64,000 bases of DNA, taken from positions 248,001 to 312,000 of the forward strand of contig NZ_CP059211.1 in assembly GCF_014252115.1 (NCBI RefSeq). Direction: 5' to 3'. Source of the stretch: Blattabacterium cuenoti (GTDB lineage Bacteria > Bacteroidota > Bacteroidia > Flavobacteriales > Blattabacteriaceae). Position numbers and translations under genes: made by a program. The notes under the pieces were generated by a model, which worked only from the letters and a program-made list of their open reading frames with translations, had not been told where the DNA came from and did not search any database. How positions within the stretch are numbered: the first letter of the stretch is position 1; every line of letters starts with the position of its first letter. Shown here piece by piece: positions 1-64,000 of this stretch.

Positions 1-66
1 TTATATCAAAAATATTGGAATCATAGATTTATCATGGCAAGAAGAATTCTTCTTTATTCTTCATAA
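1..66 (+). CDS. possible 3' end of a gene entering from the left edge
   Basis: The first frame of the plus strand is open from the window edge through about 21 codons and ends in TAA, encoding a basic, aromatic-rich tail that includes KYWNHRFIMARR. If real, it would overlap the end of aroA convergently by 13 bp, which matches the small convergent overlaps elsewhere in this window (ychF/M42, hisS/pnuC). So short an open frame can arise by chance in AT-rich DNA, and I do not recognise a family in it. Confidence 0.2.
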   Translation, partial: LYQKYWNHRFIMARRILLYSS

Positions 67-1310
67 GAATCAATTAAGAATTCTAAAGATTTTAAGTCAT
101 TCCAAAAATTAGGATATGATTTTTCTACAACATTAGGGTCTTCTATTTCTAGAAAATCATAACATAATCCAAATGTAGAAAAAGACATTGCCATTCTGTG
201 ATCTTGATAAGTCTTAATCTTGATAACAGAACTTATTTTTTTTCTATAAAAATCTGTTATTTCTAAACTAGAATTCGTAATTGTTATGATCACTCCAAAT
301 TTTAAAAGTTCTTCTTTTAATGCTTGTAATCTATCTGTTTCTTTGATTTTCAATGTTTCTAATCCTTTTAAACTACATTTTATACCAATTGCCGCGCAAG
401 TTACAACAATAGTTTGAGCAATGTCTGGTGTTTTATTTAAATCCAATTCAATAAATTTTGGAAATACAAAATTTGATTTTTTCTTTAATATTATTGTATT
501 TTTATCAAAAATAGTAGAAACCCCAAAATGTTTATCATATATAAAATAGACTTCTTTATCTCCTTGCAAACTAGTACTTTTGTATGAACGTAAAATAATA
601 TGGCTTTTTTTTGAAACAGTTGCCATAGAATAATAGTAAGAAGCAGAACTCCAATCTGATTCTACATAAAAATATTTTTTATCTTTATTCTTTACTGGAT
701 AAATATGGATAATTCTTCCTTTCCAATCAGCTTTTATTCCGGCCAAAACTAGTAAATCAAAAGTCATTTTTATATACGGAATAGATGTAATGTTTTCTTT
801 GAGAAAGATTTTTAAACCCATTTTAAACTGACTGGCTATTAACATAAGAGAACTTATATACTGACTACTAACCTTTGCATTCATATCTATTTCACCTCCT
901 AAAATTTTTTTTCCAAAAATTTGTATTGGAGGAAACCCTTCTTTTTCCAAATAATCAATTTTTGATCCTAGCTTTCTTAAAGCTTCTACGAGAATAAAAA
1001 TAGGTCTTTCTTTCATTCTATTTGATCCTGTTAATATCACTTTTTTTCCCTCTTGTATAGAAAAATAAGAAGTTAAAAAACGCATAGCAGTTCCAGCATG
1101 ATGAATATCTAATATATCTGAAGAATTAATCAAACTTTTTTTTAATATCTCTGTATCTTCACAATTAGAAATATTTTCAATTTGAATATCATCTTTGTAA
1201 ATAGCTTTTAAAATTAAAAGACGATTAGATATACTTTTAGAACCTGTTATAGATATGGAACCATATAAGAAATTTCTTTTTTTTTTATAAATTCTGATGT
1301 AAGAAGACAT
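54..1310 (-). CDS. aroA: 3-phosphoshikimate 1-carboxyvinyltransferase (EPSP synthase)
   Basis: Sixth step of the shikimate pathway: transfers enolpyruvyl from PEP to shikimate-3-phosphate in the cytoplasm. The 418-residue product carries family landmarks in order: GSKSISNR near residue 23 (substrate lysine and serine), HHAGTAMRFL at 70-79, RMKERPI near 100, DLNKTPD near 290 and KETDRLQAL near 325. HHAGTAMRFL in place of the better known LGNAGTAMR is, as I recall it, the Bacteroidota form. The start is ATG. It is the last gene of a minus-strand run and lies 3 bp from the MazG-like gene. Together with the DAHP synthase/chorismate mutase near the right edge it indicates retained aromatic amino acid synthesis, a usual service of such symbionts to the host. 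Confidence 0.95.
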   Translation of the reverse strand: MSSYIRIYKKKRNFLYGSISITGSKSISNRLLILKAIYKDDIQIENISNCEDTEILKKSLINSSDILDIHHAGTAMRFLTSYFSIQEGKKVILTGSNRMKERPIFILVEALRKLGSKIDYLEKEGFPPIQIFGKKILGGEIDMNAKVSSQYISSLMLIASQFKMGLKIFLKENITSIPYIKMTFDLLVLAGIKADWKGRIIHIYPVKNKDKKYFYVESDWSSASYYYSMATVSKKSHIILRSYKSTSLQGDKEVYFIYDKHFGVSTIFDKNTIILKKKSNFVFPKFIELDLNKTPDIAQTIVVTCAAIGIKCSLKGLETLKIKETDRLQALKEELLKFGVIITITNSSLEITDFYRKKISSVIKIKTYQDHRMAMSFSTFGLCYDFLEIEDPNVVEKSYPNFWNDLKSLEFLIDSYEE

Positions 1311-1313
1311 ATT

Positions 1314-1652
1314 TCATTTTAATTTTTTATTTTTATGATGCCTATTATGGTCTCTTATTTCCTTTTTTTTCAATTTCTTATGAAAAGATTCTTCCAAATT
1401 AATTCCAGTTTGATTTGCTAAACAAATTATGATAAATAATACATCTGATAATTCTTCTCCAAGATCTTCATTTTCTTTTTCTTTTTCTTTACCATTTTTT
1501 TTCGATTGTTCCCCATAATTTCTAGCAATAATTCTAGAAACTTCACCAACTTCTTCAGATAAAAGAATTGTGTTAGTTAAAATACTAAAATAACGAATTC
1601 CATGATTGATTATCCACTTATGAACTAATTTTTGTAAATTTTTTATTTCCAA
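1314..1652 (-). CDS. MazG-like nucleotide pyrophosphohydrolase
   Basis: Small all-alpha NTP pyrophosphatase-like protein of 112 residues, probably removing aberrant (d)NTPs. It shows the metal-binding acidic pairs of the MazG fold, SEEVGEV near residue 33 and EELSDVLF near 67, followed by a lysine-rich tail. The only start that gives the family's normal N-terminus (MEIKNLQKLVHKWI) is TTG. The start overlaps the end of the transketolase C-half by 10 bp, so the two are probably cotranscribed. The exact substrate cannot be told from sequence. Confidence 0.82.
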   Translation of the reverse strand: MEIKNLQKLVHKWIINHGIRYFSILTNTILLSEEVGEVSRIIARNYGEQSKKNGKEKEKENEDLGEELSDVLFIIICLANQTGINLEESFHKKLKKKEIRDHNRHHKNKKLK

Positions 1653-2635
1653 GATTTATTTTTTATTTTTTTTCTAATAACAAATTGTACGTGATTGATA
1701 ATAGAATTACGATTAATATTGTATTTTTCTAATAGTTCCATAGGTTTACCACTTTCTCCAAAAGTATCATTAACAGCCACTAAACTATGAATAACGGAAT
1801 ATTTTTCATTATGAATATGGGTAGTTAATACTCTGGCAATACTTTCTCCTAACCCCCCCCAATAATTGTGTTCTTCTGCACTAACAATACATTTTGTTTT
1901 CTTAACAGATTTCAAAATTGTATTATCATCTAAAGGTTTAATTGTATGAACATTAATCACTTCACATTCTATTCCATTTTTTTCATATAAAATTCTAGCC
2001 GCTTCTAAAGACTCCCATACTAAATGTCCTGTACTAACAATAGTAACATCTTTTCCTTCTGTTAGAGTTATTGCTTTTCCTATTTCAAATATTTGATTTT
2101 CATCTGTAAAGTTAGCTACAGCAGGACGACCAAAACGTAAATATACTGGACCTAAGTAATTAGATATTGCTAAAGTAGCTGCATAAGTCTGATTATAATC
2201 ACAAGTATTAATAACAGTCATACCAGGTAACATTTTCATCATTCCTATATCTTCTAAGCTTTGGTGTGTTGCTCCATCTTCTCCTAAAGTTAGACCGGAA
2301 TGAGAAGCGCATATTTTGACATTTTTGTAAGAATAAGCAATTGACTGACGTATTTGGTCATAAACACGAGATGTTGCAAAATTAGCAAATGTTCCAGTAA
2401 ATGGAATATATTGACCAATGCTAAGTCCTGCAGCTATCCCAATCATATTGGCTTCCGCTATTCCTATTTGAAAAAATCTTTCAGGAAACTCTTTAGAAAA
2501 CTGATCCATAAATAAAGAAGTTGTCAAATCCGCACATAATGCGACTACTTTATGATTTGTTTTCCCTAAAAAAGTTAAAGCTTTTCCAAACCCCGCTCTA
2601 GTTTCTTTTATTCCTTTATTTTTATATTGTTTCAT
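1643..2635 (-). CDS. transketolase, C-terminal subunit
   Basis: Carries the pyrimidine-binding and C-terminal domains of transketolase as a separate polypeptide of 330 residues. Visible features are GIAEANMIGIAAGL near residue 58, with the catalytic glutamate that activates thiamine diphosphate, SHSGLTLGEDGATHQ near 110, and the C-terminal transketolase domain with HTIKPLD near 230. It works with the product of the adjacent upstream gene in the non-oxidative pentose phosphate pathway, supplying ribose-5-phosphate and erythrose-4-phosphate for the shikimate route. The split organisation is common in Bacteroidota. ATG start, 47 bp after the N-half. Confidence 0.93.
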   Translation of the reverse strand: MKQYKNKGIKETRAGFGKALTFLGKTNHKVVALCADLTTSLFMDQFSKEFPERFFQIGIAEANMIGIAAGLSIGQYIPFTGTFANFATSRVYDQIRQSIAYSYKNVKICASHSGLTLGEDGATHQSLEDIGMMKMLPGMTVINTCDYNQTYAATLAISNYLGPVYLRFGRPAVANFTDENQIFEIGKAITLTEGKDVTIVSTGHLVWESLEAARILYEKNGIECEVINVHTIKPLDDNTILKSVKKTKCIVSAEEHNYWGGLGESIARVLTTHIHNEKYSVIHSLVAVNDTFGESGKPMELLEKYNINRNSIINHVQFVIRKKIKNKSWK

Positions 2636-2651
2636 AATCTTTTCTCTAATC

Positions 2652-2676
2652 TCTAAATTCCTATTCTAAATTCCTA
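2652..2676. repeat. 13-bp tandem duplication between the transketolase halves
   Basis: Two head-to-tail copies of TCTAAATTCCTAT, the second differing in its last base, fill much of the short spacer between the two transketolase genes. This is most simply read as replication slippage; no function is evident. Confidence 0.7.
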
Positions 2677-2682
2677 ATTATA

Positions 2683-3540
2683 TTATAATGGATAATCTCC
2701 TAAAGAAGTTTCAGGAAGTTGGGAAAGAGCTTTCTTCAATTCTTCTGTATTAGGGTATTTACCATGCCATTTATTATTTCCGACCATAAAGTTTACACCA
2801 TATCCCATTTGGGTATATAAAATGATTAAAATAGGTTTTCCTTTTCCAATTTGTTTCTTGGCCTGATTCAAAACATTAATTACTTTTTCAATATTGTTTC
2901 CTTCTAATTCTTCTATAACTTTCCAATCAAAAGACTCAAACTTTTTTTTCAAATTACCTAAAGGTAACACTTCATCTGTACTTCCATCTATTTGTTGTCC
3001 GTTATAATCTATAGTAGCAATATAATTATCTATTTTTCTAGAACCTGCATATAAAACAGCTTCCCAAATTTGTCCTTCATTTAACTCTCCATCTCCATGT
3101 AAACTATAAATAATACTACTAAATTCTTTACTCAATTTTTTTGATAAAGCAGCACCAATAGATACAGACATTCCTTGACCTAAGGATCCAGAAGAAATTC
3201 GTATTCCGGGAAGTCCTCCATGTACTGTCGGATGACCTTGTAAACGAGAATTTAATTTTCTAAAAGTAGATAATTCCTTGATTGAAAAGAATCCAGAACG
3301 AGCTAATATACTATAATAAACAGGAGATATATGTCCATTAGATAAGAAAAAAAGATCTTCTCCCTTACCATCCATATAAAATTTATTTGGATTATAATGC
3401 ATAATTTTTTGATATAAAGCTACAAAATACTCTGTACACCCCAAAGATCCACCAGGATGGCCAGATTTAGCATCATTTACCATACGTAAAATGTCTCTTC
3501 TTACTTGAATACACAAATTTTTTAAATAACGTACATTCAT
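2683..3540 (-). CDS. transketolase, N-terminal (thiamine diphosphate-binding) subunit
   Basis: N-terminal half of transketolase, 285 residues. GHPGGSLG near residue 27 and the thiamine diphosphate/Mg motif GDGELNEGQIWEA near 148, continuing to DYNGQQIDG, identify the PP domain. It must pair with the C-half encoded immediately downstream to form the active site. ATG start; it is the first gene of the minus-strand run ending in aroA. The 101-bp region separating it from the divergent smpB holds several TAnnTTTG-like sequences in both orientations, but AT-richness makes any single promoter call unsafe. Confidence 0.93.
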   Translation of the reverse strand: MNVRYLKNLCIQVRRDILRMVNDAKSGHPGGSLGCTEYFVALYQKIMHYNPNKFYMDGKGEDLFFLSNGHISPVYYSILARSGFFSIKELSTFRKLNSRLQGHPTVHGGLPGIRISSGSLGQGMSVSIGAALSKKLSKEFSSIIYSLHGDGELNEGQIWEAVLYAGSRKIDNYIATIDYNGQQIDGSTDEVLPLGNLKKKFESFDWKVIEELEGNNIEKVINVLNQAKKQIGKGKPILIILYTQMGYGVNFMVGNNKWHGKYPNTEELKKALSQLPETSLGDYPL

Positions 3541-3641
3541 TTTTTCAATATTGTTTGTATATTTTTGTATTTTTGGTTTATCCTTAAAAAATAAGGCTTA
3601 ACTTGATTACATTATTTGAAGCACAAAAATAACAATTAATT

Positions 3642-4091
3642 ATGAGTATTCTAAATAAAAAAGCAAGATTTAGATATCATTTTTTAGAATACTATACAGC
3701 TGGAATACAGTTATTTGGTACAGAAGTAAAATCCATAAGACAAAATATGGTTAATCTAATAGATAGTTTTTGTCAAATAAAAAATGGAGAATTGTATTCT
3801 GTAAATATGTATATATCTGAATATCAATTTGGAACTAATTGGAATCATTCAAGTAGAAGAGAAAGAAAATTATTATTAAAAAAAAAAGAATTAACAAAAA
3901 TTAACAAAAAATTAAAAAATCCAGGTTTGACTTTAATTCCTATTGAATTATTTTTTAATGAAAGAGGATATATAAAAATGAAAATAGTTTTAGCAAAAGG
4001 AAAAAAAATATATGATAAACGTGAGTTTATACGAAAAAAGGACTTATTTAGAGAAAATAAACAATCTTTCAAATTTAAAAATCGTATATAA
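3642..4091 (+). CDS. smpB: SsrA-binding protein (trans-translation)
   Basis: Binds tmRNA and brings it to stalled ribosomes for rescue. The 149-residue protein has the SmpB start KKARFRYHFLE, the core GTEVKSIRQ near 27 and GYIKMKIVLAKGKKIYDKRE near 110. The C-terminal tail is basic, as needed for insertion into the mRNA channel, but carries more phenylalanine and asparagine than usual. ATG start, divergent from the transketolase genes. No tmRNA gene was recognised in this window. Confidence 0.95.
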   Translation: MSILNKKARFRYHFLEYYTAGIQLFGTEVKSIRQNMVNLIDSFCQIKNGELYSVNMYISEYQFGTNWNHSSRRERKLLLKKKELTKINKKLKNPGLTLIPIELFFNERGYIKMKIVLAKGKKIYDKREFIRKKDLFRENKQSFKFKNRI

Positions 4092-4100
4092 AATAAAATT

Positions 4101-4148
4101 TATTGGTTTGAAATCAAATATTTATATTGGTTTGAAATCAAATATTTA
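4101..4148. repeat. 24-bp perfect tandem repeat upstream of the OmpA gene
   Basis: Two exact copies of a 24-bp unit stand head to tail, 9 bp after the smpB stop and 34 bp before the OmpA start. Each unit contains TTTGA-AA-TCAAA, a short inverted repeat, so the array carries two equally spaced dyads. It could be a recent slippage duplication or duplicated regulator sites for the OmpA gene. Confidence 0.85.
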
Positions 4149-4182
4149 TATTTGTTTTATGTTTTAAAGAAATTATAGTTTT

Positions 4183-5508
4183 ATGAAAAACGTCAATTTT
4201 TTTATTGTTGCTTTATTTACTTTTTTTTCTTTTTCGTCTGTCTATTCCCAAGATTCGAAAAAAGAAGAAAAAGAAAAAGAAAAATGGTTTATTCAAATAG
4301 GATTACAAGATATAAATTATTATCCTATAACATCTTCTTTTAATCCCTTTAAAAATTTTTTTGTAAAAACAAATAATAGCTTTTTTCCTACTATTTCTAA
4401 CTTAGAATTAAAATATAAAATAAATAAATATATAGGCTTTTATTTAGAGGGATCATCAGGAATGGTAAATAATATAAGGTGGAATTTAATAGATATTCCT
4501 TTCATGAAGTTGAGTCATGGAATTAATTTATATATCTTACCTCCTAATTACAAATTAGACCCTTATCTTAGGTTAGGAATGGGTATTCATAAAACCAATG
4601 GTTATATTTATAGAGAGTTAAAAGTTTCAGATGAAAAATTTTTTAAAACAAAAAAACAGAACTTTCCTCTATTAGACGGTGGATTAGGTTTAAACTTATG
4701 GATAATATCCAATTTCGGAATTAACTTTCAAACTACTTATAACCATGTATTTGTGAAAAGATCAATAGATTATTTAAATTTTTGGAAACATGACATAGGG
4801 TTGATTTTACGTTTTGGTAATTTTCAATCTAATATTGATCCTAATAATCATGATAAATATGATAATTCTTTTATTCCTTCTTCTGAAAAAGAAAAAAACT
4901 TTGTAGAAGTAGAAGATGAAAAAGAAAAAAACTTTGTAGAAGTAGAAGATGAAAAAGAAAAAAACTTCTATGATCATCAAGAAGATTCAGACAATGATGG
5001 AATTTTAAATGAAGATTCAGACAATGATGGAATTTTAAATAAGGAGGATCTTTGCCCAAACCAATTTGGATTAAGAAAATTTAAAGGTTGTCCTGATACA
5101 GATTTCGACAATATTCCAGATTATGAAGACAAGTGTCCTAATAAATTTGGAAAAAAAGAAAATAAAGGATGCCCTATCCCTACCCCTATTCCTAATGTAG
5201 TTTTTAGTCCAATTTTATTTGAATTGGGAAAATCTTCATTATCTCCTCGTTATTTAAAAATTATTGATAAAATTTCTGAAATTATGATCCATCATATTCC
5301 TGACTCTAAATTTTATATAAATGGATATGCAGATGCTCATGGAAAACCACATTATAATAAAATTTTATCTATAAAAAGGGCAAATTCTGTATTTGAAGCT
5401 TTAGTCTCTAAAGGTGTAGATCCCTCTAGGATAGAAATTAGAGGATTAGGTGTTGGAAAGAAAAAAGGACGTCGTGTTGAAATTATAACACGAAAATCAT
5501 CACAATAA
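4183..5508 (+). CDS. OmpA-family outer membrane protein with thrombospondin type-3 repeats
   Basis: Major outer membrane/peptidoglycan tether, 441 residues. A signal peptide (1-22, ending VYS-Q) leads into an aromatic-rich probable beta-barrel to about residue 225. A charged linker made of two and a half 11-residue repeats follows (about 235-261), then type-3 calcium-binding repeats with DSDNDGI twice and DTDFDNIPDYEDKCP (about 267-325). The C-terminal OmpA domain starts near 340 (VVFSPILFELGKSSLS). Its GYADAHG and SIKRANSV carry the aspartate and arginine that bind diaminopimelate. The ATG start lies after a 24-bp tandem repeat, and a bidirectional hairpin terminator follows the stop. In a small genome this is probably one of the main surface proteins. 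Confidence 0.9.
   Translation: MKNVNFFIVALFTFFSFSSVYSQDSKKEEKEKEKWFIQIGLQDINYYPITSSFNPFKNFFVKTNNSFFPTISNLELKYKINKYIGFYLEGSSGMVNNIRWNLIDIPFMKLSHGINLYILPPNYKLDPYLRLGMGIHKTNGYIYRELKVSDEKFFKTKKQNFPLLDGGLGLNLWIISNFGINFQTTYNHVFVKRSIDYLNFWKHDIGLILRFGNFQSNIDPNNHDKYDNSFIPSSEKEKNFVEVEDEKEKNFVEVEDEKEKNFYDHQEDSDNDGILNEDSDNDGILNKEDLCPNQFGLRKFKGCPDTDFDNIPDYEDKCPNKFGKKENKGCPIPTPIPNVVFSPILFELGKSSLSPRYLKIIDKISEIMIHHIPDSKFYINGYADAHGKPHYNKILSIKRANSVFEALVSKGVDPSRIEIRGLGVGKKKGRRVEIITRKSSQ
4885..4965 (+). repeat. 33-bp in-frame tandem repeat in the OmpA linker (about 2.5 copies)
   Basis: Two perfect 33-bp copies plus the first 15 bp of a third encode EKEKNFVEVED twice and then EKEKN. Being a multiple of three, copy-number change would lengthen or shorten the periplasmic linker without breaking the frame. 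Confidence 0.92.
4981..5040 (+). repeat. 30-bp perfect tandem duplication encoding a type-3 calcium repeat
   Basis: Two identical 30-bp copies encode EDSDNDGILN twice. The unit is the aspartate-rich calcium loop of the thrombospondin type-3 repeat. Exact nucleotide identity points to a recent duplication. Confidence 0.93.
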
Positions 5509-5520
5509 ATACATTACAAA

Positions 5521-5557
5521 AAAAAAGTCTCTAAAGAAAGAATCAAGAGACTTTTTT
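5521..5557. terminator. bidirectional intrinsic terminator between the OmpA gene and tatC
   Basis: AAAAAAGTCTCT pairs with AGAGACTTTTTT around a 13-nt loop, giving a 12-bp stem with an A-run on one side and a T-run on the other, so it can end transcripts from both strands. The tatC stop codon lies inside the loop, so the last tatC bases double as terminator. Confidence 0.85.
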
Positions 5558-6358
5558 ATTTTTGTTTGTATAAAAAGATATACATATACTCACTTGATAA
5601 AGTATCAGGATAGGAATTAAGACTATGATTGTACTTAAAATATCTCCAGGCGTTATAGCAGATGCTATAACTAACATAATCAAAAAAGCATGTTTTCTGT
5701 ATTTTCTTAAAAATGAATGGGATATTAATTCCATTTTAGTAAGGAAAAATATGAAAAATGGAAACAAAAAAATAATACCCATAGAAAATACTGAGTGTAC
5801 AATTAAAGAAATATAATCTGATAAATCAAATATATTTTTTGGAACATCACTTACTTTAAAAGAATATCCAAAATGAATTAAAAATGGACATAATATAAAA
5901 TAACCAAAAAAAACTCCTAATAAAAACAAAACAGTGATTGTAATTAATATCCATATAGAATATTTTTTTTCTTCATCTGAAAGAGCTGGTTTTACGAATT
6001 TCCAAAATTCATAAAAAACATAAGGAAAGGATAAAATAATTGCTCCTACAAAACAAGTCCATATATAAATATTGAATTGTCCAAATATTTGTCTATTTTG
6101 TATTTCTAAATTTTTGTGTAAAAAAGAAAAATAAACAGAATTCAAATGTATTCCTAAAAAAGAATCAGATACTTTTTTAAGTATACGGTAAGTAATGAAA
6201 TCCGTTTTTGATGGAGCAAAAATAATACAGTCAAATATAATATTTTTATTATTCATTAAAATAATCATTGATATGAGTATAGCAAATAAACAGTGAATTA
6301 CATGTTTTCTTAATTCTTCAATATGTTTCCAAAACGGAATTTTTTTATCCTCATTCAT
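5543..6358 (-). CDS. tatC: Sec-independent protein translocase TatC
   Basis: Polytopic inner membrane core of the twin-arginine translocase, exporting folded proteins. The N-terminus shows PFWKHIEELRKHVIHC, the family's conserved cytoplasmic start with the functional glutamate, then about six membrane segments; FVGAIILSFPYVFYEFWKF precedes the conserved FVKPALSDEEKK loop. I choose the ATG giving MNEDKKIPFW (271 residues) over an in-frame upstream TTG. No tatA/B gene is visible nearby. Convergent with the OmpA gene, with which it shares a terminator. Confidence 0.92.
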   Translation of the reverse strand: MNEDKKIPFWKHIEELRKHVIHCLFAILISMIILMNNKNIIFDCIIFAPSKTDFITYRILKKVSDSFLGIHLNSVYFSFLHKNLEIQNRQIFGQFNIYIWTCFVGAIILSFPYVFYEFWKFVKPALSDEEKKYSIWILITITVLFLLGVFFGYFILCPFLIHFGYSFKVSDVPKNIFDLSDYISLIVHSVFSMGIIFLFPFFIFFLTKMELISHSFLRKYRKHAFLIMLVIASAITPGDILSTIIVLIPILILYQVSICISFYTNKNKKVS

Positions 6359-6439
6359 ATTATTATTTAACAAAATAATACTTCTTTTCAAATAAAAAAT
6401 TGTAATTTTTTATATTAAACTAACATCTAAAAATAGATC

Positions 6440-7450
6440 ATGAAATGTGGAATTATAGGTCTTCCTAATACAGGAAAATCGACATTTTTTAATCTTATTT
6501 CTAACTCTAAAGTTTCATCAGAGAACTTTCCTTTTTGTACCATAGAACCTAATTATGGAATTACGAAAGTTCCAGATGATAGATTATACAAACTAAAAAA
6601 AATTATTAATCCCACCAAAATAATTCCATCTGAAATAAAGATAGTAGATATAGCTGGATTAATAAGAGGATCACATAAAGGAGAAGGTTTAGGTAACAAA
6701 TTTTTATCTCATATTCGTGAAACAAATGTTATCATACATATGATCCGTTTTTTTCACGATGTAAGCATTATTCATGTGGAAGGGGAAATTAATCCTATTA
6801 GAGATAAAGAAATTATTGATATGGAATTACAATTAAAAGATCTAGAAACGATAGAAAAAAGATTAGAAAAAATTACTAAAAAAAACGAAGTCAACCAACA
6901 TACACATATCTTAAAAGATATTCTTTCTTTTTTAAAGAAAGGAAAAAATATTAGAATGTATCCATTTCAAAAAGATGATAAGAAACATATCAAAGATTTA
7001 CAGTTACTGACTATAAAACCTGTTATTTATGTATGTAATGTGGATGATAAGTTAAATTATCAAAATAATTTACATCTAGAAACTATGAAAAAAATAGTAA
7101 AAATGGAAAATTCCACTTTTGTAATTGTATCTTTGAAAAAGAATTGGATGGGAATAAATCAAGTACTGAAAGAAACTTATAAGCTGTTAAACTTACAAAG
7201 TTTTTTTACGGTAGGAAAAAAAGAAATTCGATCTTGGACAATTCCTAATCCATGCACAGCATATGAAGCTGCTTCAGCAATTCATACAGATTTCAAAAAA
7301 GGATTTATTCGAGCAAAAATTATTCATTATGATGATTTTATAAAATATGGATCCGAAGAAAATGTTAAAAAAAAAGGTAAACTGCAATTAGTAGGAAAAA
7401 ATTCCATTATACAAGACGGAGATATCATTCACTTTCGAATTAACCAATAA
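6440..7450 (+). CDS. ychF: redox-regulated/ribosome-binding ATPase YchF (Obg family)
   Basis: P-loop ATPase that binds ribosomes; a universally conserved Obg-family member. GLPNTGKST at 7-15, DIAGLIRGSHKGEGLGNKFL near 70 and the C-terminal TGS-like region with YDDFIKYGSEE and IQDGDIIHFR are clear. It is 336 residues against about 363 usual. The shortening lies between the NVDD motif and FFTVGKKEIRSWT, where the family's acidic alpha-helical stretch before ESGLNRLI is reduced, apparently by about 25 residues. Both ends are intact, so it is probably functional. Its end overlaps the convergent M42 peptidase gene by 11 bp. Confidence 0.93.
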   Translation: MKCGIIGLPNTGKSTFFNLISNSKVSSENFPFCTIEPNYGITKVPDDRLYKLKKIINPTKIIPSEIKIVDIAGLIRGSHKGEGLGNKFLSHIRETNVIIHMIRFFHDVSIIHVEGEINPIRDKEIIDMELQLKDLETIEKRLEKITKKNEVNQHTHILKDILSFLKKGKNIRMYPFQKDDKKHIKDLQLLTIKPVIYVCNVDDKLNYQNNLHLETMKKIVKMENSTFVIVSLKKNWMGINQVLKETYKLLNLQSFFTVGKKEIRSWTIPNPCTAYEAASAIHTDFKKGFIRAKIIHYDDFIKYGSEENVKKKGKLQLVGKNSIIQDGDIIHFRINQ

Positions 7451-8528
7451 AAAATTGATTATTATTATTAATTGCTTGTAAAGTTTCAAATATTAATAAT
7501 ATTGCTTGTTCGACATCTTTTTTATGAACCATTTCTACTGTAGTATGCATATATTTAAGTGGAATGGAAATTAAAGCAGACAATACCCCTCTATTAGAAT
7601 AAGCAAAAGCATCTGTATCTGTTCCTGTATATCTAGATGATACTAAACGTTGAAAACGTATTTTTTTATTATTAGCCGTATTAATAATCAATTCTCTAAT
7701 ATTTTTATGTATTGAAGGAGCATATCCAATAACAGGTCCTAATCCACATTTAACATCTCCTTGTATTTTTTTATCAATCATGGGACTGTAAGTGTCATGT
7801 ATGACATCTGTAACAATAGAAACATGAGGTTGTATAGTTTGAGCTATCATTTTAGCTCCTTTTAATCCTACTTCTTCTTGAACTGAATTTACTATATACA
7901 ACCCAAATTGTAAATCAATTCCATTTTTTATTATAGTTTTTGCTACTTCTGCTATAATAAACCCTCCTATTTTATTATCTAATGCTCTAGATACAAAATA
8001 ATTGTGATTCATAATAAAAAATTTATCAGGATAAGTAATGATACAACCTACATGAACACCCATATTAATTGCTTCATCCTTACTGGAAACACCAATATCA
8101 ACAAATATATTCTCAACACTAGGAGATTTCTCTTCTGAAAGTTTTCTTGTATGAATAGCAGGCCATCCAAATATTCCATGAACAAACCCTTTTTCCGTGT
8201 GAATGATTACTCTTTTAGATGGAGCGATTTGGTGATCGGATCCTCCATTACGAGAAACATAAATTATTCCTTCTTCTGTAATATAATTAACGTACCATGA
8301 TATTTCATCTACATGAGCTTCAATAATCAATTTATATGGAGAATTAGGATTAATAATACCTACTGCTGTACCATATAAATCAGTTTGTATTTTTTCTACA
8401 TAAGAACTAATATGATTAGTCCATATTTTTTGTCCTTTACTTTCATCTCCTGTTGGAGAAAATTCGTTTAAATATTTTTCAAGAAATTTAATAGAATCAC
8501 TGTCTATAGAATATGAATAATTACTCAT
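7440..8528 (-). CDS. M42 family metallopeptidase (glutamyl aminopeptidase/endoglucanase M type)
   Basis: Cytoplasmic co-catalytic zinc aminopeptidase of 362 residues, probably trimming peptides for amino acid recycling. The metal and catalytic residues are readable: EAHVDE near residue 71, SRALDNKIGG near 178 (bridging aspartate), SVQEEVGLKGA near 215 (catalytic and metal glutamates), TDVIHD near 238 and MHTTVEM near 336. ATG start; dapF begins the same minus-strand pair just upstream. Confidence 0.9.
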   Translation of the reverse strand: MSNYSYSIDSDSIKFLEKYLNEFSPTGDESKGQKIWTNHISSYVEKIQTDLYGTAVGIINPNSPYKLIIEAHVDEISWYVNYITEEGIIYVSRNGGSDHQIAPSKRVIIHTEKGFVHGIFGWPAIHTRKLSEEKSPSVENIFVDIGVSSKDEAINMGVHVGCIITYPDKFFIMNHNYFVSRALDNKIGGFIIAEVAKTIIKNGIDLQFGLYIVNSVQEEVGLKGAKMIAQTIQPHVSIVTDVIHDTYSPMIDKKIQGDVKCGLGPVIGYAPSIHKNIRELIINTANNKKIRFQRLVSSRYTGTDTDAFAYSNRGVLSALISIPLKYMHTTVEMVHKKDVEQAILLIFETLQAINNNNQFFIG

Positions 8529-8552
8529 TTTTTTCTTTATAAATTGTTTAGT

Positions 8553-9338
8553 TTAAATAAAAATAGACCCTTTAAATATAAATTTAACATCTCCAGTTAA
8601 GGAAATATTTTTATATTCACTTTTTGTTTGTTCTAATGAGACCCATAATTTTCCTCCAAGAGTTTGGATTAAAATTTTTTCAAAATTACTTTTTATTTTA
8701 TTCGTTTCACATGCAGCAATAACAGAAGCTACAACTCCTGTTCCACAGGATAAAGTTTCATTTTCTACCCCTCTTTCATAAGTACGTACTTGTAACATAT
8801 TATTTTCAAGTATTTTTACAAAATTTACGTTAACTCCTTTTTCTAAATAAGGTTTTTGATATCTAATATTTTTCCCTTCTTTATAAACATTTTTTTCTTT
8901 TATATTTTCTACGAAAATAATATGATGTGGAGATCCCGTGTTTAAAAAAACGTATTTTGTATGAATTTTTATTGTTTTTCTCTCTAAATCAACAAGATTT
9001 AAAGAAACTAAATTATCTTTTATAAATCCATTATGATATCCATCTATAGCTCGAAAATGAATTTTATTTTTGTAAATACCTAATTTTTTAGCAAAAGAAA
9101 TGGCGCATCTTCCTCCATTACCACACATTGTACTTTCTTTTCCATCAGAATTGCAATATTTCATATAAAAATCACTTTTATCATCATTCTGAATCAAAAT
9201 AATTCCATCTGCACCAATTCCAAAATGTCTATCACACAATTTTTTGAGTAAAAAGGAATTTTCTATTTTTTTCTGTCTAGAATCTATAAGTATAAAATCG
9301 TTACCCGTTCCTTGATATTTATAAAAACTCAAATCCAT
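8553..9338 (-). CDS. dapF: diaminopimelate epimerase
   Basis: Interconverts LL- and meso-diaminopimelate, serving both lysine synthesis and the peptidoglycan cross-link precursor used by MurE. Both catalytic cysteines are present, in STMCGNGGRC near residue 75 and ETLSCGTGVVAS near 196, along with YKYQGTGNDF at the N-terminus and a GSPHH motif near 138. I choose the ATG giving MDLSFYKYQ (261 residues); an in-frame GTG three codons upstream is less likely. Divergent from the DegP gene. Confidence 0.95.
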   Translation of the reverse strand: MDLSFYKYQGTGNDFILIDSRQKKIENSFLLKKLCDRHFGIGADGIILIQNDDKSDFYMKYCNSDGKESTMCGNGGRCAISFAKKLGIYKNKIHFRAIDGYHNGFIKDNLVSLNLVDLERKTIKIHTKYVFLNTGSPHHIIFVENIKEKNVYKEGKNIRYQKPYLEKGVNVNFVKILENNMLQVRTYERGVENETLSCGTGVVASVIAACETNKIKSNFEKILIQTLGGKLWVSLEQTKSEYKNISLTGDVKFIFKGSIFI

Positions 9339-9408
9339 AATAACCACAATAATATAACAAACAACTAGAAGTTAATATAATTTAACGAACAAAATTATAT
9401 AATTTACA

Positions 9409-9416
9409 TATATTTG
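9409..9416 (+). promoter_or_regulatory. possible Bacteroidota -7 element of the degP promoter
   Basis: TATATTTG fits the TAnnTTTG -7 consensus of Bacteroidota and lies 26 bp before the chosen ATG of the protease gene. No convincing -33 TTTG is found at the usual distance, and such octamers are common in AT-rich DNA. Confidence 0.3.
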
Positions 9417-9442
9417 TGTTTTATGTAAATATTTTTAAATAC

Positions 9443-10945
9443 ATGAAGAAGAAAATAGTTTTTTATATTGTGTTGAGCAGTATTATGAGTTCAATAATAA
9501 CTATTGCTGCATATAAACAATACGCTGAGGAACCTTTATTTTTTCCATATACAACATCATCTTTATCAAAACTTACTTCATCAAATTCTTCATCGTCATT
9601 GGTTAGTTCTGCTGGATTTCCTGATTTTACCAGAGTCGTGTCAAAAACCATACATGCAGTTGTAAATGTAAAAAATTATTCAAAAAAGTATAACAATCAA
9701 TTTGATCCGTTTGATTTCTTTTTTGGTTTTCCTGATGATTTTGGAAATAGCAGGAGGAAACCTCAAAAAAATGATACTCCTGGACTTCATGGATCTGGAG
9801 TGATTATATCACCTGACGGATATATTGTTACTAACAATCATGTCATAAAAGATGCAGAAAAAATAGAAATTACTCTTAGTGATCAAAGAACTTATAAAGC
9901 GAAATTAATAGGAACGGATTCTAGTACTGATATAGCTTTATTAAAAATAAATGAAAAAAATCTACCTTTTATTTATTTTTCTGATTCTAATAAAGTACAA
10001 GTAGGAGAATGGGTTTTAGCAATAGGAAACCCTTTTGATTTAAACTCTACTGTTACAGCAGGAATCATAAGTGCAAAAAATAGAAGTTTAGGGATATTAA
10101 AAGGAGAAACACAAACAGCAATCGAATCTTTTTTTCAAACAGATGCAGCTGTAAATCCTGGAAATAGCGGAGGGGCTTTAATCAATACTAATGGGGGATT
10201 AATTGGAATTAATACAGCTATTTCTTCATCTTCAGGTAATTTTATAGGATATAGTTTTGCAGCTCCTTCTAATTTGGTAGTAAAAGTGATACGAGATATA
10301 AAAAAATATGGTACCGTACAACGTGCATATTTAGGAGTAAGAGGGATGGATCTTACTAAAACAGAATATTTAAAAGATTATAATAAAGAAACACATCAAA
10401 ATATAAAACCACAACAGGGTTTTTTAATAGGAGAAGTTTTTGAAAAAAGTGGAGCGGAAGATGCAGGACTAAAAAAAGGAGATATCATAAAAAGCATAGA
10501 TGATAAACCTATACAGAACGTTGCAGATTTATCATTTATTGTAGGAACAAAATACCCCGGAGATAAAGTCAAAGTAAACATCATACGTAATAAACAGAAA
10601 AAAACTTTTAACGTTATCTTAAAGGATTTACAAGGAAGAACAACAATAAGAACTAAGGAGCAGATTAGTCCATCTGAATTATTAGGTGCAGTATTTGAGT
10701 CACTTAGTCGAGAAGCTAAGAAAGATTTTGGAATTAGTTATGGTATTAAAATCATAGAAATGAGAATAGGTCGTTTAAGTGCTATAGGATTAGAAGAAGG
10801 AGATATTATTTTATCGATTAATGGAAAAAAAATGATAAAACCTAATGATGTTGATAAAGTTTTAAAGAAATATTCAGGAGATGTTACCATAAAGTATATT
10901 AAACAAAATGGACAAATATATATAGCAGGATTTGAAATGAATTAA
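9443..10945 (+). CDS. degP: Do/DegP family periplasmic serine protease (HtrA)
   Basis: Envelope quality-control protease and chaperone of about 500 residues. An N-terminal hydrophobic segment follows MKKK. The trypsin-like domain has the full triad, His133 (TNNHVI), Asp163 (SSTDIALLKI) and Ser242 (NPGNSGGAL). Two PDZ domains follow, the first around GFLIGEVFEKSGAEDAGLKKGDII and the second at the C-terminus around IGRLSAIGLEEGDII. I choose ATG at 9443 rather than an in-frame GTG upstream, because the GTG falls inside a promoter-like box and the ATG gives a normal signal sequence. The gene ends exactly where the convergent permease gene ends. Confidence 0.93.
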   Translation: MKKKIVFYIVLSSIMSSIITIAAYKQYAEEPLFFPYTTSSLSKLTSSNSSSSLVSSAGFPDFTRVVSKTIHAVVNVKNYSKKYNNQFDPFDFFFGFPDDFGNSRRKPQKNDTPGLHGSGVIISPDGYIVTNNHVIKDAEKIEITLSDQRTYKAKLIGTDSSTDIALLKINEKNLPFIYFSDSNKVQVGEWVLAIGNPFDLNSTVTAGIISAKNRSLGILKGETQTAIESFFQTDAAVNPGNSGGALINTNGGLIGINTAISSSSGNFIGYSFAAPSNLVVKVIRDIKKYGTVQRAYLGVRGMDLTKTEYLKDYNKETHQNIKPQQGFLIGEVFEKSGAEDAGLKKGDIIKSIDDKPIQNVADLSFIVGTKYPGDKVKVNIIRNKQKKTFNVILKDLQGRTTIRTKEQISPSELLGAVFESLSREAKKDFGISYGIKIIEMRIGRLSAIGLEEGDIILSINGKKMIKPNDVDKVLKKYSGDVTIKYIKQNGQIYIAGFEMN

Positions 10946-12022
10946 TTATTTTTTGTAATAAAAAAACAATGTAATTGTTCCATAAATCATATTGGGAAAC
11001 CAAACTGCTAGATAAGGAGGAATATAATCCTTATTAGAATATGTTTTTGTGATTTCTATAAAAAAAACATAAAAAAAAGCTAATATAATTCCTATAATCA
11101 TGTTATAAGCAATTTCTCCTTTTTTTATTTTAGTAGATATGGATAATCCCAAAATAGTAAATATCAAAGTAGAAAAGGGTAAACTTGTTCTTTGATAATA
11201 TTCATTTAAATGTATATTCATATTAATCTTATTTCCTTCTGTATCAATGAATTTTTTCAATTCATGAATATTCATAGTTTCTGCTATGTATACCTCAGGT
11301 AAAAGTTGATCAGGATTTATAGGAAATTTCATTAATTTATAATCTCCTGTAGTAAAAGAATCACGATTTTTTTTGATTAGAGTTTCTCTATAATCAAATA
11401 GAACATATGTTTTATATTTTTTATACCAAAAAATATTTCTGGATTTTAGAATATATATTAATTTGTTTCCATTAAATTTTTGGTATATACATTCTTTTCC
11501 TAGATTTTCTTTTTTTGAAAAATTTCGAATAAAAATATATTCATTTTTTGAAATTTGAGTAAATATAGTTTGATTTTTTTCATATTTATTTTTCTGCCTT
11601 GGACTTAACAAATATTGATAATGAAATTTATTTTTTTTTTTGTTAGCAAAAGGTAACAAATAATAATTTGTTAATAAAGCTATCATTCCTATTACAATAG
11701 CTGATATTAAGTAAGGAAGTGTCAATCTTTTAAAACTAATACCGCTTAATAGAATCGCTGTAATTTCTGAATTTTTAGTTAATTTAGATGTGAAAAAAAT
11801 AACAGATAAAAAAACGGAAATAGGAGAAAAAGTATTAATTAACCATATAGACCAAAAAGGGTAATAAAAAATTAAAGCTTCTTTAATTGATCCTTGATTA
11901 TTTTCTAAACGATGCATCCGTTGAGAAATATCTATAATCACAGATATAAATTGTAGCGAAATAGTAATCAATATGAAAGTACCAATAAATTTACGAATAA
12001 TATAACGATCAATAATCTTCAT
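10946..12022 (-). CDS. LptF/LptG family lipopolysaccharide export permease
   Basis: Inner membrane permease of the YjgP/YjgQ family, which with an ABC ATPase extracts lipopolysaccharide for transport to the outer membrane. The 358-residue protein begins MKIIDRYIIRKFIGTF, the standard family start. It has three hydrophobic segments in the N-terminal half (near 10-35, 55-75, 95-125), a soluble beta-jellyroll middle, and three at the C-terminus. The N-terminal KIIDRYI and INTFSPISVFLSVIFF look more LptG-like, but F and G cannot be separated safely. ATG start, 12 bp after tgt. Confidence 0.85.
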   Translation of the reverse strand: MKIIDRYIIRKFIGTFILITISLQFISVIIDISQRMHRLENNQGSIKEALIFYYPFWSIWLINTFSPISVFLSVIFFTSKLTKNSEITAILLSGISFKRLTLPYLISAIVIGMIALLTNYYLLPFANKKKNKFHYQYLLSPRQKNKYEKNQTIFTQISKNEYIFIRNFSKKENLGKECIYQKFNGNKLIYILKSRNIFWYKKYKTYVLFDYRETLIKKNRDSFTTGDYKLMKFPINPDQLLPEVYIAETMNIHELKKFIDTEGNKINMNIHLNEYYQRTSLPFSTLIFTILGLSISTKIKKGEIAYNMIIGIILAFFYVFFIEITKTYSNKDYIPPYLAVWFPNMIYGTITLFFYYKK

Positions 12023-12034
12023 AAATTTTTTATA

Positions 12035-13162
12035 TTATAAACGTTTTTGTAAGAAAGGAAGTATGGATTTTTTCCAATAAAAAAAATTATTTTTCATAAT
12101 ATGAATTTTTGCTTCTTGAATAAGATGAAAATAAAAAGAAAGATTATGTATAGATGCTATTTCTTTTGCTAAGTTTTCTTTAGATAAAAAAAGATGTCTT
12201 ACATAAGATTTACTATAGTATTTATCTACATAAGAATTTCCATAATTATCTAAACAAGAATAATCTTTTTCCCATTTTTTATTTTTTATATTCATGATAC
12301 CTTTCCATGTAAATAACATTCCATGACGTCCATTCCTTGTAGGTATAACACAATCGAACATATCTATCCCAAGAGAAATTCCTTCTAAAATATCTACAGG
12401 ATATCCTATTCCCATTAAATATCTAGGTTTATCTTTAGGTAAAAGATCTGTTAATAAATCAGTAATACTGTATGTTTCTTCTTTCTCTTCTCCTAAACTT
12501 AATCCACCTATAGCATAACCTTCTGTTTCTAATGAAGATATCTCTTCTGCAGAAGATTTTCTTAAATCTTTATAAATACTTCCTTGTATAATAGGAAAAA
12601 AACTTTGTTTATAATTATATATTTCTGGATTCTTTTGCAAATAAGAATAACATTCTTTTAACCAACGATGTGTTTTTTTTACAGATTTTTTTGCCTCTGT
12701 GTAGCTACAGGGAAAAGGAGGACAGTCGTCAAAAGCCATAATAATATCTCCACCTATAAAACGTTGAATTTTCATAGATTTTTCAGGAGAAAAAAAATGA
12801 AAAGATCCATTTATAATAGATTTAAATCTAACTCCGTCTTCAGAAATTTTATTTAATTTTTTCATAGAAAAAATTTGAAAACCTCCACTATCTGTTAGTA
12901 TAGATTTTTTCCAATTTAAAAAAGAATGAATCCCTCCAGCTTTATGTAATACTTCAATACCAGGTTGAAGATATAAATGATAAGTATTTCCGAGAATTAT
13001 TTTATACAACATTTTGCAAAGTTCGTATGTTGGAACAGATTTGATATAACCTTTTGAAGCTACAGGCATAAAGGTTGGAGTTTCTATTTTTCCATGATCT
13101 GTTTCTAAAATTCCTATTCTTGCTTTGGAAAAGTTATCTGTTTTAATTAAGTTAAATTTCAT
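12035..13162 (-). CDS. tgt: tRNA-guanine(34) transglycosylase (queuine synthesis)
   Basis: Exchanges guanine-34 for preQ1 in tRNAs with GUN anticodons. The 375-residue TIM barrel has the catalytic aspartates in LTDSGGFQ (Asp91) and GIDMFDCVIPTRNGRHG (about 265-281), plus GGLSLGEEKE for base recognition. The usual zinc site (CxCxxC plus a later His) is mostly absent: the three cysteine positions read Gly308, Ser310 and Asp313, while His339 in SIHNL remains. From memory this loss is typical of flavobacterial Tgt. ATG start, divergent from the dcw operon. Confidence 0.93.
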   Translation of the reverse strand: MKFNLIKTDNFSKARIGILETDHGKIETPTFMPVASKGYIKSVPTYELCKMLYKIILGNTYHLYLQPGIEVLHKAGGIHSFLNWKKSILTDSGGFQIFSMKKLNKISEDGVRFKSIINGSFHFFSPEKSMKIQRFIGGDIIMAFDDCPPFPCSYTEAKKSVKKTHRWLKECYSYLQKNPEIYNYKQSFFPIIQGSIYKDLRKSSAEEISSLETEGYAIGGLSLGEEKEETYSITDLLTDLLPKDKPRYLMGIGYPVDILEGISLGIDMFDCVIPTRNGRHGMLFTWKGIMNIKNKKWEKDYSCLDNYGNSYVDKYYSKSYVRHLFLSKENLAKEIASIHNLSFYFHLIQEAKIHIMKNNFFYWKKSILPFLQKRL

Positions 13163-13191
13163 TTAAAAAAAATTAAAATTTTGAGAAATTA

Positions 13192-13214
13192 AACGATATA
13201 TGCAATATATCGTT
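13192..13214. promoter_or_regulatory. 23-bp palindrome in the divergent tgt/rsmH region
   Basis: AACGATATAT and ATATATCGTT form perfect 10-bp arms around a 3-bp centre (GCA). The dyad lies 29 bp from the tgt start and 38 bp from the rsmH start, where an operator or -35/-10 region for either direction would be. The CG dinucleotide at the same place in each arm stands out in AT-rich spacer DNA. Function is inferred from position only. Confidence 0.55.
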
Positions 13215-13252
13215 ATAATAATAAAATATAATTTCGTTTCATATCATAAACA

Positions 13253-14149
13253 ATGAATTTTCATTATTATCATAAACCAGTTCTTGTAAAAGAAAGTATA
13301 GAAAATTTGATTACAGATCAAAATGGTATTTATATAGATGCTACATTTGGTGGAGGGGGACATTCTAATGCAATTTTGAAAAAATTAAATAAAAAAGGAA
13401 TTTTGATAGCTTTAGATCAGGATAAAGAATCCATAGAAAGAAACACAATTCAAGATAAACGTTTTCGTATATTTCATAATAATTTTATTCACATACGTGA
13501 TATTTTAAATCAAAATTGTATCGAGAAAGTATCAGGAATATTAGTTGATTTAGGAATTTCGTCTTTACAAATAGATAATCCTAAAAGAGGTTTTTCGAAT
13601 AGATTCAATTGTATTTTAGATATGAGAATGAATCAAGAATCTTTTTATTCTGCTCAAAATGTTTTAAATGAATGTTCAAAAAAAGAGTTATTTCATATAT
13701 TTTATGAATATGGAGAATTTAAAAATGCAAGAAAAATTACGGATAAAATATTAAAAAAACGTTTAAAAAAAAATATTAAGACAACCTCAGATTTAGTTCA
13801 TATTTTTTTTATAAAAGGGTCTTTTAAAAAAAGAAAAAGATTTTTTTCTAGACTTTTTCAGTCTATACGAATAGAAGTAAATAATGAGATAAATGTTTTA
13901 AAAAATTTTTTGTTAGAATCTTCTAGAATTCTATTACCAGGAGGTAGAATATCCGTTATTTCATATCATTCTATAGAAGATAGAATCATTAAGTATTTTT
14001 TTAAGAAAGGTATTATAATAAATAAAATCAATTTTAAAACTCTTCCATTCAGAATGATCCATAAAAAAGTGATTAAACCAAGTTTTAAAGAAATCATAAA
14101 TAATCCACGATCTAGAAGTGCGAAATTAAGAATTGCAGAAAAAATTTAG
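13253..14149 (+). CDS. rsmH: 16S rRNA (cytosine(1402)-N4)-methyltransferase
   Basis: Methylates C1402 in the ribosomal P site with S-adenosylmethionine. The 298-residue protein starts with the signature YHKPVLVKESIENL, has the SAM loop DATFGGGGHS near 31-40, LVDLGISSLQID near 98, and ends with RSRSAKLRIAE, all standard. First gene of the division and cell wall cluster. In many bacteria mraZ precedes it, but there is no room for mraZ here. Starts ATG, 38 bp after a palindrome. Confidence 0.96.
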   Translation: MNFHYYHKPVLVKESIENLITDQNGIYIDATFGGGGHSNAILKKLNKKGILIALDQDKESIERNTIQDKRFRIFHNNFIHIRDILNQNCIEKVSGILVDLGISSLQIDNPKRGFSNRFNCILDMRMNQESFYSAQNVLNECSKKELFHIFYEYGEFKNARKITDKILKKRLKKNIKTTSDLVHIFFIKGSFKKRKRFFSRLFQSIRIEVNNEINVLKNFLLESSRILLPGGRISVISYHSIEDRIIKYFFKKGIIINKINFKTLPFRMIHKKVIKPSFKEIINNPRSRSAKLRIAEKI

Positions 14150-14172
14150 AATTCATAAAAAAAATACATAGA

Positions 14173-14541
14173 ATGAAAAAAAATATACAAGATATCCTAA
14201 AAGGAAAATTTTTAGTCAGAGAAAATGCTTATCGTAGTTGGAATTTTATTGTTTTTATTACTTTACTATCTTTAATTAGTATTACCAGTTCACATATGAT
14301 GGATCGAAAAATTCGAAAAGTGAATAAAATTAGCGAAGAAATAAAGGAATTAAAATCTGTATATGCTGATATACATAGTAAATGTATGAAAATGCAATTA
14401 TCCTCTTTTATAAGAAAAAAATTAGTTAATGGATTAAAACATTTAGATACTCCTCCATATGAATTGATCATAATAGAAAATGAAAAAGATAACGTAAATG
14501 TTAATAATAATGTTATAGAAGAAGAAAAGATAATACAATAA
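14173..14541 (+). CDS. FtsL-like divisome protein
   Basis: Bitopic membrane protein of 122 residues: a short basic cytoplasmic part, one hydrophobic segment (about residues 26-43, FIVFITLLSLISITSSHMM), then a charged helical periplasmic part with spaced hydrophobics that could form a coiled coil. Position between rsmH and ftsI, size and topology match FtsL, whose sequence is poorly conserved. It would bridge FtsI/FtsW to FtsQ. Identification rests mainly on place and architecture. Confidence 0.75.
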   Translation: MKKNIQDILKGKFLVRENAYRSWNFIVFITLLSLISITSSHMMDRKIRKVNKISEEIKELKSVYADIHSKCMKMQLSSFIRKKLVNGLKHLDTPPYELIIIENEKDNVNVNNNVIEEEKIIQ

Positions 14542-14550
14542 AAATAAAAA

Positions 14551-16518
14551 ATGAAACAAAAAAGATATGTTTTGTTATATAAATCTTATTTAATTGGTTT
14601 TTTATTCATATTTATTGCAATATTAATTATTTTCAATTTATTCTACATACAAAATTATTCAAAAGGATACAAAAAATCTGTTATAGAAAAAACAATTAGA
14701 ACTAATTTAATTAAAGCAAAACGTGGTAATATTTATGCTTCAGACAGTAGTATTTTAGCTATGTCTGTTATTAGATATGATATTCATATTGATTTTATGT
14801 CTATATCTGATAAATTATTTAAAGAAAATATTTATTCTTTATGTAATTCTTTGGAATCTTTATTAAAAAAACCAAAAATTTTTTTCTATAAAAAATTTAT
14901 ATATGAAAAAAAAAGGGGAAACAGATATTTTTTACTAGCAAAAAATTTAGATTATCCACATTTTAAAATACTACGAAATTTACCCATTTTCAACAAGGGG
15001 CAAATACGAGGTGGTTTTATTGTAGAAAAAAAAATATGCAGAATTCATACATTGGAAAATATTGGAAAAAGAACATTAGGATATGATGATCATAGGGGAA
15101 AAGCGGGATTAGAAGGGGCTTTTAGTAAATATTTAAAAGGGAAAGATGGAAGAAGATTAGAACAACGTATTAGTTTTAAAATATGGAAACCATTGAAATC
15201 AGAAAATGAAGTTAATCCAGAAGATGGAAAAGATGTTTATTCCACTATAGATATATATTTACAAGACATAGCCTATCATGCATTGCTTCAAGAATTATCC
15301 ATTTCTCAAGCAGATCATGGATGTGTAATTTTGATGGATGTCAAAAGTGGAGAAATTCCTGCGATGATCAATCTTGAAAAAACAAAAAAAAATACTTATG
15401 AAGATTTAAGAAATTTTGCAATATGGGAAGGAAGTGAACCAGGATCCACTTTTAAAACGATGGCTATTCTTGCCGCTTTAGAAGACAAAAAAATAGATGT
15501 AAATATGGTTGTTAATACTAAAGGTGGAGTCATGAAATTGAAAGGAAAAAAAATACGCGATAGTCATTATAATGGATGCGTTAAAATGAATCCAAAGAAA
15601 ATTTTGGAATTATCGTCAAATGTAGGTATCGCAAGAATTATTCACAATAATTATAAAAACAATCCTGAAAAATTTATAAAGCATTTACGTAAGTGGAGAT
15701 TAGATAAAAAAATAGGAATAGATATTCCAGGGGAAAGCATACCTTTCATCCCAGAACCAGGAAAAAAAAATTGGAGTAGTATCACTTTACCATGGATGAC
15801 TTTTGGATACAATCTGAAATTAACTCCTTTGCAAATACTTATATTTTATAATGCTATTGCAAATCAGGGAAAAATGATTAAACCTCTATTTATTCGAGAA
15901 ATAAAATATCATGGAAAAAGTATAAAAAAATATAAAAAACCTATCGTCATGATTCCTTCTATAGCTGAAAAATCTTCTTTAATTAAAATTCAAAATATGT
16001 TAGAAGGGGTAGTTAAAAATGGAACTGCTAAAAAATATTATAATCCAGAATATCCTTACGCTGGAAAAACAGGAACAACACAATTAAATTATTGGATGAA
16101 AGGAAGACCTTTAACTTATAATAGTTCTTTTGTAGGATACTTTCCTGCTAAAAATCCAAAATATTCTTGTATTGTAGTTATTTCAAAACCAGAAAAAGGA
16201 TATTATGGTATTGAGGTAGCAGTCCCTGTATTTGACCAAATCGTAAAATATATTTACCCCAGAATAGAACGAAAAATACTAAATAGAAAACTTAAAGAAA
16301 ATTTATTAAATAAAATTATCGAATCAAAAAATTTTTTGATTGATAAATGGATCATGCCTAATGTAATATCTATTCCCGGAAAAGAGATCATTCCCTTATT
16401 AGAAAATAAGGGATTTCATATTCAGTATGAAGGAATAGGAAAAGTGATAACCCAGTCTGTTAAACCAGGAAAAAAATTGAAAAAAAATCAGATTATTTTT
16501 CTAAAATTAGAAGAATGA
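14551..16518 (+). CDS. ftsI: septal peptidoglycan transpeptidase (penicillin-binding protein) with PASTA domain
   Basis: Class B penicillin-binding protein of 655 residues that cross-links murein at the septum. It has one membrane anchor (about 12-32), a pedestal domain with KAKRGNIYASD near 55 and GKAGLEGAF near 183, and the transpeptidase domain with Ser299-TF-Lys302, Ser355-S-Asn357 and Lys506-T-G508. A PASTA domain closes the C-terminus (about 595-655), as in Bacteroidota and Gram-positive relatives but not in E. coli FtsI. ATG start; its stop overlaps murE by 4 bp (ATGA). Confidence 0.95.
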   Translation: MKQKRYVLLYKSYLIGFLFIFIAILIIFNLFYIQNYSKGYKKSVIEKTIRTNLIKAKRGNIYASDSSILAMSVIRYDIHIDFMSISDKLFKENIYSLCNSLESLLKKPKIFFYKKFIYEKKRGNRYFLLAKNLDYPHFKILRNLPIFNKGQIRGGFIVEKKICRIHTLENIGKRTLGYDDHRGKAGLEGAFSKYLKGKDGRRLEQRISFKIWKPLKSENEVNPEDGKDVYSTIDIYLQDIAYHALLQELSISQADHGCVILMDVKSGEIPAMINLEKTKKNTYEDLRNFAIWEGSEPGSTFKTMAILAALEDKKIDVNMVVNTKGGVMKLKGKKIRDSHYNGCVKMNPKKILELSSNVGIARIIHNNYKNNPEKFIKHLRKWRLDKKIGIDIPGESIPFIPEPGKKNWSSITLPWMTFGYNLKLTPLQILIFYNAIANQGKMIKPLFIREIKYHGKSIKKYKKPIVMIPSIAEKSSLIKIQNMLEGVVKNGTAKKYYNPEYPYAGKTGTTQLNYWMKGRPLTYNSSFVGYFPAKNPKYSCIVVISKPEKGYYGIEVAVPVFDQIVKYIYPRIERKILNRKLKENLLNKIIESKNFLIDKWIMPNVISIPGKEIIPLLENKGFHIQYEGIGKVITQSVKPGKKLKKNQIIFLKLEE

Positions 16519-17990
16519 AAAAACTAAAAGATATACTGAAAAAAGTACATATTTTAAAAATAATAGGAAAAAATACTTATAAATTTGTAAAAGGAATTTC
16601 TATAGACTCCAAAATAGTACAATCAAATATGATTTTCGTAGCTATAAAAGGAGAAAAAACAGATGGACATCAGTTTATTATAAATGCTATACAAAAAGGA
16701 GCTAATACTATAATTTTTGATAAAAGTTCCTTTTCCATTATTCATAATAACAAACATATCACTTATATACTTGTTCCAGATTCTATGGAAGCTTTAGGAA
16801 TTATATCATCTAATTTTTATGATCATCCAACAAAAAAAATAAAATTAGTAGGAATAACTGGAACTAATGGAAAAACTTCTACAGCGACAATACTTCATCA
16901 GTTATTTTCTAAAATGGGAGAAAAAAATACTCTAATTTCTACTATAGGTGTAAAAATAGCATCTAGAGAATATCCTACAACACATACAACTCCGAACATT
17001 ATTGATATTAATAAATATTTAAATATTTCAGTACAACAAGGATGTAAATACGCTTTTATGGAAGTAAGTTCACATGGAATACACCAAAAAAGAATTGCAG
17101 GTTTATTATTTCAAGGTGCAGTTTTTACTAATATTACACATGATCACTTAGATTATCATAGATCTTTTAATCATTATTTATCTACTAAAAGGACTTTTTT
17201 TGAAAATTTATCTAAAGAAACTTTTGCATTAGTCAATTCCGATGATGAAAATTCACATAAAATCATAAAAAAAACTTTAGCTAAAATCTATTTTTATGGT
17301 ATAAAAAAAAAATCTGATTTTAAGATCAAAATTTTAGAAGAAAATATGAATGGAAATCAGTTATTAATTGATAATTATCAAATTTTTACCCATTTGATGG
17401 GTAGATTTAATATTTATAATCTTCTGGCTAGTTATGCAACAGCTATTTTATTGGGAAAAAATAAAATTGATATTCTGAAATATATAAAATATGTTAAACC
17501 CATAAAAGGACGTTTTGAGCAATTTATATCCAATTCAGGTATTCATATTATTGTAGATTATGCTCACAATCCAGATGGATTAAAATCCATTTTATATACT
17601 ATTAAAAACATAAAAAATGATGATGAAAAATTAATTTGTGTCATAGGTTGTGGAGGAAATAGGGACATAAAAAAACGTTCTTTAATGGGAAAAATTGTTT
17701 ATGAAACATGTGATGTATCTATTTTCACATCTGACAATCCTAGAAATGAGGATATAAATAAAATATTTGATGACATGAAAAATTTTAGATCATCTCTAAA
17801 AGGAAAATCTATTTTGACCTTTTTCAAACGAACAGAAGCTATTCAAACTGCAATTCAAATTGCAAAAGAAAAAGATATTATTCTAATAGCAGGAAAAGGG
17901 CATGAAACTTTTCAAGAAATAAAAGGAATTCGTTATTCTTTTAATGATATGAAAATTGCTCAATATTTATTAAAAACTTACGATAAGTAA
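16515..17990 (+). CDS. murE: UDP-MurNAc-tripeptide synthetase (meso-diaminopimelate-adding)
   Basis: ATP-dependent ligase adding the third residue to the murein stem peptide. GTNGKTST (116-123) is the P-loop, EVSSHG and HDHLDYH follow, and the C-terminal domain has SDNPRNED near residue 407. DNPR is the signature for meso-diaminopimelate, agreeing with dapF in the same window. 491 residues, normal length. ATGA overlap with ftsI suggests translational coupling; mraY starts 1 bp after it. Confidence 0.96.
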   Translation: MKKLKDILKKVHILKIIGKNTYKFVKGISIDSKIVQSNMIFVAIKGEKTDGHQFIINAIQKGANTIIFDKSSFSIIHNNKHITYILVPDSMEALGIISSNFYDHPTKKIKLVGITGTNGKTSTATILHQLFSKMGEKNTLISTIGVKIASREYPTTHTTPNIIDINKYLNISVQQGCKYAFMEVSSHGIHQKRIAGLLFQGAVFTNITHDHLDYHRSFNHYLSTKRTFFENLSKETFALVNSDDENSHKIIKKTLAKIYFYGIKKKSDFKIKILEENMNGNQLLIDNYQIFTHLMGRFNIYNLLASYATAILLGKNKIDILKYIKYVKPIKGRFEQFISNSGIHIIVDYAHNPDGLKSILYTIKNIKNDDEKLICVIGCGGNRDIKKRSLMGKIVYETCDVSIFTSDNPRNEDINKIFDDMKNFRSSLKGKSILTFFKRTEAIQTAIQIAKEKDIILIAGKGHETFQEIKGIRYSFNDMKIAQYLLKTYDK

Positions 17991-17991
17991 G

Positions 17992-19173
17992 ATGATTATT
18001 TTTTTTAAATCCTTAATTTATATTTACTTATATATCAACATAAATCCTGTTTTTTATAAAGCAATTATAGCTTTTTTTTTATCATTTTGTATAGCTTTAA
18101 TTTTGTATCAAAAGATTATATGTTGGAATCGAAAAAATAGAATCATAGGAGAGAAAATACGAGATCTTGGGCTTTTGGGTCAAAAAGAAAAAGAAGGAAC
18201 CCCAAGTATGGGTGGTATTATTATTATATTTTCAACGTTAATTCCTACAATATGTTTTTCTGCGTTAAATAATGTGTACGTATTAATGTTGATAATGACT
18301 ACATTGTATATGGGAAGTATTGGATTTATAGATGATTATATTAAAATAAAATATAATAAAAAAGGACTTGGTGTAATGAGTAAAATATTCAGTCAAATCA
18401 TATTGGGAATTTTTATTGGAATTACTATGTATTTTAATACGAGTATTTCTAGTGTTCAAAAAACAGAATCAAAAAATCTATATTCTTTTTCCTTAAAAGA
18501 ATATGGATTCAAGACTACTATTCCTTTTTTGAATGAATTTAACTATGCTTATATTCTGAGTTGGTATAATAAAAAATGGAGAAAATATACATGGATTATT
18601 TTTATTCCTATTGTTGTTATAATTATTATATTTTTATCCAATGGAGCTAATTTAACTGATGGAATAGATGGATTAACAGCTGGAATTTCTTCTATTATTT
18701 TTATTACTTTATCTCTATTATCTATAATTTCCAGTAGTAAGATATATTCCTCTTATTTCCATTTTATATATATTCCTAATCTATTAGAAATTATTATATT
18801 TTCTTTTTCGTTTTTAGGAACTTTGATAAGTTTTCTTTGGTATAATACTTATCCAGCTCAAATTTTTATGGGAGATACTGGAAGTTTAACTATAGGAGGC
18901 GTTATAGCTACACTAGCTATTATAAATAGAAAAGAAATCATATTACCTGTTTTATGTGGAATTTTTTTTATAGAGAATATTTCTGTAATCATGCAAGTAT
19001 TGTATTTTAGATATTCTAAAAAAAAATATGGCGTAGGAAAAAGAATTTTTCTCATGGCTCCTTTACATCATCATTTTCAAAAATTAGGATATCATGAAAA
19101 TAAAATTTCCAATCGTTTTATCATCATACAAATGATGTTGTCTATGTTAGTATTTATTTTATTAATTATATAA
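17992..19173 (+). CDS. mraY: phospho-MurNAc-pentapeptide transferase
   Basis: Polytopic inner membrane enzyme that forms lipid I from UDP-MurNAc-pentapeptide and undecaprenyl phosphate. The 393-residue sequence has the magnesium/substrate motifs IGFIDDYIKI near 107, SNGANLTDGIDGLTAG near 215, AQIFMGDTGSLTIGG near 290, and the histidine motif APLHHHFQK near 352, with about ten hydrophobic segments. murF, which makes its substrate, is not in this cluster. ATG start directly after murE. Confidence 0.96.
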   Translation: MIIFFKSLIYIYLYININPVFYKAIIAFFLSFCIALILYQKIICWNRKNRIIGEKIRDLGLLGQKEKEGTPSMGGIIIIFSTLIPTICFSALNNVYVLMLIMTTLYMGSIGFIDDYIKIKYNKKGLGVMSKIFSQIILGIFIGITMYFNTSISSVQKTESKNLYSFSLKEYGFKTTIPFLNEFNYAYILSWYNKKWRKYTWIIFIPIVVIIIIFLSNGANLTDGIDGLTAGISSIIFITLSLLSIISSSKIYSSYFHFIYIPNLLEIIIFSFSFLGTLISFLWYNTYPAQIFMGDTGSLTIGGVIATLAIINRKEIILPVLCGIFFIENISVIMQVLYFRYSKKKYGVGKRIFLMAPLHHHFQKLGYHENKISNRFIIIQMMLSMLVFILLII

Positions 19174-19178
19174 AAAAA

Positions 19179-20539
19179 ATGAAAAAAAAATTCATAGTTG
19201 TATTGGGTGGAGGAGAAAGTGGAGTTGGAGCCGCTTTATTAGCTAAGAAAAATGGATTAAAAATATTTTTATCTGATTCTGGAGTTATCCTAAACAAATA
19301 CAAAAAAATTTTAATAAAAAATAAAATTCCTTTTGAAGAAAAAGGGCATACAGAAGATATAATTATTCGACATGCTGTTAAAGTGATAAAAAGTCCGGGT
19401 ATTTATAGAAATCACCCTTTAATAAAAAAAATCAATTTATTCGGAATTCCCATACAATCCGAATTAGAATTCGGTAAAAGTTATATTGGGAATTCTTATA
19501 TAATCGGAATTACAGGAAGTAATGGAAAAACAACAACTTGTTCTATTGTCTATCAAATACTTAAAAAAAAAGGAATGAATGTAGGGATAGCAGGAAATAT
19601 TGGGCATAGTTTTTCAAAAGAAATTATAAAAAAAAAGATATTTATATATTAGAAATGAGTAGTTTTCAATTAGATGATTGTTTGAACTTTCGTTCAAATA
19701 TTGCAGTATTATTAAATATAACAAGAGATCATTTAAACAGATATAATAATAATATTGATAATTACATGGATTCGAAATTGAAAATAGCAGATTTTCAAAA
19801 AAAGGAAGATATTTTCATTTACAATTATGATGATCCTATTATAAGAAAAGGGTTAAATAAACATATTATTAGGTCTCACTGTATTCCTTTTTCTATCAAA
19901 GAAGAATTACACATAGGAGCTTATGTAAAAAATAACAAAATATTTATTCGAAAAAAAAATCAGGAAATATATTTTATCAATGTAAAAGATATTCCTTTAA
20001 TAGGAGATCATAATCTATATAATATTATGGCTTCATTGATTATATCCGAAATATTAAATGTAAAAAAAGAATCAATAATTTCCGTACTATTAAAATTTAA
20101 ATCTATAGAACATCGTATGGAAAAAATATTAAATATAAATGGAGTACAATTCATTAATGATTCTAAAGCAACTAATGTAAATGCAGTTTTTTATGCATTA
20201 AAAAGTATGAATGCACCTATTATATGGATAGCAGGAGGAGAAGATAAAGGGAATAATTATGTAGAATTAATTCCTTTAGTTAAAAAAAAAGTAAAAGCTA
20301 TAATTTGTTTAGGAAAAAACAATAAAAAGATTATTGATTTTTTTAAAAATACCATTAATATTATTCTGGAAACAGAAAATATTAAAAAAGCTGTTTATAT
20401 GGCTTATATATTATCTTCTCATGGAGATAACGTTCTATTATCTCCTGCTTGTTCCAGCTTTGATCTTTTTAAAGATTATAAGGAGAGAGGAAATAAATTT
20501 AAACAAGAAGTAAGAAAATTGATTCATGAAAATTTATGA
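19179..20539 (+). CDS. murD: UDP-MurNAc-L-alanine:D-glutamate ligase, split by a one-base frameshift in an A9 tract
   Basis: Adds D-glutamate to UDP-MurNAc-alanine. The first part (19179-19652) holds the Rossmann domain, with GGGESGVGA at the start, and the ATP loop GITGSNGKTTT. It stops in TAG just after an A9 tract. The second part (ATG at 19655) continues without loss in the other frame: the shifted frame reads DIYILEMSSFQLDDC across the join, as in intact MurD, then the central and C-terminal domains (NDSKATN, GGEDKGN, SPACSSFD). One extra A gives a protein of about 453 residues, normal for the family. All motifs are intact and the gene is essential in a walled cell, so I call it functional through slippage, frameshifting or a sequencing error. 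The end overlaps ftsW by 14 bp. Confidence 0.88.
19628..19637 (+). other. A9-G slip site in murD (contains A-AAA-AAG)
   Basis: Nine adenines followed by G. In the incoming frame the last seven bases read A-AAA-AAG, the heptamer used for -1 frameshifting in E. coli dnaX. A -1 slip here enters exactly the frame of the rest of MurD (next codon GAT). RNA polymerase adding one A in the run would give the same result. The nearest clear downstream hairpin (TTTGAAC-TTTC-GTTCAAA, 19681-19698) starts 43 nt later, further than a typical frameshift stimulator. Confidence 0.7.
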
Positions 20540-21722
20540 AAAAATAGATTTATTTTTGAATAAATATATAAAAGGAGATAGATATTTATGGGCTTTTATT
20601 TCTTTGTTAGCTATATTTTCCTTTTTACCAGTTTATTCTGCTAGTACCAATTTAGTTTCTATATATAGAGGGACAAATACAGTATTCAATTATTTGTTAA
20701 AACATACTCTTTTTTTGTTAGTTGGATTTTTCATTCTTTTTTTCACTCAATTTATATACTATAAATATTTTTACCGTATGTCTATTTTTTCCATGCCTAT
20801 AGTATTTATTTTATTAATTCTTACGATGACTCAAAAAAAAGAATTATATGGAGTGAATGCTTCTCGTTGGTTACATATTCCTATTATAAATATATCTTTT
20901 CAAACTTCTAATATTGCAGGATTGGCTCTCGTCATCTATTGTGCTAGATATTTATCTAAAAAAAATAAAGAGCGAATCAATTTTAGAAACTCTTTTTTCT
21001 CCTTGTTATTTCCTATATTTCTTATTATTGGACTTATTTTTCCTGCCAATGGATCTACTGCTGCAATTGTTTTTATATCCGTTTTAATGTTACTTTTTAT
21101 AGGTGGATATCCGTTAATAAGTCTTATAGGTGTTTTTCTAATGGGATTTTTATTTTCAGGAATATATATTTATTCTGTAATAAAATGGGGAAACCCTATG
21201 AATAGGGTTTATACATGGAAAAGTAGGATAGAACAATTTTTGGATCATGAATCTGAAGAAAGTTATCAAATGAAACAATCTAAGATGGCTATTGTTTTAG
21301 GAAATAAATTTGGTCGTGGCCCTGGAAAGAGTGTTTTAAAAGCTTTTCTTCCCCAATCCTCTTCAGATTTTATCTATGCTATCATAATAGAAGAATATGG
21401 ATTTATTGGAGGTGTTATACTCTTATTTATTTACATATTAATTCTAATGAGAATTTTGATAATAGCAACAAAGGTACAAAATTATTTTTGTTCTTTATTG
21501 GTCCTTGCAGTAGGTTTACCTATAATCAATCAAGCACTAATTAATATGGGAATAGCTGTTGGTTTATTTCCAGTTACGGGACAAACTTTGCCACTGATTA
21601 GTGCGGGAGGAACTTCCATGTGGGTTACTTTTTTTAGTTTTGGTATTATATTAAGTGTCAGTCGAATGATATATAAAAATCAGACTGGCTCCACTAAAAT
21701 AATAACAGATTATGAACCATAA
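20526..21722 (+). CDS. ftsW: septal peptidoglycan polymerase FtsW (SEDS family)
   Basis: SEDS glycosyltransferase polymerising lipid II at the division site with FtsI. The 398-residue protein has about ten hydrophobic segments and SEDS marks: GVNASRWLHIP near 115, LPQSSSDFIYAIIIEEYGFIG near 277, INMGIAVGLFPVTGQTLPLISAGG near 338. Asp in SSSDFIYAI is the likely catalytic residue region. ATG start inside the end of murD (14-bp overlap) and 11-bp overlap with murG indicate coupled translation. Confidence 0.94.
   Translation: MKIYEKIDLFLNKYIKGDRYLWAFISLLAIFSFLPVYSASTNLVSIYRGTNTVFNYLLKHTLFLLVGFFILFFTQFIYYKYFYRMSIFSMPIVFILLILTMTQKKELYGVNASRWLHIPIINISFQTSNIAGLALVIYCARYLSKKNKERINFRNSFFSLLFPIFLIIGLIFPANGSTAAIVFISVLMLLFIGGYPLISLIGVFLMGFLFSGIYIYSVIKWGNPMNRVYTWKSRIEQFLDHESEESYQMKQSKMAIVLGNKFGRGPGKSVLKAFLPQSSSDFIYAIIIEEYGFIGGVILLFIYILILMRILIIATKVQNYFCSLLVLAVGLPIINQALINMGIAVGLFPVTGQTLPLISAGGTSMWVTFFSFGIILSVSRMIYKNQTGSTKIITDYEP
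21191..21210. repeat. 9-bp inverted repeat with 2-bp centre inside ftsW
   Basis: AAACCCTAT and ATAGGGTTT around GA form a compact hairpin in coding sequence for the conserved NPMNRVYTWKSRI region. It is GC-richer than its surroundings. It may be coincidental; noted as one of several coding inverted repeats in this window. Confidence 0.6.
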
Positions 21723-22818
21723 TATTTCACCAAAAATTATTTTTGGAAGCGGAGGAACTGGAGGTCATATATATACAGGAATTGCTATTGCTAATGAACT
21801 TATAAAGAAAATTCCAAAAACCAATATTTTATTTATTGGATCTAAAAATCGTATGGAAATGCAAGAAATTCCCAGATTTGGATATTCTATTGAAGGAATT
21901 TGTATTTCAGGTGGAAAAGATAAATTTTTTTCTATATCAGGTTTTATCTTATCTATACAGTTGATAAATAGTTTATTTGTAGCAAATAAAATTATTAAAA
22001 AATTTTCCCCAGATATAGTTATTGGAACAGGTGGTTTTGTTAGTTTTCCTACTTTATATGCTGCAAAAAGAAATAAAATACCTATTCTGATTCAAGAACA
22101 GAATTCTTTTCCTGGATTGACTAATAGAATATTTTCTCGTTATGCAAGTAAGATTTGTGTTGCTTATGAGCAAGCAAAAAAATATTTTCAGGAAGAAAAA
22201 ACGATCATAACTGGAAATCCAGTCAGATCTGAAATACTAAAACTTCCTAGTAAAGAAAAAGCTTGTTTTCATTTAGGATTAAAAATAAAAAAACCTATTA
22301 TTTTATCTATAGGGGGAAGTCAAGGTTCCAATAGTATTAATAATGCTTGGATAAAAGGATTAAAAAAAATAATAGAATTAGACATACAACTTATTTGGCA
22401 AGTAGGAAAATTCGATATTCATAAAATTAAAAAAAATGAAATATCTCATCATTCAAATATTATTTTCATGGAATTTATTGAAAATATGCCTATATGTTAT
22501 GCTGCTGCGGATATAATTGTATCTAGAGCTGGAGCTTTAACTATATCAGAAATATGTTTGATAGGGAAACCATATATATTGATACCTTTTCCTTGGTCTT
22601 CAAATGACCATCAAAATCGAAATGCTAGAATATTAGAAGAAAAAGAAGCAGCTTTGATTATAAAAAACGAAGAAATAGAGAATAAATTAGTGAGTTCTGT
22701 CATCAAATTAGCAAATGATTATAGCATGAAAAAAAAAATGAGAAAAAATATATTAAAATTAGGAAAACCTAAAGCAACGAATGATATTGTCAACGAGATT
22801 TTACAAATTATTTTATGA
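21712..22818 (+). CDS. murG: UDP-GlcNAc:lipid I N-acetylglucosaminyltransferase
   Basis: GT-B glycosyltransferase on the inner face of the membrane, converting lipid I to lipid II. GSGGTGGHIYTGIAIA near residue 11 is the first glycine-rich loop, GTGGFVSFP near 103 the second, then IGGSQGS near 200 and SRAGALTISEI near 265 with the UDP-GlcNAc residues. 368 residues, normal. ATG start overlapping ftsW, stop overlapping murC by 4 bp. Confidence 0.96.
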   Translation: MNHNISPKIIFGSGGTGGHIYTGIAIANELIKKIPKTNILFIGSKNRMEMQEIPRFGYSIEGICISGGKDKFFSISGFILSIQLINSLFVANKIIKKFSPDIVIGTGGFVSFPTLYAAKRNKIPILIQEQNSFPGLTNRIFSRYASKICVAYEQAKKYFQEEKTIITGNPVRSEILKLPSKEKACFHLGLKIKKPIILSIGGSQGSNSINNAWIKGLKKIIELDIQLIWQVGKFDIHKIKKNEISHHSNIIFMEFIENMPICYAAADIIVSRAGALTISEICLIGKPYILIPFPWSSNDHQNRNARILEEKEAALIIKNEEIENKLVSSVIKLANDYSMKKKMRKNILKLGKPKATNDIVNEILQIIL

Positions 22819-24194
22819 ATTTAAACAAAATTGATTCTTTTTATTTTATAGGGATAGGAGGTATAGGAATGAGCTCTATTGCTAGATATTTTCATCTTAT
22901 GGGAAAAACTGTTTCTGGTCATGATAAAAATGAAACTTTTTTGACAAAAAAATTAGAAAAAGAAGGAATATCCATAAATTATCATGATAATACAGAAATA
23001 TTACCCGAATGGGTATTATCTAAACAATGTTTAATTGTATATACTCCAGCTATTCCTACTAAAGATCATAAACAGTGGACATATTTAAAAAAATATGGAA
23101 AAAATATAAAAAAACGTTCTCAAGTGTTGTCTTTAATTATAGAAAATAATATTTGTATAGCCATAGGGGGTGCCCATGGAAAAACGACCACTTGTACTCT
23201 GTTAGGACATATTTTATATAGTGTTGGAATGAATGTAACTGCTTTTTTAGGAGGAATATCTGAAAATTATCAATCAAATTTAATATTGAATAATGTTTTA
23301 AATGAAAAAAAAATTTTTTTGGTAGAAGCAGATGAGTTTGACCATTCTTTTTTATATTTATCTCCTAATATAGCATGTATAACATCTTTTGATCAAGATC
23401 ATATAGACACTTATCCCAACGAAAAATTTTTGAAAAAGGCTTATGTAACTTTTTTGGATAAGATAAAAAAACCATATAAAAAAATATTTCTATGCAAAGA
23501 AGAATCTTTTCGATTTGATAATGCTATATATTATTCCGTAATAAAAAAAGAAAGTTATTACTCCAATCATCTTTGTATAAAAGAAAATAAATGGTATTTT
23601 GATTTTCATACTCCTAAAGAAACATGGAAATCTCTACTTTTACCTATTCCAGGTCAACATAATTTAAAAAATGTTACTGCAGCATTATCTATATCTGATT
23701 ATTTAAAAATCCCTAAAGAAAAAATAAGACAAGCTTTACTTTTATTTAAAGGAATCAAAAGAAGGTATAGTATTCATTATCAATCTTCAAAAAAAATATA
23801 TATAGATGATTATGCACATCATCCGACAGAAATTAATGCATTGATTAAAACTGTAAGAAAATGTTTTCCAAATAAAAAGATATTAGGTATTTTTCAACCT
23901 CATCTATTTAGTAGAACTAAATTTTTTGAAAAATCATTTGCAAAAAGTTTAGAACATCTTGATATTTTAATTTTATTAGATATTTATCCAGCTAGAGAAC
24001 TTCCTATAAATGGAATTAATTCTAATCGTTTATTAGAAAAAATAAGAATGAATAATAAAGAAATATCTACTTTATCTAAAGTTTTAGAAAAAATTGAAAA
24101 AAAATATTTTGATATTATTCTGACAATGGGGGCTGGAAATATAGATACATTAATCCTTCCTATCAAAAAATGGTTGTATAAACGATATGAATAA
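22815..24194 (+). CDS. murC: UDP-N-acetylmuramate:L-alanine ligase
   Basis: First amino acid ligase of murein stem synthesis. YFIGIGGIGMSSIAR at the N-terminus, the P-loop GGAHGKTTT near 119, EADEFDHSF near 171, and the C-terminal IDDYAHHPTEI near 325 and PHLFSRT near 356 are all in order. 459 residues, full length. ATGA-coupled to murG; ftsQ follows 4 bp later. Confidence 0.96.
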   Translation: MNLNKIDSFYFIGIGGIGMSSIARYFHLMGKTVSGHDKNETFLTKKLEKEGISINYHDNTEILPEWVLSKQCLIVYTPAIPTKDHKQWTYLKKYGKNIKKRSQVLSLIIENNICIAIGGAHGKTTTCTLLGHILYSVGMNVTAFLGGISENYQSNLILNNVLNEKKIFLVEADEFDHSFLYLSPNIACITSFDQDHIDTYPNEKFLKKAYVTFLDKIKKPYKKIFLCKEESFRFDNAIYYSVIKKESYYSNHLCIKENKWYFDFHTPKETWKSLLLPIPGQHNLKNVTAALSISDYLKIPKEKIRQALLLFKGIKRRYSIHYQSSKKIYIDDYAHHPTEINALIKTVRKCFPNKKILGIFQPHLFSRTKFFEKSFAKSLEHLDILILLDIYPARELPINGINSNRLLEKIRMNNKEISTLSKVLEKIEKKYFDIILTMGAGNIDTLILPIKKWLYKRYE

Positions 24195-24198
24195 ATAA

Positions 24199-24927
24199 AT
24201 GAAAAATAATAAAACATTTTTTATCATTATTTTATTACTATATATGATTTTTATGATATCTCTTTCTTTTTTTTCTCAAAAAACGCATAAAAATAGAATT
24301 TTGAAAAAATTTAATATTATCATAGATCCTTTATCTAAAAATCGTTTTGTAAATGAAGAGATTATTAAAAATATTCTTTTTTATAAAACAGAAAAGATTG
24401 AAAAAAAAATCGGTCAATTATGTATATTAGAAATGGAACAAAAATTAAATAATTATCCTTTTATAAAGAAATCGGAAGTATTTCTTAGTGTAGATGGTTC
24501 TCTTAATATTAAAATTTGTCAAAAAGTACCCATTTTAAGAATAAAAAATGGAAATAAGGAATATTATCTTACTGAAGAGGCCGAAAATTTAAAACTTTCT
24601 TCTTTTTATTCGTCAAAAGTCATTTTAGCAAAAGGTCCTTTTTCAAAAGAAGAAAAAAAATATTTAACAAGTTTGATCAATTTCATAAATTCCGATGAAT
24701 TATTAAAAAATCAAATTATTAGCATAAAAAAAAATAATAAAAATTCATTTGTTTTGATTCCAAAAATCGGAAATCATCATATAATATTAGGAGATATAAA
24801 GGATTTTAAAAATAAATTGAATAAATTAAAAGAATTTTATAAACAGTATCTAAATAAAATAGATATTAATCAATACAAGAGTATTGATTTACAATATAAA
24901 GACCAAATAGTCGCAAAAAAAAGATAA
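24199..24927 (+). CDS. ftsQ: divisome protein FtsQ (POTRA domain)
   Basis: Bitopic division protein of 242 residues: one N-terminal membrane segment (about 7-26), then a POTRA-like region (NIIIDPLSKNRFVNEEIIKNI, with NNYPFIKKSEVFLSVDGSLNIKICQKVPI around 85-115) and a C-terminal beta domain. Sequence identity to FtsQ is low as usual, but the KSEVFLSVDGSLNIKI-QKVPILRI pattern and the position between murC and ftsA are typical. ATG start. Confidence 0.88.
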   Translation: MKNNKTFFIIILLLYMIFMISLSFFSQKTHKNRILKKFNIIIDPLSKNRFVNEEIIKNILFYKTEKIEKKIGQLCILEMEQKLNNYPFIKKSEVFLSVDGSLNIKICQKVPILRIKNGNKEYYLTEEAENLKLSSFYSSKVILAKGPFSKEEKKYLTSLINFINSDELLKNQIISIKKNNKNSFVLIPKIGNHHIILGDIKDFKNKLNKLKEFYKQYLNKIDINQYKSIDLQYKDQIVAKKR

Positions 24928-24931
24928 GTCT

Positions 24932-26278
24932 ATGGAACATCAAGATATAGCTATAGGTCTGGATGTAGGAACAACGAAAATTGTAGCTATAGTGGGAAGA
25001 AAAAATGAATATAATAAAATTGAGATTTTAGGTATAGGTAGATCTAAAAGTGTAGGTGTGCATAGAGGAGTTGTAAATAATATAACTCAAACAATTGAAG
25101 CTATTCGTGAAGCTGTATCTGAAGCAGAACATAGTTCTGGTTTAAAAATAAAAGAAGTTATTGTTGGAATAGCAGGGCAACATATCAGAAGTCTACAACA
25201 CAATGATTATATTACTAGATTAGATTTTGAAAATGTTATCAGTCAAAAAGATATACAAAAATTAATAGATCAAGTTCATAAACTAGTTATGCAACCAGGA
25301 GAAGAAATTATTCATGTTCTTCCACAAGAATATAAAGTTGATAGTCAAGCAGAAATAGGAGAACCAATAGGAATGTATGGAAGTCGTTTAGAAGCAAATT
25401 TTCATGTAGTAGTAGGACAAATTTCTTCGATCCAAAATATTGGAAGATGTGTAAAAGCTGCAGGTCTGAATTTATCTGGAATGACTTTAGAACCTCTAGC
25501 TTCTGCTGAAGCTGTATTAAGTACCGAAGAAAGAGAAGCAGGTGTAGCTTTAGTAGATATAGGAGGAGGTACTACGGATATTGCTATCTTTAAAGATAAT
25601 ATTATACGTCATACTGCCGTTATACCTTTTGGAGGTAATGTTATTACTGAAAATATAAAAACAGATTGTTTGATTATCGAACGGCAAGCAGAATTACTGA
25701 AGATCAAATTTGGATCTGCATGGCCAGGAGAAAATAAGGAAACAGAAATTGTTTGTATTCCTGGATTAAGAGGTAGAGATCCTAAAGAAATTTCTTTAAA
25801 ACATCTTTCCCAAATTATTCATATACGAGTATGTGAAATTTTGGATCAAGTAAATATAGAAATAAAAAATTATGGAAATGAAGAACAAAAGAAAAGACTT
25901 ATTGCAGGGTTAGTCATGACAGGTGGAGGTTCTCAATTAAAACATATTCGTCCGTTGACAGAATATATTACTGGAATGGATGTTCGTATAGGTTATTCTA
26001 ATGAACATATTGCAGGAGGAGAAAATGGACTTATAAATAATCCAGAATACGCTACATCTATAGGATTGGTAATTAAAGGGCTTCATGACAAAAAAAAATA
26101 TCTTTGTAATATGGGGCGTAGATATGATGAAAATTCTGAATTGATTTCTACAAAATTTTATAATAAAAATATCAATTATGGAGAAGATCATAAAAAGAAA
26201 AAAAATAAAAAAAAATCAAAATCTTTTTTTGAAATTTGGGCAGATAAGTTCCGTCAAATATTGAATGATACAGAATAA
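24932..26278 (+). CDS. ftsA: cell division actin-like ATPase FtsA
   Basis: Tethers FtsZ filaments to the membrane. Actin-fold motifs: phosphate 1 IAIGLDVGTTKIVAIVG (7-22), phosphate 2 VALVDIGGGTTDIAIF near 205, adenosine motif LVMTGGGSQLKHI near 327. The SHS2 (1C) domain lies between about 84 and 165. The C-terminus, SFFEIWADKFRQILND, is an amphipathic helix suited to membrane targeting, preceded by a lysine-rich linker. 448 residues. ATG start 4 bp after ftsQ. Confidence 0.96.
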   Translation: MEHQDIAIGLDVGTTKIVAIVGRKNEYNKIEILGIGRSKSVGVHRGVVNNITQTIEAIREAVSEAEHSSGLKIKEVIVGIAGQHIRSLQHNDYITRLDFENVISQKDIQKLIDQVHKLVMQPGEEIIHVLPQEYKVDSQAEIGEPIGMYGSRLEANFHVVVGQISSIQNIGRCVKAAGLNLSGMTLEPLASAEAVLSTEEREAGVALVDIGGGTTDIAIFKDNIIRHTAVIPFGGNVITENIKTDCLIIERQAELLKIKFGSAWPGENKETEIVCIPGLRGRDPKEISLKHLSQIIHIRVCEILDQVNIEIKNYGNEEQKKRLIAGLVMTGGGSQLKHIRPLTEYITGMDVRIGYSNEHIAGGENGLINNPEYATSIGLVIKGLHDKKKYLCNMGRRYDENSELISTKFYNKNINYGEDHKKKKNKKKSKSFFEIWADKFRQILNDTE

Positions 26279-26289
26279 TAAACCATGAA

Positions 26290-27627
26290 ATGAAAAAAGA
26301 AGATTTTACACTAAGAAAAGAAAAAGAAAATGTTCAATTGGAATTTCCAAAAAATCGTTCAGCCTCTATCAAAGTAATTGGAGTAGGAGGAGGGGGAAGT
26401 AATGCTTTAAGTCATATGTTTGAGCAAGGAATTACTGGAGTAGACTTTATAGCATGTAATACGGATGCACAAGCGTTAAATAATAATCCGGTTCCTATAA
26501 AAATTCAATTAGGAGTTTCTATTACGGAAGGACTAGGTGCTGGAGCAGATCCAGAAGTTGGAGAAAAAGCTGCATTAGAAAGTTTGGAAGAAATAAAAAG
26601 TATTTTAGATTCTAATACTAAAATGACCTTTATTACAGCAGGAATGGGTGGAGGAACAGGAACAGGCGCTGCCCCAGTTATTGCAGGAATTTCTAAAGAA
26701 AAAGGAATTTTAACTGTAGGTATCGTTACAATTCCATTTCATTTTGAAGGAAAGATGAGATTACAACAAGCCCAAAAAGGAATAGAATCGTTAAGAAAAA
26801 ATGTAGACTCTCTCATTGTTATTAATAATGATAAATTGAGAGAATTATATGGAAATCTAGGATTTAAAGCCGGGTTCGCAAAAGCAGATGAAGTTTTAAC
26901 AACTGCAGCTAAGGGTATTGCAGAAGTTATCACTCATCATTATAAACAAAATATAGATTTAAGAGATACAAGAACTGTCCTAAAAGAAAGTGGAACTGCT
27001 GTTATGGGGTCTGCTATTGCTGTTGGAGAAAATAGAGCGAAAGAAGCTGTTGTACAAGCATTAGATTCTCCGTTATTGAATGATAATAAAATTACGGGAG
27101 CCAAAAATGTTCTTCTTCTTATTGTTTCAGGAAAAATAGAAATTACTATAGATGAAATAGGAATTATTAGCGATTATATACAAACTGAAGCAGGTAATAA
27201 TGCTAATATTATTATGGGTCTAGGAGAAGATGAAATTTTGGAAGAAAGTATTTCAGTTACTATAGTAGCTACTGGTTTTCCTACTGAAATACAACGAGTT
27301 ATTAATAACGAAGAAAAAAAAATTTTTCATAGGTTAGAAGAACCTTATGAACAAAAATTAAAAAAAATGGAAAAAATACATTCTAAAAGAATAGATCCTA
27401 TTCTTTCAAAAGATTTTTCTAAATCAAATCATTTTGATAAAGATGACTTGTCATCGAATAAAAAACAAAATATTTTTAATGAATCTATCAACTCAAATTT
27501 TATTATAAAAGAAAAACGTAAAAAATATATATTGGAAAATAGTTTTGATCTTCCTATTTCATACAGTGAAAATAAAAAAATTTTGATAAATCGTATTCAT
27601 AAAAAAGAAAATAATACAAATCAATAA
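26290..27627 (+). CDS. ftsZ: cell division GTPase FtsZ
   Basis: Tubulin-like GTPase forming the division ring. It has GVGGGGSNAL (31-40), the GTP signature GMGGGTGTGAAPV (118-130), and the T7 loop NIDLRDTRTVL with the asparagine and both aspartates that trigger hydrolysis in the neighbouring subunit. The globular core ends near 335. The remaining 110 residues are a charged linker, ending in a tail around FDLPISYSENKK that may be the peptide binding FtsA, although it does not match the classical form. 445 residues. ATG start. Confidence 0.97.
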   Translation: MKKEDFTLRKEKENVQLEFPKNRSASIKVIGVGGGGSNALSHMFEQGITGVDFIACNTDAQALNNNPVPIKIQLGVSITEGLGAGADPEVGEKAALESLEEIKSILDSNTKMTFITAGMGGGTGTGAAPVIAGISKEKGILTVGIVTIPFHFEGKMRLQQAQKGIESLRKNVDSLIVINNDKLRELYGNLGFKAGFAKADEVLTTAAKGIAEVITHHYKQNIDLRDTRTVLKESGTAVMGSAIAVGENRAKEAVVQALDSPLLNDNKITGAKNVLLLIVSGKIEITIDEIGIISDYIQTEAGNNANIIMGLGEDEILEESISVTIVATGFPTEIQRVINNEEKKIFHRLEEPYEQKLKKMEKIHSKRIDPILSKDFSKSNHFDKDDLSSNKKQNIFNESINSNFIIKEKRKKYILENSFDLPISYSENKKILINRIHKKENNTNQ

Positions 27628-27632
27628 TTCAA

Positions 27633-29042
27633 TTGATATTTCCTAATATCCCAAAAGGGACCAGAGATTTTTCATCCATTGAGATGAGTAAACGTAATTA
27701 TTTAATTCAAACAATTCGAGAACAATTTGAACTTTTTGGCTTTAGTCCTATAGAAACTCCTTCTATTGAAAATATATCCACTCTTACTGGAAAATATGGA
27801 AAAGAAGGTGATTCCTTAATATTCAAATTGTTACATTCAGGTAATCTTTTGAAAAAGAAAATTTTATGTTTATTGAAACAGATTAATAATGATAAAAAAA
27901 CGGTTAATATTGAAAAATATTTTACTGAAAAAATGTCTAATAAAGCTCTTAGATATGATTTAACGGTCCCCTTTGTTCGTTATGTAGTAATGCATAAAAA
28001 TGAAATCGTTTTTCCTTTTAAAAGATACCAAATACAACCTGTATGGCGTGCAGATAAACCTCAAAAAGGAAGATGGAGAGAATTTTATCAATGTGATGCA
28101 GATATGATATCATACTCTTGCTCTTTATGGGAAGAAATAGAATTAATTCAACTTTGTGACGAAATTTTCAATAAATTAAATTTTCCTGTTGTTATTTATA
28201 TAAATCATAGAGATATATTAGTAGGATTATTTGAAATTGCTGGAATAGAAAATAACTTATGGAAACATTTTACTACGTCTTTAGATAAATGGAATAAGAT
28301 TGGACGAGATTCAGTAAAAAAAGAAATGCTTGATAAAGGAATTTCATCTGAATCTTTTGATAAAGTAGCTTTTTTTTTCGATATGGAAGAAAATTTCTAT
28401 AAAAAAGAAAAACATTTGACTCTAGCCTTACAAAATTCTGAAAAAGGTAAAAAAGGAATGCGAGATTTAAGCTTTATTTATAATAAAATAAATAATATTT
28501 CTTTACAAAAGACAAAATTAGAATGGAATCTTTCTTTAGCTAGAGGAATGAATTATTATACAGGAACAATATTAGAAATTGTTCCAATTAATAACAAAAA
28601 CTCTGTTTCTATTGGAGGAGGAGGTAGATATGATCAATTAGCTAATTTATTTGGAATGAATAATGTTTATGGAGTAGGAATTTCTTTAGGTTTAGATCGA
28701 ATTTATTTAGAAATGGATAAAGAAAATTTGTTTCAAACTATTGAAAGTAAACCTTCAAAAGTTTTGTTTATTCATTTCGGAAATGAAGAGATTTTGCATG
28801 CATACAAAATAATCAAATTTTTTAGAAAAAAAGGAATTTCTACTCAATTGTATCCTAATGCAGATAAAATAGGAAAACAATTTAGATATGCTAATGATAA
28901 TAATATTCCATTTGCTATTAGCATAGGGAAAAATGAAATCAATGAAAATAAAATCAGAATGAAAGATCTTAATAAGGGGGTAGAAAAAGAATACGACAAC
29001 ATGAATGATCTTGTGAATCAATTAAAAAAAAATTATAAATAA
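27633..29042 (+). CDS. hisS: histidine-tRNA ligase
   Basis: Class II aminoacyl-tRNA synthetase, 469 residues. The N-terminal IPKGTRDF motif, ALRYDLTVPFVRYV (motif 2 start), FKRYQIQPVWRADKPQKGR, SLARGMNYYTGTILE with the histidine-A loop, and GGGGRYDQLANLF with GISLGLDRIY are present. The only start keeping the essential KGTRDF motif at the usual distance is TTG, 5 bp after the ftsZ stop, so it is probably read from the dcw transcript. The stop overlaps the convergent pnuC by 10 bp. A tRNA-His gene lies in the same window. Confidence 0.95.
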   Translation: MIFPNIPKGTRDFSSIEMSKRNYLIQTIREQFELFGFSPIETPSIENISTLTGKYGKEGDSLIFKLLHSGNLLKKKILCLLKQINNDKKTVNIEKYFTEKMSNKALRYDLTVPFVRYVVMHKNEIVFPFKRYQIQPVWRADKPQKGRWREFYQCDADMISYSCSLWEEIELIQLCDEIFNKLNFPVVIYINHRDILVGLFEIAGIENNLWKHFTTSLDKWNKIGRDSVKKEMLDKGISSESFDKVAFFFDMEENFYKKEKHLTLALQNSEKGKKGMRDLSFIYNKINNISLQKTKLEWNLSLARGMNYYTGTILEIVPINNKNSVSIGGGGRYDQLANLFGMNNVYGVGISLGLDRIYLEMDKENLFQTIESKPSKVLFIHFGNEEILHAYKIIKFFRKKGISTQLYPNADKIGKQFRYANDNNIPFAISIGKNEINENKIRMKDLNKGVEKEYDNMNDLVNQLKKNYK

Positions 29043-29668
29043 ATTTTATTAATTGCTTTTTTTTTCCAAATAAAAAATCCGATTACAGACAATAGAAAAA
29101 GAATAATAAATAAAATTCCTGTCAATATGAACCCCTTAAAAAAATAAAGAGGAACGGAAATTCCATTTCCTACTATCCAAAATATCCAATTTTCTACTTT
29201 TTTCATAGACATTTGATACATACCAGAAAAATAAATACCCGTTGTTAGTATATCCATCCAGTCATAATGAGATTGAAGTTTTCCATAAAAACAATAAATC
29301 ATTGTACTGAAAATACAAGTAAATAAAAACAAAATAGAAGTATAAAAATAATCTTTTTTTTTGCAAAAAGTAATAAGTATTTTTTTATTTCTATTATTTT
29401 TGGATATCCATACATACCATCCATAGATGCTCATTAACGTGTAATACACGTTAATAATAAAATCTCCATAAAGAGAAATCTCAAAAGTTAAATAACAATA
29501 TATAATTGTACTGATTATTCCTATTGGATACACCCATATATTATTTCTTTGAGCACATATAACGCTGAATATAGTAAACACTACAGCTGTAAATTCTAAA
29601 ATTATATAAAACCAACTATTATGATAATAATAAGGGAATAAAAGGATATTGATCCAATCATTTATCAT
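29033..29668 (-). CDS. pnuC: PnuC-type nicotinamide riboside transporter
   Basis: Membrane protein of 211 residues with about seven hydrophobic segments. MSIYGWYVW near residue 88 and the late WIFWIVGNGISVPLYFFKG near 162 are characteristic of the PnuC/SWEET-like vitamin transporters. It probably imports nicotinamide riboside, suggesting dependence on the host for an NAD precursor. The family also contains thiamin (PnuT) and riboflavin (PnuX) members, and no riboswitch or adjacent biosynthetic gene decides between them. Adjacent to the phosphopantetheinyl transferase gene, 12 bp apart. Confidence 0.85.
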   Translation of the reverse strand: MINDWINILLFPYYYHNSWFYIILEFTAVVFTIFSVICAQRNNIWVYPIGIISTIIYCYLTFEISLYGDFIINVYYTLMSIYGWYVWISKNNRNKKILITFCKKKDYFYTSILFLFTCIFSTMIYCFYGKLQSHYDWMDILTTGIYFSGMYQMSMKKVENWIFWIVGNGISVPLYFFKGFILTGILFIILFLLSVIGFFIWKKKAINKIYL

Positions 29669-29680
29669 GTAAATAATGAT

Positions 29681-30319
29681 TTATTTGTCTATAATATAAA
29701 CTAAGTAATGTTTTTCTATTTTTCTATAAAAAGCAGAAAAACGTTTACTATAGGATTTTTTTATAATCCAACATGATACACAAGAATCCCTTTTCAGACA
29801 AAAAGGGGAAACTTTATAATGATCTAAAAAACTATAAAAAATTCCTCCTTCTAGTTTATATAAACTTTCTTTTATTCCCCATATAATATGCAAATAGTCT
29901 TCTTCATAATTTGGATGAATAAAAATAGATTCATCATCTCTAATAAATTTTTTTTTTATCTTTATTATTTTCTTATTTTCTCGTAATTTCTCTATATCTA
30001 TTCCTATACGATAAGAACTTATAGCTATGGCTATTTTTTCAAAAGAATGACTTAAAGAAATATGTTTTCCTTCAGGAAAAAGAAAAGGTTTTCTTCTTTC
30101 ATTATAAAAAATATTCATTTTTATGTTTATGTATTTCAAGACATAACGTATTCCTAAAAATTCTCTTTTTCGTTTTTCTGATAATGATTTTAAGAACACC
30201 TTTTCTTGATCTGAAAGAGAAAGTGTTCTTAAAATCATAGTTTCTAAAAAATGTTTCCATATAAAAACTATGATTATCGTATGAAGGGTATGAAATTTAT
30301 AGGTAATACATCTAATCAT
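29681..30319 (-). CDS. 4'-phosphopantetheinyl transferase superfamily protein
   Basis: Sfp-like enzyme, probably attaching the phosphopantetheine arm of coenzyme A to acyl carrier protein; fabI elsewhere in the window shows that fatty acid synthesis is retained. YRIGIDIEKLRE near 112 (metal-binding aspartate and glutamate) and IWGIKESLYKLEGG near 150 are the two family motifs. I choose the ATG giving MIRCITYKFH (212 residues); a longer frame would run into mrp. The segment for residues 28-46 lies in a 16-bp-arm inverted repeat. Divergent from mrp, with only 37 bp between starts. Confidence 0.82.
   Translation of the reverse strand: MIRCITYKFHTLHTIIIVFIWKHFLETMILRTLSLSDQEKVFLKSLSEKRKREFLGIRYVLKYINIKMNIFYNERRKPFLFPEGKHISLSHSFEKIAIAISSYRIGIDIEKLRENKKIIKIKKKFIRDDESIFIHPNYEEDYLHIIWGIKESLYKLEGGIFYSFLDHYKVSPFCLKRDSCVSCWIIKKSYSKRFSAFYRKIEKHYLVYIIDK
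30184..30238. repeat. inverted repeat with perfect 16-bp arms inside the phosphopantetheinyl transferase gene
   Basis: ATGATTTTAAGAACAC (30184-30199) is exactly reverse-complementary to 30223-30238. The inner flanks also pair with one mismatch and one wobble, so the potential stem is about 24 bp with a loop of about 7 nt. It lies wholly inside coding sequence. Confidence 0.9.
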
Positions 30320-30356
30320 TTTTTTTTGTAGTATTTTGAATATTATTTTATATCTT

Positions 30357-31367
30357 ATGAAAGAGAAAATTGAAAAAGCGTTAAAGAACGTTATCATTGA
30401 TAATAAAAATATTGTCGAATCTGGTTGGATAAAAAAAATAGATTTATCAAATAATGAAATTAAAATTTCATTGAGGTTATCCAACCCTACTATGCATATA
30501 AAAAAAAAACTCATAAAAGATATTACTCATTCCATAAAAAATCAAAATATTCTATGTTCAATATGCATTGAAATAGAATCAAATCAAAAAATAAAACCTA
30601 TCATAAAAAATATACTAGCTATAGCTTCTGGAAAAGGAGGAGTAGGAAAATCTACAATATCAACAAATATTTCTGTTTCTTTAGTAAAAATGGGTTTCCG
30701 AGTTGGATTATTAGATGCAGATATTTATGGCCCTTCTATTCCACTAATGTTTAATCTTGAAGGAGATTCTGTGAATTGTAAACTTTCAAATGGAATGATG
30801 ACCCCTATGACTAGTTATGGTGTTAAAATTATATCTATAGGGTTTTTTTCAAAATATGGACAACCTATTGTTTGGAGAGGCCCTATGGTTACTAAAGTTA
30901 TGAGACAATTTATCCACGAAACTAATTGGGGAGAATTAGATTTTTTAATTGTAGATTTACCGCCAGGAACAGGAGACATTCATTTATCTCTTTTGCAAGA
31001 GATTCCATTAAAAGGAATTGTAATAGTAAGTACATCTCAAAAAATAGCTTTATCTGATGTCAGTCGATCTGTAGGAATGTTTCGTATTAGATCTATTTAT
31101 GTTCCTATACTTGGCATTATAGAAAATATGTCTTATGTTTCTGTTTCTTTAAAAAGAAAGAAAGAAAAGGTTCATTTTTTTGGAAAAAATGGAGTAAGAT
31201 ATTTTTCCAAAAAAATGAACCTTTTCTTTCTTGGAGAAATTCCTATGTTGCAAGAAATACGAGAATATTCAGATTTAGGAATTCCTGTTGTTTTAAAAAA
31301 TGAAAATATTAGAGATATTTTTTTAAAGATCACAAAAAATATTATCCATCAACTACATAATGAATAA
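30357..31367 (+). CDS. mrp: Mrp/NBP35-type iron-sulfur carrier P-loop ATPase
   Basis: Deviant-Walker ATPase that carries Fe-S clusters to target proteins; MtaB in this window is such a target type. The N-terminal MIP18/DUF59 domain (about 1-80) precedes the P-loop SGKGGVGKST (91-100), DADIYGPSIP near 125 and LPPGTGDIHL near 212. The CxxC of E. coli-type Mrp is absent at NMSYVSVS. I recall flavobacterial homologues also lacking it but cannot verify this here. I choose ATG at 30357 (336 residues) over an upstream TTG. Residues 268-292 are encoded by a large perfect inverted repeat. Confidence 0.92.
   Translation: MKEKIEKALKNVIIDNKNIVESGWIKKIDLSNNEIKISLRLSNPTMHIKKKLIKDITHSIKNQNILCSICIEIESNQKIKPIIKNILAIASGKGGVGKSTISTNISVSLVKMGFRVGLLDADIYGPSIPLMFNLEGDSVNCKLSNGMMTPMTSYGVKIISIGFFSKYGQPIVWRGPMVTKVMRQFIHETNWGELDFLIVDLPPGTGDIHLSLLQEIPLKGIVIVSTSQKIALSDVSRSVGMFRIRSIYVPILGIIENMSYVSVSLKRKKEKVHFFGKNGVRYFSKKMNLFFLGEIPMLQEIREYSDLGIPVVLKNENIRDIFLKITKNIIHQLHNE
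31158..31232. repeat. perfect 31-bp inverted repeat (13-bp spacer) inside mrp
   Basis: The arm at 31158-31188 (AAGAAAGAAAAGGTTCATTT and 11 further bases) is exactly reverse-complementary to 31202-31232. Pairing ends at both boundaries. The reading frame stays open and the encoded KVHFFGKNGVRYFSKKMNLFFLGEIP still follows the family pattern. Confidence 0.97.
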
Positions 31368-31382
31368 ATATTGTTTTATTGT

Positions 31383-32201
31383 TTATAAACAAAGTTTAAT
31401 AAATTCTCTTATTATTAATATTAGTAAAGATATAGATTTTTCCATTTCTTTAGAAAAAGGGTTCAAAGAATCAGCATCATATAAATTATGAGTTTTATTA
31501 TCCTTAGCTTTTTCATACAGGCCCATTACAATGGATATAGCAAATACTCGTATATTCATACATCTAGCTGTCATAACATCTGTTACTATATTCATTCCTA
31601 CACTATCCCCTCCTATAGATCGTATCATAGCATATTCTGCAGAAGTTTTATAATTAGGATAAGGATAAGCAACATATACTCCTTTCTGAATAATGATATT
31701 ATGATTCATCGCAATATTTTCTGCAATTTCTATCATTTTTTTATCATATGGTTCTGTTACTTCAAAAAACCTATTTTTCAAAAATTCTTTTTTGATATTA
31801 ATATTTTCCGGAAAAAAATTAATATGATCTTTAACTAACATAACATCTCCCGTTTTGTAGTTTGGGTTGATCCCACCAGAAATATTAATCAATATTAACT
31901 TATCTATTCCTATGTTTTTACATAAAACAATAGAAAAATTGTATGTTATTTTTTCCTCATAAAAAGGTTCTATTAAAAAAACTACATTTTTATCTTCTAT
32001 TTTACCAAATAAAAATTTTCCACATAATTTTTTTTTTGAGAAAAGTGGTATTTCTTCATAAAGAATACATATAGGATTTCTGATTTCCTCTATCAGTTCA
32101 TCGAATTGATTTCCTAATAATAAAATTCCAAAATCAGGTTTTTCTTTGATTTTTTTTTGTATATATTGTTTTGATTTTTCTAAAGTTAGAATCACTGACA
32201 T
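31383..32201 (-). CDS. purine nucleoside phosphorylase-family protein with a degenerate active site
   Basis: 272 residues with the fold of trimeric purine nucleoside phosphorylase: ISGGINPNYKTGDVMLVKDHI (108-127), GVYVAYPYPNYKTSAEY (174-190), GGDSVGMNIVTDVMTARC (197-214). The catalytic positions (human numbering) are changed: Ser33 to Asn31, His64 to Leu59, Arg84 to Pro79, His86 to Tyr81, Ala116 to Ile107, Glu201 to Lys185, Ser220 to Asn204, Asn243 to Gly227. Only structural stretches are kept. The frame is intact, so this is either a protein with a new role or a gene in early decay. ATG start; convergent with mrp, 15 bp apart. Confidence 0.8.
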   Translation of the reverse strand: MSVILTLEKSKQYIQKKIKEKPDFGILLLGNQFDELIEEIRNPICILYEEIPLFSKKKLCGKFLFGKIEDKNVVFLIEPFYEEKITYNFSIVLCKNIGIDKLILINISGGINPNYKTGDVMLVKDHINFFPENINIKKEFLKNRFFEVTEPYDKKMIEIAENIAMNHNIIIQKGVYVAYPYPNYKTSAEYAMIRSIGGDSVGMNIVTDVMTARCMNIRVFAISIVMGLYEKAKDNKTHNLYDADSLNPFSKEMEKSISLLILIIREFIKLCL

Positions 32202-32286
32202 TAATTCAAGTTTTTATCAAATTAGTCTTCCCAACAGAAAAACAATAAGGGAAAAATAAAATAAAGGAGAGTTGTTTCATTTTAAT

Positions 32287-33312
32287 TTATTGTATAACAT
32301 TTACTTCTCTTGATAAAGAAATACCGAATTTTTTTTTTATATTTTTCGTTATTTTTTCTGAAAAAGAAAATATTTCCATTCCAGTAGCTCTTCCATAGTT
32401 TACTAAAATGATAGGTTTTTTTTCATATATTCCTACATTTCCAATTCTCTTTCCTTTCCATCCTATATTTTCAATTAATGAATTAACAGATAGTTTAACT
32501 TGATAATTAGAAATACTATAACCTATAATAGACGGATACTGATGTTTTAGTTTTTTAAAGTCCAATACTCCTATTATAGGATTAATAAAAAAACTACCAG
32601 CATTTCCAATTTTTTTTGGATTTGGAAGTTTCCTCTGTCTAATATTAAAAATCGCCTGACTTAAATTGTTTATAGTTGGAATTTTAATATTCATATTTTC
32701 TAATTCTTTTTGAATTTCCACATAATATGATGTGTTTAATTGTTTATTATTTTTTTTTAAAAGAAAAAAAACAGATAAAATCATAAATTGATTTTTAAAA
32801 CGAAGATCCTTAAAAAAGGAATAACGATATTTTAATTGACATTCTTTATGTGTAAAATCTATAATTTTTCTATTATCAATTTTATATGCTTGTACTTTAA
32901 CTAAAGTATCTTTGATTTCTGATCCATATGCTCCAATATTTTGAATAGGAGCTGCTCCAACTGTTCCAGGAATGAATGATAAATTTTCTAATCCACTAAA
33001 TCCTTTTTTGATTGTCCAATTTACAAATTCACTCCAATTTTCTCCAGCATTAACTTTAATAATTACTTGTTTATCAGTTTCTTTAATTATTTTTTTTCCT
33101 TTAATTCCCATTTTGATGACTAATCCCGGATAGTAATTTTTTAAAAAAAGAATATTACTTCCATTTCCTAAAAAAAGTTTTGAACTGTATGAATATACAT
33201 CAAAAACTTCATGAAGTTCTTCTATATTTTTCACTTCTACAAAATATCGAGCATAAACATTTATTCCAAATGTATTAAGTTTTTTTAAAGAAAAATTTTT
33301 TTTAATAAACAT
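32287..33312 (-). CDS. murB: UDP-N-acetylenolpyruvoylglucosamine reductase
   Basis: FAD enzyme completing UDP-MurNAc synthesis. FLGNGSNILFL near residue 46 and LSFIPGTVGAAPIQNIGAYG near 110 bind FAD, AGSFFINP near 241 holds the catalytic serine, and LSREVNVI at the C-terminus carries the active-site glutamate, as in E. coli-type (class I) MurB. 341 residues. It lies apart from the dcw operon. ATG start, divergent from the YtxH gene with about 112 bp between. Confidence 0.95.
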   Translation of the reverse strand: MFIKKNFSLKKLNTFGINVYARYFVEVKNIEELHEVFDVYSYSSKLFLGNGSNILFLKNYYPGLVIKMGIKGKKIIKETDKQVIIKVNAGENWSEFVNWTIKKGFSGLENLSFIPGTVGAAPIQNIGAYGSEIKDTLVKVQAYKIDNRKIIDFTHKECQLKYRYSFFKDLRFKNQFMILSVFFLLKKNNKQLNTSYYVEIQKELENMNIKIPTINNLSQAIFNIRQRKLPNPKKIGNAGSFFINPIIGVLDFKKLKHQYPSIIGYSISNYQVKLSVNSLIENIGWKGKRIGNVGIYEKKPIILVNYGRATGMEIFSFSEKITKNIKKKFGISLSREVNVIQ

Positions 33313-33424
33313 GTAAAAAACATTTATAAAAATATTTCATAAATATATAAATACAATTTTGTATGTAAGTATTGTATGATTAAATTTATCTTAATTAGGT
33401 AAAAATATAAAATTGTTATTTTTT

Positions 33425-33688
33425 ATGAAAAAAGGAGTAAGTTTTTTTTGGGGAGTTATTTTAGGAACTATGGCAGGTTTGATGGTGGGTATAATATTAA
33501 CTCCAAAAAAAGAGGAAAAAATAAAAAATATTTTAGAAAAAAAAACAGAAAAATTGAGAGACAGATTACAGGAAATTGGTAAAAAAATTGAAAAAAAAGT
33601 ACACAAAATTAAATCAGATTTTGAATCTAAATGGAAAAAAAATAAAATAGAAAAAATGGATCAAGTAGAAGATGAATTAGGAACTTAA
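33425..33688 (+). CDS. YtxH domain small membrane protein
   Basis: 87 residues: an N-terminal glycine-rich hydrophobic segment (VSFFWGVILGTMAGLMVGII) ending in LTPKKEEKIKN, then a highly charged helix with regular lysine/glutamate spacing, a probable coiled coil. This is the YtxH pattern seen in envelope stress proteins of Firmicutes and Bacteroidota. Function is unknown. I choose the ATG over an in-frame TTG four codons earlier. It precedes a holin-like gene, a pairing I remember from flavobacteria. Confidence 0.75.
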   Translation: MKKGVSFFWGVILGTMAGLMVGIILTPKKEEKIKNILEKKTEKLRDRLQEIGKKIEKKVHKIKSDFESKWKKNKIEKMDQVEDELGT

Positions 33689-33716
33689 TACTAAATAAGT
33701 ATTTCATCATTTTAAA

Positions 33717-34046
33717 ATGTTCATTTTTATTAAAAATTTTATCCATAAAAAATGGTGTATTTTTAGAAATGAAGTCATTAGAATATTAATTTCTATTATA
33801 ACAGAGGTTTTTCTGAATTTTTTATTGTTGATACTGTGTATTATTATTTTTTTTTTAGTAAGCCTTTCTTTATGTTTTTTTCTTTCTTTTTATTTTGGAA
33901 ATTATATCATAGGATTTGGTATTTTAACTATGTTATATTTTTTAATTTTTATAATCATATTTTATTTTTGTAGAGATATTATAAGATTCATTATCAAAAA
34001 TTTATTAAATAAATTTTTTATTAAAATTTTTGATAAAAAAAAATAA
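33717..34046 (+). CDS. holin-like small membrane protein
   Basis: 109 residues: a basic N-terminus, two long hydrophobic segments (about 32-60 and 63-86) separated by a short turn, and a charged tail. It resembles the family annotated in Bacteroidota as phage holin-like (DUF1469/holin-X) proteins found beside YtxH genes. Despite the name nothing phage-related is nearby. Function is unknown; an envelope role is likely. ATG start. Confidence 0.6.
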   Translation: MFIFIKNFIHKKWCIFRNEVIRILISIITEVFLNFLLLILCIIIFFLVSLSLCFFLSFYFGNYIIGFGILTMLYFLIFIIIFYFCRDIIRFIIKNLLNKFFIKIFDKKK

Positions 34047-34050
34047 TTTT

Positions 34051-34812
34051 ATGAAGAAATCAGAAATTGTTTATGGAATACATCCATTGATAGAAGCAAT
34101 TATAGCTAAAAAAACTATTAAAAAACTGTTTCTTCAAACAGGATTGAAACAAGTATCAAATGCTTACAAAAAATTAATAAACCTTTCTAAAAAAGAGAAT
34201 ATTCCAATTCAGATCGTTTCTAAACAAAAATTTTATCAAATTAAAAATAAAAATCATCAAGGAGTCTTTGCTTTTCTTCCTACTATAGAAACTTATCATA
34301 TCGAAGATTTGCTCCCTATGTTTTATGAAAAAGGTAAAAATCCACTTTTGATTATTCTAGATCGAATTACAGATGTAAGAAACTTTGGATCTATAATACG
34401 GACTGCTGCATGTGCAGGTGTAGATGCTATCATTATTCCAAAAAAAGATACAGCCATGATTAGCTCTGATTCTATAAAAACTTCTTCAGGTGCTTTATTT
34501 AAAGTTCCAATATGTCAAGAAAAAAATATATTAAACACAATAAAATTTTTAATGAATTCTGGATTTAAAATTGTTTCTGCTACAGAAAAATCCAATATAT
34601 ATTGGTACAATATCGATTTTTCAGGTCCAATAGCTTTAATACTAGGAAATGAAGAAAAAGGAATTTCTTCTAAATATTTAAAAATTTCCTATGAAACAGC
34701 AAAAATTCCACTAATAAAAGGAATTTCATCTTTAAACGTTTCTGTAGCTTGTGGTATTATTCTATATGAAGTTTTTAGACAAAGAAAATATCAATCTAAA
34801 ACTCACTTTTAA
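34051..34812 (+). CDS. rlmB: 23S rRNA 2'-O-ribose methyltransferase, RlmB/TrmH (SPOUT) family
   Basis: SAM-dependent methylase of 253 residues. An N-terminal substrate-binding domain begins [11 protein letters not shown], the RlmB-like start. The SPOUT core has motif 1 [16 protein letters not shown] near 109, motif 2 [11 protein letters not shown] near 200 and motif 3 [13 protein letters not shown] near 230 with the trefoil-knot residues. Probably methylates G2251 or an equivalent rRNA guanosine. I choose the ATG over an upstream TTG that overlaps the previous gene. The stop overlaps pheS by 17 bp, convergently. Confidence 0.9.
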
Positions 34813-35785
34813 ATTGTTTTAAAAAACGAATATCATTATCAAAATAAATTCTAATATCTTTCATTTGATAAATGATTAGAGATAACCGTTCAATTCCCAA
34901 TCCAAAAGCAAATCCAGAATAAATTTCTGAATCAATATTTACGTTTTTTAAAACTTGAGGATCTATCATTCCACAACCCATAATTTCTATCCACCCACTG
35001 TTATTGTTATAATAAATATCTACTTCAGCACTAGGCTCGGTAAATGGAAAATAAGAAGGACGAAATCTAATTTTTACTTCTCCAAAAAGAGAAGTGATAA
35101 GATAATGAATTGTTTGTTTTAAATCATAGAAAGAAACTTTTTTATCTATATAAAAACCTTCTGCTTGATGAAACATAAAATTAGAACGTGATGAAATGGT
35201 TTCATTTCTATATACTTTTCCAACGGATAATACACGAAAAGGTGGACTATGTTTTTTCATATACCGTATTTGAACAGAAGAAGTATGTGTACGTAATAAA
35301 ATATCTGAATTTTTACATAAAAAAAATGTGTCTTGCATATCTCTAGCTGGATGTGAAATAGGAATGTTTAAGGCTGTAAAATTATGCCAATCATCCTCAA
35401 TTTCAGGTCCATCTACATGGAGAAATCCAATTTTTCCAAAAAGATCTATTATCTTATTTTTTATAATAGATAAAGGATGTCTGGATCCTATTTCTATCGA
35501 TTTTCCGGGGATAGTAGGGTCAAAATTAAGAATTTTATCATTTTGAATATCATTTTTTTCATGAAAAATTTTTATTTTATTTTTAACCTCTTTTTTTAAC
35601 TCATTAATAGTTTTTCCATATATTTTTCTTTTATAAATGGAAATTTTTTTTAATTCTTTAAATAAATTTGTAATAATTCCCTTTTTTTTTCCTAAAAATT
35701 TAATTCTAAATAATTCTAAATCATTATATGTTTTAATATGAAAATATTTTATTTCTTCTTTAGTTTGGTCTATTTTGTTATTCAT
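34796..35785 (-). CDS. pheS: phenylalanine-tRNA ligase alpha subunit
   Basis: Catalytic subunit of class II phenylalanyl-tRNA synthetase, 329 residues. An N-terminal coiled coil for tRNA binding (about 1-85) is followed by [10 protein letters not shown], motif 2 [14 protein letters not shown] and [19 protein letters not shown] near 180, and motif 3 [13 protein letters not shown] near 290. pheT is not in the window. ATG start. An unrelated small gene lies 5 bp upstream in the same direction. Confidence 0.95.
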
Positions 35786-35790
35786 GTTAC

Positions 35791-36153
35791 TTATTTCAGA
35801 ATATTTTCTTCATTCATATAACGAATTATAGCTTTTTTAATTAAAAATAATTGATCTTTTTGATTAAAAGGGATCTTATTTTTCAATATATAATGAGGCC
35901 AACCTTCCTGATCTCTTCCAATAAATAAGTAATAACCAAAAGGTTCTAATATTCTACATATTGCAATATGTAGAATATTAATTTTGTTTTCTTTATTAAA
36001 GAATCGATTATTTCCTTTTCCTAATTCTTGAATTCCTATTAGATAAATGATTCCAATCAAATCAATTTTTCCTTCTATACAAAAATTATTTTGTATATAT
36101 GACATTACTTTATTCCAATTGATATGAAATTTTCGCGTAAGTTCTTTATCCAT
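35791..36153 (-). CDS. conserved small protein of unknown function upstream of pheS
   Basis: 120 residues, soluble, with no motif I can name. It has a helical N-terminal half ([19 protein letters not shown]) and a tryptophan/glycine-containing C-terminal segment ([16 protein letters not shown]) that looks conserved-domain-like. Start ATG; 5 bp before pheS and divergent from cvpA. I believe flavobacteria carry a similar small gene here, which would argue that it is real, but this was not checked. A perfect 34-bp palindrome lies in the codons for residues 58-69. Confidence 0.7.
35947..35980. repeat. perfect 34-bp palindrome inside the unknown gene upstream of pheS
   Basis: The 34 bases are their own reverse complement with no central spacer; one arm is TAATATTCTACATATTG. 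Pairing breaks at the next base on each side. It lies entirely in an open frame encoding [12 protein letters not shown]. Confidence 0.97.
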
Positions 36154-36186
36154 TTTATTTTTATTTAAATATTTAATAATAAAAAC

Positions 36187-36696
36187 ATGTTAGATATAAT
36201 TATTATAATTTTAGTTTTATATGGCGGATATCATGGATATAAAAAAGGATTAATCTCTCAATTATTCATATTTATGATACTTTCATTATTGATCTTCAAA
36301 GGTTTTTATGTTTTTGATTTAGTCATAGAAACACTAAAGAGATACAATCTAGTAAGCAATAAACCACACATTTTAATAACTTACTCTATCATAATTACGT
36401 TTCTTTCTATGATTCTTATTGCTTTTATAACTAAAAAAATCATAGAATTCATAATGATCATTACATGGATGAAACCTATAGACAAGTTGATGGGTATAAT
36501 ATTAGGCATGATTAAATATTTTTTTTTTCTTTCAATATGTATCCTTTTTCTAAAAGAAGCAAATAAAAAAATGAATCTATTACCTTATAATTTTTTTAAA
36601 AATTCCTTTGAAAAAGAATTTCAATTTTTTTTATCTCAAAAAGAATCTTTTTTTGATAAATTAAAAGAATTATATTTTGAATTTTATGAATTTTAA
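36187..36696 (+). CDS. CvpA family membrane protein
   Basis: 169 residues with four hydrophobic segments; the N-terminal LDIIIIILVLYGGYHGYKKGL with the GYKKG turn is the CvpA hallmark. In E. coli CvpA is linked to colicin V export and purine operon expression and acts in envelope integrity; here the exact role is unknown. ATG start, divergent from the unknown gene. Its end overlaps the acyl-protein synthetase gene by 11 bp, suggesting one transcript. Confidence 0.82.
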   Translation: MLDIIIIILVLYGGYHGYKKGLISQLFIFMILSLLIFKGFYVFDLVIETLKRYNLVSNKPHILITYSIIITFLSMILIAFITKKIIEFIMIITWMKPIDKLMGIILGMIKYFFFLSICILFLKEANKKMNLLPYNFFKNSFEKEFQFFLSQKESFFDKLKELYFEFYEF

Positions 36697-37687
36697 AAAA
36701 AAAATTTTTTCTGTCTCATCAAAAATAGATTTTGATAATTTGACATGGGATATATTCCATTACCAAATTAAAAATAACAAAATATATAAAAATTATCTTC
36801 AATCCTTAGAGGTAGATCCATTTGAAATAAAAAATATCTCTGATATTCCTTTTTTACCTATCTCTTTTTTTAAAACGAATCGTATTTTTAGTACTGATAT
36901 AACGGATTCTTACGATATTGTTTTTACCAGCAGTGGTACTACCGGAATAAAAAGTAAACATTATATAAAAAATTTGAATATTTATATTGATAGTATTAGA
37001 AATAGTTTTGAATTTTTTTATGGTTCAATAGAAAAATTTAAGTTTTTAGGATTCTTTCCTAAAGAAAAAGAAAAGGAAAATTCTTCTTTAATTTATATGG
37101 TTAAATATTTTATACAAAAAACCTATAAAAATGGAAGTCATTTTGTACCTTATACTTCTGATAAATATAAAGAAGTACATTTTCTTCATAATCAAAATAA
37201 TAAAAATATTATCATTTTTGGACTTAGCTTTTTTTTACTAGATTTTATAGAAAAAAATAATCATCTAAAACAAAATAAATGTCCAAAAAAAATTATAATT
37301 ATGGAAACAGGAGGAATGAAGGGGAAAAGAAAAGAAATAATTAGAGAAGAATTACACGGTATTTTAAAAAAATTTTTTTGTGTAAATGAAATTCATTCTG
37401 AATATGGAATGACAGAATTGCTTTCTCAAGCATATGCAAAAAAAAACGGTATATTTCAATGTCCCCCTTGGATGAAAATATATATAAGAGACCCTGAAGA
37501 TCCTTTCATCCATGTAAATAATAATAAAATAGGAGGAATTAATATTATTGATTTATCAAATTATCTATCTTGTCCTTTTATTTCTACCGAAGATTTAGGT
37601 AGAAAAATAAATGACAATGAATTCGAAGTCTTAGGAAGAATGAATTTTTCAGATATTAGAGGATGTAATCTAATGTTTCCATTTTAA
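36686..37687 (+). CDS. LuxE/acyl-protein synthetase-like protein (ANL adenylation fold)
   Basis: 333 residues resembling LuxE acyl-protein synthetases. FTSSGTTGIKSKHYI near residue 88 is the adenylation P-loop, followed by METGGMKGKRKEI near 214 and a conserved EIHSEYGMTELLSQAYA near 242, where ANL enzymes bind the adenylate. The C-terminal STEDLGRKINDNEFEVLGRMNFSDIRGCNLMF fits. No lux genes are present. The substrate is unknown; a role in activating a carboxylate for an envelope or cofactor pathway is possible. ATG chosen over an in-frame TTG 9 bp earlier. The 3' end lies in a 22-bp tandem duplication. Confidence 0.8.
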   Translation: MNFKKKIFSVSSKIDFDNLTWDIFHYQIKNNKIYKNYLQSLEVDPFEIKNISDIPFLPISFFKTNRIFSTDITDSYDIVFTSSGTTGIKSKHYIKNLNIYIDSIRNSFEFFYGSIEKFKFLGFFPKEKEKENSSLIYMVKYFIQKTYKNGSHFVPYTSDKYKEVHFLHNQNNKNIIIFGLSFFLLDFIEKNNHLKQNKCPKKIIIMETGGMKGKRKEIIREELHGILKKFFCVNEIHSEYGMTELLSQAYAKKNGIFQCPPWMKIYIRDPEDPFIHVNNNKIGGINIIDLSNYLSCPFISTEDLGRKINDNEFEVLGRMNFSDIRGCNLMFPF

Positions 37688-37716
37688 GCTAGAAATGTTT
37701 CCATTTTAAGCTAGAA
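37673..37716. repeat. 22-bp perfect tandem duplication spanning two convergent gene ends
   Basis: Two exact copies of ATGTTTCCATTTTAAGCTAG plus AA. The first copy carries the last codons and stop of the acyl-protein synthetase gene, and the second carries the complement of the phosphate transporter stop. Each copy contains both stops, so neither gene was damaged. Confidence 0.95.
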
Positions 37717-40011
37717 AGGATGCATTTTTTTTGTATGAAATGATGAATTATGGGATAATGCATTATGATATAATTTTATAATATCTTCGATATTTTCTGT
37801 CATTTTTCTTGATTGGACAAGAATATCCAACATCAAAAATGTATTTTTTATTCCATATTTATTATGGATAATTCCTATAACCTGTTGATTCATTTGTTCA
37901 TCAATTTTTTTGATAATTTGATTTTGTATGGTGCAAGGAAATTGTATTATTTCACAATTTTTATCTTTTGTGATTTTTTTTATGATATTGAAATGTTCAA
38001 GCATAAGTAGCTCAAGTGTTAATAAATTCTCTTTTTGTTTATATTTTAAAGGTTTATGGCTATTGATTACATGAAACAATGTATGTTTCGTAATAATATC
38101 TGAAGAATCAATGATTTCTTTAATTTTGTTGTATATCTTTAGATAAAGAATTCCAGCAGTTTCTTCATGATTCTTCGTTTTTTTTATCACTTCTATCAAA
38201 GAATTATGTATTTTCGTAAAATTTTTTTTTAATTTAAAAAAATTATTTCTACTCTTTTGAAGAGTTTTTAATTTTTCTTTAGTAATCCCTTCCATGCTAT
38301 TTCTGTAAATATTTTCAACATATTCAAGTATCGGTTTTAAAATATCAAAACTTTTGTTTATAGTGGTTTCTAAAGTTAGATTTACGATACCAAAAAACAA
38401 TTTATCCTCTATTTCTTCGTATTGATTATTATAGTTTTTATAACTTCTGTAAAAAACAAATAAAATCAAAAAAATAAGAAAAAATAGAGCCCATTCTTTA
38501 AAAAAGAATAAAAAAGAAGACGTAATTCCTGCCATAATAAAGGCAATTAACCCTGTTAAAAACCATCCTCTTATAACTTTTAATACTCCTGAAACTCTAT
38601 AAACAGCACTTTCTCTATCCCATGCTCTATCTGAAAGAGAGGTCCCCATGGATACCATAAAAGTAACAAAAGTAGTAGATAATGGCAATTTTTGAACTGT
38701 GGCTATAGAGATTAATATACTGGATATAGTTAAATTAGCAGAAGCTCTAACTAGATCAAAAGCAATGTTTTTTTCTTTTTGTATTTTTTTCTGCTTAAAA
38801 TTTTTTTCTATTTTGACTAAAAGTCTTTTAGGAAAGAATTTAAAAAAATGATTTCCTAAATATAAAAAAATCCGAACAATTCCTCTAGAAAGGGAATTAG
38901 ATAAAAATTTTTCCGTTCCTTCATTTTGTCTACTTAAATTAATTTCTGTACTCGTGATATTTTTTGTTTTTTTCGAAACCCAAAGGGTAAATATCATAAT
39001 CATTCCTGAAAAAATTAAAAAAGAAGATGGAACCTGTACATTTCCAGATAAACTTTTCATATTGAATTTTTCAGCAGGAGGACTACCTGATTCTTTCCAT
39101 ATATGATAAGATTGTATACTAGCTATAGGAATTCCTATAAAATTGACTAAATCATTACCCGCAAAAGCCATAGCCAAAGAGAAAGTCCCATATAATACAA
39201 CAAATTTTAATATATTAAATTTAAAAAAAACAACTATTTTTGCTATAATAATCCACGTAAAAAATAATATAAATAAAAAAATAAAAAAATTGTGGTGAAT
39301 CCATTTTATAAAATGTTGAACAAGTAAGGAAAATCCTGTCAAATTTTCATTAGTAAAACCTTGTAAAGTACTATATAGTCCTCTTACAATAAGAAAATAA
39401 GTCATACTGCTTAATGAGATTGCGCTCCATATCACTCCTACATATTTCAATCTACTTTCATATTCAAAACTAAATAAGGAACGTATGAAATAATGAATAA
39501 AAGCACCGGAAGTAAAAGAAATGACAATAGATAAAAAAATACCTAGACTAATAGTAAATGTTTTTTCCATTTTAATATACAGAGCTAAATGATGAAAAGG
39601 TTCATTATTAAATGGTGAAGTTATTTTTATCATGGCGATACTGAAAGACGCCCCTAATAAACAAAAAACCATAGACACTGTAGTGGAAGTAGGTAAACCT
39701 AAAGTGTTAAAAATATCCAGTAAAATAATATCGGATATCATAACCGCTAAGAAAATAAAAATGATATCTGAAAAATAAAAATAAGAGGGATCAAAAACTC
39801 CTTTTCTTGCAACTTCCATCATTCCACTAGATAAAAGAGCTCCTAATAAAATTCCTAAACTAGCAAAAATCATAATAGTTCTACGAGAAGAAACTTGAGA
39901 TCCAATAGCAGAATTGAGGAAATTAACAGCATCATTAATTAAACCAACAATAAGATCAAATATAGATAGTAAAAAAAGAACCACTATAATTGAAGGATAA
40001 AAAACTTTCAT
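37711..40011 (-). CDS. PiT-type inorganic phosphate transporter with C-terminal PhoU-like domain
   Basis: 766-residue permease. The two PiT repeats each show a signature: NDAVNFLNSAIGSQVSS near 26 in the first half and FAGNDLVNFIGIPIAS near 285 in the second. Both halves have many hydrophobic segments, with LGLPTSTTVS and KLPLSTTFVTFMVSMGTSLSDRAWDRESAVYRVSG motifs. After about residue 540 a soluble alpha-helical domain resembles PhoU. This long form is typical of Bacteroidota. I choose the ATG over an in-frame GTG eight codons upstream. It probably supplies phosphate from the host cell. Confidence 0.9.
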   Translation of the reverse strand: MKVFYPSIIVVLFLLSIFDLIVGLINDAVNFLNSAIGSQVSSRRTIMIFASLGILLGALLSSGMMEVARKGVFDPSYFYFSDIIFIFLAVMISDIILLDIFNTLGLPTSTTVSMVFCLLGASFSIAMIKITSPFNNEPFHHLALYIKMEKTFTISLGIFLSIVISFTSGAFIHYFIRSLFSFEYESRLKYVGVIWSAISLSSMTYFLIVRGLYSTLQGFTNENLTGFSLLVQHFIKWIHHNFFIFLFILFFTWIIIAKIVVFFKFNILKFVVLYGTFSLAMAFAGNDLVNFIGIPIASIQSYHIWKESGSPPAEKFNMKSLSGNVQVPSSFLIFSGMIMIFTLWVSKKTKNITSTEINLSRQNEGTEKFLSNSLSRGIVRIFLYLGNHFFKFFPKRLLVKIEKNFKQKKIQKEKNIAFDLVRASANLTISSILISIATVQKLPLSTTFVTFMVSMGTSLSDRAWDRESAVYRVSGVLKVIRGWFLTGLIAFIMAGITSSFLFFFKEWALFFLIFLILFVFYRSYKNYNNQYEEIEDKLFFGIVNLTLETTINKSFDILKPILEYVENIYRNSMEGITKEKLKTLQKSRNNFFKLKKNFTKIHNSLIEVIKKTKNHEETAGILYLKIYNKIKEIIDSSDIITKHTLFHVINSHKPLKYKQKENLLTLELLMLEHFNIIKKITKDKNCEIIQFPCTIQNQIIKKIDEQMNQQVIGIIHNKYGIKNTFLMLDILVQSRKMTENIEDIIKLYHNALSHNSSFHTKKMHPF

Positions 40012-40083
40012 AATAATAAGTATTATTGAATTCACAAAAAAAAAGAAAAAGAAAAGGTTTTTTATAAATAGTGAATAATTTTT

Positions 40084-40701
40084 TTATGATTTTACAATTT
40101 TTTTTAAGTATTCTTTAATGAGATTCTCTACAGAATATTTTGGATTTTCGTGTAAAATATCATCCAAAACTTTTTTAGATTCTTTAGGAGAAAATCCAAG
40201 TACACTCAAAGCACTTAAAGCTTCTTTTTTTATCAAAAAAGGTGTATTTTCCAATAATTTTTCTTTTTTAGGAAAAATTTCTTTAACAATTTTATCTTTT
40301 AGTTCAATAATAATTCTTTGAGCGGTTTTTTTACCAATTCCTTTAACTTTATTAAACATTTTGACATCTTCTTCGCATATAGATTGTTTTATTTCAGATG
40401 GAGTAAGATAAGATAATAACATAATAGCAGAATTTGGACCTATTCCATTCACGGATATCAAATAAGAAAAGATTTTTCTTTCTTTTTTATCAAAAAAACC
40501 ATATAAAACATGTTGATTTTCTTTTATAAATAGATAAGTATGTATGCAAACATCTTTTCCTTCTTTTTCTGTTAAAAAAGAATAAGTATATGATGATATA
40601 TAAATATGATATCCGACTCCATGACAATCTATGATTAAATAAGATTGATTTTTTTCTACTAACTTTCCGTTTAAGTATGTTATCACGATATTATCAATCA
40701 A
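40084..40701 (-). CDS. ruvA: Holliday junction DNA helicase subunit RuvA
   Basis: Tetrameric Holliday-junction binding protein that loads RuvB. The N-terminal OB domain (about 1-65), double helix-hairpin-helix region with ISVNGIGPNSAIMLLS near 80 and VKGIGKKTAQRIIIELKDKI near 113, and a C-terminal RuvB-binding three-helix domain (about 150-205) are all present. 205 residues. ruvB and ruvC are not in the window. ATG start, 17 bp after der on the same strand. Confidence 0.95.
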   Translation of the reverse strand: MIDNIVITYLNGKLVEKNQSYLIIDCHGVGYHIYISSYTYSFLTEKEGKDVCIHTYLFIKENQHVLYGFFDKKERKIFSYLISVNGIGPNSAIMLLSYLTPSEIKQSICEEDVKMFNKVKGIGKKTAQRIIIELKDKIVKEIFPKKEKLLENTPFLIKKEALSALSVLGFSPKESKKVLDDILHENPKYSVENLIKEYLKKIVKS

Positions 40702-40718
40702 TAAATAGATAATAAAAA

Positions 40719-42053
40719 TTATTTTTTTCTAAAAAAAATTTGTATGGGTACTCCTACAAAATCAAAGTAAGAACGAATTTTATTTTCAACAAATCTTTTA
40801 TAAGATTCTTTTATGTATTGAGGAAAATTAGAAAAAAAAATAAATTTAGGTGTATATGAAGGCAATTGAGTACAATATTTAATTGTTATTAATTTGAATT
40901 TGTTTTTTTTATTAGGAGTAGGTGGATTTTTTTTCAAAATTGGTAACATAATTTTATTTAAAATATTCGTTTTTAATCTGCTTTTACGAGATTTTAGAAT
41001 CTGATAAGCCATAGGAATAATATTCTCTATTCCATCTTTATTTTTAGCGGAAATAAAAAGAATGGGAATATAATTAAATGGAGCAATTTTTTTTCTTATA
41101 AAAAATTCGTAATCTTTTTGTGTATTCTGATTTTTTTCATGAAATAAATCCCATTTGTTAATAATAATTATAATTCCTTTATGATTTTTTTCCACTAATT
41201 TAAAAATATTCATATCTTGTTTTTCCCATCCACAACATGCATCTATCATTAAAAGACAAACATCCGCATGTTCTATTGTGTTAAACGTTCTCATAATGGA
41301 ATAAAATTCAATGTTATCTCTGATTTTTGATTTTTTTCTGACTCCAGGTGTATCTATTAAAATACATTCATATTCACATTTTTTGTATAATACATCTAAA
41401 CTATCTCTGGTTGTTCCCGAAATGTTTGTCACAATATGATGGTTTTTATTTAGAAAAGAATTAATCAGAGTTGATTTTCCTACATTAGGACGTCCTATTA
41501 TTGAAAAACGAGGAAGAAATTCGTTTTCCAATGTTTTGTCTTTTTTTTTTAAAAATTCTTTTTTGAATATTTCTATTAATTTATCTAGCAATTCACCTGT
41601 TCCACTTCCATTTATAGCTGATATATAGTAATATTCTTTAAATCCTAAACGGAAAAAATCTGTGTCAGAATAGATAAGTTTTCCGTTATCAACTTTGTTG
41701 ATAACCAATAAAATTTTTTTTTTACATTTTCTTAATATTTTAGCAATTTCTATATCCGCATTTAATATTCCTAATTTGATATCTACTAAAAATAAAATAA
41801 CATCAGATTCTTTGATAGCTATGAAAATTTGGTTTTTTATTTCTTTTTCGAGAAAATCTATTTTCGAAGTAGAAAAACCACCAGTATCTATTATAGAAAA
41901 TCTAATTCCATTCCATTCTGAATTTCCATAAATACGATCTCTTGTCACTCCACTTTTCACATGAACGATAGCTTTCCTTCTTCCTACAAGACGATTAAAT
42001 AAAGTTGATTTTCCTACATTAGGACGTCCTATTATAGATACGATATAATTCAT
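40719..42053 (-). CDS. der: ribosome biogenesis GTPase Der (EngA)
   Basis: Double GTPase needed for 50S assembly. Two G domains are obvious: SIIGRPNVGKSTLFN with DTGGF and NKVDNG in the first (about 1-165), and SIIGRPNVGKSTLIN with DTPGVRKK and NKWDLF in the second (about 185-350). A KH-like C-terminal domain follows. I choose the ATG giving MNYIVSIIGRP (444 residues), because the P-loop normally begins within ten residues; an upstream TTG is unlikely. Divergent from trmD, 97 bp apart. Confidence 0.96.
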   Translation of the reverse strand: MNYIVSIIGRPNVGKSTLFNRLVGRRKAIVHVKSGVTRDRIYGNSEWNGIRFSIIDTGGFSTSKIDFLEKEIKNQIFIAIKESDVILFLVDIKLGILNADIEIAKILRKCKKKILLVINKVDNGKLIYSDTDFFRLGFKEYYYISAINGSGTGELLDKLIEIFKKEFLKKKDKTLENEFLPRFSIIGRPNVGKSTLINSFLNKNHHIVTNISGTTRDSLDVLYKKCEYECILIDTPGVRKKSKIRDNIEFYSIMRTFNTIEHADVCLLMIDACCGWEKQDMNIFKLVEKNHKGIIIIINKWDLFHEKNQNTQKDYEFFIRKKIAPFNYIPILFISAKNKDGIENIIPMAYQILKSRKSRLKTNILNKIMLPILKKNPPTPNKKNKFKLITIKYCTQLPSYTPKFIFFSNFPQYIKESYKRFVENKIRSYFDFVGVPIQIFFRKK

Positions 42054-42150
42054 TTTTAATAAATTATTCACATACAAAGGTAAAATTTTTTCATAAGTTT
42101 CATTCTTAGAATATTAGTCAAAGTGTATATTAATAAAAAAATATAATACA

Positions 42151-42813
42151 TTGCGTATAGATATTGTTAGTATAATACCTGAAATTTTTCATAGTATTTT
42201 TTCCAATTCTATTATGAAAAGGGCAATTTATAAAGGTTTAATTGAGATTCATATTCATGATTTACGTAAATATGGTTTAGGAAAACGAAAAAATGTGGAT
42301 GATTATCCTTATGGAGGGGGATCAGGAATGGTGATTAGAATAGAACCTGTATATCAGTGTTTTTATAAGCTTTTATCAGAAAGAGATTATGATGAAAAAA
42401 TTTTTATGACTCCTGATGGAGAGCTATTTTCACAAAAAAATGCTCAAAATTTAATTAATAAAAAAAATATTATCATTCTTTGTGGTCGTTATAAAGGAAT
42501 TGATCAAAGAATTAGAGATCATCTAATTTCAAAAGAAATATCTATTGGAAATTATATTTTATCTGGAGGAGAATTAGCTGCAGCTGTTGTCATAGAATCT
42601 ATAGTTAGATTGTTACCTGGAGTAATACAAAATAAAGATTCCATTCTTACAGATTCTTTTCAAAAAGAATCCTTTATAGCTCCTCCCATTTATACACGTC
42701 CAATGATTTATAAAGGATGGGCTGTTCCAAACATACTTTTATCTGGACATCACAAAAAAATAAAAGATTGGTTAAATGAAAAATCTATACCCCAAAAAAA
42801 ATTGGATACTTAG
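42151..42813 (+). CDS. trmD: tRNA (guanine(37)-N1)-methyltransferase
   Basis: SPOUT methylase modifying G37 next to the anticodon, preventing +1 frameshifts. RIDIVSIIPEIF, YPYGGGSGMVIRIEP near 52, LCGRYKGIDQRIRDHL near 112, SIGNYILSGGELAA near 130 and PPIYTRPMIYKGWAVP near 175 are canonical. The family's first residue falls on TTG, the only workable start. 220 residues, slightly short at the C-terminus. The end overlaps the convergent argH by 29 bp, the largest overlap in the window. Confidence 0.95.
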   Translation: MRIDIVSIIPEIFHSIFSNSIMKRAIYKGLIEIHIHDLRKYGLGKRKNVDDYPYGGGSGMVIRIEPVYQCFYKLLSERDYDEKIFMTPDGELFSQKNAQNLINKKNIIILCGRYKGIDQRIRDHLISKEISIGNYILSGGELAAAVVIESIVRLLPGVIQNKDSILTDSFQKESFIAPPIYTRPMIYKGWAVPNILLSGHHKKIKDWLNEKSIPQKKLDT

Positions 42814-44185
42814 AGGTTTCGTCAAAATGAATTTTACTGTAAATTAATCGTTTGATAACTTCATTAATTTTATAAAAATCAAAGTCAAATTCTTTTATAA
42901 CATCTTGCATTGAATTTTTAATTTGTGTAATACATAAATTACCTATACTTCCTTCGTGAGAATAACAAGCTTTTGTAAAAGGTTTAAAACATCCATTTTG
43001 GATATCTAACCCTACTTTTTGATAGGCTTCTCTAAAGGAATATCCTTTTTCAATAACCAATTTGTTCACAACTTCTACACTAAACAAATATTTGTATTTA
43101 TCATCCTTAATAATATCTTTTTTTACTATGATATGATTTAACATGTATTGAAACATAGAAAAACATTTTTTCATTTCTTCAAAAATTGGAATAAATCTTT
43201 CCTTAATGATTTGAAAATCTCTATGATATCCGGAACATAAATTAGAAGAAATTAAAGAAATTTCATTAGGTAACGATGTTATTCTATTACATTTAGATCG
43301 TATGACTTCAAAAACATCTGGATTCTTTTTATGAGGCATGATACTGGATCCGGTAGTAAGATGATCAGGAAAACTAATAAAATTAAAATTTTGACTTGAA
43401 TATAAACAAATATCTTGTGCCATTTTACTTAGAGTTCTTGCTAAAGAAGAGATAGACTCTGTAACGATTCTTTCCATTTTTCCACGTCCCATTTGAGCAT
43501 ATATTACATTATAATTCAAGCATTCAAAACCTAATAAATCGGTTGTCATTTTCCGATTTAAAGGTAAAGAAGAACCATAACCTGCAGCAGAACCTAAAGG
43601 GTTTTTATTGACAATACGATATGCTGTACGTATAAATAACAAGTCATCTATTAAACTTTCTGCATACGCAGAAAACCAAAGACCAAAAGAAGAAGGCATT
43701 GCTATTTGATAATGAGTATAGCCAGGCATTAATATATTTTTATATTGTTCGCTTAATTTTAATAATAAATCAAAGAAAGAGTAACTCATATATACGATGT
43801 CTTTTATTTCTGTACGAACAAAAAGTTTTAAATCCACTAAAACTTGATCATTTCTGGATCTACCACTATGTATTTTTTTACCTACTTCTCCTAAACGGTG
43901 AGTTAACAAAAATTCTATCTGAGAATGAATATCTTCTATTCCTTCATCTATCTTAAAATTATTATTTAAAATTTCATGAATATAAATGTTACGTAATTCC
44001 TGAATTAAAATTTTTAAATCTTTTTTATTTAATAATCCTATGGTTTTTAACATAATCACATGAGCTATTGTCCCTATAACATCATGTGGGGCTAAAAGTA
44101 AATCTATTTTTGAATCTTTACTTGAAGTAAAATGTTCTATTTCTTTATTGAAACTAAAATTTGTTTTTTTTTCCCAAATTTTCAC
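42785..44185 (-). CDS. argH: argininosuccinate lyase
   Basis: Last step of arginine synthesis: argininosuccinate to arginine and fumarate. The fumarase/aspartase-superfamily signature GSSIMPHKKNPDVFEVIR near 275 contains the catalytic serine loop. GRSRNDQVLVDLKLF near 105 and GYTHYQIAMPSSFG near 148 are also diagnostic. 466 residues. The start is GTG (MKIWEKK), matching the family N-terminus. Retained arginine synthesis fits provisioning of the host. Divergent from gyrB. Confidence 0.95.
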   Translation of the reverse strand: MKIWEKKTNFSFNKEIEHFTSSKDSKIDLLLAPHDVIGTIAHVIMLKTIGLLNKKDLKILIQELRNIYIHEILNNNFKIDEGIEDIHSQIEFLLTHRLGEVGKKIHSGRSRNDQVLVDLKLFVRTEIKDIVYMSYSFFDLLLKLSEQYKNILMPGYTHYQIAMPSSFGLWFSAYAESLIDDLLFIRTAYRIVNKNPLGSAAGYGSSLPLNRKMTTDLLGFECLNYNVIYAQMGRGKMERIVTESISSLARTLSKMAQDICLYSSQNFNFISFPDHLTTGSSIMPHKKNPDVFEVIRSKCNRITSLPNEISLISSNLCSGYHRDFQIIKERFIPIFEEMKKCFSMFQYMLNHIIVKKDIIKDDKYKYLFSVEVVNKLVIEKGYSFREAYQKVGLDIQNGCFKPFTKACYSHEGSIGNLCITQIKNSMQDVIKEFDFDFYKINEVIKRLIYSKIHFDETSKYPIFFGV

Positions 44186-44201
44186 GGAATAATATTTTTT
44201 C

Positions 44202-44209
44202 TATCTTTG
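44202..44209 (+). promoter_or_regulatory. possible Bacteroidota -7 element upstream of gyrB
   Basis: TATCTTTG fits the TAnnTTTG -7 consensus exactly and lies in the 88-bp divergent argH/gyrB region, which would give a gyrB leader of roughly 58 nt. No good -33 TTTG is seen at the usual spacing, so this is tentative. Confidence 0.35.
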
Positions 44210-44273
44210 ATTAATTCTAAACGTTTAAGATAAGATAATAAGATAAAATTATGTAAAATAATAATTAAGTTAC

Positions 44274-46211
44274 ATGGATAAAAAAGATAAAACAAATACA
44301 ACAAAAAATTATAATACATATACAGCAGATAGTATTCAATCTCTTGAAGGAATAGAACATATTCGACTCAGACCCTCTATGTATATTGGAGATATAGGAA
44401 CTAGAGGTTTACATCATTTAGTTTACGAAGTAATAGATAATTCTGTAGATGAATCTTTAGCAGGTTTTTGCAATAAAATATGGGTAACAATCCATAAAAA
44501 TGGATTTATCACTGTACTTGACAATGGACGTGGCATTCCAATAGACATTCATAAAAAAGAAGGAAAATCTGCTTTAGAAGTTGTGATGACTAAAATTGGT
44601 GCAGGTGGTAAATTTGATAAAAATTCTTATAAAGTTTCTGGGGGGTTACATGGTGTAGGAGTCTCTTGTGTTAATGCTCTGTCTGAAAAACTTGTAGTTA
44701 CAATTTATCGGAATGGGAAAATTTATCAACAAGAATATTTTAAAGGAAAAGCTCTTTATTCTGTAAAATATTTAGGAAAAACTAATATGCAAGGAACAAA
44801 AATTTATTATCTTGCTGATCATTCTATTTTCAATTCTATTATATATAATTATGAAATTTTATCTAATCGATTAAAAGAATTATCTTTTTTAAATAAAGGC
44901 CTGTACTTATTTTTAATAGATGAGAGAAAAAATATAAAAGAACATTTTTTTTCTAAAAATGGATTGAAAGAATATCTACCAATTTTAGATAAAAATCATC
45001 ATCCTTTAACTAAAAAGATTCTTTTTATTGAAGGAGAAAAAGACAATACTATTGTAGAAGTGGCAATGCAATATAATACTTCTTTTAAAGAAAAAATTTA
45101 TTCTTATGTTAATAACATAAATACTTATGAAGGAGGAACTCATATTTCCGGATTTCGAAGAGCATTAACAAGAACGTTGAAAAAATATATAGATGGATAT
45201 AGTGTTTTATCCAATAAGATAGAATTAACAGGAGATGATTTTAGAGAAGGAATTACGGTTATTATATCTGTTCGAGTAATGGAACCTCAATTTGAAGGAC
45301 AAACTAAAACAAAATTAAGTAATCACGAAGTAGGGGGAATTGTAGATAAAATTGTAGGAGAATCATTATATAATTTTTTAGAAGAAAATCCTAGTGATAG
45401 AAAAAAAATTATTGACAAAATAATATTATCAGCTAAAGCACGTCAAGCAGCAAAGAAAGCACGTGAGTTGATACAAAAAAAAACTCCTATAAGTAGTATT
45501 TTACCTGGAAAGTTAGCAGATTGTTCTTTTAATAATCCAGAAAATTGTGAGATTTATTTGGTAGAAGGAGATTCTGCCGGAGGTACAGCTAAACAAGGAA
45601 GAGATAGAAGTTTTCAAGCTATTTTACCTTTACGAGGAAAAATATTAAATGTTGAAAAAGCTATGCAGTATAAAATATTTGAAAATGAGGAAATAAAAAA
45701 TATATTTACTTCTTTAGGAGTTTCTATTGGAACAGAAGAAGATCAAAAAACTTTAAATATAAAAAAACTTAGATATAATAAAATTATTATTATGACAGAT
45801 GCAGATATAGATGGAAGTCATATCTCTACTTTAATTTTAACATTATTCTTTCGTTATATGAAACCTTTAATAGAAAAAGGGCACATTTACATTGCTACAC
45901 CTCCACTTTATTTAATTCGAAAAGGAAATCATTATCAATATGCTTGGAATGATCAAGAAAGAGAAAGGATTATTCATCAATTAGGAGGAAGAAAATCTAT
46001 CAATATACAACGATATAAAGGATTAGGAGAAATGAATGCAGATCAACTTTGGGAAACAACTATGAATCCAAAAAAAAGAACTTTACGTAAAGTGAATATA
46101 GACAATTATTCTGAAGCAGACAAAATATTTTCCGTTCTTATGGGAGATGAAGTTCCTCCACGAAGAAATTTTATAGAAAAAAATGCAATACATGCGAAAA
46201 TTGATATTTAA
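44274..46211 (+). CDS. gyrB: DNA gyrase subunit B
   Basis: ATPase subunit of gyrase, 645 residues. The GHKL ATPase domain shows YEVIDNSVDESLAG near 50, LDNGRGIP near 80 and KVSGGLHGVGVSCVNAL near 120. The transducer follows, then the TOPRIM domain with VEGDSAGGTAKQGRDR near 427 and DADIDGSHI near 505, and the C-terminal GyrA contact region with YKGLGEMNADQLWETTM near 590. No E. coli-type insert is seen, so it is the short form. ATG start. Confidence 0.97.
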   Translation: MDKKDKTNTTKNYNTYTADSIQSLEGIEHIRLRPSMYIGDIGTRGLHHLVYEVIDNSVDESLAGFCNKIWVTIHKNGFITVLDNGRGIPIDIHKKEGKSALEVVMTKIGAGGKFDKNSYKVSGGLHGVGVSCVNALSEKLVVTIYRNGKIYQQEYFKGKALYSVKYLGKTNMQGTKIYYLADHSIFNSIIYNYEILSNRLKELSFLNKGLYLFLIDERKNIKEHFFSKNGLKEYLPILDKNHHPLTKKILFIEGEKDNTIVEVAMQYNTSFKEKIYSYVNNINTYEGGTHISGFRRALTRTLKKYIDGYSVLSNKIELTGDDFREGITVIISVRVMEPQFEGQTKTKLSNHEVGGIVDKIVGESLYNFLEENPSDRKKIIDKIILSAKARQAAKKARELIQKKTPISSILPGKLADCSFNNPENCEIYLVEGDSAGGTAKQGRDRSFQAILPLRGKILNVEKAMQYKIFENEEIKNIFTSLGVSIGTEEDQKTLNIKKLRYNKIIIMTDADIDGSHISTLILTLFFRYMKPLIEKGHIYIATPPLYLIRKGNHYQYAWNDQERERIIHQLGGRKSINIQRYKGLGEMNADQLWETTMNPKKRTLRKVNIDNYSEADKIFSVLMGDEVPPRRNFIEKNAIHAKIDI

Positions 46212-46228
46212 TTGATTATAAGTAAAAT

Positions 46229-47020
46229 ATGAATTATATTCAATCAATCCTATTAGGGATTATTGAAGGAATAACAGAATTTTTTCCTATTTCTTCTACA
46301 GGACACATGATTATTGCGGCTTCTATAATGGGAATATTAGAAAATAAAATAACAAATTTATTTATTATTTCTGTTCAGTTTGGAGCCATTTTATCTGTAA
46401 TTTTTTTGTATAGAAAGAAACTTTTTTTTCAAAAATTGAATTTTTATCTGAAAATTTTTATAGCTAGTTTTCCTGTAGGGATTTTTGGTTTTTTCTTAAA
46501 CAAAATCATCAATTTTTTTTTAGATAAACCATTTATAGTATCTTTATCTCTTTTAATAGGAGGATTAGTAATTTTAAAAACAGAAATGTTTTATGAAAAA
46601 AACTTTTATAACAGAAAAAATAATATTACTTATTTAAAAGCTTTTGTTATTGGATTATTTCAATGTATGGCTTTAATTCCAGGAGTGTCTAGAAGTGCAA
46701 CTACCATTATTGCTTGTATGCTACAAAATGTGAATAGAATAAAAGCAATAGAGTTTTCTTTTTTTTTATCTGTTCCTGTTATTGGGTTTGCTACATGTAA
46801 AAAATTACATGATTATTATTTTCAATTAAATCCTTTTACGTTTAAAGAAATAGAATTATTATTATTAGGAAATATAGTATCTTTTATTACTGGAATGATA
46901 ACCATCAAATGGTTGACAAAATATTTAAAGAATTTTAAATTATTTGGATACTATAGAATTATTTTAGGAACTTTTTTTATTATTGCACATTATTTGATAA
47001 AACCAATTGGAAAATATTGA
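46229..47020 (+). CDS. uppP: undecaprenyl-diphosphatase
   Basis: Membrane phosphatase recycling the lipid carrier for murein and other polymers. GIIEGITEFFPISSTGHM near residue 11 and PGVSRSATTIIACM near 155 are the two catalytic motifs of the BacA/UppP family; about eight hydrophobic segments, 263 residues. ATG start 17 bp after gyrB. Its end overlaps truB by 14 bp. Confidence 0.95.
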   Translation: MNYIQSILLGIIEGITEFFPISSTGHMIIAASIMGILENKITNLFIISVQFGAILSVIFLYRKKLFFQKLNFYLKIFIASFPVGIFGFFLNKIINFFLDKPFIVSLSLLIGGLVILKTEMFYEKNFYNRKNNITYLKAFVIGLFQCMALIPGVSRSATTIIACMLQNVNRIKAIEFSFFLSVPVIGFATCKKLHDYYFQLNPFTFKEIELLLLGNIVSFITGMITIKWLTKYLKNFKLFGYYRIILGTFFIIAHYLIKPIGKY

Positions 47021-47729
47021 TTCACAAAATTTATCAGAATTTAACAATGGAAAAATACTGTTAGTAGATAAACCATGGGGGTGGACATCTTTTGACATTG
47101 TAAAAAAAATAAAAACTTATATCCTCAATAAAACCACTATTAAAAATTTAAAAATAGGACATGCAGGAACTTTAGATCCTTTTGCTACAGGTTTATTAGT
47201 TATTCTTACAGGAAAATATACTAAAAAAGTAAATGAGATTCAAAATTATAAAAAAGTTTATACAGGTATTATAAAATTAGGATGTGAAACTTTATCTTTT
47301 GATTCAGAAACGGAAGAGAAAAATTTTTCTTCCGTTTTACATATTACTCCCCAATTGATTAAAAAGATATCTAAAAAATTTTTGGGAGAAATAGATCAAT
47401 TTCCTCCAAATTTTTCTGCCTTAAAAAAAAAAGGAAAAAGATTCTATGAATATGCTAGAAAGGGTATCAGAATCGTTTCCAAGTCTAGACGTATAAAAAT
47501 TTATAAATTCTATATCCTAAAAGTAGGAATTCCCTATATTCAATTTTTTATAGAATGTGGAAGAGGAACTTATATTCGATCTATAGCCCAAGATTTTGGT
47601 AAAGCACTTCAAAGTGGTGCTTATATACTTTCTTTAAGAAGAGAACGAATAGGAAATTTTTCTGTGAATTGTTCTTATTCTATAAAATTAAATATTTCAA
47701 AAGAATTTACATGTTACTTATTGGATTAA
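47007..47729 (+). CDS. truB: tRNA pseudouridine(55) synthase
   Basis: Makes the T-loop pseudouridine. [15 protein letters not shown] near residue 19, [16 protein letters not shown] near 52 with the catalytic aspartate, and [18 protein letters not shown] near 183 identify it. 240 residues. No ATG or GTG lies at a suitable place; the TTG inside the uppP end is the best start and puts the first motif at the usual distance. A near-perfect 14-bp hairpin (47308-47337) lies in its coding sequence. The stop overlaps rpsP by 4 bp, convergently. Confidence 0.92.
47308..47337. repeat. near-perfect 14-bp-arm hairpin inside truB
   Basis: AAACGGAAGAGAAA pairs with TTTTTCTTCCGTTT with a single G-T wobble and a 2-nt centre. 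It lies in the codons around [11 protein letters not shown]. Confidence 0.75.
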
Positions 47730-48064
47730 ATTTTATATTTTTTATACCACATGTGAAACTTTTTTTGGGATTCTTCATTGGTGAATATGCCTTTTCTTAC
47801 CCCTTCCAATAAATGTTTATTCAATAACACACCAGTTTTAGAAAAAATAGATTTTACCGTATTGGTAGGTTGCGCTCCTTTCATTAACCATGAAACAGCA
47901 TTTTTTATCTTGAGTACAGTTGAAGGAGGATCTGTATGAGGATTATAAGTTCCTAGTTTCTCAATAAATTTTCCATCTCTTGGTGCACGAGAATCAGCTA
48001 CAACTATATGATAAATAGGTTTATGTTTTTTTCCAATTCTTTTTAAACGAATTTTTACGGACAT
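47726..48064 (-). CDS. rpsP: 30S ribosomal protein S16
   Basis: Small-subunit protein of 112 residues. The start [25 protein letters not shown] is the S16 signature. The body shows [17 protein letters not shown] near 31 and [20 protein letters not shown] near 65. The C-terminal basic extension is shorter than in many free-living Bacteroidota. ATG start; monocistronic on the minus strand, convergent with truB. Confidence 0.96.
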
Positions 48065-48186
48065 AATTTGACAAATTTATATTATAAATGAACCTTTTAA
48101 TATTTTTTATAGAAAAAAAGTAGTCCTCAATTTAGATATAATTATCATGTTTTTGAAAAAAAATAGTATATATTTACATTTTTCAT

Positions 48187-48257
48187 AGACCCGTTGTGTA
48201 ACGGTAGCACAGCAGATTTTGGTTCTGTTAGTTGGGGTTCGAGTCCCTACGGGTCTG
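48187..48257 (+). tRNA. tRNA-Gln (anticodon TTG)
   Basis: Full cloverleaf of 71 nt: acceptor AGACCCG/CGGGTCT, D-stem GTG/CAC, anticodon stem GCAGA/TCTGT around loop TTTTGGT giving TTG, T-stem TGGGG/CCCTA with loop TTCGAGT. The 3' CCA is not encoded. It lies alone in the spacer between rpsP and the symporter gene. Confidence 0.95.
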
Positions 48258-48308
48258 TTCCCTTTATTATTCGTATAGTTTTTTTTTGGTGGTTAGACTG
48301 AGAACAAA

Positions 48309-49709
48309 ATGAGTATTGGAATGAAAATAAAAAAAGAAAAAGTTTTATTAATAGCTTTTCTAAGTGTTTTAGCATATATCTTTATTCATTTATCAAAATC
48401 CTTGTTAGGATTGGATAAATCTACTCTTTGTATATTAAGATGTTTTGTTATATCTCTTTTCATATTGTATTCTTTCATGAAAAAAGATTTAACTACTTGG
48501 ATATTATTATCCATTATCATAGGAATAGAAATAGGTTTGGATCTTCCCAAAATTGCTGTGGAATTAAGATTTTTATCTAGAATATTTTTGAGATTGATCA
48601 AAACTATTATTGCTCCAATATTATTTTCAACTTTAGTGGTTGGAATAGCAGGTCATTCTAATATTAAACAATTAGGAAGTATGGGATGGAAATCCCTACT
48701 ATATTTTGAAGTGGTAACAACTTTGGCTTTATTTATTGGTCTTATTGCTATTAATGTATCACAAGCTGGAGTTGGTATTGTTATGCCTTCAGGAATCACG
48801 GAACAAACATTACCAAAAGTAGAAAGGAGATCATGGCAAGATACAATTCTTCATGTATTTCCGGAAAATTTTATAAAATCTATTTATCATGGAGATGTAT
48901 TGCCTATAGTGGTTTTTTCCGTTATATTTGGTGTATCTATGGTTTTTTTAGAAGATAAAAAACGAAGTCCTATATTATTGTTTGCAGAGAGTCTTTCAGA
49001 AATCATGTTTAAGTTTACCAAAATTATTATGTATTTTGCTCCTATAGGAGTAGGATCCGCTATTGCTTATACAGTAGGACATATGGGACTGGATATTTTG
49101 TATAATTTATTTCAACTGTTATTAACTCTTTATATTGCTTTACTGATTTTTTTGATAGTTGTTTTACTTCCTATTCTTTTGTGGATTAAAGTTCCTTTAA
49201 AAGGTTTTATCAAAGCATTAACTGAACCTGTATCACTTGCGTTTGCGACTACAAGTTCAGAATCCGCTTTGCCTTTACTTATGGAAAATTTAGAAAAATT
49301 AGGTGTTCCAAGAAAAATTATAGCTTTTGTGATTCCCACAGGTTATAGTTTTAACTTAGATGGAACTACTCTTTATTTATCTTTGGCAACTGTTTTCGTT
49401 GCACAAGCATCTGGTATTCCTTTGAGTTTTAGTCAACAAATATTTATAGGCCTTACGTTAATTTTAACGAGTAAAGGAGTTGCTGGAGTACCTAGAGCAT
49501 CTTTAGTCATTTTGTTAGCTACTGTGTCTTCTTTTGGACTCCCAACTTGGCCTATATTGGCAATTATAGGAATAGATGAATTAATGGATATGGCTAGGAC
49601 TACCGTAAATGTTATAGGAAATGGATTAGCTAGTTGTGTAATAGCTCGTTCTGAAGGAGAATTAGATGACAAAAAAATGTTAGATTATATTAAAAAAAGT
49701 GTTAAATGA
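48309..49709 (+). CDS. dicarboxylate/amino acid:cation symporter (DAACS family)
   Basis: GltP/DctA-like permease of 466 residues, importing glutamate, aspartate or C4-dicarboxylates with protons or sodium. Signature stretches are FLRLIKTIIAPILFSTLVVGI near 92, the serine-rich hairpin AFATTSSESALPLLMENL near 310, GYSFNLDGTTLYLSLATVF near 343 and the final substrate region IDELMDMARTTVNVIGNG near 428. The N-terminus has an extra pair of hydrophobic segments. Probably brings host dicarboxylates or glutamate into the central metabolism of the symbiont. ATG start, 51 bp after tRNA-Gln. Confidence 0.92.
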   Translation: MSIGMKIKKEKVLLIAFLSVLAYIFIHLSKSLLGLDKSTLCILRCFVISLFILYSFMKKDLTTWILLSIIIGIEIGLDLPKIAVELRFLSRIFLRLIKTIIAPILFSTLVVGIAGHSNIKQLGSMGWKSLLYFEVVTTLALFIGLIAINVSQAGVGIVMPSGITEQTLPKVERRSWQDTILHVFPENFIKSIYHGDVLPIVVFSVIFGVSMVFLEDKKRSPILLFAESLSEIMFKFTKIIMYFAPIGVGSAIAYTVGHMGLDILYNLFQLLLTLYIALLIFLIVVLLPILLWIKVPLKGFIKALTEPVSLAFATTSSESALPLLMENLEKLGVPRKIIAFVIPTGYSFNLDGTTLYLSLATVFVAQASGIPLSFSQQIFIGLTLILTSKGVAGVPRASLVILLATVSSFGLPTWPILAIIGIDELMDMARTTVNVIGNGLASCVIARSEGELDDKKMLDYIKKSVK

Positions 49710-49723
49710 TTTTTAATTGAATT

Positions 49724-50785
49724 TTGAAAGAAAATTGTTTTTTTTATAGAAAAAAAAAATATTCTATAGAACCAAATGGAGTAGTTACGGTAAAAAGTCA
49801 TTCCAATATTGCTTTAATTAAATACTGGGGAAAACATAATAATAAAATTCAAATACCGTTGAATTCATCTATTAGTTATTCTTTAGGAGAGGTGTACACG
49901 GTTACACGTTTAATTTATAAAGAGAGAAAAAAAAATAATTTATCTATAAGAGTATTTTTTTCAGGAAAAGAAAAAACTAGTTTTACTCCAAAAATTTTAG
50001 AATTTTTTCATAGAATTTCATTTTATTGTTCCTACTTACGAAAGTTTAATTTTATTATAGAAACCTATAATACTTTTCCCCATAGTAGTGGGATAGCTTC
50101 TTCTGCTTCTTCCATGAGTGCTTTAGCATTATGCATTATGAAAATAGAAAAAAAACTAGTATGCTCTTTAAAAGAAGATTTTTTTTTTAAAAAAGCTTCT
50201 TTTTTAGCCAGATTAGGTTCTGGAAGTGCTTGCAGATCTATTTATCCTGGACTTGTTGTTTGGGGACATCATAAATCCATAAAAGGAAGTAATAATCTTT
50301 ATGCTATCCCATATCCATATGAAATACATTCCATTTTTAAAAAAATAGAAGATACTATTTTAATTATAGATGATGTACCTAAAAAAATATTGAGTTCAAA
50401 AGGACATCAGTTAATGAATAATAACCCTTATGCTAAAGAGAGATTTAAATGCGCTAATCAAAATATGGATAGACTTATATCTATATTAAAAATAGGAGAA
50501 TTTCAAGAATTTGGAGAATTAATAGAACATGAAGCTTTGACTCTTCACGCTATGATCATGACTTCTAGACCCTATTTTTTATGGATGAAACCAAATACTC
50601 TGAACGTGATTTATACGGTATGGGATTTCAGAAGACAGAATAATAAAAATATCTATTTTACACTAGATGCAGGAGCTAATGTTCATCTTTTGTACCCTAT
50701 TCAAGAAAAAACATCTATTATAAAATGGATTTATAATGATTTATTTTTTTATTGTAAAAAAATTATAGAAAGTTTTTGTTTATAG
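49724..50785 (+). CDS. mvaD: diphosphomevalonate decarboxylase
   Basis: GHMP-family enzyme making isopentenyl diphosphate, the precursor of the lipid carrier used by MraY and UppP. SNIALIKYWGKHNN near residue 27, the ATP loop PHSSGIASSASSMSALAL near 125, and ARLGSGSACRSIYPG near 165 match the family, as does TLDAGANVHLLYP near 305 with the catalytic aspartate. It indicates the mevalonate route, typical of Flavobacteriales. There is no ATG before the essential motifs; TTG, 14 bp after the symporter stop, is the best start. 353 residues. Confidence 0.92.
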   Translation: MKENCFFYRKKKYSIEPNGVVTVKSHSNIALIKYWGKHNNKIQIPLNSSISYSLGEVYTVTRLIYKERKKNNLSIRVFFSGKEKTSFTPKILEFFHRISFYCSYLRKFNFIIETYNTFPHSSGIASSASSMSALALCIMKIEKKLVCSLKEDFFFKKASFLARLGSGSACRSIYPGLVVWGHHKSIKGSNNLYAIPYPYEIHSIFKKIEDTILIIDDVPKKILSSKGHQLMNNNPYAKERFKCANQNMDRLISILKIGEFQEFGELIEHEALTLHAMIMTSRPYFLWMKPNTLNVIYTVWDFRRQNNKNIYFTLDAGANVHLLYPIQEKTSIIKWIYNDLFFYCKKIIESFCL

Positions 50786-50807
50786 AATTAATTATCTTTA
50801 TAATTTT

Positions 50808-50883
50808 GGTGGACGTAGCTCAGTTGGTTTAGAGCATCAGATTGTGGTTCTGAGGGTCGCCGGTTCGAATCCGGTCGTTCACC
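50808..50883 (+). tRNA. tRNA-His (anticodon GTG)
   Basis: Complete cloverleaf: acceptor GTGGACG/CGTTCAC, D arm GCTCAGTTGGTTTAGAGC, anticodon loop TTGTGGT giving GTG, T arm CCGGTTCGAATCCGG. The extra 5' G (position -1) opposite C73, the identity mark of tRNA-His, is encoded. CCA is not encoded. It lies 22 bp after mvaD and 9 bp before the convergent aminotransferase gene end. Confidence 0.96.
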
Positions 50884-50892
50884 CAAATATTT

Positions 50893-52080
50893 CTAATTCA
50901 ATATCTTTTTTATTCTTGTAAAAGCTTCTATGATTTTTTCTTCAGATGAAGCGTAAGAAATACGTAAACATTCATTATTACCAAAAGCACTGCCACTAAC
51001 AGTAGCAACTTTGCTTTGTTCAAGTAAAAATTCAGAAAATTCGTCTGAATTTTTAATCATTTTTCCATGTAATTTTTGTCCGAAAAAATTTGAAACTTTT
51101 GGAAAAATATAAAAAGCCCCATTTGGTTGATAAAATTGAAATCCATCAATTTCTTTGATCATATCTAAAACTAGATTTCTTCTTTTTTTAAACTCTTTGA
51201 TCATATATTCAATTTTACTGGGATGGGATGATAATGCAGTAATAGCAGCTATTTGTGCAATAGAATTAGCACAAGATGTCATCTGTCCCTGTATCTTGTC
51301 ACAAGATTCAGCAATCCATTTTGGAGCTCCAATATATCCAATTCTCCAACCCGTCATTGAAAAAGCCTTAGATAATCCATTAACTGTGATAACTTGATGA
51401 TAAATGTTAGGAAATATAGCAATACTAGTATGTTTTTCTGAATAACAAATATGTTCATAAATTTCATCAGAAAGAATCATGATTTCTGGATATTTTTTAA
51501 AAACTTCTGCTAAATTTTTTAGTTCATCATAAGAATAAACACTTCCAGTAGGATTACAGGGAGTACTGAAAATAAATAATTTTGTTTTAGATGTAATGGC
51601 TTTTTCTAATTGTTCTGGATTAATCTTAAAATTGTTTTTCATAACCGTTGGAATTATAACTGGATTAGATTCACAAATTTTTACCATTTGTAAATAGCTA
51701 ACCCAATAAGGAGCGGGAATAATAACTTCATCATCTCTATTTAACAAAGATAAAAGAACATTCATTATAGCTTGTTTTGCTCCGGTAGAAACCACAATTT
51801 GATAAGGGTTGTATTTCAAATGATTATCCCGGTGAAATTTTTCGCATATTACTTTTTTAAGTTCTAAATATCCGGATACAGGGGTATAATAATGATAACC
51901 TTCATCTATAGCTTTTTTTGCAGCGGATAAAACAAAATTAGGAGGATAAAAATCGGGTTCTCCCAAACTCAAATTTATAACATCATGACCTTTATTTTTT
52001 AATTCTCTAGCTTTAGATGACATAGCTATAGTTTGTGAAAAAGATATATTTTGTAAACGATAAGATAATCTATTTTTCAT
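50893..52080 (-). CDS. aspC: PLP-dependent aminotransferase (aspartate aminotransferase type, class I)
   Basis: 395-residue fold-type I transaminase. LSLGEPDFYPP near residue 38, STGAKQAIMNVLLSLL near 100, TPCNPTGSVYS near 172 with the substrate asparagine, and NGLSKAFSMTGWRIGYIG near 232 with the PLP lysine are the Iγ-type aspartate aminotransferase pattern. The C-terminal RISYASSEEKI holds the carboxylate-binding arginine. It may also serve phenylalanine, tyrosine or branched-chain transamination, since reduced genomes often keep few transaminases. ATG start. Confidence 0.88.
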   Translation of the reverse strand: MKNRLSYRLQNISFSQTIAMSSKARELKNKGHDVINLSLGEPDFYPPNFVLSAAKKAIDEGYHYYTPVSGYLELKKVICEKFHRDNHLKYNPYQIVVSTGAKQAIMNVLLSLLNRDDEVIIPAPYWVSYLQMVKICESNPVIIPTVMKNNFKINPEQLEKAITSKTKLFIFSTPCNPTGSVYSYDELKNLAEVFKKYPEIMILSDEIYEHICYSEKHTSIAIFPNIYHQVITVNGLSKAFSMTGWRIGYIGAPKWIAESCDKIQGQMTSCANSIAQIAAITALSSHPSKIEYMIKEFKKRRNLVLDMIKEIDGFQFYQPNGAFYIFPKVSNFFGQKLHGKMIKNSDEFSEFLLEQSKVATVSGSAFGNNECLRISYASSEEKIIEAFTRIKKILN

Positions 52081-52179
52081 AACATGAATATTTATTGTAA
52101 TTGTTCGATTGAAATGATTGCAAATCTAAATAAACTAAATAAATTTGATTATAAGTTTATTTATCATCCATTAATTAAT

Positions 52180-52812
52180 ATGGAATTAATTCAAAAATAT
52201 TTTCCATATCTATTAGATCGGCAAATCTATAGATTGTATTATTTAAAAAATTTATATTCATATTGGAATACATATGTGAATTTAGTTTCTAGAAAAACAT
52301 TTCACGATTTTTATCAACAACACGTCCTTTTTTCTTTAGGAATAGCTAAAGTATTTTCTTTTTACCCTGGATCATGTGTTATGGACTTAGGTACAGGAGG
52401 TGGGTTCCCTGGAATTCCTTTATCCATAATTTTTCCTAAGACAAAATTTATATTAGTAGATTCTATTAAAAAAAAAATAAAAATTATCGAAAAAATAGCA
52501 TATAATCTTCATTTAAACAATGTACATCCTATTTGTATACGTGCAGAGAAATTAGAAAATAAATTTGATTTTGTGGTGACTCGATCTGTAAACAAAATAG
52601 ATATTATCCATGATTGGATAAAAGATAAATTTAAATATAAATCCAACTCTATCATTCAAAATGGAGCTTTTTATATAAAAGGAGGAAATTTGGATGATGA
52701 ATTAAAAAAATTTCCTAATGCGATAGAATATCCTTTAAATCATTATTTTGAAGAACCTTTTTTCGGTACTAAAAAAGTTATTTGGATTTCCAACATAGAA
52801 GAAAAAATATAG
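52180..52812 (+). CDS. rsmG: 16S rRNA (guanine(527)-N7)-methyltransferase
   Basis: SAM-dependent methylase of the 530 loop, 210 residues. MELIQKYFPYLLDRQI is the flavobacterial family start, so I choose this ATG over an in-frame one 96 bp upstream next to the aminotransferase gene. VNLVSRKTFHDFYQQHVLFSL near 33 and the SAM motif VMDLGTGGGFPGIPLSI near 67 are diagnostic. The 99 bp upstream are then the divergent spacer with the aminotransferase gene. Confidence 0.92.
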   Translation: MELIQKYFPYLLDRQIYRLYYLKNLYSYWNTYVNLVSRKTFHDFYQQHVLFSLGIAKVFSFYPGSCVMDLGTGGGFPGIPLSIIFPKTKFILVDSIKKKIKIIEKIAYNLHLNNVHPICIRAEKLENKFDFVVTRSVNKIDIIHDWIKDKFKYKSNSIIQNGAFYIKGGNLDDELKKFPNAIEYPLNHYFEEPFFGTKKVIWISNIEEKI

Positions 52813-52831
52813 TATACAAAAACTAACTAAA

Positions 52832-53797
52832 ATGAATCCTAAAAAATTTTTTTTAGAAAAAGTGAGACAAAAAGGAGGATGGGTAAATGCTCATGCTCAT
52901 TTAGATAGAGCTTATACTCTAACAAGAAAAAATTTCAAGTATTCTTATTCTCCCCTTCAAAAAAAATGGTATCTGGTTGATGAAATGAAACGTTTAGCTA
53001 CAGAAGAGGATATTTACATACGTATGGAAAAAGCATTAGAATATTTTTTAATGCAAGGAACACAAGCTTTATGTTCTTTTATTGATGTAGATGAAATTAT
53101 TGAAGATCGTGCCTTGAAAGCTGCTAAAAAATTGAAAAATAATTATGGACATTCTATTCATATTTGTTTTGCTAATCAAGTTCTTAAAGGGGTATTGGAT
53201 CCAAAATCAAAATATTGGTTCGATCAATCAATAGAATTTGTGGATATCGTTGGAGGATTACCCGCTACAGATTCTGGGAAAGAAGATCAACATATAGACA
53301 TTTTATTACAAATGGCCAAAAAAAAAGGAAAAATTGTACATGTACATGTAGATCAATTTAATATTAGCGAAGAAAGAGAAACTGAAAAATTAGCAAAAAA
53401 AACGATTGAACATGGAATGCAAGGAAAAGTAGTAGCTATTCATAGCATTTCTTTAGCTGCACATGATAGAGATTATCGTTACAGAATATACAAATTAATG
53501 AAAAAAGCAGATTTGATGGTTATATCTTGTCCTATTGCTTGGATTGATCATACTAGAAATGAACGTTTAACTCCTAGCCATAATTCTATCACTCCAGTAG
53601 ATGAGATGGTTCCTGAAGGAATTATAGTGGCTTTTGGTACAGATAACATCTGTGATATATATAAACCTTTCTCTGATGGAAATTTATGGATAGAATTACG
53701 AGTGATGTTAGAAGCTTGTCGTTATTATGATATAGATCATTTGGTAAAAATTTCTACAATAAATGGATTAAAAGTATTAGGTTTGGAAAAGAAGTAG
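52832..53797 (+). CDS. CodA-like amidohydrolase (cytosine deaminase superfamily), substrate uncertain
   Basis: Metal-dependent TIM-barrel hydrolase of 321 residues. The metal ligands are all present: NAHAHLDRAYT near residue 19, HVHVDQFN near 171, AIHSIS near 205 and FGTDNICDIYKPF near 271, the last aligning with the GHDDVFDPW region of cytosine deaminase. The catalytic glutamate after HVD in CodA is glutamine here, so the substrate is probably not cytosine. It lacks the N- and C-terminal beta-sandwich of full CodA (about 420 residues). ATG start; the stop is 1 bp from the convergent lysS. Confidence 0.8.
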   Translation: MNPKKFFLEKVRQKGGWVNAHAHLDRAYTLTRKNFKYSYSPLQKKWYLVDEMKRLATEEDIYIRMEKALEYFLMQGTQALCSFIDVDEIIEDRALKAAKKLKNNYGHSIHICFANQVLKGVLDPKSKYWFDQSIEFVDIVGGLPATDSGKEDQHIDILLQMAKKKGKIVHVHVDQFNISEERETEKLAKKTIEHGMQGKVVAIHSISLAAHDRDYRYRIYKLMKKADLMVISCPIAWIDHTRNERLTPSHNSITPVDEMVPEGIIVAFGTDNICDIYKPFSDGNLWIELRVMLEACRYYDIDHLVKISTINGLKVLGLEKK

Positions 53798-53798
53798 T

Positions 53799-55292
53799 TT
53801 ATTTCTTCCCTCTTTTTTCTGGACGCATTTGTGGAAAAAGCAAAACTTCTTGAATTGATTTTTTTTTAGTAAGTAACATAACCAAACGGTCTATTCCAAT
53901 TCCGATACCTGCAGTAGGAGGCATTCCAAATTCTAAAGCACGTATGAAATCTTGATCAATAGATATAGATTCATCTTGTGTATTTCTTTCGGAAAATTTC
54001 ATTTGTTCTCGTAAACGATCAAGTTGATCGATAGGATCATTAAGTTCTGAATAAGCATTTGCGATTTCTTGACCATTAATAATGAGTTCAAAACGTTCTG
54101 ATAAATTTTCTTTATAACGATGTTTTTTTGTTAAAGGACTCATTTCTATAGGATAATCAATAATAAAAGTCGGATTGATGTAATTTTTTTCGCATTTTTC
54201 TTCAAAAATATTCTCAATTAATTTAGCTTTACTCATTTTTATATTTTCTTCTATATGTAATTTTTGACAAATTTTTCTTATTTGTTCTTTTTTTTTTTCT
54301 TTGAGATCAAATCCAGTATATTTTTTAATAGAATCCAATATAGGGATACGAGGAAAAGGAGTCTGAAAATTAATTTCAAATTTATTACAAATGTTTTTCA
54401 TCAATTTTTCTGTAAAATTCATCATCCAGTAATAGTCTTTATAAGCGACATAGAGTTCTAATACAGTAAATTCTGGGTTGTGAATACGATCCATTCCTTC
54501 ATTTCTAAAATTTTTTGAAAATTCATATACACCGTTAAATCCACCAATAATCAATCTTTTCAAATAAAGTTCATTAGCTATACGTAAATATAATGGAATT
54601 CCCAATGCATTATGATACGTTTCAAAAGGACGAGCTATGGCTCCTCCAGGAATGGATTGTAGAATCGGAGTATCTACTTCTATGTATCCTTTATCATCTA
54701 AAAAATTTCTTACTTTTTGTATGATACGAGTACGTTTTAAAAAAATTTCTTTTACATGATCATTTACAATAAGATCTACATAACGCATACGATAACGTTG
54801 TTCTGGATTAGAAAATGCATCATGTATTTTTTTGTTTTTATCCATTTTTACTTGTGGTAAGGGTCGTATAGATTTAGATAATAAAGTGAACTTATGAACA
54901 TGAATGGTCATTTCACCCATTTTTGTTTTAAATAAAATTCCCTTGATTCCAATAATATCCCCTATATCTATAAGTTTTTTAAAAAAAATATTGTAAGCTT
55001 CCTCTTTTTTTATTATTTGATCCGAAGATAAAAATAAATGATCCTGAGTAAAATATATTTGCATATAACCCGTATGATCTTTGATCTCTCCAAAAGAAGC
55101 TTTTCCTAAAATACGTAAACGCATTAATCGTCCAGCTATACTTACAGTTTCTTTTTCCGTAAATTTTTTTTGTATATTATAAATAGTAGTAGTTACAATA
55201 TATTCTTCTGATGGATAAGGGTTGATTCCCAACTTTTTAAGTTTATATAACTTTTTTATTCGTATAACTTGTTGTTCTGATAAATTGGTCAT
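53799..55292 (-). CDS. lysS: lysine-tRNA ligase (class II)
   Basis: 497 residues. An N-terminal OB-fold anticodon-binding domain (IAGRLMRLRILGKASFGEIKDH, about 45-150) leads into the class II core: motif 2 with YLRIANELYLKRLIIGG and FEFSKNFRNEGMDRIHNPEF near 240, motif 3 GIGIGIDRLVMLLT near 467. ATG start. Divergent from lipB; convergent with the amidohydrolase. Confidence 0.96.
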   Translation of the reverse strand: MTNLSEQQVIRIKKLYKLKKLGINPYPSEEYIVTTTIYNIQKKFTEKETVSIAGRLMRLRILGKASFGEIKDHTGYMQIYFTQDHLFLSSDQIIKKEEAYNIFFKKLIDIGDIIGIKGILFKTKMGEMTIHVHKFTLLSKSIRPLPQVKMDKNKKIHDAFSNPEQRYRMRYVDLIVNDHVKEIFLKRTRIIQKVRNFLDDKGYIEVDTPILQSIPGGAIARPFETYHNALGIPLYLRIANELYLKRLIIGGFNGVYEFSKNFRNEGMDRIHNPEFTVLELYVAYKDYYWMMNFTEKLMKNICNKFEINFQTPFPRIPILDSIKKYTGFDLKEKKKEQIRKICQKLHIEENIKMSKAKLIENIFEEKCEKNYINPTFIIDYPIEMSPLTKKHRYKENLSERFELIINGQEIANAYSELNDPIDQLDRLREQMKFSERNTQDESISIDQDFIRALEFGMPPTAGIGIGIDRLVMLLTKKKSIQEVLLFPQMRPEKRGKK

Positions 55293-55357
55293 ATCCTGAC
55301 GAAAAAAACGAATTGAATAAAACGAAGGTACATTTTATATAAATTTTTAAAAAAACT

Positions 55358-56077
55358 ATGAAAAAAAAAATACTTTCTTTCGAAGATTTAGGAAAAAAAG
55401 AATATCAAGAGACTTGGAAATATCAGAAAAAATTATTTAATGACATTATACAAAATAAAATCAATAATATATCTACTAAAAAAGCAGGATATTTGCTCTT
55501 TGTAGAACATCCTCATGTATATACTATAGGTAAAAATGGGAAAAAAGATAATCATTTGTTGGTTTCGTCAGATTTTTTAAAAAAAATTAATGTTTCTTTT
55601 TGTCAAACAGATAGAGGAGGTGATATCACTTATCATGGACCTGGACAGTTGATAGGATACCCCATTTTAAATATGGATTATTTTTTTACGGATATTCATA
55701 AATATCTTCGTCTTTTGGAAGAAGTGATTATACATTTTTTATGGAAAAATTATGAAATCAAGGGAGAACGAAAAAAAGGAAAAACAGGAGTTTGGTTTAA
55801 TGTAAAAAATGGTAAATCCAGAAAAATATGTGCAATCGGAATTAGAATGAGCCGTTGGGTAACCATGCATGGATTTGCTTTAAATGTAAATACAGATTTA
55901 CAATATTTCAAACATATTATTCCTTGTGGAATTTATAATCAAGAAGTTACTTCTTTAAAAAAAGAATTGAAATTGAATTATATCTCTTTTCAAGAGGTGA
56001 AAAATATGGTAAAAAAATCATTTCAAGAAATTTTTGATATAGAATTCATCAATATGCCGAAAAAATTGGGTTTTTAA
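55358..56077 (+). CDS. lipB: lipoyl(octanoyl) transferase
   Basis: Moves octanoyl from acyl carrier protein to lipoyl domains of pyruvate or 2-oxoglutarate dehydrogenase. RGGDITYHGPGQLIGYPIL near residue 88, KICAIGIRMSRWVTMHGFALN near 150 with the conserved lysine, and the catalytic cysteine in IIPCGIYNQEVTS near 188 are all in place. 239 residues. ATG start. The stop overlaps the convergent mtaB by 4 bp. Confidence 0.95.
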   Translation: MKKKILSFEDLGKKEYQETWKYQKKLFNDIIQNKINNISTKKAGYLLFVEHPHVYTIGKNGKKDNHLLVSSDFLKKINVSFCQTDRGGDITYHGPGQLIGYPILNMDYFFTDIHKYLRLLEEVIIHFLWKNYEIKGERKKGKTGVWFNVKNGKSRKICAIGIRMSRWVTMHGFALNVNTDLQYFKHIIPCGIYNQEVTSLKKELKLNYISFQEVKNMVKKSFQEIFDIEFINMPKKLGF

Positions 56078-57393
56078 TTTATCGGTTTTGCTATCATAAT
56101 TCCATCCTTATCTACTTTTGTAAGTAATACATCTTGTAATGTATTTTCATATATAGAAGAATTGTATAAATTTAATGGGATCTTAGTTCGAATATAATTT
56201 TCTGTATACCCATATAAATATTCTTTATTATGATAATTATTTTCGAATAATACAATTTTTTTGGTATTTATTTGTTTTTTACAAAAAAAACGGTACTTTT
56301 TTTCAGAAAGAATTCTCAAAATTTGATTCCGTTTCCACTGTATTTTTTTATATATATTTTCTTGTATTAGACTGGATTTCGTATTTGGCCTACTAGAATA
56401 GGTAAATATGTGTAAAGATGAAATTTCTAATTTTTTCAAAAAATGAAAAGTTTCCAAAAAATGTTTATGTGTTTCTCCAGGAAAACCAACAATAATATCT
56501 GAACCTATATAAGCATCTGGCATTAAATCTCGAATTTTTTTTACTTTTTTTTGATAAAGTTCTCGTCTGTAACGTCTATGCATTCTCATCAATATATCAT
56601 TACTACCAGACTGTAAAGGAATATGAAAATGAGGAACAAAACGTTTACTTTTAGATAAAAATTCAATATATTCATCTTTAAGCAAATTAGGTTCTATAGA
56701 AGATAAACGGATTCTTACTTTTTCTTGTATTTTATCTATAGCTTGTATTAAATCAAAAAATGAATATAAACGTCTATTTCCTACGTATATATTTTTTCCA
56801 TAATCTCCTATATTAATTCCTGTTAACACAATCTCTTTTACTCCCTTTTTAAAAAGGAATAAAATATTTTTCAATATATTTTCTATACTATCAGAACGAG
56901 AGGGTCCTCTTGACATAGGAATGATACAATAACTGCACTTATAATCACATCCATCTTGTATTTTTAAAAAGGAACGAGTTCTACCTCCAATTGAAAACGA
57001 TGGAAAATAAATTTCTTTCGAAATAATCTTTGCATAGTATTTTTTTTTCCATTCTCTGTTAATATAATCTATAATCTTAAATTTCTCTTCATACCCTAAA
57101 ACAAGATCCACTCCAATAATAGAAGACACCTCTTTAGGGTTTAATTGAGCATAACATCCTATTGCTACAATAAAAGCTTTTGAATTTTTTTTCACAGCAA
57201 AACGTACAATATGCTTGAATTCAATTTCCGCATTTTTTGTTACAGAACAACTATTGATCACATAAATATCTGCATGGCTCTTGAAAGGAACGTGTTGGTA
57301 ATATAAATTAGAAAATTTTCTCGCTATGGTAGAAGTTTCTGCATAATTAAGTTTACACCCTATGGTATAAAATGCTACTTTTTTTTTATACAT
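56074..57393 (-). CDS. mtaB: tRNA t6A37 methylthiotransferase MtaB
   Basis: Radical-SAM enzyme adding methylthio to t6A37 in ANN-decoding tRNAs. The N-terminal UPF0004 cluster uses the cysteines in TIGCKLNYAET, INSCSVTKNAE and AIGCYAQLNP. The radical-SAM loop is DGCDYKCSYCIIPMSRG near 150, and a TRAM-like C-terminus follows. MSRGPSRS and the NPKEV pattern favour MtaB over MiaB. 439 residues. Needs Fe-S cluster supply, for which Mrp is a candidate. ATG start, 8 bp after the peroxiredoxin gene. Confidence 0.92.
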   Translation of the reverse strand: MYKKKVAFYTIGCKLNYAETSTIARKFSNLYYQHVPFKSHADIYVINSCSVTKNAEIEFKHIVRFAVKKNSKAFIVAIGCYAQLNPKEVSSIIGVDLVLGYEEKFKIIDYINREWKKKYYAKIISKEIYFPSFSIGGRTRSFLKIQDGCDYKCSYCIIPMSRGPSRSDSIENILKNILFLFKKGVKEIVLTGINIGDYGKNIYVGNRRLYSFFDLIQAIDKIQEKVRIRLSSIEPNLLKDEYIEFLSKSKRFVPHFHIPLQSGSNDILMRMHRRYRRELYQKKVKKIRDLMPDAYIGSDIIVGFPGETHKHFLETFHFLKKLEISSLHIFTYSSRPNTKSSLIQENIYKKIQWKRNQILRILSEKKYRFFCKKQINTKKIVLFENNYHNKEYLYGYTENYIRTKIPLNLYNSSIYENTLQDVLLTKVDKDGIMIAKPIN

Positions 57394-57401
57394 TTTTTAT
57401 T

Positions 57402-58028
57402 TTAAGATGAGAAATAATCTTCAATTCCACTATGATTAGGTTTTATTGCTTTTTTTCCTTTTATCCAATTTGCGGGACATACTTCTCCACTTTTTTCATA
57501 ATATTGAAGAGCATCTATCATACGGATAGCCTCATGTACACTTCTACCTAAAGGAAAATCATTAATTAAAAGATGTCTTATGATTCCTTTTTTATCTATT
57601 AAAAATAATCCTCTATAAGCAACTAATTCTCCCGTTGCTTTCAATCCTTCATTATTGCAAATCCAATCCCCAGATAATACTCCATAGTTATGAGATATGG
57701 TTTTATTGATATCAGAAACTATAGGGTAAGTAACTCCATGTATACCTCCTTTTTCTTTTGGCATTTGTAACCAAGCCCAATGAGATTGTTCTGTATCCGT
57801 AGAGATAGCAATAATTTGTACATTTCTCATTTCAAAATCTTTAATTTTTTCTTGAAATGCATATATTTCTGTAGGACATACAAAAGTAAAATCTTTAGGA
57901 TAAAAAAAAAGTAAAACATATTTACTTCCTTTAAATTGTTCCAAAGTAAAGTTTTGTATAATATTTTTTCCATTTAATACCGCACTAGCCGTAAAATTAG
58001 GTGCTTTTTTCGAAATTAATGTATTCAT
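57402..58028 (-). CDS. 2-Cys peroxiredoxin (AhpC/Prx1 type)
   Basis: Thiol peroxidase of 208 residues. The peroxidatic cysteine lies in FTFVCPTEIYAFQE near residue 48 and the resolving cysteine in GEVCPANWIKG near 167, with a C-terminal tail as in the sensitive, typical 2-Cys class. I choose the ATG giving MNTLISKKAPNF; the longer frame has a hydrophobic lysine/phenylalanine-rich lead not expected in the family. Defends against host-derived peroxide. No ahpF is adjacent. Confidence 0.92.
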   Translation of the reverse strand: MNTLISKKAPNFTASAVLNGKNIIQNFTLEQFKGSKYVLLFFYPKDFTFVCPTEIYAFQEKIKDFEMRNVQIIAISTDTEQSHWAWLQMPKEKGGIHGVTYPIVSDINKTISHNYGVLSGDWICNNEGLKATGELVAYRGLFLIDKKGIIRHLLINDFPLGRSVHEAIRMIDALQYYEKSGEVCPANWIKGKKAIKPNHSGIEDYFSS

Positions 58029-58104
58029 TTTTTTCGTGTTTATACCCACGAATTTACCAAAACTTAAAAAAAGAAAAAAATAATTTTTTTTTACAAAAAA
58101 ATGA

Positions 58105-59955
58105 TTAAACATATCTATGTAACTTTTTATGAAGTTCGTTTTTAATATTTGTTAAATGCATAATTTTTTTTATAAAAGCTTTTTTATCCTCATTTTTTGT
58201 TGTATCATAATTATGATAATGTGTGATTTCTTTTTGAATTAATTGAGAAATATATAAAGATTTATACCTTAATAAAATATCACTAATATATTGATTTATA
58301 CGATCATCTTGAGATGAAACTTGTATTCCTTTTTTGTCCCATTTAGATAATGAATATAATTTCGTTTTCTCTTTCGAAAATAACTTCAACGAAGTTGTTT
58401 TTTTATTTTGTAAACAAATTTGATCAAATATTTCTTGATTCTCATTTAAGGAAAAACGTAAATTCCAACATTGAAAAACTCGAAATACTTCTTTTAAAAT
58501 CGTTGTATTGTGTTCTTTTTTTTTTATGATTTTATTTCCATGATTTAAAATTAATTGAATCAATTTTTCCTCGAAAAGAAGAATTGTATTTCTTTTTTTA
58601 GAAAAAAATGTTGTATTTTTCTTAACTGGATTAAATTTCTTTACATTTTTTTCGTTCATTTTTTTCAATTCATAAATCAAAATTTTTTGACGAATATTTA
58701 ACACTCTTGAAGCTTCTTGTAGATATAATTCCTTCTGAATAACGTTAGATATTTTCGAAATGCTATTCAAAATATTTTTTACTAAAAATGATTTTTTAAT
58801 GGGATCATTTTTATGTTTATGAAATATTTCATATACTTTTTGTTTAAAGGAAACAAAATTGTAACTATTTTTTGCAAGAAACTCTCTGAGTTGAGAAAAG
58901 GGGTATTTTTTTGATATAGAATCTGGATCTTCTCCATTAGATAGAAATAATATGCGAAAATTCATTTCTTGTTCTAACATCATATTAATTCCTCTTAAAG
59001 AAGCTTTAATTCCAGAATGATCTCCATCATAAAAAAGAACAATATTTTTTGTAAATTTTTTGATTAATAGTATTTGATCTGTAGTAAGTGAAATTCCAGA
59101 AGAAGAAACTACATTTTTTATACCAGATTGATGTAAAGAAATAACATCTGTATATCCTTCTACTAAATAACAGAAATTTTCTTTTAAAATGTTTTTTTTA
59201 GCTTGAAACAAGCCATATAAAATTTTACTTTTTTGAAAAATATTACTTTCTGATGAATTAATATATTTAGTGGAATATCTATAATCAATATGTCTACCTC
59301 CAAAACCTATAACTTTTCCTGATAAATTATGTATTGGAAACATTACACGTTGACGGAAACAATCAAAAAAATGGTTGGATTTTCTGAAAATAGTAAATCC
59401 AGATTTTATGATATCCTGTATTTCGAATCCTTTTTTTAATGCGTTCAACGTAAACATTTTACAAGAAATAGGGGCGTATCCTAATTCGAATTTTTGAATA
59501 ATTTCTCTATAAAAACCTCTTTTTTGAATTAAATAATTCAATCCATTTTCCTGTCCTTCTTGGGTAGAATGTAACTGGTTAATAAAAAAACGTTTTGCGT
59601 AATCTTGTATTAAGTATAATTTTTCATATTTCGTTTCTTTATATTTATATTGATGATACTTATTTATATGATCAATCTTGATATCATATTTCTTGGCAAG
59701 AAAATGTAATGATTCCTCGTAAGTAAAACGTTCATGTTCCATAAGAAAAGTGATAACACTTCCTCCTCTTCCAGAACTAAAATCTTTCCATATTTTTTTC
59801 ATAGGAGAAACTATAAGAGAAGGTGTTTTTTCATTAGAAAATGGACTGAGTCCTCTATAATTAAAACCACTTTTTCTCAATTTCACAAAATCTCCAATAA
59901 CATCTTCTATACAAGAAACAGAAAGTATTTTTTTTATAGTTTCTTTAGAAATCAT
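58105..59955 (-). CDS. dnaG: DNA primase lacking the N-terminal zinc ligands
   Basis: Makes RNA primers for replication; 616 residues. The N-terminal domain keeps the zinc-finger fold outline (GLSPFSNEKTPS, IWKDFSSGRGGSVITFLMEHE), but the four metal ligands Cys, His, Cys, Cys read Ser37, Ser40, Asp58 and Ser61. The catalytic core is complete: RVMFPIHNLSGKVIGFGGR near 205, TOPRIM residues LVEGYTDVISLHQSG near 265 and FYDGDHSGIKAS near 310. A helical C-terminal DnaB-binding region follows. From memory, flavobacterial primases share the ligand loss. ATG start, 8 bp after rpe. Confidence 0.94.
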   Translation of the reverse strand: MISKETIKKILSVSCIEDVIGDFVKLRKSGFNYRGLSPFSNEKTPSLIVSPMKKIWKDFSSGRGGSVITFLMEHERFTYEESLHFLAKKYDIKIDHINKYHQYKYKETKYEKLYLIQDYAKRFFINQLHSTQEGQENGLNYLIQKRGFYREIIQKFELGYAPISCKMFTLNALKKGFEIQDIIKSGFTIFRKSNHFFDCFRQRVMFPIHNLSGKVIGFGGRHIDYRYSTKYINSSESNIFQKSKILYGLFQAKKNILKENFCYLVEGYTDVISLHQSGIKNVVSSSGISLTTDQILLIKKFTKNIVLFYDGDHSGIKASLRGINMMLEQEMNFRILFLSNGEDPDSISKKYPFSQLREFLAKNSYNFVSFKQKVYEIFHKHKNDPIKKSFLVKNILNSISKISNVIQKELYLQEASRVLNIRQKILIYELKKMNEKNVKKFNPVKKNTTFFSKKRNTILLFEEKLIQLILNHGNKIIKKKEHNTTILKEVFRVFQCWNLRFSLNENQEIFDQICLQNKKTTSLKLFSKEKTKLYSLSKWDKKGIQVSSQDDRINQYISDILLRYKSLYISQLIQKEITHYHNYDTTKNEDKKAFIKKIMHLTNIKNELHKKLHRYV

Positions 59956-59963
59956 AATAATGT

Positions 59964-60617
59964 TTAATTTCCTAATTTCATTTTGTGAATAATTTCTTTT
60001 GGATTAGAATCAGAAAAAATAGTAGTTCCTGACACTAATATATCTGCTCCATTTTTGAATAATAAGGAAGAATTTTCTAAATTGATTCCTCCATCCACTT
60101 CTATAAGTGCTGAAGAATCTTTTTTTAAGATTAAATCTTTAGTATCTTCTAATTTTTGATATGTTTGATGAATAAATCTTTGCCCACTATAACCAGGGTC
60201 CACACTCATCAATAAAACAAAATCTATATCATTAATAATATCTTGTAAAAGAAAAATTGGAGTATGTGGATTCACAGCTATTCCTACCTTCATTCCATTA
60301 TTTTTAATATAACAAATTGTTCTGTTTAAATGAATACAAGATTCATAATGAATATGTAAATGATCAGCTCCACAAGCTTTCACCTGTTCAATATAGCGTT
60401 CTGGTTGTAATATCATTAAATGTACATCCATAGGTTTATTAGCATATTTTTTTACATATTTAGTAAATAAGAATCCAAAAGAAATATTAGAAACAAAAGA
60501 GGTATCCATTATATCAATATGAAACCAATCTGCTTCACTTTGATTAAGCATTTCTATATCACGATATAAAAAGGCTAAATTTGCTGAAAGTAAAGATGGA
60601 GCTATAATTTTTTTCAT
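59964..60617 (-). CDS. rpe: ribulose-phosphate 3-epimerase
   Basis: Pentose phosphate pathway TIM barrel, 217 residues, linking to the transketolase at the left of the window. APSLLSANLAFL at the start, DWFHIDIMDTSFVSNISFG near 32, PMDVHLMILQPERYI near 63, LLMSVDPGYSGQRFI near 133, and EVDGGINLENS near 172 provide the metal ligands and both catalytic aspartates. ATG start. Confidence 0.96.
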   Translation of the reverse strand: MKKIIAPSLLSANLAFLYRDIEMLNQSEADWFHIDIMDTSFVSNISFGFLFTKYVKKYANKPMDVHLMILQPERYIEQVKACGADHLHIHYESCIHLNRTICYIKNNGMKVGIAVNPHTPIFLLQDIINDIDFVLLMSVDPGYSGQRFIHQTYQKLEDTKDLILKKDSSALIEVDGGINLENSSLLFKNGADILVSGTTIFSDSNPKEIIHKMKLGN

Positions 60618-60641
60618 ATTTTTTATTTATTATATTGATTT

Positions 60642-61436
60642 TTATGAAATCATAGCTTCACTAATTCCAGTATGAGAGAAACCTCCATCATGATATAAAT
60701 TTTGCATAGTTACTTTTTTAGTTAAATCTGAAAAAAGTGTAATTATATAGTTTGCACAATCTTGTGCGGAAGCATTTCCTAACGGAGATATTTTTTCAGA
60801 TAACTTGAAAAGTTCATTGAATCCTTTAATGGCTTTTGCTGCTCGTGTTATAGTAGGAGATTGTGATACAGTATTAACCCGTACTTTTTCTTTTATCCCC
60901 CAATAATAGCCAAAATTACGTGTGATACTTTCTAAATAGGATTTATAATCTGACATATCTCCATAATATGGAAAACTACGTTGAGAAGCAATATATGTAA
61001 TTGCTACAATAGAACCCCATTTATTCATCGCTTTTTTATTCCAAGCTGTTTGCATTATCTTATGATAAGATACAGCAGATATTTCCCATCCTTTTCTTAA
61101 AAATTCATAATTCAGGGAAGGATAGGTTAAACCCTTTCGTATATTCATAGACATAGCTATAGAATGTAGTAAAAAATCTATTTTTCCTCCGAAATGATCT
61201 AATGTTTTTTCAAATAAAATATTAAGATCTTGTATGGAGGTAGCATCTGCTGGAATCACCATAGACTTTGTTTTATGAGATAATTCATAAATTTTACCTA
61301 TTCTTAAAGAAGCTGGTGTATTGGTTAGCACGAAAGATGCTTTTTCTTCATAAGCACGTTCTGCAACTTTCCAAGCTATAGAATTTTCATCGAAAGCTCC
61401 AAATATAATTCCTTTTTTTTTTTTCAATAGAGACAT
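60642..61436 (-). CDS. fabI: enoyl-[acyl-carrier-protein] reductase (NADH)
   Basis: Last reduction of each fatty acid elongation cycle; 264 residues, short-chain dehydrogenase fold. GIIFGAFDENSIAWKVAERA is the FabI-type nucleotide loop, LLHSIAMSMN near 90 follows, and the catalytic pair is in FPYYGDMSDYKSYLE near 157-170 (Tyr, seven positions, Lys). SPLGNASAQDCANYIITLFSDL near 215 completes the pattern. ATG start 3 bp downstream of metK. Confidence 0.95.
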   Translation of the reverse strand: MSLLKKKKGIIFGAFDENSIAWKVAERAYEEKASFVLTNTPASLRIGKIYELSHKTKSMVIPADATSIQDLNILFEKTLDHFGGKIDFLLHSIAMSMNIRKGLTYPSLNYEFLRKGWEISAVSYHKIMQTAWNKKAMNKWGSIVAITYIASQRSFPYYGDMSDYKSYLESITRNFGYYWGIKEKVRVNTVSQSPTITRAAKAIKGFNELFKLSEKISPLGNASAQDCANYIITLFSDLTKKVTMQNLYHDGGFSHTGISEAMIS

Positions 61437-61439
61437 ACG

Positions 61440-62705
61440 TTAAAATATTAAATACCTTTTTTTGGGATTGAATATATCCTTTATAACGGCTAAATAGTCC
61501 AACTTTTCCCATGTAAAAAGTTCTACTTCTTGTTTTTTTTTATTTCCTTCTATATCTAAAAAAGACTTATACACTTTTTTTGGTGTTTTTCCCATATGTC
61601 CATACACAGATGTTTCCTCATACATTGGCTGACGTAATTTTAATCTTTTTTCTATAGCGTAAGGACGTAAATCAAAAATTTTCTTTATATTCAACACAAT
61701 ATTTTCATTATCTACTTTTGATTTACCATAGGTATTAACAAAAATCCCTATAGGATCTGCAACACCTACAGCGTAGGATATTTGTATTAACAATTCATCT
61801 GAAATTCCTGCTGCTACCAGATTTTTAGCTATGTGTCTAGCGGCATAAGCTCCAGATCTATCCATTTTAGATGGATCTTTTCCGGAAAAAGCACCTCCTC
61901 CATGAGATCCTCTTCCTCCATAAGTATCTACTATAATCTTTCTTCCGGTTAAACCAGTATCACCATGAGGTCCTCCAATGACAAATTTTCCTGTTGAATT
62001 GATGTAGTATTTCGTTTCATTCGAAAATAATTTTTTTACATTTTTTATGTTATTCATTACTCTTGGAATGAGAATACCTTTAACGTCATCAACTATACGT
62101 TGATGCATTTTTTCTTTTGTATCAAATTCATCATGTTGAGTTGAAATTACAATTGTGTGAATATGTACCGGTACATTGGTGTCAGAATATTCTAAAGTTA
62201 CTTGAGATTTTGCATCTGGACGTAAATAAGTCATTTCTTCTCCTTCATTTCTGAGAAATGAAAGTTCTTTTAATATATGATGTGATATTTCCAAAGATAA
62301 AGGCATATAATTTTCCGCTTCTTTCACTGCATAACCAAATACAATACATTGATCTCCAGCTCCTTGTTCTTCTTTTTTTAATCTATGAATTCCCTCTAAT
62401 AGATCTAAAGATTGCTCTTGAATAGCAGAAAGAATTCCACAAGAATCTGCATGAAATCTATATTCATTTTTAGTGTACCCTATTTTTCTAAGGATATCGC
62501 GAGCTATTTTTTTAACATTAACCCAAGTCTTAGAATTGACTTCTCCAGATAATATAATTTGTCCCGTGGTGACTAAAGTTTCTATAGCTACTTTGGCATT
62601 TGGATCATACGCTAAAAAATGATCTAGTATTGAATCAGATATTTGATCTGAGATCTTATCGGGGTGACCTTCTGAAACAGATTCGCTAGTAAATAAATAA
62701 GCCAT
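61440..62705 (-). CDS. metK: S-adenosylmethionine synthase
   Basis: Makes SAM from methionine and ATP, supplying the many methylases in this window (RsmH, RsmG, TrmD, RlmB, MtaB). FTSESVSEGHPDKISDQISD at the start, GAGDQCIVFGYAV near 115, GGPHGDTGLTGRKIIVDTYGG near 243 and GGGAFSGKDPSKMDRSGAYA near 268 are standard. 421 residues. ATG start; 18 bp after the DAHP synthase gene on the same strand. Confidence 0.97.
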   Translation of the reverse strand: MAYLFTSESVSEGHPDKISDQISDSILDHFLAYDPNAKVAIETLVTTGQIILSGEVNSKTWVNVKKIARDILRKIGYTKNEYRFHADSCGILSAIQEQSLDLLEGIHRLKKEEQGAGDQCIVFGYAVKEAENYMPLSLEISHHILKELSFLRNEGEEMTYLRPDAKSQVTLEYSDTNVPVHIHTIVISTQHDEFDTKEKMHQRIVDDVKGILIPRVMNNIKNVKKLFSNETKYYINSTGKFVIGGPHGDTGLTGRKIIVDTYGGRGSHGGGAFSGKDPSKMDRSGAYAARHIAKNLVAAGISDELLIQISYAVGVADPIGIFVNTYGKSKVDNENIVLNIKKIFDLRPYAIEKRLKLRQPMYEETSVYGHMGKTPKKVYKSFLDIEGNKKKQEVELFTWEKLDYLAVIKDIFNPKKRYLIF

Positions 62706-62723
62706 TTTTATGACTTTTATGAA

Positions 62724-63797
62724 TTATCTAATTTGATTTTGAATTTTGATGGATTCTTGATGCAAAAGTTTGAAAATACCTTCAAGTAATTCTTCGGAAA
62801 TTCCTAAATTTTTCCCCAAATTAATAGATTTTTCCATAATATCTTTCCATCTATTAGGTTGAAAAATTTCAATATCTGAAGCTTTTTTCAAAGTTCCTAA
62901 TTTTTTGGAAATATTCATTCTTTCCGCTAAAAGTGAAATAATATTTTCATCCAATTCATCAATAAAAATCCTAAAAGAATCCAAATATTTTTGACTTTTT
63001 TGATCATATTTTTCGATATATGTTAATTCTTTTAACATCTTCAAAAGGTTTTCTGGTGTGATTTGTTGTTTAGCATCGCTCCAAGCACTATCAGGATCAC
63101 AATGACTTTCTATCATTAACCCTTCACATTGAAAATGATAAGCTTTTTTCGCTATATCAAAAATTCCTTCTTTACTCCCACAAATATGTGAAGGATCACA
63201 TAGAATAGGGATTCTAGGAAATTTTTTTCTAAAATTTAATAAAAGATTCCAATTAGGCTGATTACGATATTTTGAGTTTTTGTAGGTATAAAACCCACGA
63301 TGTATAACTCCTAATTTTCTAATTCCTTTACTCAATAAACGTTCTAAAGCTCCTATCCATAATTCTATATCAGGATGAATAGGGTTTTTTACTAAAATGA
63401 TTTGATTACGTTCTCCTTCCATAGCATCCGCTATTTCTTGAATCGTAAAAGGACTTGCCGTACTTCTAGCACCTATCCAAAGAATATCTATTCCAAAAGA
63501 AATGGCTAATTTAACATGTTCTGCATTGGCTATTTCTGTAGCTAACATTAATCCCGTATTTTTTTTTACCTTACTGAGCCATTCAAGTCCTTTTTTTCCA
63601 ACGCCTTCGAAATTATTGGGTTTTGTTCTAGGTTTCCATATTCCAGCTCTAAATACTTGAACATAAGAAGAGTTCAATCTATTGGCTGTTTCTAATATTT
63701 GTTCTTCATTTTCTGCACTACAAGGTCCAGATATAATGAATGGTTGATTCCGTTTATCAATCCAAGATCTGTCTATACTATTATTCAATTTTTCCAT
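62724..63797 (-). CDS. bifunctional 3-deoxy-7-phosphoheptulonate synthase / chorismate mutase
   Basis: Entry enzyme of the shikimate pathway fused to chorismate mutase, 357 residues. The N-terminal TIM barrel (about 15-260) has FIISGPCSAENEEQ, RAGIWKPRTKPNNFEG near 54, IWIGARSTASPF near 107 and CDPSHICGSKEG near 200. The C-terminal 90 residues (DSFRIFIDELDENIISLLAERM) form an AroQ-type mutase. Fusion in this order is typical of Bacteroidota and allows feedback control through the mutase domain. I choose the ATG over a GTG one codon earlier. The tyrA end upstream suggests an aromatic operon. Confidence 0.94.
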   Translation of the reverse strand: MEKLNNSIDRSWIDKRNQPFIISGPCSAENEEQILETANRLNSSYVQVFRAGIWKPRTKPNNFEGVGKKGLEWLSKVKKNTGLMLATEIANAEHVKLAISFGIDILWIGARSTASPFTIQEIADAMEGERNQIILVKNPIHPDIELWIGALERLLSKGIRKLGVIHRGFYTYKNSKYRNQPNWNLLLNFRKKFPRIPILCDPSHICGSKEGIFDIAKKAYHFQCEGLMIESHCDPDSAWSDAKQQITPENLLKMLKELTYIEKYDQKSQKYLDSFRIFIDELDENIISLLAERMNISKKLGTLKKASDIEIFQPNRWKDIMEKSINLGKNLGISEELLEGIFKLLHQESIKIQNQIR

Positions 63798-63837
63798 CAC
63801 AATACATTTAATTTACACATATTTTTTATCTTTTATT

Positions 63838-64000
63838 CTATCTTTTTATATCGTTTGCCTTTTTCATATATTGATTTATTTCATTATATTTTTTGTCTAT
63901 CAAATGATTACGAAATTTATTTAAATGATCAATATACGAATCTATGGATTGAATCATATTCTCTCTATTTGAGATAAAAATAGGCAACCATGTTTCAGGC
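63838..64000 (-). CDS. tyrA: prephenate dehydrogenase, 3' end (runs off the right edge)
   Basis: The minus strand is open from the window edge to a TAG and encodes the last 54 or so residues of a protein: PETWLPIFISNRENMI at the start, then a helical charged tail ending KKANDIKR. This matches the C-terminal dimerisation helices of prephenate dehydrogenase (NPxxWxPIFxxNRENxL), and the gene following it is the DAHP synthase/chorismate mutase, whose product is its substrate. The catalytic part is outside the window. Confidence 0.75.
   Translation of the reverse strand, partial: PETWLPIFISNRENMIQSIDSYIDHLNKFRNHLIDKKYNEINQYMKKANDIKR

Follow-up and report, generated by a model that had tools for sequence, protein, structure and literature searches.

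A poly(A) frameshift in murD shared by many Blattabacterium genomes and probably mended by RNA-polymerase slippage

In Blattabacterium, a cockroach endosymbiont that lives inside host cells, the essential cell-wall gene murD is divided between two reading frames at a run of nine A's. This frameshift is real, old and functional, ordinary in its kind and remarkable in its age and extent, and it is likely that the gene is rescued by RNA polymerase slipping on the inherited A9 tract; we infer both that the repair takes place at the level of RNA and that the polymerase is its agent. The genome analysed (G000) is a single contig of 631,801 bp with a G+C content of 25.4% and 725 A/T runs of at least nine, and the window, a stretch of 64,000 nucleotides to which the positions of murD and its neighbours refer, corresponds to bases 248001-312000 of that contig.

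Layout of the split gene

murD occupies positions 19179-20539 on the forward strand and loses its frame at an A9 tract (19628-19636), which is followed by a G at 19637 and which, read directly and compared with 48 relatives, has one A fewer than in G044, an intact relative with A10. The 5' part, holding the N-terminal domain and the P-loop, lies in the zero frame (19179-19652, 157 codons) and crosses the junction as ATA AAA AAA AAG ATA TTT ATA TAT TAG, the stop being the TAG at 19650-19652. MurD sequence resumes in the -1 frame from the GAT at 19637, and this frame, which stays open from the tract as far as its stop at 20539, supplies the remaining middle domain and the C-terminal ligase domain in 300 codons and a stop (19637-20539). 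Against the NCBIfam murD model TIGR01087, which has 441 positions, the two pieces match 2-147 and 154-440 without overlap, and the 3' piece alone, at 281.3 bits, lies above the model cut-off of 211.95 bits. With one A added to the tract, 153 and 300 codons would be joined into a MurD of 453 residues. Direct reading also places an in-phase heptamer, A_AAA_AAG, at 19631-19637 (zero-frame codons AAA AAG). Two other A9 tracts stand in frame within the same gene, one after the start codon (19182-19190) and a second at 19563-19571, and both are unshifted, which makes them internal controls, while an ATG at 19655-19657, two bases past the zero-frame stop, is a possible but unlikely restart codon; all of these features are on the forward strand.

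The gene is part of a forward-strand division and cell-wall cluster (14173-29042) consisting of ftsL-like, ftsI-like, murE, mraY, murD, ftsW, murG, murC, ftsQ, ftsA, ftsZ and hisS genes, names assigned from the translations except for murE and murD, which have model matches. From ftsL to hisS, all are single open frames in the analysed genome except murD, and murB (32287-33312, reverse strand) is intact. An earlier sequence-only reading had described murD as split by one base at an A9-G tract that is at the same time a -1 slip heptamer, with the second frame continuing MurD free of gaps and about 453 residues restored by a single extra A; the sequence and its open reading frames, read directly, bear out this description, and the two model matches fit together without a gap. 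The same reading had named an intact second murD as one finding that would overturn it, and none exists: murD is single-copy in the genome, the two weaker matches being the neighbouring murE and murC.

Distribution, history and selection

A tblastn search recovered murD from each of the 49 Blattabacterium genomes: 26 copies are intact and 23 are split. Because all 23 splits fall at the same tract and in the same -1 phase, they lie far beyond chance. Among the split genomes the A run is 9 long in 14, 10 in one, 11 in four, 13 in three and 14 in one, and at the corresponding place in intact genomes it ranges from 5 to 13; a tract of at least nine A's is thus present in 23/23 split versus 20/26 intact copies, a weak contrast that takes no account of shared ancestry (Fisher p 0.024). 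In every one of the 23 split copies the 5' part reaches the tract without a stop and the 3' part continues for 291-300 codons to a stop of its own.

On a tree built from six other proteins (LG+G4, quick search, midpoint-rooted), 20 split genomes and four intact ones form a 24-genome clade (SH-aLRT 96), in which is nested a 15-genome clade (SH-aLRT 100) with 13 split members. The sequence-only reading had looked to tract length in related strains, and the comparison finds the same A9 in 14 of the 15 genomes of this smaller clade, the exception being G044 with A10; G046 has kept the A9 and regained its frame through a separate 2-bp deletion slightly downstream. The 5' parts of the 13 split genomes contain 20 other A9 tracts, G016 having none, and not one of the 20 is shifted. 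The split or intact state is clustered on the tree, requiring 8 changes against a mean of 16.5 when labels were shuffled, and none of 500 shuffles gave a value as low. For the 15-genome clade the simplest history would be a single deletion, followed by a reversion to A10 in one genome and a second-site restoration in another. Outside the 24-genome clade, the three split genomes G029, G038 and G014 belong to a separate clade and may represent independent splits.

The smaller clade includes three putative symbionts of Blaberidae, G044, G046 and G016, whose hosts we take to be Blaberus giganteus, Nauphoeta cinerea and Panesthia angustipennis (BPAA), respectively; by the same assumption G042 comes from Blattella germanica, G045 from Blatta orientalis, G041 from Cryptocercus punctulatus and G043 from Mastotermes darwiniensis. 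With the A9 shared by every genome of the clade but G044, the deletion is probably older than the spread of the Blaberidae, a placement that rests on the three putatively named members. The passages available from PMC5478607 put the onset of divergence between Blaberidae and the remaining Ectobiidae at an estimated 134.7 million years ago (110.6-162.0).

Selection on the two parts of the gene was estimated with the GY codon model on a fixed tree for three sets of genomes: the 13 split members of the 15-genome clade, the 20 split members of the 24-genome clade and 14 intact genomes of another clade. For the 3' part, omega is 0.110, 0.109 and 0.114 in these sets, respectively; for the 5' part it is 0.100, 0.096 and 0.113, and for murC, in the same order, 0.108, 0.100 and 0.095. 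The out-of-frame part of murD is hence under the same purifying selection as in intact lineages, which implies that, judging from sequence evolution, full-length MurD must be produced where the gene is split. The rest of the pathway has been kept as well: murA and murB are intact in the analysed genome, and murF is present in 49/49 genomes, scoring over its family cut-off in 45 and lying in two pieces in four.

Other split genes of the genus

Coding-strand runs of at least nine A's are frequent, with 874 in 12 genes over the 49 gene clusters, and the splits found in these clusters number 23 in murD, three each in murE and murG, and one each in ftsW, ftsI and ftsL. Eight of the nine splits outside murD occur at a single run of 9-11 A's; the ninth, in ftsI of G046, is ambiguous. 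G046 has both ftsL and ftsI split, and ftsL, ftsI and ftsQ were each unmatched in three of the 49 genomes.

When 556 open reading frames of G042 were mapped on the analysed genome, 13 frame breaks were recorded, among them seven genes broken at A runs of at least nine: murD, nadE, ruvX, def, nadD, topA and a mevalonate-kinase-like gene. The six others were dropped as short runs, a gene end, a trpF-trpB junction and an eroded era. The gene for the GTPase Era (~585584 in the G000 contig) does look eroded, with 49% identity to G042 and 13 stops in the match, and the trpF-trpB fusion of G042 corresponds to two frames at ~229769 in G000 and to two open reading frames in G016. The other four comparisons of this three-genome survey added 18 frame breaks, five of which repeat the nadE, def, murD and nadD cases, two of which belong to a single A11 case of the -1 phase in G016, and some of which are short-run breaks of both phases. 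Nine doubtful sites (eight with short runs and one A9 break in G042) were inspected: three are in spurious-looking open reading frames of 81, 99 and 124 aa, and the remaining six are at the 5' end, ahead of what the translations indicate to be the likely true start. The eight inspected short-run breaks do not count against a floor of nine A's, since they lie in doubtful reading frames or ahead of the likely start. The remaining breaks in the survey, at the C-terminus of a porin, in an 85-aa open reading frame and at an A4 site near a gene end, may still count against it.

Several of these genes are split repeatedly in the genus: nadE in 5 of 48 genomes, nadD in 37 of 48, topA in 14 of 46 and the mevalonate-kinase-like gene in 17 of 49. 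For genomes represented without sequence letters, the split was deduced from the positions of the two matching pieces and the tract itself was unread; clearly readable splits of these other genes have A runs of at least nine. In nadD (~330307 in the G000 contig), 29 splits are in the -1 phase and eight in the +1 phase, the same place reading A11G in G000 and A10G in G016 (~331801); G003 and G039, each with one match and one stop, were scored as unsplit. In G029 neither nadE (E up to 1e-10) nor nadD (E up to 1e-6) gave a match, and this genome may have lost the end of the NAD pathway. topA (~362718 in G000) was counted over 46 genomes, as G038 and G039 gave no match and G011 only a fragment, and in the analysed genome and G015 its phase is opposite to that of the other 12 splits. 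The break is not always at one position, nadE in G028 and topA in G016 being interrupted elsewhere than in other genomes, and the split topA of G016 contains additional stops and may be decaying. All 17 splits of the mevalonate-kinase-like gene (~562760 in G000) are in the -1 phase. In the available part of PMC6039017, a published Periplaneta symbiont genome is given mvaK, metG, gltX, atpG and dnaN as pseudogenes.

Altogether, 111 splits in 13 genes were counted, made up of 23 in murD, nine in other genes of the cluster, four in murF, five in nadE, 17 in the mevalonate-kinase-like gene, 37 in nadD, 14 in topA, and def and ruvX of the analysed genome. Of these, 101 are in the -1 phase, which can arise from one missing base or from two extra ones, and 10 in the +1 phase (eight in nadD, two in topA); as the genomes are related, the counts are not of independent events. 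Outside this set, a gene of ~155 aa in G016 (~144735; 509566-510033 in G042) has a -1 break at an A11.

Probable route to full-length MurD

The chain of events that best accounts for these observations would begin with a one-base deletion in the poly(A) tract of murD, fixed in the ancestor of the Blattabacterium of blaberid cockroaches or possibly of a wider clade, with the A9 state inherited ever since. RNA polymerase would slip on the A tract and add one A in a share of the transcripts; the corrected mRNA would encode a MurD of about 453 residues and the remainder a truncated product of 157 residues. Passages of PMC6260861 place polymerase slippage in enterobacteria at runs of at least nine A or T, with insertion having at least double the efficiency of deletion at 7-11 A's, and those of PMC5009743 state that up to six bases are added by slippage at nine A or T and that frameshifted endosymbiont genes have 12-50% of their transcripts corrected. 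Counting against slippage here, A9 is at the low end of the range, and the E. coli polymerase, in the same part of PMC6260861, prefers poly(T), slippage on poly(A) being the less frequent. Nor is the A9 purer than base composition would give: at 79 of 153 conserved Ile columns in which ATA is the commonest codon, all 13 split genomes have ATA.

A ribosomal -1 slip on A_AAA_AAG, programmed or tolerated in the manner of dnaX, would also yield full-length MurD from A9 mRNA, and although we consider it doubtful it is the rival to be taken most seriously. The heptamer is in phase, each of the 23 murD splits has the -1 phase that such a slip would mend, and the sole tRNA-Lys of the genome has a UUU anticodon; E. 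coli likewise has one tRNA-Lys, which excerpts of PMC5009743 describe as pairing weakly with the second shift codon. The stimulators of such a slip, however, are not apparent: the sequence-only reading had seen no strong structure just downstream, and folding agrees, with unremarkable z values of -0.53 and -0.49, and -0.21 when upstream bases are included (analysed genome only), nor is a Shine-Dalgarno-like stretch visible by eye in the 20 bases upstream. Moreover, a ribosomal slip would not depend on a run of nine A's, but every clear split of the cluster has at least nine, and the 10 opposite-phase splits of nadD and topA are beyond its repair, since a ribosomal -1 slip mends only the -1 phase whereas both phases can be mended only by insertions and deletions in RNA. 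It is because of the +1-phase cases, the nine-A floor and the lack of a stimulator that polymerase slippage is favoured; the sequence-only reading had likewise thought it likelier than ribosomal frameshifting, and the opposite-phase splits and nine-A floor lend support to that preference, the rescue as such still being inferred.

The remaining alternatives range from improbable to barely conceivable. A mixed population of symbionts, or of chromosome copies, in which A10 molecules supply MurD has a slim chance of being correct: homopolymers mutate fast and a minority allele would be compatible with consensus sequences, but the consensus is A9 in 14 of the 15 clade genomes and none of the 20 other 5' A9 tracts is shifted. 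Slimmer still is the chance that MurD consists of two separate chains, with the ATG just past the stop as the start of the second. That codon is ATG in 12 and GTG in two of the 14 split A9 genomes, and hence a potential start in all of them, but it is neither ATG nor GTG in any of the nine other split genomes, equally conserved ATG columns are common (63/101), and the second chain would be without the strand that precedes SSFQL in MurD structures. The premature stop in the zero frame might be taken as the sign of a dead or dying gene, a reading to which we give next to no credence, as the marks of a pseudogene are missing from the split copies: omega is not raised on either side (0.10-0.11), none of the 23 has further stops, either before the tract or within the 291-300 codons of the 3' part, and the pathway is retained. 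An error of sequencing or assembly, which the sequence-only reading had held to be the main alternative, is practically excluded. Homopolymers are error-prone on some sequencing platforms, and platform or editing may matter for single genomes, three of the four intact genomes of the 24-genome clade being putatively older, separately published ones whose authors may have edited homopolymers. The older, separately published genome of the putative Panesthia symbiont nevertheless has murD split and belongs to the 14 genomes with A9, and both the unshifted control tracts and the second-site restoration in G046 argue against error; neither an error process nor a mutational hot spot is likely, because neither would pick out one tract.

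It is tempting to speculate that split essential genes are not only tolerated but actively kept, slippage on A tracts being a routine step of decoding, either because the fraction of transcripts that is corrected fixes a favourably low dose or because the synthesis of cell wall and cofactors is thereby coupled to the behaviour of the polymerase. We regard this as improbable; if it were true, selection rather than tolerance would have kept murD, nadD, mevalonate kinase, topA and others frameshifted over tens of millions of years.

In the openly licensed literature, poly(A) frameshifts in Blattabacterium are absent from the titles and abstract openings of the matches listed, which is not proof of absence, and no passage on them was found in the available portions of PMC9603385, PMC6039017, PMC3287516 and PMC6128925. 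As far as the searches reach, three things are new within that literature: that Blattabacterium has poly(A) splits at all, how large the shared sets are, and the evidence that an essential Mur ligase in this state is under selection; the poly(A) frameshift with repair in RNA is, as a kind, already known. Should the splits be mended in RNA, what is inferred about the metabolism and gene losses of cockroach symbionts will change, and gene inventories of these symbionts have possibly been miscounted. The 15-genome clade, with its A9, its one A10 and its one second-site restoration, offers a natural experiment on the length of time for which error-prone transcription can sustain an essential gene.

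Tamas in 2008 and Wernegreen in 2010 reportedly described poly(A)-frameshifted genes in Buchnera and Blochmannia that are rescued by transcriptional slippage. In both genera, according to the parts available of PMC3017870 and PMC5009743, poly(A) frameshifts are common to several species and mended in RNA, and between four and eight frameshifted genes per genome are given for six Blochmannia genomes in a passage of PMC4389277. The murD case has several features of this class, being a single homopolymer indel in an otherwise intact gene, at an A9 (all split tracts are 9-14 long), in the reduced, AT-rich genome of an insect endosymbiont, and common to several species without gene decay. It differs in that it occurs in the Bacteroidota, affects an essential Mur ligase and extends to 23 of 49 genomes with several further split genes beside it. 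Cell-wall genes of an endosymbiont broken in homopolymers also have a precedent in Buchnera, for which sections of PMC3164680 report 1 to 18 homopolymeric frameshifts in each of eight genomes, murF, murE and mraY included; there, the murF breaks are interpreted as four independent inactivations, with slippage correction allowed for some, whereas murD of Blattabacterium is in one clade-inherited state under purifying selection.

Two versions of dnaX, both as portrayed in passages of PMC5009743, resemble murD in different ways. With E. coli dnaX it has in common the A_AAA_AAG and the single tRNA-Lys, but no stem-loop or Shine-Dalgarno stimulator is apparent at murD, and the opposite-phase splits of the genus need another mechanism. 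With dnaX of Thermus thermophilus it would have in common polymerase slippage on nine A/T and two products; in that gene, however, the long product is one open reading frame and slippage makes the short one, whereas in murD slippage would make the long.
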